DNA of 24,700 nt. It comes from a virus. Of this stretch, positions 1 to 24,700 are shown piece after piece. The notes beneath the pieces were generated by a model. It ran no database searches. It had not been told where the DNA came from and saw nothing but the letters and a program-made list of their open reading frames with translations. A program made the translations under genes and the position numbers. The stretch covers positions 1 to 24,700 of IMG/VR virus record IMGVR_UViG_3300046796_000539. The stretch is one strand, 5' to 3'. Position 1 is the stretch's first letter. Each line of letters begins with the position of its first letter.

Positions 1-849
1 CGGGTTCCGGCTTTGGGGCGTGGGCGAGGTGCCTAGGACGCCGAGTTTCGAATTCTTCTGGATACCCTTCGAAACAGCGATTTTCCCATTCGATTCGGCG
101 CGCGAGACGAGATCGTCATGGAGTAAGTCCCTCATCGCCGCACGAAACGAGCTGGTGCCGATTTTGCCGGCGTGCTCGCAGATGCGAACTTCGAGGGATT
201 TCCCGTTCTCGTCGGGGGAGTCCCAGTCTAAATCCGCATGTGACTTGCGGATGGACTGAATCTCTGTGTCGAGCGCTTGGTCTTCTTCGCGCTGTTTTGC
301 GGACTGTCTCTCAGTCGACCAGTCCTCTGCTAGTTTCTCAACTTTCGGCAAAATCTGCTCGAAATTCTGTAGCCGTTGTGCGAGCGACTCATAACGCGGG
401 TCGCCGCCGCCAGCTGGCGCCGCGGCTCCTGGCTGTTGCCCGCGCGTTTGCCACGACTGAATGACGTGACTCCACCACTCGGGGTTCGTCGCCGCGTACT
501 TATCGATTTCGAGATACGGCTGGAACTTCTGCTCGTACTTTTGGAATTCCGCCTGCTTCTCTTGGACGGTTTTCTCCCACGTCTGGCGCTCCTGATTGAA
601 TTTCGCCATGACCTGGGGCCGGTCGTAGCCCATCTGCGCCCATTTGATGATTTGCTCTCTGGCGGCTTTGATTTTCTTTCCGCCGTACTCAATCTCGTCC
701 TCATGCCAGACGCCGGGGGCGGCTCCCTTTGCGTCGGCTGGCGCTTCCTTCATCGAAGGGCCGCCGCTATTCGTCGCTATCTCGGTGCCGTCGGCGAGAG
801 AATCAAGTTCCGCGTCGCTGCGTGTGTCGGGAGAAACGTCTTCGGGCAT
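1..849 (-). CDS. Scaffold-like phage head protein (partial, C-terminus beyond window)
   Basis: The reading frame starts with ATG at 849 and stays open to the left edge (283 codons seen). The first 45 residues are acidic and Gly/Pro-rich. A long charged helical stretch follows (about residues 60-115, rich in Glu, Gln and Lys, for example QERQTWEKTVQEKQAEFQKY), then an Ala/Pro/Gly linker and a second Glu/Arg/Gln-rich helical part (about 155-200). This composition and the place two genes after the portal fit an internal scaffolding protein, which directs procapsid assembly and precedes the major capsid gene in many phages. It starts 4 bases after the previous stop, so it is probably translated by coupling; no strong ribosome binding site is seen. 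There is no sequence motif to prove the role, so a general structural protein remains possible. Confidence 0.6.
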   Translation of the reverse strand, partial: MPEDVSPDTRSDAELDSLADGTEIATNSGGPSMKEAPADAKGAAPGVWHEDEIEYGGKKIKAAREQIIKWAQMGYDRPQVMAKFNQERQTWEKTVQEKQAEFQKYEQKFQPYLEIDKYAATNPEWWSHVIQSWQTRGQQPGAAAPAGGGDPRYESLAQRLQNFEQILPKVEKLAEDWSTERQSAKQREEDQALDTEIQSIRKSHADLDWDSPDENGKSLEVRICEHAGKIGTSSFRAAMRDLLHDDLVSRAESNGKIAVSKGIQKNSKLGVLGTSPTPQSRNP

Positions 850-853
850 AGGT

Positions 854-1201
854 CTAGTAGCTCACTGGTTTTGCGTTTGCGTTCGCGTGCGCTGCCATGG
901 GGCCGCCGGCCGGAGGCGGACCCTGGGGGGCCGGGGCTTCCTGCGCGGGGCCCGAAATCGACTGCACGAAAGCGTCGGTCGCTTGCACGGCTGATTGAAA
1001 AAGCTGCATGTCCTCCGGGGACACGGCGCCTTGCGCTCCCTGCATCATTTCGGAAAGCTTTTTGAAGCCGTCTTGAATCGACTGAATTGCGGCCGACGCC
1101 TCGCCGCCTCCGCCTTCCGCGGATTCCTGCTCGGGCATTTCCTGCGACTCTTCTTCCGGCGATCCTTCTGCTCCGGGCGGTGCTTGCTTCATGTCAGCCA
1201 T
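854..1201 (-). CDS. Small acidic structural-region protein, unknown function
   Basis: 115 residues from ATG at 1201 (MADMKQAPPG...). The start is chosen because GAGG lies 5 bases upstream and because it overlaps the portal stop by only 8 bases; an upstream in-frame start at 1258 would overlap the portal by 65 bases. The N-terminal half is Glu/Gly/Pro-rich (EGSPEEESQEMPEQESAEGG), the middle is a predicted helix (IQSIQDGFKKLSEMMQGAQG), and the tail is Pro/Ala/Gly-rich. It lies between portal and scaffold-like genes, so a role in head assembly is likely by position, but no family is recognised. Confidence 0.7.
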   Translation of the reverse strand: MADMKQAPPGAEGSPEEESQEMPEQESAEGGGGEASAAIQSIQDGFKKLSEMMQGAQGAVSPEDMQLFQSAVQATDAFVQSISGPAQEAPAPQGPPPAGGPMAAHANANAKPVSY

Positions 1202-3209
1202 TCGTTCCTCGAAGTATTGGCGGGGTTGCCGCCTGGGTTTGAATTTCCAAAGCGGCAAGCGTCGTCTCTACCTGCGCCTTTTCCGCGTCGGCGGAATTCT
1301 TCTGCGCTTGCGCGGCATTCTTGTCGGCTTCGGCGGACTTCTTCTGCAAATCGACCTTGAGTCCCGCCATCTGCATCTGTTGCGCCTGCGCCTGCATGGC
1401 CTGCTTCTTCTCGCGCTGACGACGGAGAACCTTTTGCGCGTTCGGGTAGTCGATGCTTTCTAAGAGCTCTTCCTCGTCGATGACCTGCAGCTGATAGAGC
1501 TGCATCGCCATGTTCGACTTTTGCGCTTTCGCAAAGGGGAGTGACGTCCCGGTCGCGACTCTGACGTCGAATTCGCCGGCTATTTCAATTTCCTTCCGCC
1601 GCCCATCGGGATACGTCAGGTGCGCTACCTTTCGGATGGCGCCGTCGTCGCCGTCGAGTTTCTCGACGTGGAAGTAAAAGTATTCATCCGCTCCGGAATC
1701 GCCGGAAATGCGGACGACACGGGGCGCGGAATAGAACTGGAATACGCGCGAGAGGTAGAGTTTCCCCACGTCTTGCAGAAAGGCATCGATATGCTTCGAT
1801 TTGAGCCGGAGCCGCGTTTGTTGCGCCTCCTGCAAACTCGTGATTGCGCTAGCGGCTGTGACGTTCGTGGGCTCGACGCCCTTACTCAAGTCGGTTTGCC
1901 CCGAGACGCCGTTCAGGAACGTCCGGTACATCCCGATGAGCGGGAGTACATACGTCGGAAGTTCGACGCCTGGCTCTCGTCGCACTTCGCTACCCTGTGT
2001 CTTCTCGATGACGAGCCCGGGCTTATTAAAAAGGTTGTCGGTGTCGATGTTCGCCGTGTCGTCGACGATAAAGACGGGATTGCCCATGATTTGCAGGCAA
2101 TCCAGAGCGCACGCGAGGATTTTGTTAATCGTTTTCTGCGGGCTCTCGAGCGGCTCGATTTCACTGATGCCGTACAATTCTCGCGGGAGGGTGTAGTTCA
2201 CGAGACGCGCGAACGGAAACTGACCGTCGTCGAATCCTAGGTCTTCTCTTCGGTCCTCGCAGAGCACACCACCGGCGACGACGATGCGCCGGCCGTTCGG
2301 GTATTTGAGTTTCTGCGTGTACTGAATTTTCGGCTGGCCCTGGTCGTCGAGCTGCGGTGTCCCGTCTGAATCGGTTTCCGCTTCCTCGAGTTCCTCGTAG
2401 GACTCGTCCTTGATGTAGCAGGTGATTTTCAAGGCCTGCTCGCCGCGTCCCATGGAGTCGGCACCGCTCTCGCCCTCGACGGTGATGCGCGAATCGACCG
2501 GCGACTTGAACATGATTTGGTAGATTTCGCTCTTATCACCTTGAGCTAAATCCATGACGTCAGCGGTGAGGTATTCGGCCACGTCCGGGTAGTCTTTTTT
2601 CAGCTGCGTGAGATCGACGGGTTCCGCCGTGGTCCAGCAGTTCGTGCGCCGTCCGTTCACGTCGCGGGCGTTGGGATCGGGAAACACGTAGAACGGGTCC
2701 GCGCTTTCGAAAACGATGGCGCCGAGCCCCATGTCGGCCTTCGGGTCGTGGCCCACATACCCCCAGCCCGTCCCGTAGAAATGCTGCTCGTAGATAATTT
2801 CTACGAGCACCATGAGCCAGTTCATCCGGTCCCAGTCGTTGGCTGCGACTTTCGTCAGGATGTCGGCGAGCTCGTACTGTTCGGGAACGGTCGGGAGGTA
2901 TTCCAGCTTCGGCTTGCTATCGACGAGAATCGGCACCATGGACTGCACCGTCTCGAAAATCAGATTCAGGACTTCGTTCGAGCGGTACGACGGGCGGACT
3001 TCCTTCCACTGGCGTCCGCGGAACATTTTGTAGAAATCTATCCACCGCGTGTCGTAGCGTTTCCGGTAGCGTTTCGCTTTCTGGTAGATGCCCTCCGCCA
3101 TCTTAATGACGGAGCGCTCTTCTTCGCTGGGGTTGTAGCCCGCGCGCGGCCCGGTGGAATTCCCAGCGGATTCGTGTTCCGAGAGGAACGGGACTGAGAT
3201 TTCACTCAC
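1194..3209 (-). CDS. Phage portal protein
   Basis: 671 residues, GTG start overlapping the preceding stop as GTGA. Portal proteins form the dodecameric ring at the capsid vertex through which DNA is packaged and ejected and to which the tail attaches. The length and the style of the sequence fit the P22-like portals: an N-terminal helical part with a K/R-rich segment and WIDFYKMFRGRQW (about residues 45-70), a body with 'FESADPFYVFPDPNARD' (about 165-185), and a long Gln/Ala/Lys-rich C-terminal helix (about 590-660) resembling a barrel helix. It sits downstream of the terminase genes, the canonical place. The family assignment as P22-like is inferred from overall resemblance rather than alignment. 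Confidence 0.9.
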   Translation of the reverse strand: MSEISVPFLSEHESAGNSTGPRAGYNPSEEERSVIKMAEGIYQKAKRYRKRYDTRWIDFYKMFRGRQWKEVRPSYRSNEVLNLIFETVQSMVPILVDSKPKLEYLPTVPEQYELADILTKVAANDWDRMNWLMVLVEIIYEQHFYGTGWGYVGHDPKADMGLGAIVFESADPFYVFPDPNARDVNGRRTNCWTTAEPVDLTQLKKDYPDVAEYLTADVMDLAQGDKSEIYQIMFKSPVDSRITVEGESGADSMGRGEQALKITCYIKDESYEELEEAETDSDGTPQLDDQGQPKIQYTQKLKYPNGRRIVVAGGVLCEDRREDLGFDDGQFPFARLVNYTLPRELYGISEIEPLESPQKTINKILACALDCLQIMGNPVFIVDDTANIDTDNLFNKPGLVIEKTQGSEVRREPGVELPTYVLPLIGMYRTFLNGVSGQTDLSKGVEPTNVTAASAITSLQEAQQTRLRLKSKHIDAFLQDVGKLYLSRVFQFYSAPRVVRISGDSGADEYFYFHVEKLDGDDGAIRKVAHLTYPDGRRKEIEIAGEFDVRVATGTSLPFAKAQKSNMAMQLYQLQVIDEEELLESIDYPNAQKVLRRQREKKQAMQAQAQQMQMAGLKVDLQKKSAEADKNAAQAQKNSADAEKAQVETTLAALEIQTQAATPPILRGTNG

Positions 3210-3571
3210 GTGCCGTCACCGACCCATTTCTCAGTGGTCTCGGCCCATACCCGCTCACGCTGCTCTGCACGGCGGGTATCGAAGTGTTTGTGGATGCTTT
3301 CCGCTGGCTCGTTTCCAATTTCCTCGAGCCCCTTTGCTTTGGCGATTTCCCGACGGTGTTCGGCGCTCTTTACGATGCAGCCGAGACCGGGGTTGTATTC
3401 GGCGTCGAGTACCGACGTCCCGTGGAGGAACGTCCGCCGCGGGAAGGGCTCACGACGCGCGGGAGCGCCGCAAGCTTTCCGCTCGCAGGTTTCCGGCGCG
3501 TTGTATTCGGCCGCGGGTTTTACGACGTCGAACGCGTGGCCGCACGCATCGCAGTGATAGGCGTAAATCAC
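3206..3571 (-). CDS. FmdB-like zinc ribbon protein
   Basis: 121 residues with a GTG start placed immediately after the stop of the preceding small gene. The N-terminus reads MIYAYHCDACGHAFDV, then two further cysteines near residues 29 and 34 (CERKACG). This CxxC...CxxxxC layout and the opening 'Y-x-Y-x-C-x-x-C-G' match the FmdB/putative regulatory zinc ribbon family, which is common in phage packaging/head modules and of unknown role. The C-terminal two thirds is charged and helical, ending in an Arg/Glu-rich stretch. The gene overlaps the portal start by 4 bases (GTGA), so the two are probably translationally coupled. Confidence 0.8.
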   Translation of the reverse strand: MIYAYHCDACGHAFDVVKPAAEYNAPETCERKACGAPARREPFPRRTFLHGTSVLDAEYNPGLGCIVKSAEHRREIAKAKGLEEIGNEPAESIHKHFDTRRAEQRERVWAETTEKWVGDGT

Positions 3572-3709
3572 CTAGCAGGATTTCGACATGCGACGTTTCA
3601 TCGCGTCCGCCGAACCGCCCGATTTCATCACGGACTTATCGCCGTGCTTTTTCGAATCGAACGTTTCGTGGCCTGCCGGCGCCCCTGGCTTACCTTTCGG
3701 GTCTGCCAT
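3572..3709 (-). CDS. Tiny basic protein in packaging operon, unknown function
   Basis: 45 residues, ATG at 3709, TAG at 3572. The sequence is Lys/Gly/Ser-rich (MADPKGKPGAPAGHETFDSK...) with a C-terminal 'SADAMKRRMSKSC'. It fills the space between two other genes on the same strand, ending right next to the following GTG start and beginning 3 bases after the previous stop. This tight fit and the codon pattern support it being real. Small Lys/Gly-rich proteins between terminase and portal are frequent in phages, but no function can be given. Confidence 0.65.
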   Translation of the reverse strand: MADPKGKPGAPAGHETFDSKKHGDKSVMKSGGSADAMKRRMSKSC

Positions 3710-3712
3710 GGT

Positions 3713-3865
3713 TTAGCCCTTCGACTGCGGAACTTCCGGGACGGCGCCTTGCGTGACCTCAATCGGGCCCGCGCCGTTGTCTTTCGTATCGTAGTTGCCG
3801 TCGCCCTTGTCGGCGATGTTCACGGCTTTTCCCGACGTAAACGTCTCGTACGTGCCTTTACCCAT
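3713..3865 (-). CDS. Tiny protein downstream of terminase, unknown function
   Basis: 50 residues from ATG at 3865, preceded by GAGGTG with ideal spacing, which overlaps the terminase stop region. It is polar and Gly/Asp-rich (NIADKGDGNYDTKDNGAG) with no cysteine or membrane segment. It is placed between the terminase large subunit and the next tiny gene with 8- and 3-base gaps. The ribosome binding site and packing support expression; no family is recognised. Confidence 0.7.
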   Translation of the reverse strand: MGKGTYETFTSGKAVNIADKGDGNYDTKDNGAGPIEVTQGAVPEVPQSKG

Positions 3866-3873
3866 AAGTCACC

Positions 3874-5235
3874 TCATTGAACGATGCGTGTGCGGTGACT
3901 GGGCCGCATGAGCCGTTTGATTCGCGCTTCTTGTGTCTCGCTTCTCTCAGTGCCTTGTTCGGTAGGTGTGAACGGCGCGAGACGTGAGTGGTTACTCCAA
4001 GTCCTAAGGGTAACAAATCTGTTCGCCGACATACAGTGGTCGTTCTGACCGACGGGTAGGTCATCCTCGACGTCGTCGTCGGTGCCGACCTCCTGAGGTT
4101 CCGGGTAGTGGTAGGTTTCGTACTCGTCCTGCGAGTGCGGTGAGCTGCCTTTGAATATTTTGTAGCGGCGCGTCTTGAGGAGCTCGTAGTGCAGGTCCGT
4201 CCCGACTTGGATGTCCTTTTCGGGGACACCGATAGCGGGAATGCCGCGCTGGTTGAAGAGAAGAATATTTTCCGGCCGCTCGTGGCCGCAGAAGAATTGC
4301 CGAATGCCCCAGGTCTGCATTTTCTGCCGCGCTATGGCAATTTGGTCGGGAATCGTCATCCCGGTCTTATAGAATTCGGAGACCTGATAGTGCTCGTGCA
4401 TCGGCGTGACCGCGCGAACGACGATAACGAACGGCTCCGTGTGCCCCCAATCGATGCCGGCGTAGAACGTGGTGCCGCGGGGGAGCCGGAACGGCTCGCA
4501 GACGTTCTCGACGTCGTCGAAGCAGTCGTAGACGAGGCCTGATTGTTTGCCCCACTCACCGCCGAACAGCATTTCGAAGCGGCGGGGGTCCATGGAGGCC
4601 TGCATCTTGCGAAGGTTTTCTTCCTTCGAAAGTGAGTGGTAGGGGTTTTCCCACGATGCGGCGCGTATGAGTTTCACGCCGGCTACGGGCATCCCGCGCT
4701 CGAACGGTTTTATGTAGTCCTTGTAGAGCCAGTTTCGAGAATAGGGCGACGTGGTGTAGAGCCCCCGCGCTCCGACGGAGGCGGCTCGAGCGAGGATGTT
4801 CTCGTGAAAGTAGAGGGAAACTTTCCCCGCCTCATCGAGCCAATACGCTCTCGTGCGCGGAATACCGACGATGGAATCCGGATCCGTCTCAGTGCGGAAA
4901 TAGACGAATCCCCCGCCGTCGCGCTCGAATACGCCATCGGCTCTACGGTACGTGCCCATGTGCCGCGCGAAATCGAGGAAGTACGGCAGAACCGATTGGG
5001 AAAGGATCTTGTAGGTCGGGGAAAGAATGAGGAAGTTGTCTTCCTTCGACGTGAACTGGTGCATCTGGCGAATCATCCAGAGCGCCCCCGCGACGGACTT
5101 CCCAAATTGAGTACCGGTCCCGGCAATCGTGAGGTCGGAGTCCGAAAAAATCAGCTCCGACTGTTTCAGCGAGTGCGGGCGGAACCGGAACGCCGGCTCA
5201 CGGCTCGTCTTCGGTTTTGTAGAGGATGGCTTCAC
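3874..5235 (-). CDS. terL: Terminase large subunit
   Basis: 453 residues, the ATPase-nuclease motor that packages DNA into the prohead. The ATPase domain shows a Walker A-like motif GTQFGKS (residues 41-47), a Walker B AYWLDEAG (130-137; Asp134, Glu135) and a coupling-type motif TTSP (161-164). The nuclease domain begins at about residue 255 with FYAGIDWGHTEP, where Asp262 is the expected first metal ligand; a later acidic 'TDDDVEDDL' and 'NDHCMSANRF' fit the C-terminal nuclease motif. Start is GTG at 5235, overlapping the small subunit gene by 38 bases; no in-frame ATG occurs until inside the ATPase core. The order small subunit, large subunit, portal is classical. Confidence 0.95.
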   Translation of the reverse strand: MKPSSTKPKTSREPAFRFRPHSLKQSELIFSDSDLTIAGTGTQFGKSVAGALWMIRQMHQFTSKEDNFLILSPTYKILSQSVLPYFLDFARHMGTYRRADGVFERDGGGFVYFRTETDPDSIVGIPRTRAYWLDEAGKVSLYFHENILARAASVGARGLYTTSPYSRNWLYKDYIKPFERGMPVAGVKLIRAASWENPYHSLSKEENLRKMQASMDPRRFEMLFGGEWGKQSGLVYDCFDDVENVCEPFRLPRGTTFYAGIDWGHTEPFVIVVRAVTPMHEHYQVSEFYKTGMTIPDQIAIARQKMQTWGIRQFFCGHERPENILLFNQRGIPAIGVPEKDIQVGTDLHYELLKTRRYKIFKGSSPHSQDEYETYHYPEPQEVGTDDDVEDDLPVGQNDHCMSANRFVTLRTWSNHSRLAPFTPTEQGTERSETQEARIKRLMRPSHRTRIVQ

Positions 5236-5596
5236 CGACGGTTTTGTTCCCCTCGCCCACGCGCTCGATGATTCCGTACCCGCCTGAGATTTTGGCTGCG
5301 ATGTCCATCTTTCGGGTTTGCCCGAGGTACTGCTCGCTCATGTGGATAATGATTCGGTCCGAACCTTCCATGGCGCGTTTCCATTGCAGGTCACGTATTT
5401 TTGCGCAGCCCCTGTGCCTAGAAGCCGCGATTTCCTCCGCAAAACGGCGCTCTATCGTGTCGTGACTCACGCCGAAGAATGCGGCGATTTCGACCACCGA
5501 CCACTGGCGCTCGGCGAGCTTTTTCAAATGCTCAGCGTCTATCGGCGCTTCCGGCCGGCCCTTTGGCTTTGGCCCCTTTCCATCGCCCTTCGTCAT
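5198..5596 (-). CDS. terS: Terminase small subunit
   Basis: 132 residues from ATG at 5596 (MTKGDGKGPK...), preceded by GGAAG; a longer in-frame start at 5689 would run far into the HNH gene and adds low-quality sequence. The small subunit recognises phage DNA and delivers it to the large subunit. A helix-turn-helix is visible at about residues 30-55 (WSVVEIAAFFGVSHDTIERRFAEEI). The rest is helical and basic (KIRDLQWKRAMEGSDRIIIH), as expected for the oligomerisation part. It overlaps the large subunit gene by 38 bases and the upstream HNH gene by 65 bases. Confidence 0.9.
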   Translation of the reverse strand: MTKGDGKGPKPKGRPEAPIDAEHLKKLAERQWSVVEIAAFFGVSHDTIERRFAEEIAASRHRGCAKIRDLQWKRAMEGSDRIIIHMSEQYLGQTRKMDIAAKISGGYGIIERVGEGNKTVGEAILYKTEDEP

Positions 5597-6038
5597 ATCG
5601 CTTCCGGTACCGTTCCTTTCGGCATAGCTCGCAACGCCGCTTCGGCGCTCGGTGTTGGTTCGCCCCGCGCTTTGCCGAGGGGCTTGCATCTATTCTAACT
5701 GCGTCACCGACCATTTCGTGGCGACCGCTCCGGCAGAACCGCTGCGCCAGGCGGCCTTTTCGGAATGCGTCGTCGACGTTGTCATCGTGGGTTCCGAGGA
5801 AAAGATGGTCCGGGCGCACGCAAAGCGTGTTGTCGCAGCGATGGCAGACGTAGAGCCCGCGAGCAATCGGACCTACGGCCAGTAGGTACGCCTGGCGATG
5901 CGCGCCGACCGAGCGGGTCGGTGTGATGGCGAATTTGCCGTAGCGATTGCCTCGGGAATTGCGGCTCGTGCCGGCCGTCCAAAGCCAGCATCCGGGCCCC
6001 TTCTCTACTTTCGACCAAAATCGCTCCGCAGCATCCAT
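5532..6038 (-). CDS. HNH endonuclease
   Basis: 168 residues, ATG at 6038. The N-terminal part reads FWSKVEKGPGCWLWTAG, then AHRQAYLLAVGPIARGLYVCHRCDN and CVRPDHLFLGTHDDNVDD. This is the pattern of phage HNH proteins of the HNH_3/homing type: His/Cys ligands in VCHRCDN, then Asn and His in CVRPDHL. A second Cys/His cluster (CRSGRHEM ... RRCELCRKER) near the C-terminus probably binds zinc. The gene lies directly upstream of the terminase genes; HNH nucleases in this position are known to assist terminase cutting in some cos phages, but this could also be a free-standing homing-type endonuclease. It overlaps the small terminase gene by 65 bases. Confidence 0.88.
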   Translation of the reverse strand: MDAAERFWSKVEKGPGCWLWTAGTSRNSRGNRYGKFAITPTRSVGAHRQAYLLAVGPIARGLYVCHRCDNTLCVRPDHLFLGTHDDNVDDAFRKGRLAQRFCRSGRHEMVGDAVRIDASPSAKRGANQHRAPKRRCELCRKERYRKRYDEGRWKGAKAKGPAGSADRR

Positions 6039-6047
6039 GACACGTGA

Positions 6048-7433
6048 TTAACCACCCGCGTCACCGGAGTCCAGGGCCTTCAGCTCCGACCACTTCACGC
6101 CGTCTTCCCGGACCGGGTCACGGCCGGTGAAGGTAGCCCAGCGGGTGAGGATGACGTCGACGTACAGCGGCTCGATTTCCATGCCGAAGCAGCGGCGGGA
6201 GGTTTTCTCGCAGGCGATGAGGGTGGAGCCGGAGCCGAGGAAGAGGTCTACGATTCTATGCCCGGGCTGGGAACTGTGAGCGAGGGCGTGTTCGCAAACC
6301 TCAACCGGCTTTTGCGTCGGATGAGAGCCGTCGGAGTGTTTCGTGAACGTCCACACATTCAACGCATGCCCCGAGTCGGGAAAATTGAACGTGTGTTTCC
6401 CTCGCGTCGCGTAGCAAACGAGTTCGGAAGACCAAGTCCAGTGCCGCTTCATAAGCGACGGCATCGGATTTGGCTTGGCCCAAAGGCAGTAGCCATCACA
6501 GCTACTGCCTTTGGGCCAAGCCCTCATCCATTCCCAGATCTGGCCCGCCAGGTGATGCGACGTGCAGACGTAAACTGTGACGTCATCAGCGAGAACTTCA
6601 TAGAGCCTGTCGAGGGCCTCGCAGGGATTGAAGTTTTTGTCCCACTCTGACTCTTTGAGGCGCTTCATCGCTCCACTTACGGACGCCGCAACAAGATCGT
6701 TTTCGCCGGCCATGTTGTACGGCGGGTCGGTAAACACCATATCCGCCCGCTCCCCCGCCATGAGCCGCTCGACGTCGTCCTTGCTCGTCGCGTCGCCGCA
6801 TAAGACGCGGTGTTCGCCGAGCGTCCACAGCTCCCCGCGCTTCGTTTTCGCTACCTTTGGGACTTCTGGAACGGCGTCGGGGTCGCCGAGCTTTTCGGAC
6901 ACGTCGAGGGTGAAGTCCTTAATGCCGAGCAGGTCTATATCGAAGTCCGGCCCCAAGTCCCCGACGTCGGCGTTAATCCCCGCCAAATCCAGTTCCGCCC
7001 ACGCGGCTATCGCGTTGTCGCTCTGCACGAACGCGTAAAGCTGCTCCTCGTCGTCGAAGTCCTGATAGACGACGGGGGCGTGTTTCCAGCCGTTGAATCG
7101 AATCGCGTCGAGGGTGCCGTGGCCCTTCGCGATGCAGCCGTAGGATTTGGCTACGACTATCGGCGCTCTCACTCCCTGGTATTTCAAAAGCAGCGCCAGG
7201 CGGGCTATCTGCTCGTCGGTGTGCTGATTGCGATTCTTCGGATACGGCGTGAGAAGTTCGACGGCGACGAGCTCGTCGTATTTGCAACGGACGCGCATGT
7301 CGTTCAGGCCCCCATCCGGCGGCGTCAAAACGGAAACCACCGCTTCGGCCCGCCCGACACTTTCGACTTCATCGGCCGTGCGACGCTTCGCTTTTGCACG
7401 GGGTTTTTTGTCTGAATCATTTTTAGTAGCCAT
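6048..7433 (-). CDS. ParB-like nuclease domain / DNA methyltransferase fusion (N6A or N4C)
   Basis: 461 residues. After a basic N-terminal tail, residues about 50-135 form a ParB/Srx-like domain (AVELLTPYPKNRNQHTDEQI ... IAKGHGTLDAI). The methyltransferase follows: DPPYNM at about 240 (catalytic motif IV) and then DLFLGSGSTLIACE near 400 (SAM-binding motif I), the order of a beta-class amino-methyltransferase. KPNPMPSLMKRHWTWSSELV and HPTQKP are typical conserved pieces. The protein would methylate phage DNA, likely to evade host restriction. The ATG at 7433 overlaps prim-pol by 109 bases; an alternative ATG at 7298 (MRVRCKYDEL) would remove the overlap and keep both domains. A perfect 22-bp inverted repeat lies inside the gene. 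Confidence 0.93.
   Translation of the reverse strand: MATKNDSDKKPRAKAKRRTADEVESVGRAEAVVSVLTPPDGGLNDMRVRCKYDELVAVELLTPYPKNRNQHTDEQIARLALLLKYQGVRAPIVVAKSYGCIAKGHGTLDAIRFNGWKHAPVVYQDFDDEEQLYAFVQSDNAIAAWAELDLAGINADVGDLGPDFDIDLLGIKDFTLDVSEKLGDPDAVPEVPKVAKTKRGELWTLGEHRVLCGDATSKDDVERLMAGERADMVFTDPPYNMAGENDLVAASVSGAMKRLKESEWDKNFNPCEALDRLYEVLADDVTVYVCTSHHLAGQIWEWMRAWPKGSSCDGYCLWAKPNPMPSLMKRHWTWSSELVCYATRGKHTFNFPDSGHALNVWTFTKHSDGSHPTQKPVEVCEHALAHSSQPGHRIVDLFLGSGSTLIACEKTSRRCFGMEIEPLYVDVILTRWATFTGRDPVREDGVKWSELKALDSGDAGG
6472..6522. repeat. Perfect 22-bp inverted repeat inside the methyltransferase gene
   Basis: The left arm (6472-6493, beginning GGCTTGGCCCAAAGG) is followed by the 7-base loop CATCACA (6494-6500) and the exact reverse complement (6501-6522, ending TTTGGGCCAAGCC). 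All 22 pairs match. Both arms are coding on the minus strand: they give AWPKGSS and YCLWAKP on either side of CDG. It would form a very stable hairpin in the mRNA. No run of T follows on either strand, so it is not an evident rho-independent terminator. Confidence 0.95.
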
Positions 7434-8014
7434 GGGGGTAATACCGCAATCGGTGTGTCCTCAAATGACGTAAGCCACGTGTATTGTTCGCCGGTCGTGT
7501 GTCGTGAAGGCGGTGCGACGATGAGGTTATCAGCACTTCTCACGTCCACCGAGGGGCGCATCCCGCGACGGCCTCTGAGGTCTAACCCCTGCGGATAGCG
7601 AAAGTAGTAGTGCCGGCCCTGCCCTGATTTCGCCATGAGCGTCATGGGAAGCGGCCCGTGCTTTCGTTCCATCGCGTCGAGAGACCGAAACCCATCGAAT
7701 TCCGGGTCGCCCTCGTGCGCTGCGTCTACGTCGAGAACGGTGACGCCCGATTTCCAGCCGGTTTGAATCGCGACGTTCGCGTTGGGGTATTTCGTCCACC
7801 AGATTTGAATCTGATTCAGGTCCGTCGACGCCGCCCGGTGTCCCGTGGGCTCATACGGCTCTTTTCCTGGGTTGTGTTTTTTCCATCCGGGAATCTCGGT
7901 CTCCCTATCCATCGCACCACAATCGCAGCGGCCGGTGGAATCGACGCCGTGCAGAGGAACCACGGGCCAGCCGCGGAGGGCGTATTGGATGGCGGCTTGG
8001 AGGATTTCACTCAT
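7325..8014 (-). CDS. Prim-pol (AEP primase-polymerase) domain protein
   Basis: 229 residues from ATG at 8014, which overlaps the previous stop as ATGA (an earlier in-frame start at 8056 is less likely). It matches the bifunctional DNA primase/polymerase N-terminal domain: ALRGWPVVPLH near the start, VLDVDA with Asp95 and Asp97 as metal ligands, GRHYYFRYP with His135, and VDVRSADNLIVAPPS with Asp157. A CDCG cluster near residue 30 may bind zinc. Such proteins make primers or copy DNA. No helicase domain is fused; the short Lys-rich tail runs 109 bases into the methyltransferase gene. It lies away from the helicase/initiator pair, which is unusual for a replication function. Confidence 0.88.
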   Translation of the reverse strand: MSEILQAAIQYALRGWPVVPLHGVDSTGRCDCGAMDRETEIPGWKKHNPGKEPYEPTGHRAASTDLNQIQIWWTKYPNANVAIQTGWKSGVTVLDVDAAHEGDPEFDGFRSLDAMERKHGPLPMTLMAKSGQGRHYYFRYPQGLDLRGRRGMRPSVDVRSADNLIVAPPSRHTTGEQYTWLTSFEDTPIAVLPPWLLKMIQTKNPVQKRSVARPMKSKVSGGPKRWFPF

Positions 8015-8229
8015 GCGTCCACCATCCAAGCAAAACCACAATGCGGGCAGAGGCACTTATCGCCGAGATTCAACTCGTGCCCAATGGGCCGAAGGTTCGC
8101 CGGCCCGATAATGTCCCCGAGGGCCGGAGTCGCGATGCACTCGAGAATTGGCTCCTTGCAGCGGGGGCAACCAATGAGGTCGCCCTTTTCGGGTATCTCC
8201 TGGCGCTGAAAGATTTTCACTTCACGCAT
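8011..8229 (-). CDS. Small zinc-ribbon protein
   Basis: 72 residues, ATG at 8229. Two CxxC knuckles, CPRC near residue 21 and CPHC near 61, are separated by about 37 residues, the layout of a zinc ribbon. The remainder is Ile/Leu/Pro-rich and compact. It overlaps the upstream gene by 8 bases and the prim-pol gene by 4 (ATGA), so it belongs to the same transcript. Its place before prim-pol suggests a DNA-binding accessory, but function is unknown. Confidence 0.8.
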   Translation of the reverse strand: MREVKIFQRQEIPEKGDLIGCPRCKEPILECIATPALGDIIGPANLRPIGHELNLGDKCLCPHCGFAWMVDA

Positions 8230-9484
8230 GAAAGTAGCTCATCAGCGTATGGACGTCCGGTAGGTACTCGTCCGGCTCCCGTTTGAAATCAATGTGACAC
8301 CCAATCTCGGCGTTGTTCCAGTGCGCTTTCCTTTGCAGGATGCGGAGCAGTAAGCGCGAGTCCATGGAGCACTCGAGAAACGGCTTCGCTCTCGCGAGTC
8401 CCGTACCGTAGGTGCATTCCTTCGAATTGAAATTAAAGTGCGCCGCCGTCCCGTCGGGGGCCGAGATATACAGATTCAGATTCGGAAACGCGTTCCATCG
8501 GCCCTGATGTTTCCACAGGTTCTTTCGGGCCTCGAACAGGAAAAACGATAGCTCGGAAGTCTGAGCCCCCTCGTCCGCGTGGTGCGGGTAGGGAACATCG
8601 GAGAGAGACCGCGCATAATTCATCTGCTCGACGGGGTCGATAGGCCAGTACGGTGCCGACCTGGCGCCGGATTCGAGGTCTATCCATTGCCCTTCGTTCA
8701 GGAGCAAGGGAATCGCGTAGTCCCGGACGGTGCGGGCTGCGACTTCCGGCGACGTGGTGCCGAGAACGCGATTCTTCTCCCATTGCTCGCCGCCCAGGAT
8801 GTATTGCCCGGCAAACGGCATGACGTATTCGGGGGAGAGGATTTCCGAGACGGCCGCCAGGTGATTCAAGTTCCGGCTGATGACGCGGTGGTGTTCCGTT
8901 TCCCGGTCGATACGCGGAAAGCACGCGGGGTACGGGCCTGCGGCGTTGTAGTTGAGCTGCGCTACGGTGACTTTGCCGTGACGCAGTCGCAGCTTCCGCG
9001 CGGCTTCGAGACTCGGCGTGTTGTCGTTCGTATTGAGGACCGAGTGCTTTTCGCCCCGGACGAGGAGTGCCGAATCGATGACGTTTCCTATCTCGCAGTC
9101 GTGGAACGGGTGTTTCTCAAATGGCGCGTGCGGGACGAGACGGAAAGGCCCGAGCGCGTGCTCCCGTTCCGGTTCCAACGAGCGCACGTCGGTGAAGCCT
9201 TCGTCACGGAGCATTCGCTCGAGGACGTTCACTTTCGATTTCACCGTGACTATCGGCGTCGAGCGCGGGAATTCCCGCATGGTCCGGGCGTCGTAGTGGT
9301 CCGGGTGCAGGTGCGAGAGGTAGACGGCGCTCACTGTCGCGAGGCGGGCCGGCGTTGTCTGAATCGGCGGGTAGTGGAACCACGAGCCCTCGAATGCGCC
9401 GGGCGTGAGCCAGGGGTCCGAAAGCAGCGAGAAGCCTTTCTCCTCGTAGATGCAGCATGCGTTGGCAATGAAACAGAGCCTCAT
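8222..9484 (-). CDS. Metallo-beta-lactamase-fold protein related to the CMP-sialic acid hydroxylase MBL domain
   Basis: 420 residues. The N-terminus carries DPWLTPGAFEGSWFHYPP (residues about 23-40), then YLSHLHPDHYD with the HxHxDH metal motif at His58, His60, Asp62, His63, and later YVMPFAGQYI (about 215-225). These blocks resemble the MBL-fold part of CMP-N-acetylneuraminate hydroxylase (CMAH) and related bacterial proteins (UlaG-like superfamily). No Rieske CxH...CxxH domain is present, so hydroxylation by this protein alone is not expected. It overlaps the NeuB-family gene by 4 bases (ATGA), which strongly suggests a job in nonulosonic acid metabolism, perhaps hydrolysis or modification of a nucleotide sugar. 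The exact reaction is unknown. Confidence 0.8.
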   Translation of the reverse strand: MRLCFIANACCIYEEKGFSLLSDPWLTPGAFEGSWFHYPPIQTTPARLATVSAVYLSHLHPDHYDARTMREFPRSTPIVTVKSKVNVLERMLRDEGFTDVRSLEPEREHALGPFRLVPHAPFEKHPFHDCEIGNVIDSALLVRGEKHSVLNTNDNTPSLEAARKLRLRHGKVTVAQLNYNAAGPYPACFPRIDRETEHHRVISRNLNHLAAVSEILSPEYVMPFAGQYILGGEQWEKNRVLGTTSPEVAARTVRDYAIPLLLNEGQWIDLESGARSAPYWPIDPVEQMNYARSLSDVPYPHHADEGAQTSELSFFLFEARKNLWKHQGRWNAFPNLNLYISAPDGTAAHFNFNSKECTYGTGLARAKPFLECSMDSRLLLRILQRKAHWNNAEIGCHIDFKREPDEYLPDVHTLMSYFHA

Positions 9485-10347
9485 TTGCGGCGGAACGTAT
9501 CCGGCCCCGGAAGCCTGCGGGACTTCGCGACGAATTTCGCTTCCGACTCGTGCGGCTTTTTCACGCCGTCGCCCATCGCCTGGAATGCTTCGCGGATGGA
9601 CGCGACGTAGTGGGCCATTTCAATCGGTCCTATCGAGTGCGGCTCGTCCGGTGTAGCGGTGAGCTCGCCGCCCTCGTCGAAGGGAAAGAAGCTTGCTAGG
9701 AAGTGCTTTTCGAAAACCGTCGCGCCGCATCCGACGGCGGTGAGGGCGACGACGAGGGAGAGCGTGTGGTCGGAAATGCCGACCTGGTCAGACCACGCCT
9801 CCCGCCAGTGCATCATCTCGCGCAGGCTGTAGGCTGCCGGTAGCGCAGGGTACGCCGCGACGCACTCGAGAATAGACATCCGCCCGACCGGATCTTTATC
9901 GCCACCCCGCTCGTCGACATATTCCACGAACGCCAGCACGTCCGCCTCAGTCGCCCCGCCCGTCGATACGATGAAAGGTTTTCCCGTCGCTATCACCGCG
10001 TCGAGAATCCCCGTGTGCATCATTTCGGCCGACGCGATTTTGTGCCGCTTCACATGCGGGTCGACGACTCTCACGCCTTCCGCCGAAAACGCCGTACACA
10101 TGAATTCCACGCCGGCTCTATCGCAAGCGGCTTTGAGTTCCGGGAGCCATTCGGCGGGAAGCGCGAATGAGTCATCTCCCGGCACCCCATACAACTCCTC
10201 GTGAGTGAAGAGCTGAAACTTCACGGCGGATACGCCGGCACGCGCGGCCTCGTCGATGTGCTGCAAGGCGCATTCGAGATTCTTCGCGTCGTCGTTGTAG
10301 CGGCGCCAGTTCGAACCTACGTCGGCAATGATGAACGGGGCGGTCAT
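9481..10347 (-). CDS. neuB-like: NeuB-family nonulosonic acid (sialic/pseudaminic/legionaminic-type) synthase
   Basis: 288 residues from ATG at 10347; an in-frame TTG lies two codons upstream. The enzyme condenses phosphoenolpyruvate with an N-acetylated aminosugar to make a nine-carbon acid sugar. The TIM barrel is recognisable: IIADVGSNW (6-14), AVKFQLF (41-47), RHKIASAEMM (101-110), IVSTGGAT (126-133), ECVAAYPALPAAYSL (161-175), VGISDHTLS (189-197) and FEKHFL (212-217). Usual members have about 340 residues with a C-terminal SAF (antifreeze-like) domain; this one stops right after the barrel, so SAF is missing. It is the first gene of the leftward unit, diverging from the rest of the pathway, and overlaps the next gene by ATGA. 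Confidence 0.9.
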   Translation of the reverse strand: MTAPFIIADVGSNWRRYNDDAKNLECALQHIDEAARAGVSAVKFQLFTHEELYGVPGDDSFALPAEWLPELKAACDRAGVEFMCTAFSAEGVRVVDPHVKRHKIASAEMMHTGILDAVIATGKPFIVSTGGATEADVLAFVEYVDERGGDKDPVGRMSILECVAAYPALPAAYSLREMMHWREAWSDQVGISDHTLSLVVALTAVGCGATVFEKHFLASFFPFDEGGELTATPDEPHSIGPIEMAHYVASIREAFQAMGDGVKKPHESEAKFVAKSRRLPGPDTFRRK

Positions 10348-10363
10348 CGCCAAAGCCTACAGC

Positions 10364-10397
10364 GACTTCGCGTGACTTCCTACCCTAGCAAGTCACG
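10364..10397. promoter_or_regulatory. Divergent promoter region with inverted repeat, operator candidate
   Basis: The 79-bp gap 10348-10426 separates the leftward NeuB unit from the rightward sugar/lysis unit, so both promoters must lie here or overlap the genes. It contains a perfect 8-bp inverted repeat, CGTGACTT (10371-10378) and AAGTCACG (10390-10397), spaced by 11 bases, with an extra half-site GACTTC at 10364-10369. This is the form of a dimeric repressor or activator site. A possible rightward -10 (TACCAT, 10410-10415) lies 11 bases before the ATG at 10427, which would give a nearly leaderless message; no good -35 is seen, so promoter positions are tentative. Confidence 0.5.
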
Positions 10398-10426
10398 TGG
10401 GGTGTGCTCTACCATCCAAAAATCTC

Positions 10427-10633
10427 ATGACTGAAATATTGCTCGCCGTCTCCGTGGCCGTAAATTTGGCGCTCGTCGCGTGGGTCCTCTTCCGTAAGGT
10501 GCGCCCACCGCGCAGGCCGCAGTCGGAGGAGCTAAGAGAGTTCCTAGCCGACCTCACCGGCGGGAAAATCGGCTACGTCGCGGTAACGAGACTTAACCCC
10601 GACGACTTTCTTTTGAGGTCGCCGAAGCGATGA
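10427..10633 (+). CDS. Small single-pass membrane protein, first gene of rightward operon
   Basis: 68 residues from ATG at 10427 (MTEILLAVSV...); an in-frame GTG 30 bases upstream is less likely. Residues 3-22 form one membrane segment, followed by RKVRPPRRP (positive-inside anchor) and a cytoplasmic tail with ELREFLADL, a conserved-looking 'YVAVTRLNPDDFLLRSP' and a basic end. Small phage proteins with this membrane-plus-'DPDDxxLRSP' tail recur in head/lysis regions, but their function is not known. There is no clear ribosome binding site. It overlaps the PseB-like gene by ATGA, so it may set the translation of the sugar operon. Confidence 0.75.
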   Translation: MTEILLAVSVAVNLALVAWVLFRKVRPPRRPQSEELREFLADLTGGKIGYVAVTRLNPDDFLLRSPKR

Positions 10634-11472
10634 CCGCACTCATCACGGGCATCACGGGAACCCTCGGCACTATCGTCGCGGAGCGATTGCTCGAGGACGG
10701 AAGCACCGTCCGCGGCTTTTCCAGAGACGAGTGTAAGCAAGCGAAAATCCCGCGTCACGAGCGGCTCACACTCTATCTCGGTGACGTTCGGGACCGTGAC
10801 CGGCTCGTAGAGGCCGCGCGCGGCGTTGGCCTCATCTACCACTTCGCAGCCCTCAAACACGTCGACCAATTGGAGGCGAACCCAGAGGAGGCCGTACAAA
10901 CGAACATCCTCGGCACGGAGAACGTATTGCACGCGCAGCGGATGCTCGGGATCCCGCGCATCGTTCTCACCTCCACCGACAAGGCGGCGTATCCCGTGAA
11001 CGCCTACGGCATGTCGAAAGGCATCGCCGAGCGGCTCGTGCTGCGGAACCCGAACAACGTCGTCTGCCGCTACGGCAACGTGCTCGCGTCCAGGGGGTCC
11101 GTCGTCGAGGCATTCGTCCGGTCCTTGCGAGATGAAAAGGCGGTGTCCGTCACCGACTCTCAAATGACGCGGTTCTGGATAACGCAGGAGGACGCGGCCT
11201 CATTCGTGTTGTCCGCAGCGGCCGGCGGTGGCGGGCTCAAAATCCCCACGATGAAAATGGCGTCCGTTACACAAATCGCTGCGGCGGTCGCCTCGTGCAT
11301 GAATATTCATTCCTACCAGACGCGCCATGTCGGGGTGCGGCCGGGGGAGAAGCTATCGGAGTGCCTTCGCACCGAGCATGAGGGCGAGGAAGTCTATTCG
11401 CACCGCGCAGCACGGTTCACCGACGACGAGCTCTTTCAGCTTTTGAAGCCGATCGTCAGGAGGCTCATGTGA
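10630..11472 (+). CDS. pseB-like: PseB/CapD-like UDP-sugar 4,6-dehydratase (extended SDR)
   Basis: 280 residues. The Rossmann motif TGITGTLG (6-13) binds NAD(P). SRDECKQ (31-37), GDVRDRDRL (51-59), HFAALKHVD (71-79), TNILGTENV (91-99), STDKAAYPVNAYGMSK (115-130, with Thr-Asp-Lys 116-118 and YxxxK Tyr126/Lys130), RYGNVLASRGSV (147-158), MTRFWIT (179-185) and VRPGEKLSE match the UDP-GlcNAc 4,6-dehydratase/5-epimerase family (PseB, FlaA1). Such enzymes make the 4-keto-6-deoxy sugar at the start of pseudaminic or legionaminic acid synthesis. The C-terminus is shorter than usual members (about 330). It is the second gene of the rightward operon and overlaps both neighbours by 4 bases. Confidence 0.92.
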   Translation: MTALITGITGTLGTIVAERLLEDGSTVRGFSRDECKQAKIPRHERLTLYLGDVRDRDRLVEAARGVGLIYHFAALKHVDQLEANPEEAVQTNILGTENVLHAQRMLGIPRIVLTSTDKAAYPVNAYGMSKGIAERLVLRNPNNVVCRYGNVLASRGSVVEAFVRSLRDEKAVSVTDSQMTRFWITQEDAASFVLSAAAGGGGLKIPTMKMASVTQIAAAVASCMNIHSYQTRHVGVRPGEKLSECLRTEHEGEEVYSHRAARFTDDELFQLLKPIVRRLM

Positions 11473-12080
11473 TTCTCCTCGTCGGGTCTGAGGGCGCCCA
11501 GGGCAAACGGTACCAGGCGATTCTCAAGTATCTCGGGAAAGATTTCCGGCGCGTCGATGAGATATGGGGCGAGCCCACGTTCGACGATCCGAGCGTCCAG
11601 CCGGCCGCTTTTTCGGGCATTATATTGGCCACGCCGACCGACACTCACATTGACCAAGTGCGGCGGTACCTCGGCTGGCGCGTTCCCATCCTCGTCGAGA
11701 AGCCGTTCTCGAAAGACGTCGACGCTCTGAAAGCGCTGGAACCCGAAGCGAATGGCGTCCCTCTCTCCCTCGTCATGCAGTACCGACACCTGGCTATCGG
11801 AACAAAACAGGAGCCGTCGTTCTACGACTACTTCCGCCACGGAAACGACGGGCTCACATGGGATTGCCTGCAGACCATTGCTTTAGCGAAAGGCCCGGTG
11901 CGGCTATCGGAAGCATCGCCCGTGTGGAACTGCGTCATCAACGGGCACATGCTCAACATTGCCGATATGGACGGTGCCTACATTCGAGAGGTGCAGGACT
12001 GGCTTTCGGGCAGGCACCAGTCGTTTAGTGTAATTATCGACATTCACGAGAAGGTGAGGGCTTTTGGCGCTCGTCGCTAG
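11469..12080 (+). CDS. Gfo/Idh/MocA-type Rossmann protein, short
   Basis: 203 residues from GTG at 11469, overlapping the preceding stop as GTGA. The N-terminus MILLVGSEGAQGKRYQAIL is a Rossmann dinucleotide-binding start; GIILATPTDTHIDQVRRYL and ILVEKPFSKD (about residues 72-84, with the Glu-Lys-Pro motif) are hallmarks of Gfo/Idh/MocA oxidoreductases. Usual members have 330-380 residues with a C-terminal beta-sheet domain; here only about half of that domain remains, ending SVIIDIHEKVRAFGARR. It may be a reduced sugar dehydrogenase acting on an intermediate of the nonulosonic acid pathway. Such genes often accompany NeuB and SpsF genes, but the specific reaction is not known. Confidence 0.8.
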   Translation: MILLVGSEGAQGKRYQAILKYLGKDFRRVDEIWGEPTFDDPSVQPAAFSGIILATPTDTHIDQVRRYLGWRVPILVEKPFSKDVDALKALEPEANGVPLSLVMQYRHLAIGTKQEPSFYDYFRHGNDGLTWDCLQTIALAKGPVRLSEASPVWNCVINGHMLNIADMDGAYIREVQDWLSGRHQSFSVIIDIHEKVRAFGARR

Positions 12081-12795
12081 CCGGAAAATCGTCTCTATCG
12101 GCATTCAGGCCCGTTCGGGTTCCGTGCGATTGCCAGAAAAGTCGCTGAGGCTTCTCGGGAAACGGCCGGTCGTAGAGCACGTGTTCCGATCGGCGAGAGC
12201 TGCGGCCACACGATTGAACGCCCGCATGGAAGGCTACGGCATCGTCGTGTGCGACGTGTCGGTGCTGACACCGCCAGGCGACCCGATCATTTCGAAATTG
12301 AAACTCCCCACCCTCTCGGCACCGGGCGGTGAGGAGGACGTGTTGCTCCGGTACCACCACCTCGCAAACCACACGGGCGCTGACTACATTGTGCGCGTCA
12401 CCGGCGATTGCCCGCTACTTCCGCCGTCGGTGATAGTCCGCCACGTGAATATTGCGACGACGAACGAGTACGACTATTTATCCAACGTCGACGAAAGGTG
12501 CAGGACGGCACCGGACGGCTACGACTGTGAAGTGATTTCAAGGCGTCTTCTCACGTGGCTCCATGAGTCAGCGAAAGATGCGAGTGACCGCGAACACGTA
12601 ACGACTCTCGCGAGACGTGCGCCACCGGCATGGGCGAAACGGGGCGCCATCGTGAGTTCCTTAGACCTCTCGGCGATGAAGCTATCGATTGATACCGAAG
12701 CGGATTTCCAAAGCGTCGAGAACGAGGCCGGAAAAGTGGACAGAGCACTAGAGACGGCAGCGACACTCTTCGGGGCGAACGTGCACCGCATATGA
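12064..12795 (+). CDS. spsF-like: SpsF/NeuA-type cytidylyltransferase (CMP-nonulosonic acid synthetase candidate)
   Basis: 243 residues. The start is TTG at 12064, with AAGGTGAGG just upstream; no better start is in frame. SIGIQARSGSVRLPEKSL (11-28) is the nucleotide-binding loop (consensus QARxGSxRLPxK) of the SpsF/CMP-KDO synthetase family. EEDVLLRYHHLA, VRVTGDCPLLPPSV, DYLSNVD, PDGYDCEVIS, DREHVT and LSIDTEADF follow in the family order. It would activate the nine-carbon sugar with CTP to the CMP form used by glycosyltransferases. It overlaps the preceding gene by 17 bases and the aminotransferase by ATGA. Specificity for a nonulosonic acid is inferred from the neighbouring NeuB. Confidence 0.88.
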   Translation: MALVASRKIVSIGIQARSGSVRLPEKSLRLLGKRPVVEHVFRSARAAATRLNARMEGYGIVVCDVSVLTPPGDPIISKLKLPTLSAPGGEEDVLLRYHHLANHTGADYIVRVTGDCPLLPPSVIVRHVNIATTNEYDYLSNVDERCRTAPDGYDCEVISRRLLTWLHESAKDASDREHVTTLARRAPPAWAKRGAIVSSLDLSAMKLSIDTEADFQSVENEAGKVDRALETAATLFGANVHRI

Positions 12796-14009
12796 AAGCA
12801 AAGCCCGCATTCGATTCGCAGTTCCTCGGACGCGCTGAAAAGGCGATAGCGCACGGCGCTCTGACTAACTCCAAGCGCCCCTCGTCTTTCGTCAAAGGCG
12901 TCTATCCGACGCACCTCACGAAAGGAAAGGGCTGCTACGTCTGGGATAGGGCCGGGAACCGCTACACGGATTTCATCTGCGGGCTCGGTTCGAATCTGCT
13001 CGGCTACGCGAACGACGAAATCAATGACGCGATGGCTGCGCAAGCCCGGCTCGGGGCGACGCTCTCGCTCGGGACTGAGATTGAAGTCGAGCTCGCGGAG
13101 CGAGTGCGGGAGCTGTTCCCGTTCGTCGAGCGGCTGCGGTTCCTCAAGACTGGAAGCGACGCATGCACCGCGGCTCTCCGCATCGCGAGAGCGTCGACCG
13201 GGCTCTCGGGCGCGCTCAGCGACGGATACCACGGCTGGCACGATGAATTCGTTTCTCTCACGCCGCCGGCCAGTGGAGTTGGTGACTATTCCCAGTGCAT
13301 TTCTCGCCTTTCGTCGTTCATGGCGCATGACTGGCGCAGCGTCGCCGCAGTCATTGTCGAGCCGATTATCACCGACGCGTCCGCAGAGAGAATCGCGTGG
13401 CTGCGCGAGCTGCGGGAGAGCTGCACGAAAGCCGGCGCCGTCCTCATTTTCGACGAGGTGATCACGGGCCTCCGCTTCCCGGCACTCTCCGTCGCAAAAC
13501 AATACGGCATAGAGCCGGACCTCATCTGCCTCGGAAAAGCGTTCGGCGGCGGAATGCCGCTCTCCATCGTCGGCGGGCGCCGCGACAGCATGGAATCGGA
13601 CTACTTCGTTTCCTCGACGTTCGCGGGGGAGACGCTTTCCCTGGCGGCGGCGAAAAAGACGCTCGAACTACTCACCTCCGGCCGCTACAACGTGCAGCAT
13701 TTGTGGGATGCCGGCGAAAAGTTTATGGGTCGCTTCAATGAGACGACGGCCGGCGTCGTGGGCCTCGAAGGCTACGCGACACGGTCGAAACTCACCGGAA
13801 CGCCTGAAATGCGCGCGCTCTTCATGCAGGAAGCGTGCAGAGCGGGACTACTCTTCGGTCCCAGTTTCTTTTTCAATTTCCCTCACATGGAAATCGTCGA
13901 CGAGGTTTTGTCGACGGTCTCTGACATCGTAAGCCGTATCAAAACGGGCTCTGTCAGTCTCGAAGGCGAGATGCCGCAGGCGCCCTATGCAGAAAAGGTA
14001 AGGTCATGA
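12792..14009 (+). CDS. Class III PLP aminotransferase (glutamate-1-semialdehyde aminomutase-like)
   Basis: 405 residues. The fold-type I PLP motifs are plain: GYHGWHDEF (145-153), VAAVIVEP (184-191), LIFDEVITGLRF with Asp221 contacting the pyridine nitrogen, and LGKAFGGGMPLS with the Schiff-base Lys249; STFAGETLSL follows. This is the GSA-aminomutase/class III branch, not the DegT/PseC branch normally used to aminate 4-keto sugars. In the operon it occupies the place of PseC, so its likely job is transamination of the keto sugar made by the dehydratase. Tetrapyrrole synthesis is unlikely given the context. Overlaps of 4 bases on both sides indicate coupling. Confidence 0.92.
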   Translation: MKAKPAFDSQFLGRAEKAIAHGALTNSKRPSSFVKGVYPTHLTKGKGCYVWDRAGNRYTDFICGLGSNLLGYANDEINDAMAAQARLGATLSLGTEIEVELAERVRELFPFVERLRFLKTGSDACTAALRIARASTGLSGALSDGYHGWHDEFVSLTPPASGVGDYSQCISRLSSFMAHDWRSVAAVIVEPIITDASAERIAWLRELRESCTKAGAVLIFDEVITGLRFPALSVAKQYGIEPDLICLGKAFGGGMPLSIVGGRRDSMESDYFVSSTFAGETLSLAAAKKTLELLTSGRYNVQHLWDAGEKFMGRFNETTAGVVGLEGYATRSKLTGTPEMRALFMQEACRAGLLFGPSFFFNFPHMEIVDEVLSTVSDIVSRIKTGSVSLEGEMPQAPYAEKVRS

Positions 14010-14200
14010 CTGAATTCCATAAGCAGATGTTGAAATTCGTCGAGGAGTCCCAGGACATTCAAAAGCGCACGGCGCAGCTCCAGGCGGATACTGGGATTTT
14101 CAATGAGAAGCTGGGATCGTTTTTGAAGGAGAGCGGGCTCCCTGAGAATTTCTCGATTCCCGAAATCTGCCTCCTCGCCATCCGAAAGGCGCAGGGGTGA
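14006..14200 (+). CDS. 64-residue helical protein inside the sugar operon, unknown
   Basis: The gene is held between aminotransferase (ATGA overlap) and acetyltransferase (GTGA overlap), which makes it very likely to be real. It reads as one or two amphipathic helices (HKQMLKFVEESQDIQKRTAQ, then FNEKLGSFLKESG) and ends in a short hydrophobic helix (IPEICLLAIRKAQ). It lacks the Asp-Ser-Leu motif of an acyl carrier protein, has one cysteine and no membrane span. It may be a small partner of the sugar enzymes, or an unrelated phage protein captured in the operon. No family is recognised. Confidence 0.75.
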   Translation: MTEFHKQMLKFVEESQDIQKRTAQLQADTGIFNEKLGSFLKESGLPENFSIPEICLLAIRKAQG

Positions 14201-14730
14201 TCGATAGGCCCGACAGCGACGGGCGGACGTATCTAGAGGCGCGCGTCTCGCCCAGGGCTAGGCGATGGCGAAACACGCCCGAAATAAACCGCTGGTGCCG
14301 GCAGCACACGGACATCACGCCGTCGGATCACCGCGCGTGGTTGAAGCGTATTGCCGATGACCGCACCATCCGAATGTTTACGGTAGTAGGCGGCGTGAAA
14401 CACGAGGACGTCGGCGTGTGCGGGCTAACGTCGATAGACCACGTCAATCAGTCGGCGGAATTCTCGCTCTACATTGGATGGGAATACCAACGAGAGGGCT
14501 ACGGGCTCGACGCGCTCGAAACGCTTGTGCGCCACGGATTTACCGCGCTCAATCTTAACCGCATCTGGGGTGAGGTGTTCGACGAAAATCCCGCCATGGA
14601 AATGTTTAAGCAGGTCGGATTCAAACTCGAAGGGAAGCTTCGCGAATCATATTTTCGAGACGGTCGATTCATCCATTCGCATATGATTTCACTTCTCAGG
14701 AATGACTGGTGTTCGCGCTCGGCTTCATAA
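14197..14730 (+). CDS. pseH-like: GNAT acetyltransferase (PseH/RimJ-like)
   Basis: 177 residues from GTG at 14197. The RimJ/RimL-type GNAT pattern is seen: ARRWRNTPEINRWCRQ (20-35), SDHRAWLKRI (43-52), DVGVCGLTSIDHVNQSAEFSLYIG (about 71-94), the acetyl-CoA loop region YQREGYGLDALETL (about 97-110), FTALNLNRIWGEVFDENPAMEMFKQVGFKLEG (about 114-145) and REGYF-like RESYFRDGRFIHSHMISLL. PseH and FlmH enzymes of pseudaminic synthesis have the same layout, so this protein probably N-acetylates the amino sugar made by the upstream aminotransferase. It is the last recognisable sugar gene and overlaps the following membrane protein gene by 22 bases. Confidence 0.88.
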   Translation: MIDRPDSDGRTYLEARVSPRARRWRNTPEINRWCRQHTDITPSDHRAWLKRIADDRTIRMFTVVGGVKHEDVGVCGLTSIDHVNQSAEFSLYIGWEYQREGYGLDALETLVRHGFTALNLNRIWGEVFDENPAMEMFKQVGFKLEGKLRESYFRDGRFIHSHMISLLRNDWCSRSAS

Positions 14731-14936
14731 GTGGGCTTATAGCCTCTGCTTTTTTCATCGCCGCAGGACTCTATTGCTCTAGGTACTTCTCCCGTCCAAA
14801 CGGTGAGACAATAGCGGGAACCGCACCCGCACCCGGCGTTTTGTTCCGGCGCCGCGAACGCAAGAAGCCAAAATCCGTCAGTGAATTAGATCAGTGGCGC
14901 CGCGAGCAGGAGGCCCCGCCCGGCGATCCCACTTAA
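14709..14936 (+). CDS. Small membrane protein, lysis-region (holin-type candidate)
   Basis: 75 residues from GTG at 14709, preceded by AGGA at good spacing inside the acetyltransferase gene. Residues 2-24 form a single hydrophobic span (FALGFISGLIASAFFIAAGLY), then a basic cytoplasmic tail (FRRRERKKPKS) ending in a polar helix SELDQWRREQEAP. The layout, one N-terminal span and a charged tail, fits a holin, antiholin or other small phage membrane protein. Its position between sugar genes and endolysin supports a lysis role but does not prove it. Confidence 0.65.
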   Translation: MFALGFISGLIASAFFIAAGLYCSRYFSRPNGETIAGTAPAPGVLFRRRERKKPKSVSELDQWRREQEAPPGDPT

Positions 14937-14947
14937 AGGAGATCCCC

Positions 14948-15184
14948 ATGGCAGCCTACGATTTGAATGAGCTCGGCGAGAGTTTAAAAGCCGATGGCCT
15001 CGTGCTCGCGAAAGACACGGCCGAAGTCGCAGCCCGTAAGGCGTTCACCCGCGTCTATGCGTGGCTGAAAAAGTCGGCAGCGGAATCGGCGACACCCATC
15101 GATGACATCGCGCTCGGATTCTTCTCGCAGTACGAGAAAGTGGTCCTTGCGAAGATAGACGAAATCAACGGAAAGGTCGGGTAA
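14948..15184 (+). CDS. Small soluble phage protein, unknown
   Basis: 78 residues from ATG at 14948, which has the best ribosome binding site in the region (AAAGGAGAT, 5 bases before the ATG). It is helical and charged (LGESLKADGLVLAKDTAEVA, then FTRVYAWLKKSAAES, then EKVVLAKIDEINGKVG) with no membrane span or cysteine. It is found between two small membrane protein genes in front of the endolysin. The strong ribosome binding site suggests high expression late in infection. No family is recognised. Confidence 0.75.
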   Translation: MAAYDLNELGESLKADGLVLAKDTAEVAARKAFTRVYAWLKKSAAESATPIDDIALGFFSQYEKVVLAKIDEINGKVG

Positions 15185-15188
15185 CGCC

Positions 15189-15422
15189 ATGCCCTGGTTC
15201 CTTACTCTTCTTCTTCCGATGCTTGCTCGGCTAGCGATGAAAATCGGGCTTCCGGCGCTAGAGAAAAAATGGCCGTGGGTCGTTCCTATCGCCGACGCCA
15301 TCTTGAAACTCATCGGCGGCAAAACTGCTGAGCCATCCGAGAACCTCATGGCGAGTGCTGAGCACTACAACGCCCTTTGCTCTGGCGGGGTGTGTAAACC
15401 CGATGGCGCTATCGTTAGCTGA
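15189..15422 (+). CDS. Membrane-active small protein, holin candidate
   Basis: 77 residues from ATG at 15189, 4 bases after the previous stop. The N-terminus is strongly hydrophobic (PWFLTLLLPMLARLAMKIGLPAL, residues 2-24), and a second hydrophobic segment follows a KK break (WPWVVPIADAILKLIGG, 28-44); the tail is polar with two cysteines. Two short hydrophobic segments immediately before the endolysin gene make this the best positional holin candidate. It overlaps the endolysin gene by 20 bases. Confidence 0.6.
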   Translation: MPWFLTLLLPMLARLAMKIGLPALEKKWPWVVPIADAILKLIGGKTAEPSENLMASAEHYNALCSGGVCKPDGAIVS

Positions 15423-15759
15423 CAAGCAAAAAGTCTTCTCCACCCTCGTCGCGCGGCTCATTTTGCATACCGTGGGGACGGCAGGAGTGAGTGTAACGCT
15501 CGGCGAGGCGTGGAGAACTAAAGAGCAAGCGGAGCTCTACGCGAAAGAGGGAAATGGCATCGTCAATTCCCTGCATTGCCTGAGGCTCGCGATTGACCTC
15601 AATCTCTTCCGCGATGGGAAGCTTCTCGTCACGACCGACGACTACCGCTCCATGGGAGAGTTCTGGGAGTCGTTATCGACCGCAGACTACTCGTGCAGTT
15701 GGGGGGGCAGGTTCGGCGACGCCGACCACTTCGCTATCGCTCACCAGGGCGTCCGATGA
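15403..15759 (+). CDS. M15-family peptidase endolysin
   Basis: 118 residues from ATG at 15403. This is the small L-alanyl-D-glutamate/D-Ala-D-Ala peptidase fold (peptidase M15, as in phage T5-type endolysins) that cuts the peptide stem of peptidoglycan. GEAWRTKEQAELY (34-46) is the conserved opening. NSLHCLRLAIDLNLF gives His58 and Asp65, and WGGRFGDADHF gives His109, the three zinc ligands. There is no signal peptide, so release needs a holin. A run of seven G bases (15699-15705 area) encodes part of WGG. The 3' end overlaps the convergent o-spanin-like gene by 87 bases. Confidence 0.9.
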   Translation: MALSLADKQKVFSTLVARLILHTVGTAGVSVTLGEAWRTKEQAELYAKEGNGIVNSLHCLRLAIDLNLFRDGKLLVTTDDYRSMGEFWESLSTADYSCSWGGRFGDADHFAIAHQGVR

Positions 15760-15864
15760 TGATTCGATGGCGTCCGCGATAGTCGGGCCTGCCGGGCAGT
15801 ACTCGATTTTCATCAGAGTCACGTGGCAGCCGGAAAGAAGTACCAATGCCACGAGGTAGGGCAC
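15673..15864 (-). CDS. Putative outer-membrane lipoprotein, o-spanin candidate
   Basis: 63 residues from GTG at 15864, overlapping the preceding stop as TAGTG. The N-terminus VPYLVALVLLSGC carries a clear lipobox (LSGC, Cys13), so the mature protein would be a 51-residue lipoprotein. The mature part is Ser/Ala/Pro-rich and unstructured-looking (AESSSD, AEPAPPTARV), as in Rz1-type o-spanins, which join with an inner-membrane i-spanin to break the outer membrane. The gene directly before it encodes a membrane-anchored coiled-coil protein, the expected partner. The last 87 bases are antisense to the end of the endolysin gene. Confidence 0.65.
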   Translation of the reverse strand: MPYLVALVLLSGCHVTLMKIEYCPAGPTIADAIESSSDALVSDSEVVGVAEPAPPTARVVCGR

Positions 15865-16181
15865 TAGTTCATCCGCCTGGCGTCGAGTTTCATTTCCATC
15901 CGCGCCAGAGCCAATTTCGTATCGCTGTGCCCGTCCGCGCACTTCTCTAGCAAGTCCGTTTGCCGGTCTAAGATTTCCGTTTGCCGCCCGGTCTGCGTGG
16001 CAATCGAAAGGATAGCGTCTTCCAACCGTTCGACGCGCCCCGGTCTCGCATGAGGCTCCGCGTCGGCTTTGGGTTCCGGTTTTGAATCGCGCGCTTTCAG
16101 GTACCAAATGAGCATGCCGGCAATCACGGCCCCCGTGCCGCCCTTTTCGAGCGCCGTTAAAAGTGCGGTTCCAAAGTCCAT
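15864..16181 (-). CDS. Membrane-anchored coiled-coil protein, i-spanin candidate (or holin)
   Basis: 105 residues from ATG at 16181 (an in-frame TTG lies 9 bases upstream). Residues about 6-28 (LLTALEKGGTGAVIAGMLIWYL) are a membrane segment, then a charged linker KARDSKPEPKADAEPHARPG and a long helical region (RVERLEDAILSIATQTGRQT ... LALARMEMKLDARRM) with coiled-coil character. One N-terminal span plus a long helix, followed by a lipoprotein gene, is the layout of i-spanin/o-spanin pairs. Phage holin-like proteins with 'LEKGGTxAVIA' starts also exist, so that is the main alternative. It is the penultimate gene of the long leftward operon. Confidence 0.65.
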   Translation of the reverse strand: MDFGTALLTALEKGGTGAVIAGMLIWYLKARDSKPEPKADAEPHARPGRVERLEDAILSIATQTGRQTEILDRQTDLLEKCADGHSDTKLALARMEMKLDARRMN

Positions 16182-16193
16182 GCGGTCCAATGA

Positions 16194-16388
16194 TCATACT
16201 TCACCGACCTCGTCCCGGCACGGCGGCACGCTCTTCCATCCCCACTCTGTCGAACCGGGGCTGAGATAGTGCCAACGCCCGGTTCCACTCGGCATCGCCA
16301 TTACTTCACGCCGCGTGCCGCATCGGGGGCAAACGCCAGCCCCACCATTCGAGCGCGGCCACGAGTGCCAGCGCCGCGGACGTTTCAT
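16194..16388 (-). CDS. Small Cys-containing protein, unknown
   Basis: 64 residues, ATG at 16388 overlapping the upstream stop as ATGA. It has one CPRC knuckle (about residue 20) and a further Cys near the end (VPPCRDE), with Trp/Arg/Gly-rich sequence between (GRWHYLSPGSTEWGWKSVPP). It may be a degenerate or three-ligand zinc ribbon. The coupling and fit between neighbouring genes support it; no family is recognised. Confidence 0.65.
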   Translation of the reverse strand: MKRPRRWHSWPRSNGGAGVCPRCGTRREVMAMPSGTGRWHYLSPGSTEWGWKSVPPCRDEVGEV

Positions 16389-16882
16389 CCCGTCTTTTCC
16401 CGTCCCGACTTTTGCCGGCTCCCGCTTCTAGGTCCGCCGTGGCCTGACACCGCAACGCCGGCCGGTATTGCCTTCTGGCATTTCCTGCATTCCACCCGGC
16501 TTTTGTTATTCACCGCTCCACATGGGCAGTGCCAGCCGACGGAGCGGGGGGGTTGCGAGGTCATGGGGCCTCCGGGCGAAAAGACAGTCAGCTCCGCTTC
16601 GCAGTACGAGCCGCGCATCGGCAACGCGCTCTCGGTGCACCAAATCACCTCGAGGTCTTTTGTGACTCCCTCGGCAACGGACCTCCTCACGTATTCGGAG
16701 TGATGCTGTTTCAGCTCGTCCACGCTGCGAGCGCGCAACAGTTCGGTATCGTCGACTCTTCGTCTCGCGCGGTACGTTTTGAAGTAGCGAGACAACCACG
16801 AGCCGAGCGCGTTTTCGTCTCCCGCTCGGACTATCTCCCGCAGCTCGCCCATCGCCTTCGCGTATTCCAGCGCGTTGCTCAC
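16385..16882 (-). CDS. Protein with C-terminal RanBP2-type zinc finger, unknown
   Basis: 165 residues from GTG at 16882 (GTGA overlap with the upstream gene). The N-terminal half is helical and charged (ALEYAKAMGELREIVRAGDE, then YRARRRVDDTELLRARSV). A segment VTKDLEVIWCTESALPMRGSY follows. Near residues 118-136, WHCPCGAVNNKSRVECRKCQ has the spacing of a RanBP2-type or similar treble-clef zinc ribbon (W-x-C-x-C-G...N...C-x-x-C), and the tail is Gly/Ser/Arg-rich and basic. A nucleic-acid-binding role is plausible. No specific phage family is recognised. Confidence 0.7.
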   Translation of the reverse strand: MSNALEYAKAMGELREIVRAGDENALGSWLSRYFKTYRARRRVDDTELLRARSVDELKQHHSEYVRRSVAEGVTKDLEVIWCTESALPMRGSYCEAELTVFSPGGPMTSQPPRSVGWHCPCGAVNNKSRVECRKCQKAIPAGVAVSGHGGPRSGSRQKSGREKTG

Positions 16883-17055
16883 TTCGTCAACCGCCTAAAT
16901 ACCCGCACGGGGTCCGTCCACCACTCCCGCAGCCGATACCCCCATCCCAAACCCAGCGAGACAATCGAGGCGAACAGGAGCAGGTCCGAGAGTTCCCTAT
17001 GCGATGCTTTCACTTCACACACCAAGGCGAGCAGAGCGAAGGTGAGGGCGGTCAT
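16879..17055 (-). CDS. Small membrane protein, unknown
   Basis: 58 residues from ATG at 17055, overlapping the stop of the upstream tiny gene as ATGA and the start of the next as GTGA. A hydrophobic N-terminus (ALTFALLALVCEV) and a second hydrophobic stretch (LLLFASIVSLGLGWGY, about 25-40) are followed by a basic Trp-rich tail (RLREWWTDPVRVFRRLTK). It could span the membrane once or twice. Function unknown; it sits in the early operon a few genes before the spanin-like pair. Confidence 0.65.
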   Translation of the reverse strand: MTALTFALLALVCEVKASHRELSDLLLFASIVSLGLGWGYRLREWWTDPVRVFRRLTK

Positions 17056-17183
17056 GGGGACTCCGGGTCTTCGACGGCCGGCAGATCGGTGCCTAGTTTT
17101 CGCCGCAGTTTTTCAATGTCTCGCCGCTCCGCGAGCAGTCGGAGTGTCTTCACCGCGGGCTTCACCATGCATTCCGTGATCAC
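17052..17183 (-). CDS. 43-residue basic helical protein, unknown
   Basis: GTG at 17183 is preceded by a strong AAGGAGG ribosome binding site and overlaps the upstream stop as GTGA; the stop at 17052 overlaps the next ATG as ATGA. The peptide is a basic amphipathic helix (VKTLRLLAERRDIEKLRRKL) with an acidic Pro-rich tail. The exact junctions on both sides make it a convincing small gene. A nucleic-acid or protein-binding peptide is possible but not shown. Confidence 0.65.
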   Translation of the reverse strand: MITECMVKPAVKTLRLLAERRDIEKLRRKLGTDLPAVEDPESP

Positions 17184-17422
17184 GTCGCCTCCTTGCCGGA
17201 GAGGATGGCTTCAATGTCTGCGATGCACTTCCGCGCCGTGGAGTGCACGTAGAGTTCGAGCCCGACGTCGAGAGCATCCTCCCGAATTCGGCCGAGCGCC
17301 TCCCCGGCGACGGCCAGTGCCTCGCGGAAGGCGTACTCGCGGTGAAGGTCGCCATACGGAACGTGCCGGTGCTTCTCCCGTGCCCGGCTATCCTCAATCG
17401 CCGCCTGGATTGCCTCGCTCAT
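17180..17422 (-). CDS. Small helical protein, unknown
   Basis: 80 residues from ATG at 17422 (MSEAIQAAIEDSRAREKHRH...), chosen because it overlaps the previous stop as ATGA; the in-frame start at 17461 overlaps more. It is predicted helical with an Ala/Glu/Arg-rich middle (YAFREALAVAGEALGRIRED) and LYVHSTARKCIADIEAILSG at the end. Proteins of this kind are frequent as unknowns in phage early operons. Confidence 0.7.
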   Translation of the reverse strand: MSEAIQAAIEDSRAREKHRHVPYGDLHREYAFREALAVAGEALGRIREDALDVGLELYVHSTARKCIADIEAILSGKEAT

Positions 17423-17751
17423 TGCCCCGCCTTTCGGGGGACTTCGACGAATTCGATCCACTCATCGACGTTGTATGGGTCCTCGGTAGGGCGGATGAAA
17501 CACCGGCCGATGTTCGATTCGTTCGGCGCCTGCAAGTAGTGACACCACACCCGCCTCCGCTCTCGCTTCACGAGGCGCCGGCACTGCTTCGGGTGATACG
17601 TTTGTCGGCGTCCATCGTCTCTGTCCACCATCACCCCGGGGCATTCGGGGATGGGGAACTTCGCTACTGTTCCCGTGATTCGCCAGCCTGCCGCGGACTC
17701 GGTTCCGGTGTACACCGCTACGCGGTCCCCTGGCTTGAATGGGGTTTTCAT
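17419..17751 (-). CDS. Small beta-rich (KOW/SH3-like) protein, unknown
   Basis: 110 residues from ATG at 17751 (ATGA overlap with the nuclease gene stop). The opening KPGDRVAVYTGT ... RITGTVAKFP ... VMVDRDDGRRQTYHPKQCRRL has the alternating pattern of an SH3-like/KOW barrel, often a nucleic-acid or protein-binding module. The rest includes VWCHYLQAPNESNIGRCFI and an acidic end. The domain guess is from pattern only, and no function is assigned. Confidence 0.65.
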   Translation of the reverse strand: MKTPFKPGDRVAVYTGTESAAGWRITGTVAKFPIPECPGVMVDRDDGRRQTYHPKQCRRLVKRERRRVWCHYLQAPNESNIGRCFIRPTEDPYNVDEWIEFVEVPRKAGQ

Positions 17752-18404
17752 GGGGCCTCCGAAACGTAGTCGACTGCCTCGCGGGCGCAGCCGAACGGGT
17801 CTTTCCAAATGTCGGCACCGCTGAAACGGAACACCGCGTGCCCGAGTTTTTGAATCTCCCGATCCCTGCGTTTGTCGTGGCTCACCTGTTCCCTCGTTTT
17901 CTCGTGAAACTCATGCCCATCGCACTCGACGACAAGCGTCCGTCGCCGCCCGCCGTCCGTTCCGGCGATGAGAAAATCAGCGAAGTACCTACCGAGCGGT
18001 TTTTGCACTTCGATTTCGACGCCGCCGGGTAACGGGGTGTGAATGAGAATAGCCCCGGTCGCCCCTCGTCGGACCTCAGGGTAGTCGGCCTCTACGTAAA
18101 CGGCTGCGAGGAATGCCCGTTCAATAGGCGACTCGGTGTTTCCTGGCGCCGCCGCAAATGCCGTCTCGAGCTTTTCCCAAAGCCCGGCACCCGAACCCAG
18201 CGTCATGAGACGTTCCGCCCACTTCTCATCGGGCGTGAGGTCGGGGACCATGCCGAGAACGACCCGGCGCAGAATCGACCGGATACCCTCAATCGTCCCG
18301 CCCGCCCGCCGAAGCGTATGGCGACGCCGCTCGTCGAGGAGCTGGCATGCTCGCTCGAGCTCCGATTGATCTCTTTGCCCACGTAGGTATTTGTCCAGGG
18401 TCAT
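17748..18404 (-). CDS. Vsr/DUF559-like PD-(D/E)XK nuclease
   Basis: 218 residues, ATG at 18404 with GGAGG 6 bases upstream. The N-terminal 90 residues are helical and basic. The C-terminal half has the Vsr/DUF559 pattern: GRYFADFLI (metal-binding Asp), TLVVECDGHEFHEKT (Glu, Asp and His), SHDKRRDREIQKLGHAVFRFSGADIWKDP. Such proteins are single-strand or mismatch-type nucleases of the restriction-endonuclease fold. Its place after initiator and helicase genes suggests a role in phage DNA metabolism. The first 116 bases lie within the 3' end of the helicase gene in another frame, an unusually long overlap. Confidence 0.85.
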   Translation of the reverse strand: MTLDKYLRGQRDQSELERACQLLDERRRHTLRRAGGTIEGIRSILRRVVLGMVPDLTPDEKWAERLMTLGSGAGLWEKLETAFAAAPGNTESPIERAFLAAVYVEADYPEVRRGATGAILIHTPLPGGVEIEVQKPLGRYFADFLIAGTDGGRRRTLVVECDGHEFHEKTREQVSHDKRRDREIQKLGHAVFRFSGADIWKDPFGCAREAVDYVSEAP

Positions 18405-19314
18405 CGATGGCCTCCGGGTCGGTCACAAAACTCGCCCGCTCTATGAAATATTTCTCGCTGTAACTGTTCGTCTTGAAATCAAAACCGTGCACTCCCACAA
18501 AGGGCGTCGTGTCCGCTGCACTCCTCGCTTTCGCGATGTGGAAGTACGTCGGGTATGCGCCGATGGTCGTGTGTTTCGCGGGCGCGAGGAGGACGACGGT
18601 CGTCGCTACCTTCACGATGTCCGAGTGCCCGTGGAAATCGTCGAGATCGGGAAGCGTTTTCCCGCTCATCCGGTCGCTCTTTCGCAAGTGCGCGAGAAGA
18701 ATCACCGGCTTCCCGCGGTGAATAGACGCGTCGCGAATAGCGTGAATCGCCTTCTTCAACCCCTCGCTCTCGTTCGGGCCGAAGTCGAAATAGTGGAGGT
18801 GATCGATGATCACGAGGTCCACTTCCTTCGATACCGTTTCGAACTCACCGGTAAATTTTTCAACGGTGAACGGACCATCCTTGTAAATCAGCCGGAGCGA
18901 AGAGAGATCCCGCGCGAGCTCCTCTTCCGCGACTTTTTCAATCGCGTCCCACTCGCTGCAAAATCCCTGAACGAGCCAATCACGGTATCGAGGGAAGGGA
19001 CGCGCTCCTGACGTCCCCGCATAGTGAACGTGATAGAGCTGGGCGAGCTTCCGGTACTTGAGCCGCCGGTGTATCTCCCATCGGTCGGCCTCGAGCGCGT
19101 AGAAGGCAACCTCGCGCGATTTCGATGACGCCGCCTGCGCGATGGTTGTCGCGAGTTCCGTTTTGCCGCGACCGGTGCGAGCACCAACGAGAACCAGATC
19201 GTTCGGCAAAATGCCGTGCAGCGCATCGTCGAGATAACTCACGCCGAACGGCGCAATGCTGCCAGCGAGCACGTGCCTATCGAGTTTTTCTTCCAGCCAC
19301 TCAGTCGCGTGCAT
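18289..19314 (-). CDS. DnaB-like replicative helicase (RecA-fold domain)
   Basis: 341 residues. Walker A is GARTGRGKT (44-52); FYALEADRWEIHRRL (about 71-85) is the DnaB H1a-like segment; Walker B is VDLVIIDHLHYF with Asp171; VILLAHLRKSDR (about 204-215) resembles the H3/sensor region; HIAKARSA follows. The DnaB N-terminal domain is missing, so it is a short phage-type helicase as in lambda-P- or P22-12-like replication modules. It overlaps the initiator gene by 14 bases. The last 38 residues (Ala/Pro/Arg-rich, ARASMPAPRRAASPYASAGG) are encoded inside the start of the next gene and look like a disordered tail. Confidence 0.9.
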   Translation of the reverse strand: MHATEWLEEKLDRHVLAGSIAPFGVSYLDDALHGILPNDLVLVGARTGRGKTELATTIAQAASSKSREVAFYALEADRWEIHRRLKYRKLAQLYHVHYAGTSGARPFPRYRDWLVQGFCSEWDAIEKVAEEELARDLSSLRLIYKDGPFTVEKFTGEFETVSKEVDLVIIDHLHYFDFGPNESEGLKKAIHAIRDASIHRGKPVILLAHLRKSDRMSGKTLPDLDDFHGHSDIVKVATTVVLLAPAKHTTIGAYPTYFHIAKARSAADTTPFVGVHGFDFKTNSYSEKYFIERASFVTDPEAIDDPGQIPTWAKRSIGARASMPAPRRAASPYASAGGRDD

Positions 19315-20011
19315 CGCCGCCCCCGAAGTCGTACACGCGCTCGCCGCCGTCGGTCGCGCACGCTCCCGCGTCGGGCTCGAGCCAATCGCGCCAGCCGGTC
19401 ACCCACGTGGACCAGTACTGCACGAACCGTTTCTCGGTTTTCTCGGCAATCACGTTCGCGGCGTAGGCGCTCACCGCGACGAGCAGGTTCGGGTAGTCCT
19501 CAGGCAGCAGATCCCGCATGAGCACTTTCATCCCGGCCGTTTTGCCCTTCTTGCGAGGAAAGCGCGCATACGCCGCCTCGACCTCCGGCGGCCATTCCGT
19601 CTGCGGACGTTTTCGAGGCGCGTGTTCGTTCGTATCGTTCGTTCGTTCGTAGCGTGCCGTCCCCGGCACATCCCCGTTACATGTCTGTACCGGGTCCGGT
19701 TCGAGGCCCGTTGCTGTGAGAACCTTCCCGTTCAGGGCTCCAAGCGCCGAGAGGAGCTGCTCCTCTTTTAGCTTTCCTCCGGTCCACACGGAGCAGAACC
19801 ATCCCGACTCGAACTCGATCGTGTCCGTGTCGCGCTCCTGAGCGAGCCCCACGAGCATGAAAAATATCGCCATGTGCTCGAGGCTTACGCCGTAGAGGCT
19901 TTCGCTCTGCGCGAAGCGGTTTTCCGTGCGGAACCAAGTGAACCTTTTCTGATCCGTCCGCTTCGGATTGTGCTTCTCGAAGCTGAGAATGCAGACGTGT
20001 ACCTTCCCCAT
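19301..20011 (-). CDS. Replication initiator/helicase-loader-type protein (replisome organizer)
   Basis: 236 residues from ATG at 20011 (MGKVHVCILS...), preceded by GGGAAGGGG; the in-frame start at 20119 would run through the iteron-like repeats. The N-terminal part (KRFTWFRTENRFAQSESLYG ... LEHMAIFFMLVGLAQERD) resembles the winged-helix region of phage replication proteins. The linker is rich in Thr, Asn, Pro and Arg. The C-terminal part (AYARFPRKKGKTAGMKVL ... YAANVIAEKTEKRFVQYWSTWVTGWRDW) is the typical helicase-loader-type end of phage replisome organizers. It is followed directly by the DnaB-like helicase gene, as expected for origin recognition and helicase loading. Confidence 0.78.
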   Translation of the reverse strand: MGKVHVCILSFEKHNPKRTDQKRFTWFRTENRFAQSESLYGVSLEHMAIFFMLVGLAQERDTDTIEFESGWFCSVWTGGKLKEEQLLSALGALNGKVLTATGLEPDPVQTCNGDVPGTARYERTNDTNEHAPRKRPQTEWPPEVEAAYARFPRKKGKTAGMKVLMRDLLPEDYPNLLVAVSAYAANVIAEKTEKRFVQYWSTWVTGWRDWLEPDAGACATDGGERVYDFGGGDARD

Positions 20012-20049
20012 CCCAAAACCCCTTCCCAAATCCCAATCAAACGACCGAC

Positions 20050-20156
20050 GACTCGGCTTGCTTATCCCCGAAGGACCTCGAGCCGCCGGCCAGCGAAGCG
20101 GACTAGGTGCATTCAACATCCCCGACTAGGTTTGTTTATTCCCAGACCGCTTCGCT
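20050..20156. repeat. Iteron-like repeats upstream of the replication initiator, origin candidate
   Basis: On the plus strand GACTCGGCTTGCTTATCCCC (20050-20069) and GACTAGGTTTGTTTATTCCC (20124-20143) match at 16 of 20 positions; a third, more diverged copy starts GACTAGGTGCATTC at 20101 and ends ACATCCCC at 20123. An inverted pair AGCGAAGCGG (20092-20101) and CCGCTTCGCT (20147-20156) flanks the last two copies. All lie in the 223-bp non-coding gap 20012-20234, just upstream of the initiator gene. Iterons in or beside the initiator gene are standard phage origin architecture. Regulatory repeats for the initiator promoter are the alternative. Confidence 0.5.
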
Positions 20157-20234
20157 CACAGGCCTCGAAGAGGGCGACCCATCCCCGCCGTCCGTGGGTT
20201 AAATAACGGCAGCGAGGGCGGGCCGCCCGTGAAA

Positions 20235-20417
20235 CTATTCCCCATCCCCACCGGTGAGCTCGCACTTGGTCAAAATGCACGCCTTCTCGGTCTTCTTGCA
20301 GTCGGTGATGACCGCAGTACGGGCTTGGTCCAAGGTCGGCATGCTCGCCTCGTAAATCTTTCCTAACGGCGAGATTGCGGTACACGTCCAGAACGTTGCG
20401 ATGAGAGTCGCGATCAT
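20235..20417 (-). CDS. Small exported protein with cysteines, unknown
   Basis: 60 residues from ATG at 20417, with a strong AAAGGAG ribosome binding site. The N-terminus MIATLIATFWTCTAISPLG is a short hydrophobic signal-like segment; the rest is a small charged domain with Cys at about 40, 47 and 52 (ITDCKKTEKACILTKCEL). There is no clear lipobox. It may be a periplasmic or membrane-anchored protein stabilised by a disulfide. It overlaps the upstream gene by 4 bases. No family is recognised; a role at the envelope (for example, exclusion) is only a guess. Confidence 0.65.
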   Translation of the reverse strand: MIATLIATFWTCTAISPLGKIYEASMPTLDQARTAVITDCKKTEKACILTKCELTGGDGE

Positions 20418-20689
20418 TTTTTCTCCTTTGAAAAGTTATCCAGTGCGTCGCGGGCTGCGTCGCTTGCTTCCTCGTAGGCCTCTGCCCAGTCGGTTACGGT
20501 GAGTCGTTCGCGTTTGAATCGCGGGCCGGCAACGATGAATTCCAACGTCTCGCGATACGCGTCGCGCTCCTTGCAGAGTCTCCGAATGTCCATTCGGGTG
20601 AAGGGTACCCAGCACTCGTGGCAGAGCGGCGTTTCCCAGCTCTCAGTGTCGGCGAGAATGATGTCGCCGCAGGGGCATCGCTCGCTCAT
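20414..20689 (-). CDS. Small zinc-binding-type protein, unknown
   Basis: 91 residues from ATG at 20689, chosen for GAGAGGAAG directly upstream and the ATGA overlap with the previous gene; the longer frame to 21019 is antisense-like and lies inside two other genes. The N-terminus has CPCG (residues 5-8) and a second pair CHEC (23-26), giving a zinc-ribbon-like fold (MSERCPCGDIILADTESW, then LCHECWVPFT). A helical Arg/Glu-rich part follows. It is in the early operon between unknown genes. Confidence 0.75.
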   Translation of the reverse strand: MSERCPCGDIILADTESWETPLCHECWVPFTRMDIRRLCKERDAYRETLEFIVAGPRFKRERLTVTDWAEAYEEASDAARDALDNFSKEKK

Positions 20690-20883
20690 GGCTTCCTCTC
20701 CAAATCCGTCATCACATCCACGGTCTTTTTCACCGTGAACATCGCGTAGCAGCCGCAGCAAATTTGCGTTTGTTTGAAATCGAATCCCTCGGGAAACCTC
20801 ATTTCCTCTAAAACATGGAACCCGTGCCGACACGCGAAGGCGGGCCAGAATAATGCGGCGAGGGTTTTGAGGAGGTTCGTCAT
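20686..20883 (-). CDS. Small cysteine-containing protein, unknown
   Basis: 65 residues from ATG at 20883, with AGGAG at good spacing. It opens with a hydrophobic segment (LLKTLAALFWPAFAC), has HGFHVLEEMRFPEGF in the middle and a CCGC cluster (about residue 43), then MFTVKKTVDVMTDLERKP. The Cys/His set may bind one zinc. It starts 6 bases after the methyltransferase stop. No family is recognised. Confidence 0.7.
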   Translation of the reverse strand: MTNLLKTLAALFWPAFACRHGFHVLEEMRFPEGFDFKQTQICCGCYAMFTVKKTVDVMTDLERKP

Positions 20884-20888
20884 GCGGG

Positions 20889-21461
20889 CTACTCCTGAAT
20901 CTCGAATCCCGTTGCTCGCATCCCCGCGCGCTCCGCGGCCTGGACGAGAGCGCCGGAGCCGGCGAACGGGTCGAGGAAAGTTCCGCCAGGGACCGCGTAG
21001 GGAGCGACGGCCCAGTCACACACCGATTGCGGAAGCTGTGCGCGCCGCCCGTTTTTCACCGGCTCCGCGAGCACATGGTCGAGCGAGGCGGAGGTCGGCG
21101 CCTCGGGCCGTCCCTTTTTGAAAACGACGACGGAAACGCTCGCCCACTTCCATCCGGCCGTTGCGACTTTGGTTCTGGATGCCGGTTTGACCCAGGTTCC
21201 GACGCGAGCGGGGACGCAAAGGCCGCGGAGTGATTCGACCATGTAACTTATCGACCGCCAGCTCGAGGCGCAGAAAACGAGCATGTGACGGTCGCGGTTG
21301 AGGCGAACCGCGCACTCCCGAAGCGCGACGGCGACCGTTGCCGAGAGCTCGTGCTCGGCACCGCCCCCGCCGAATGCGTAGGGCGGGTCGGTCACGACGA
21401 GGTCGAGGCCCCCGCTGAGTCCCGGAAAGAGATCGACCGCGTGGCCGCGAAGAATGGTCAT
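20889..21461 (-). CDS. DNA adenine/cytosine-N4 methyltransferase, small
   Basis: 190 residues from ATG at 21461 (MTILRGHAVDLFPG...), overlapping the preceding stop as ATGA and preceded by GGAAAGGA. DLVVTDPPYAFGGGG holds motif IV (DPPY), and TFLDPFAGSGALVQAAERAG near the C-terminus holds motif I (FxGxG), the beta-class order. There is no target-recognition domain of usual size, so recognition may be short or the protein may act widely on phage DNA. Together with the ParB-fused enzyme, the phage carries two methyltransferases in different transcription units, consistent with protection from restriction. Confidence 0.9.
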   Translation of the reverse strand: MTILRGHAVDLFPGLSGGLDLVVTDPPYAFGGGGAEHELSATVAVALRECAVRLNRDRHMLVFCASSWRSISYMVESLRGLCVPARVGTWVKPASRTKVATAGWKWASVSVVVFKKGRPEAPTSASLDHVLAEPVKNGRRAQLPQSVCDWAVAPYAVPGGTFLDPFAGSGALVQAAERAGMRATGFEIQE

Positions 21462-21820
21462 CCCGGTCCTTTCCCGTCCTCTACCGAGGACTCCGATGCG
21501 AAGTAGGCGCGAACCCACTCGGCGCATTCCGTTGCGTCGGTATATCCAGAGGCGTGGCTTGCCGAGCCCGCCCGCCGCTCTATCGACGCGAGCAAATTCT
21601 CCGCTCTCTCAAGGCGAGCGAGTAGTTCTAGGACCGTGGAAGGATAGGCGGCGGCGATGAACGCGGCGTCTTCGATTCGAATCAAGGCCCCTTGGTCGGC
21701 GTCGCCACTGCCCTGCACGAGGCTATTCTTCTCGCCGTAAATGTACCCATGGCAGTTGTGCTGCCACTTCCCCGGCGTCGCGGCTTTCGCCAGCTCCTTA
21801 AGTGCCGTGAGGTCAATCAT
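21458..21820 (-). CDS. Ead/Ea22-like protein
   Basis: 120 residues, ATG at 21820. The pattern IDLTALKELAKAATPGKWQH at the start and IRIEDAAFIAAAYPSTVLELLARLERAENLL in the middle is that of the Ead/Ea22-like family, found in early, non-essential regions of lambdoid and other temperate phages; the function is unknown. It overlaps both neighbours by 4 bases. Confidence 0.8.
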   Translation of the reverse strand: MIDLTALKELAKAATPGKWQHNCHGYIYGEKNSLVQGSGDADQGALIRIEDAAFIAAAYPSTVLELLARLERAENLLASIERRAGSASHASGYTDATECAEWVRAYFASESSVEDGKGPG

Positions 21821-22047
21821 GGGGTCTCCTTGCTAAGCGCCTCGTAGGCGGCGAGGACGCGCTTTATCGAGCCGCCATACGTCAGCACGGTCGGGGCCTC
21901 ATACGCCGCCTTGAGTCCATCCAACGCCTCGACGAGCGGCGCGAGCTTCGCGTTGGCGCGTTCTGCCGCCCGTGTCGGATGCACTCGAACGTCGCCTCGC
22001 GCGACACGGTCCGGCAGAAAATCCAACGGGCCAAACACTTCACTCAT
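21817..22047 (-). CDS. Small protein, unknown
   Basis: 76 residues, ATG at 22047, joined to both neighbours by ATGA overlaps. The N-terminus includes FGPLDFLPDRVARGDVRVHP; the rest is helical (RANAKLAPLVEALDGLKAAY ... SIKRVLAAYEALSKE). No motif or family is recognised. The operon position supports it being real. Confidence 0.7.
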   Translation of the reverse strand: MSEVFGPLDFLPDRVARGDVRVHPTRAAERANAKLAPLVEALDGLKAAYEAPTVLTYGGSIKRVLAAYEALSKETP

Positions 22048-22352
22048 GGCGCCGTGTCCCCTTTCGGCGAGGCGGCGAGGATGGCTTCAACTTCGCGGTA
22101 TGAAATGTCGTCGGTTGCTGCCGTTAGTCCGAGGTGCCCCCAATGAGCGGCGTAGAGGTTTTCATGACACTGATGCGACAGCTTCAACGCCGCTTCGAGA
22201 GCCCTACACCTCGCCACGAGCGCGGGGATGTCGGTGCGGAGAATGGGGACGGCGCGACCGTGAACGTCCAGCGGCGAGCCGTACTTGTCGTAGTCCTGAA
22301 CGGTCTTCTCCGCTCGTTTTTCGACCTCGTCGTAGTAGCTCTCGAAGGTCAT
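22044..22352 (-). CDS. Small protein, unknown
   Basis: 102 residues from ATG at 22352 (MTFESYYDEVEKRAEKTVQD), chosen for GGGAGAG upstream and an ATGA overlap; the in-frame start at 22445 would run deep into the preceding gene. It contains a basic segment RTDIPALVARCRALEAALKL and a His/Cys-containing part (SHQCHENLYAAHWGHLG). Similar early phage proteins exist as unknowns. Function not assigned. Confidence 0.7.
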   Translation of the reverse strand: MTFESYYDEVEKRAEKTVQDYDKYGSPLDVHGRAVPILRTDIPALVARCRALEAALKLSHQCHENLYAAHWGHLGLTAATDDISYREVEAILAASPKGDTAP

Positions 22353-22579
22353 AGCTCTCCCAAATTCTCGAAGCACTCCGTCACGCCGGGCTCGTTGAAG
22401 AAAATCCAGAACCGGCCCATCGCGTCCGGGCAGTACAAAAGCCATCCGCGCTCCTCGCCCACTAGCACAACCGCGAATCCTTTCAGCGCGTCGAGCTCCT
22501 GTTCCTCGCTGACAAACGCGACGCGCACTCCCTCGAACAGGTGCCCGGTCTTTCGGCTCATGAGCACGTAGGACTTCAT
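22349..22579 (-). CDS. Small protein, unknown
   Basis: 76 residues from ATG at 22579 (MKSYVLMSRKTGHLFEGVRV), overlapping the previous stop as ATGA. It appears to be a small beta-rich domain (GFAVVLVGEERGWLLYCPDA, then RFWIFFNEPG). No catalytic motif is seen and no family is recognised. Confidence 0.7.
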   Translation of the reverse strand: MKSYVLMSRKTGHLFEGVRVAFVSEEQELDALKGFAVVLVGEERGWLLYCPDAMGRFWIFFNEPGVTECFENLGEL

Positions 22580-22839
22580 AGACGGTCCCTCTCCATAAAC
22601 GGAAAGACGTATCGCTCGCGAGTCACCCGCCCATGAACGTTGAGTTCGATTGCTGCGGTGCCGTCTTCGAAAAGCAGCATTTGCAACGTGGGTCGATACC
22701 CGTGGCGGTGCGCGTGGTCCTCCCAAAGCGTCACGCGCTCTACGATGGAAATCTTTTCCACCATCGGCATTTGTTCCTCGGCCGTCAGACCGTTCACCCA
22801 GTCGTCGCGTTCAAACTCGTCGAGTTCCTTCTCGCTCAC
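22576..22839 (-). CDS. Small protein, unknown
   Basis: 87 residues from GTG at 22839, with GGAGGTG closely upstream and a GTGA overlap with the HNH gene. The N-terminus is acidic (SEKELDEFERDDWVNGLTAE), followed by EKISIVERVTLWEDHAHRHG and a beta-type stretch (LQMLLFEDGTAAIELNVHG). No family is recognised. Confidence 0.7.
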   Translation of the reverse strand: MSEKELDEFERDDWVNGLTAEEQMPMVEKISIVERVTLWEDHAHRHGYRPTLQMLLFEDGTAAIELNVHGRVTRERYVFPFMERDRL

Positions 22840-23150
22840 CGCTCACCTCCACCCTTAGGGACACGACGGAGTTTCCCGCCTTCAAATCCCCACCCGGCTT
22901 TGACGAGCCATAACCAAATCAGGGGATGGCGTTCCGCGAACCGGTCCCATCCCATGGCCGTTTGCTCCATGTGGTGAAGTCGGCAGAGAGGCATCACATT
23001 CCACTCCTCATCCCCTCCCCCGGCTCCCCGTCCCCGGACGTGAGCGGGATCCACTTCACGGCGACTCCCACAGGCCGTGCAGGGATGGGACTTTACGCCG
23101 GTGAGGAGTTTGCGGTCCTTGCGGCGGGAGGGTTTTGCGAGCGCGCTCAT
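22836..23150 (-). CDS. HNH endonuclease-type protein
   Basis: 104 residues from ATG at 23150 (ATGA overlap with the upstream stop). The HNH core is HPCTACGSRREVDPAHVRGR ... EWNVMPLCRLHHMEQ: CxxC, then the catalytic-type D-x-A-H, an Asn (WNVMPLC) and LHH. WDRFAERHPLIW follows, as in many phage HNH proteins placed beside recombination genes. Its location two genes after ERF suggests a part in recombination or processing of phage DNA. A NinG-like role (junction nuclease) is possible but not shown. Confidence 0.85.
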   Translation of the reverse strand: MSALAKPSRRKDRKLLTGVKSHPCTACGSRREVDPAHVRGRGAGGGDEEWNVMPLCRLHHMEQTAMGWDRFAERHPLIWLWLVKAGWGFEGGKLRRVPKGGGER

Positions 23151-23374
23151 TTCGCTGCTCGCCTTCGCGCTCGGTTTTCCGAAATCACTTTCAAAAACGA
23201 CCAATCGCCCTCGCTATAACCACTGCGCGCGTCGGCAGAACATGCAGCCCCACAGTAGACTTTCCCGTTTTTCGATTTCGCGGCCCGCTGTCGATAGTGG
23301 GCCGGTACCTCAAGGAAATCCCCTCCACACAGAGGGCACGCGTACACGGCCCGATGTCTCCCCCCGAGTGCCAT
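23147..23374 (-). CDS. Small zinc-knuckle protein downstream of ERF, unknown
   Basis: 75 residues from ATG at 23374, 2 bases after the ERF stop and preceded by GGGGG; a longer in-frame start at 23416 lies inside ERF. It has CPLCGG (about residue 13) and YCGAACS (about 40), the C-x2-C...C-x3-C pattern of a small zinc-binding domain, and a basic C-terminus (ENRARRRAAK). It probably binds nucleic acid; function unknown. Confidence 0.75.
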   Translation of the reverse strand: MALGGRHRAVYACPLCGGDFLEVPAHYRQRAAKSKNGKVYCGAACSADARSGYSEGDWSFLKVISENRARRRAAK

Positions 23375-23376
23375 CG

Positions 23377-24102
23377 TTACCCCCGCTGCGCCGTTTGCGA
23401 TTTCAGCCAGTCGCACACTTTTTCGTACTGCTCCCAGGAAAGACTCGGTAGCGCCGCCTTTTTGAATTCCCGGAGCATGTATTCCTCAACCGCATCCCGC
23501 GGTACGCCGGAGTCTCGAAGAATCGCGAAGTAGCGATTGATCTGTTTGGGAGTGAGCAGGCTTCCATTGGCGCGCGGTTCGGGCACTTTCGATTTATCGA
23601 CGGTGAGGATCGGCTTCGGCGGTGCGGCCGTGGCGAATTTTCGCAATTCAGCGTCGATCACTTCGTGCGGGGTAGCGTTCGGCGGCGGCGGGCTTTCCGC
23701 GCGGCCCCGACCGACGGCAGCCTCTCCGTCGTCGTCCTCAACGTCATCGCCGACAACGTTGAGTAGCGCCTGCGCGTTGTACCGCTTCATATACGAGACC
23801 GACGAGCCGATGCCCTGCGCGTCGTTTCGCTGCGGGTTTATCGGCGCGACACTTCCGACCCATTGCCCGCTCGAATGCATGAGTAGCGAGCATAATTCCG
23901 TCCCGCCTTTCCCCGTCGTGAGCAAGTGACTGAGCGCGAGCCCGTACTTACTCAATGCCGCCTGCGTCGCCTTTCCGATAGCGAGGAGTGATGCGAATTT
24001 GTTTTTGAAATGCGGGTTCACCGAGTCCTTTTCGGGAACCAAAAACTCCGCCTGCGCTTTCGCGAGAGCCGAGGCGAGCTCGTTAATCTGATCGCTCTTC
24101 AC
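23377..24102 (-). CDS. erf: ERF-family single-strand annealing recombinase
   Basis: 241 residues from GTG at 24102 with AAAGGAAG upstream. The N-terminal 120 residues carry the ERF core: INELASALAKAQAEFLVPEK, NPHFKNKFASLLAIGKATQA, LSKYGLALSHLLTTG, and DAQGIGSSVSYMKRYNAQALLNVVGDDVEDDD, the family signature. A Pro-rich linker then leads to a C-terminal helical domain (TPKQINRYFAILRDSGVPRD ... EQYEKVCDWLK). Such proteins coat and anneal single-stranded DNA in phage recombination and genome circularisation. The ribosome binding site lies in a hairpin (24112-24139). Confidence 0.93.
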   Translation of the reverse strand: MKSDQINELASALAKAQAEFLVPEKDSVNPHFKNKFASLLAIGKATQAALSKYGLALSHLLTTGKGGTELCSLLMHSSGQWVGSVAPINPQRNDAQGIGSSVSYMKRYNAQALLNVVGDDVEDDDGEAAVGRGRAESPPPPNATPHEVIDAELRKFATAAPPKPILTVDKSKVPEPRANGSLLTPKQINRYFAILRDSGVPRDAVEEYMLREFKKAALPSLSWEQYEKVCDWLKSQTAQRG

Positions 24103-24452
24103 GGGGCACTTCCTTTCGTGGGGTTAGTTCTACGAAAGGGAACACTCTCAGGGGCGGCACCTCTCAAGGCTGAGACCCGAGTTCGAATCTCGGTAGGGGC
24201 GCCATAGAGAAGAAAAGGAATGGCGAGAGTGAAATCAATTGAGCGCCCGACGGCGGGCATTCCCGCTGCCGAAGAGTTTCCGACCGGAAACTCGTCTATC
24301 GGCGGATGTGCTTTGCCCTCGGAGACAGGAACGTACTGCTGCAGCAGATTCCAGGTCTCACGGCCGGGCGCTCGATTGATTTCAATGTCGCGGTGAATCG
24401 CAGGGTTGCAGTGGAGGACTCGGGAAAGTAAATAGGTGCCAGGTTTGGCCAT
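24099..24452 (-). CDS. Possible small gene that reads through the tRNA-like segment
   Basis: 117 residues from ATG at 24452 with GGAGAAGG directly upstream. The first 80 residues (MAKPGTYLLSRVLHCNPAIH, then GRETWNLLQQYVPVSEGKAH) look like a normal protein. The C-terminal end 'YGAPTEIRTRV' is only the translation of the tRNA-Glu 3' fragment read on the opposite strand, a known source of false ORFs. Yet the stop overlaps the ERF start as GTGA, like the true gene junctions of this operon. The N-terminal part is probably coding; whether the natural protein includes the tRNA-derived tail is uncertain. No family is recognised. Confidence 0.4.
   Translation of the reverse strand: MAKPGTYLLSRVLHCNPAIHRDIEINRAPGRETWNLLQQYVPVSEGKAHPPIDEFPVGNSSAAGMPAVGRSIDFTLAIPFLLYGAPTEIRTRVSALRGAAPESVPFRRTNPTKGSAP
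24112..24139 (-). promoter_or_regulatory. Hairpin covering the ERF ribosome binding site
   Basis: CCTTTCGT (24112-24119) and ACGAAAGG (24132-24139) are exact inverted repeats separated by 12 bases. In the leftward mRNA the second arm reads ACGAAAGG and is part of AAAGGAAG, the ERF ribosome binding site, followed by the GTG at 24102. Folding would hide the site, so translation of ERF could depend on upstream translation opening the stem or on a bound factor. Confidence 0.5.
24161..24204 (+). other. tRNA-Glu 3' fragment, attachment-site core candidate (attP or attR)
   Basis: The 44 bases form the 3' part of a tRNA: anticodon loop CTCTCAA (24161-24167, anticodon CTC = Glu), 3' anticodon strand GGCTG, variable AGAC, T stem-loop CCGAG-TTCGAAT-CTCGG (24177-24193), 3' acceptor strand TAGGGGC, discriminator G and CCA at 24202-24204. 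No matching 5' half exists: GCCCCTA and CAGCC are absent from the bases upstream. Such fragments are where phage integrases cross over into host tRNA genes. The orientation puts recognised phage genes on the 5' side, as expected for attP or the phage-host junction downstream of the core. Confidence 0.8.
24274..24293. repeat. Short perfect hairpin beside the tRNA-like core
   Basis: GAGTTTCC (24274-24281), loop GACC, GGAAACTC (24286-24293): eight perfect pairs with a 4-base loop. It lies 70 bases beyond the tRNA-like core, inside the uncertain reading frame. It could be an integrase or excisionase arm site or a transcript structure; no T-run follows on either strand, so it is not a typical terminator. 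Confidence 0.4.
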
Positions 24453-24640
24453 CGCCTTCTCCAGTTGGATGTTTCGTCCGCCGAACGGCTAATTCGACGG
24501 ACGCGGCTGATAATTCCGGATGAGCGCCGAACATTCAAGATCGAAATGCTCACCGCGCCAGCGGCAGAGCCTCCGATTGGATGGGATGCAAAGCGTTCGC
24601 ATTTGGAAAGCAACGGAGATGGCGATGGCAGACATGACAG

Positions 24641-24700
24641 CTACTTACGGTCCCGCATCGCGTCCGCTCCCCGCCTGAGGTCGTCGACGTTCACGTGATG
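24641..24700 (-). CDS. C-terminus of an unidentified gene (partial, N-terminus beyond window)
   Basis: The frame is open from the right edge and ends at TAG (24643-24641). The last residues read HVNVDDLRRGADAMRDRK, a charged, protein-like end. Too little is seen for any assignment. The following 188 bases (24453-24640) hold no gene that can be supported; a 48-codon frame there lacks a ribosome binding site. Confidence 0.4.
   Translation of the reverse strand, partial: HHVNVDDLRRGADAMRDRK

Follow-up and report, generated by a model that had tools for sequence, protein, structure and literature searches.

A predicted nonulosonate cassette in an uncultured phage lineage and its probable role in virion glycosylation

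The cassette and its phage surroundings

The stretch of DNA analysed here (the window) is IMG/VR virus record IMGVR_UViG_3300046796_000539, a fragment of 24.7 kb. A preliminary description had placed seven genes for nonulosonic acid synthesis at 8222-14730, and all seven are intact open reading frames (ORFs) at that place. The phage setting was likewise borne out, as the window also encodes a portal protein, terminase large subunit (TerL), HNH protein, DNA methyltransferase, DnaB-like helicase, Erf and endolysin. Five of the seven cassette enzymes are encoded on the plus strand, NeuB and the MBL protein on the minus strand, and the conserved block also takes in small ORFs at 10397-10633, 14006-14200 and 14709-14936. 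The features are listed below.

1-849, minus: scaffold-like protein at the cut end; its ORF family is common to 18 of 20 contigs
1194-3209, minus: portal protein (phrog_156, 2e-58; 37-63% identity with relatives), the anchor used to find the lineage
3874-5235, minus: TerL (phrog_2, 9e-37; 62% identity with L013), a phage anchor
8222-9484, minus: MBL-fold protein, 420 aa, HxHxDH motif, accessory (Pfam Lactamase_B_2/3; Lactamase_B_2 1e-6)
9481-10353, minus: NeuB-family synthase, 290 aa, catalytic barrel only (PF03102, NeuB, 5e-48)
10397-10633, plus: SM1, small predicted membrane protein at the cassette head; its family occurs in 13 of 20 related contigs, usually immediately 5' of PseB
10630-11472, plus: PseB-type (inverting) UDP-GlcNAc 4,6-dehydratase, 280 aa (PF02719, Polysacc_synt_2, 5e-64; TIGR03589, 3e-59)
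11469-12080, plus: short Gfo/Idh/MocA-type NAD-binding protein, 203 aa (PF01408, GFO_IDH_MocA, 1e-5, N-terminal part only)
12064-12795, plus: SpsF-type cytidylyltransferase for CMP-sugar activation (PF02348, CTP_transf_3, 4e-13)
12792-14009, plus: class III (GSA-like) PLP aminotransferase, 405 aa (PF00202, Aminotran_3, 1e-40)
14006-14200, plus: small ORF between aminotransferase and acetyltransferase; a small ORF holds the same position in many relatives
14197-14730, plus: GNAT acetyltransferase, PseH/SpeG-like (PF13302, Acetyltransf_3, 2e-15), in 14 of 20 contigs
14709-14936, plus: small membrane protein 3' of the cassette, possibly holin-like; G002 and G004 have homologues, the latter at the corresponding place

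In relatives, the scaffold-like gene is followed by genes for the major capsid protein (MCP), a protein of ~160 aa and a Maf/MptE-like transferase; judging from this order, the window's own copies would fall beyond its left edge. No overlapping viral contig matched an exact 38-base pattern from that end. An assembly chimera was ruled out because relatives from other metagenomes have the same genes. A promoter scan returned none of sigma-70 type. When genome contigs were scanned for a host with the Maf-like profile, the sole match was a 3.5 kb contig from an Actinomycetota MAG, which is too weak for a host assignment. Among INPHARED phages there were zero matches to the Maf-like protein, the cytidylyltransferase or the MBL protein, and two weak ones to NeuB.

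Predicted enzymes and the route they would form

The first step of a pseudaminic/legionaminic acid (Pse/Leg) pathway, NDP-GlcNAc 4,6-dehydration (PseB/LegB), has a predicted enzyme in the cassette: the closest PDB matches of the dehydratase profile are the inverting dehydratases 4j2o and 2gn4, and its TDK and YxxxK residues (T116-D117-K118, Y126, K130) are invariant. CMP-sugar synthesis is likewise represented by a predicted PF02348 enzyme, whose profile lies closest to PDB 6oew (6e-31) and whose QAR-S-R-P-K motif is invariant in 13 sequences. The aminotransferase retains an invariant PLP lysine (K249) and D221. The NCBIfam scores for PseB (3e-59), PseH (2e-21) and NeuB/PseI (about 1e-45/1e-40) are all under the equivalog cut-offs; for the acetyltransferase, the PseH model TIGR03585 gave 1.8e-21, below cut-off, and the lineage profile scores SpeG above PseH. 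The Gfo/Idh gene, found in 12 of 20 contigs, is placed between those for PseB and the cytidylyltransferase.

The enzymes had been described as carrying out successive steps of nonulosonate synthesis, which is right in part. A DegT-type 4-aminotransferase (PseC/LegC; PF01041) is absent from 22 records including the window, with the class III enzyme in its stead, and the families of the UDP-sugar hydrolase or hydrolysing epimerase (PseG, LegG/NeuC) were not detected either (PF02350 in 22 records, PF04101 in 13 lineage records). With no gene of PseC or PseG/NeuC type detected in these records, one step must fall to the host's enzymes or to a protein not recognised as such.

By analogy with the synthesis of 8-amino-Kdo (Kdo8N), the Gfo/Idh protein could oxidise, the class III enzyme aminate and the SpsF-type enzyme activate a different or modified ulosonic acid, such as an amino-ulosonate, rather than a Pse/Leg sugar. 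The absence of detectable DegT and PseG families from the lineage records searched would agree with such a route, as would the occurrence of sugar C6' aminotransferases among class III enzymes and the presence of the cytidylyltransferase and aminotransferase in one reading frame at 24 other viral loci. Two loci read closely, L174 and L187, have a Gfo/Idh-like ORF 5' of this fusion and, by eye, a separate DegT-like enzyme beside PseB. A PseB-type dehydratase together with a PseH-like GNAT nevertheless indicates a Pse/Leg-like diamino sugar, and pseudaminic acid synthase is the nearest match to the NeuB profile, so that we regard the amino-ulosonate as possible but doubtful.

NeuB is the predicted PEP-condensing synthase, with metal-binding histidines. 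Its lineage profile has as closest PDB match the pseudaminic acid synthase 8h2c (4e-61), and the window protein falls under both the NeuB and the PseI equivalog cut-offs. Among its conserved residues (K45, K105, S108, S194, H196, H217, D236), K45, K105, H196, H217 and D236 are invariant in 13 sequences. A check for substituted catalytic residues, proposed with the preliminary description, found none in NeuB or the cytidylyltransferase, but it did reveal that the window NeuB is without the C-terminal SAF domain, which is aligned in the 12 other members of alignment A8. The SAF domain of known synthases supplies a substrate-binding arginine, and the window copy may be weak because this domain is missing. 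The protein ends at the SAF boundary, its stop codon overlapped by the start of the MBL gene; the NeuB proteins of G024 and G028 are also shortened at SAF. It is conceivable that SAF was lost, perhaps upon gain of the MBL gene, and that the pathway is decaying and non-functional in the window phage, for which the decayed cassette of G011 would offer an example. We consider this quite unlikely: the remaining cassette ORFs are all intact with invariant predicted catalytic residues, and NeuB homologues without SAF exist elsewhere (PDB 6ncs, 290 aa; L006, 264 aa).

The adjoining MBL protein had been called CMAH-like. CMAH (CMP-Neu5Ac hydroxylase) combines a Rieske domain with an MBL-like domain. 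The MBL part holds, but no Rieske Pfam match was found in the cassette proteins. A homologue with 44% identity adjoins NeuB in L013/L014, two contigs of one related phage, and beyond these and the window the MBL gene was found in none of the other relatives searched. Its structure model (pLDDT about 37.5) was of too low quality to be used.

Lineage-wide conservation and the predicted capsid-adjoining transferase

A portal-profile search returned 45 loci, and most of their contigs of sufficient length have NeuB upstream of TerL and, after the MCP gene, the MptE-like gene. Across 31 whole records, PF03102 was found in 21, PF01973 in 28 and PF02348 in 14. Among the 12 contigs of at least 32 kb, 11 encode both NeuB (PF03102) and CTP_transf_3 (PF02348), and all 12 carry a 340-aa MptE/Maf-like protein (PF01973) directly 3' of the MCP. 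The gene order proposed as a search target in other phages was recovered, as SM1-PseB-Gfo/Idh-cytidylyltransferase-aminotransferase-GNAT recurs across related contigs. Distances correlate with those of the portal (Mantel; Maf-like 0.75, cytidylyltransferase 0.74, NeuB 0.67, aminotransferase 0.61; each p=2e-4), a pattern consistent with a module that descends together with the phage. A recent moron is ruled out because the cassette is lineage-wide and co-diverges with the portal. The original proposal of a phage-directed nonulosonate pathway has good support from the conserved gene order, from divergence in step with the phage core and from the invariance of the predicted catalytic residues. 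G011, which kept the MptE-like gene while its cassette decayed, counts against the proposed glycosylation system.

Other phages with different TerL, portal and capsid types also have PseB-cytidylyltransferase-aminotransferase-NeuB sets (e.g. L006). The L006 protein encoded after the capsid gene is CstI-like by motif, with a PDB E-value of 0.36 and a failed hhalign to the Maf-like profile, and is a lead only.

The preliminary description saw no glycosyltransferase and left the sugar to host transferases. This is probably wrong: the relatives that cover the post-capsid region encode a Maf/MptE-like transferase in it, the PF01973 domain being above cut-off in 28 of 31 relatives, and the window itself is without a transferase probably because the fragment ends before its capsid gene. 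The AlphaFold model of the transferase (pLDDT 79) has as its top PDB match in Foldseek the Maf structure 5MU5 (E 3e-6, prob 1.0), followed by MptE and, lower, ST8SiaIII; the TM-score against Maf is modest, at 0.44 of the query. In this model, the fold of the MptE-like protein is matched best by that of the Maf flagellin glycosyltransferase. Maf enzymes O-glycosylate Ser/Thr using CMP-nonulosonates, and their pfam01973 domain resembles the sialyltransferase Cst-II (PMC11339370). The PF01973 family also includes the pterin enzyme MptE, which counts against a transferase; a pterin role is disfavoured by the model, whose fold comes closest to that of Maf.

Together with the predicted sugar genes, a transferase gene adjoining the capsid gene points to a sugar coat on the virus particles themselves. 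The sugar could instead be placed, by phage or host transferases, on the LPS, capsule or flagellin of the cell, whether infected or lysogenic, so as to block other phages or alter receptors. Some relatives have, by eye, tyrosine integrase-like genes (cluster 28; L013 ORF 159-809), so that lysogeny is possible, and prophage genes alter capsule nonulosonates in A. baumannii, according to the available parts of PMC12053666 and PMC6586298. Modification of the host surface is unlikely, given that the transferase gene keeps its place next to that of the capsid, that the cassette spans the lineage rather than behaving as a variable moron, and that the window has no recognised lipid-carrier or polymerase-type gene. 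Of the two purposes offered earlier, virion decoration now fits better and a change of host surface less well.

Proposed function and related systems

We consider it probable (about 0.6) that the cassette provides the sugar-making half of a system, encoded by the phage, for glycosylating proteins with nonulosonates, and that this system is core to one uncultured, probably podovirus-like lineage. In our best reading, the system is largely self-contained and decorates the virion, probably its head. PseB would convert UDP-GlcNAc to a UDP-4-keto-6-deoxy-HexNAc, on which the class III aminotransferase would install an amine that the GNAT then acetylates. After loss of UDP through some enzyme, NeuB would join the hexose and phosphoenolpyruvate into a nine-carbon acid, and the SpsF-type enzyme would turn this into a CMP-sugar. 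The transferase with the Maf/MptE (sialyltransferase-like) fold, encoded directly 3' of the MCP, would pass the sugar to a protein of the virion, the likeliest candidates being the capsid and the product of ~160 aa encoded between MCP and transferase; the MBL and short Gfo/Idh proteins may tailor the sugar. We infer the identity of the sugar and the acceptor, as well as a purpose in virion shielding or stabilising or as an aid to adsorption.

More tentatively, at somewhat short of even odds, this lineage has, among its core virion-maturation genes, those to make a nonulosonate, activate it with CMP and transfer it by a Maf-type enzyme, its capsids bearing sialic-acid-like sugars made via a class III aminotransferase route without PseC and PseG steps, with related sets in structurally different phages. 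Animal viruses have particles with a sialic-acid-like coating borrowed from the host cell; a phage bringing the synthetic pathway and, in relatives, a capsid-adjoining transferase would be a self-contained case among bacterial viruses. It would also hint at what the MptE-like proteins of uncultured phages, annotated without experiment, may do, offer a shortened nonulosonate route for dissection, and give a testable reason for virion glycosylation: shielding, stability or adsorption.

Among known systems, the nonulosonate glycosylation of bacterial flagellin (Pse/Leg plus Maf) shares a PseB-type dehydratase, GNAT, NeuB-family synthase, cytidylyltransferase and PF01973 transferase. It differs in that the system here is encoded by phages, whose transferase gene adjoins the capsid rather than the flagellin gene and whose 340-aa transferase has little beyond the MptE-like domain; the phages have a class III aminotransferase, and a search of the lineage records turned up neither PseC nor PseG. 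SpsC of B. subtilis is a DegT-type aminotransferase. The sps legionaminic acid pathway of that bacterium (SpsM/C/D/G/E/F; PMC7439481) shares the NeuB-type SpsE, the SpsF-type cytidylyltransferase, UDP-linked precursors and a GNAT, but it serves the spore surface, and its SpsG (PseG-like) and SpsC lack counterparts in the phages. The prophage enzymes EpaA/EpaB of A. baumannii (Pse to 8ePse) similarly are phage-borne and act on nonulosonates, although, in the available part of PMC12053666, they alter a host-made sugar for the host capsule rather than forming a de novo pathway. In mycobacteriophages the enzymes are unrelated as far as known, and the accessible portion of PMC12619734 reports no nonulosonate biosynthesis; the likeness lies in phage glycans on virion subunits, there on capsid and tail subunits (Freeman et al. 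2023, as cited in that portion).

The cassette and the lineage that carries it

In the 24.7-kb window, an IMG/VR virus record, every cassette gene named in the preliminary description (NeuB synthase, CMAH-like MBL, PseB-like dehydratase, Gfo/Idh, SpsF-type cytidylyltransferase, class III aminotransferase and PseH-like acetyltransferase) is an intact ORF, with Pfam E-values from 1e-5 (Gfo/Idh, matched in its N-terminal part only) to 5e-64 (PseB-like). Portal, TerL, HNH endonuclease, DNA methyltransferase and primase-like genes lie to the left, and endolysin, helicase and Erf-like genes to the right. The observation holds. The nearest NCBIfam models of the NeuB, PseB and PseH proteins are those of the named families, with scores under the equivalog cut-offs, which marks these proteins as divergent relatives, not certified orthologues.

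8222-9484, minus strand: MBL, joined to NeuB (minus strand) by an ATGA stop/start overlap
From 10397, plus strand: small membrane protein (SM1), then the remaining cassette genes
14709-14936: conserved small membrane protein, possible holin, with the cassette on one side and endolysin on the other

For the MBL ORFs at window 8222-9484 and L114:12001-13362, haloarchaeal plasmids carry full-length homologues (about 30%), the one in Halobaculum salinum having glmU, Gfo/Idh, flippase and glycosyltransferase genes in its vicinity.

The observation extends further than first described, as a lineage of relatives carries the cassette. NeuB and MBL searches of IMG/VR reached phages L002 and L013, the latter matching the window in portal (57%), TerL (62%), NeuB and MBL. 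Searching with a profile of the portal brought up 45 loci, the majority being clear relatives (37-63% identical); most of these that are long enough have NeuB upstream of TerL and a 340-aa PF01973 (MptE-like/Maf) protein after the capsid gene. PF03102, PF01973 and PF02348 were present in 21, 28 and 14 of 31 whole records, and in 11, 12 and 11 of the 12 that reach 32 kb or more. The exception, contig G011 (L079:9932-11090), keeps SM1 and the MptE-like gene and has lost NeuB, cytidylyltransferase and PseB; its aminotransferase is shortened, degenerate and devoid of the PLP lysine, which together with the retained SM1 reads as cassette decay.

ORF clustering of 20 contigs, window included, recovered the aminotransferase and NeuB in 16 each, acetyltransferase and cytidylyltransferase in 14 each, PseB and SM1 in 13 each and Gfo/Idh in 12, with SM1-PseB-Gfo/Idh-cytidylyltransferase-aminotransferase-(small ORF)-acetyltransferase as the recurrent order. 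Pairwise distances track those of the portal (Mantel: NeuB 0.67, cytidylyltransferase 0.74, aminotransferase 0.61, MptE-like 0.75, each p=2e-4; PseB 0.50; Gfo/Idh 0.55), those of the acetyltransferase less so (0.32, p=0.026). Predicted catalytic positions are invariant despite mean identities of only 34-53%. The preliminary interpretation is right in part: the recurrent order, portal co-divergence and invariant predicted catalytic positions give good support to the proposed phage nonulosonate pathway.

The sugar and the order of steps

UDP-GlcNAc is the substrate of PseB-type enzymes, and the solved structures closest to the PseB profile are inverting dehydratases. Profile searches of PDB place NeuB nearest to pseudaminic acid synthase, and the NeuB and PseI models score about equally on the window protein, both under cut-off. 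This NeuB has no SAF domain; two relatives' copies are likewise truncated there, and a SAF-less homologue of 290 aa has been crystallised (PDB 6ncs).

Neither a DegT aminotransferase (PF01041; 22 lineage records searched, window included) nor PF02350 (22 records) or PF04101 (13 records) proteins, the families expected to remove UDP, were found in the lineage, and the class III aminotransferase occupies the place expected of PseC. Scanning with an aminotransferase profile picked up 80 viral loci; PseB and cytidylyltransferase are neighbours in 68 of them, and in 24 cytidylyltransferase and aminotransferase share one reading frame; at least one, L006, is a phage of different TerL, portal and capsid type. 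In loci L168-L195 (e.g. L174:7239-9236, L187:7212-9233) the fusion is a single frame of ~670 aa adjoining PseB and often NeuB. L174 and L187 have a Gfo/Idh-like ORF ahead of it and, by eye, an apparent DegT-like aminotransferase besides; this arrangement raises the possibility that the class III enzyme works at a late stage, with the ulosonic acid as its substrate, instead of in PseC's place. Beside the L174 cluster, 12632-13978 resembles by eye a TROVE/Ro-type RNA-binding protein.

A candidate transferase and the likely role

The MptE-like gene is present in 18 of the 20 contigs and missing from the window and G015, as both fragments stop short of its region. The AlphaFold model of the protein from G002, a relative with the same NeuB-MBL pair, is good (pLDDT 79, pTM 0.81); Foldseek ranks Maf glycosyltransferase 5MU5 first among its PDB matches (E 3e-6), followed by MptE and, further down, human ST8SiaIII. 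With the sequence profile, 5MU5 is the sole PDB match at E < 0.001. Maf enzymes move nonulosonates from CMP donors onto flagellin Ser/Thr, and their pfam01973 domain resembles sialyltransferase Cst-II (PMC11339370), which points to a phage-encoded user for the cassette's CMP-sugar. Judging from the relatives, the window phage would have its own copy beyond the left end, where the window stops inside a scaffold-like gene; use of the sugar by host transferases, as earlier proposed, is thus probably wrong.

Phages L006 and L004, of other types and with PseB-NeuB sets, encode mutually related proteins (L006:19238-20119, L004:14845-16470; BLASTP 3e-10); that of L006 is encoded after the capsid gene and contains a motif like that of CstI (PDB E 0.36).

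We put the probability that this is a phage-encoded nonulosonate system glycosylating the virion at about 0.6. Searches of the open-access literature yielded no account of phages making nonulosonates for their virions. Modification of the host surface has a parallel in prophage genes that alter the nonulosonates of the A. baumannii capsule (PMC12053666, PMC6586298); with an MptE-like gene following the capsid gene in most relatives, it is unlikely to be the main role here. Glycosylation of the virion, the reading we favour, has its counterpart in the glycosylation of mycobacteriophage capsid and tail (Freeman et al. 2023, cited in PMC12619734).
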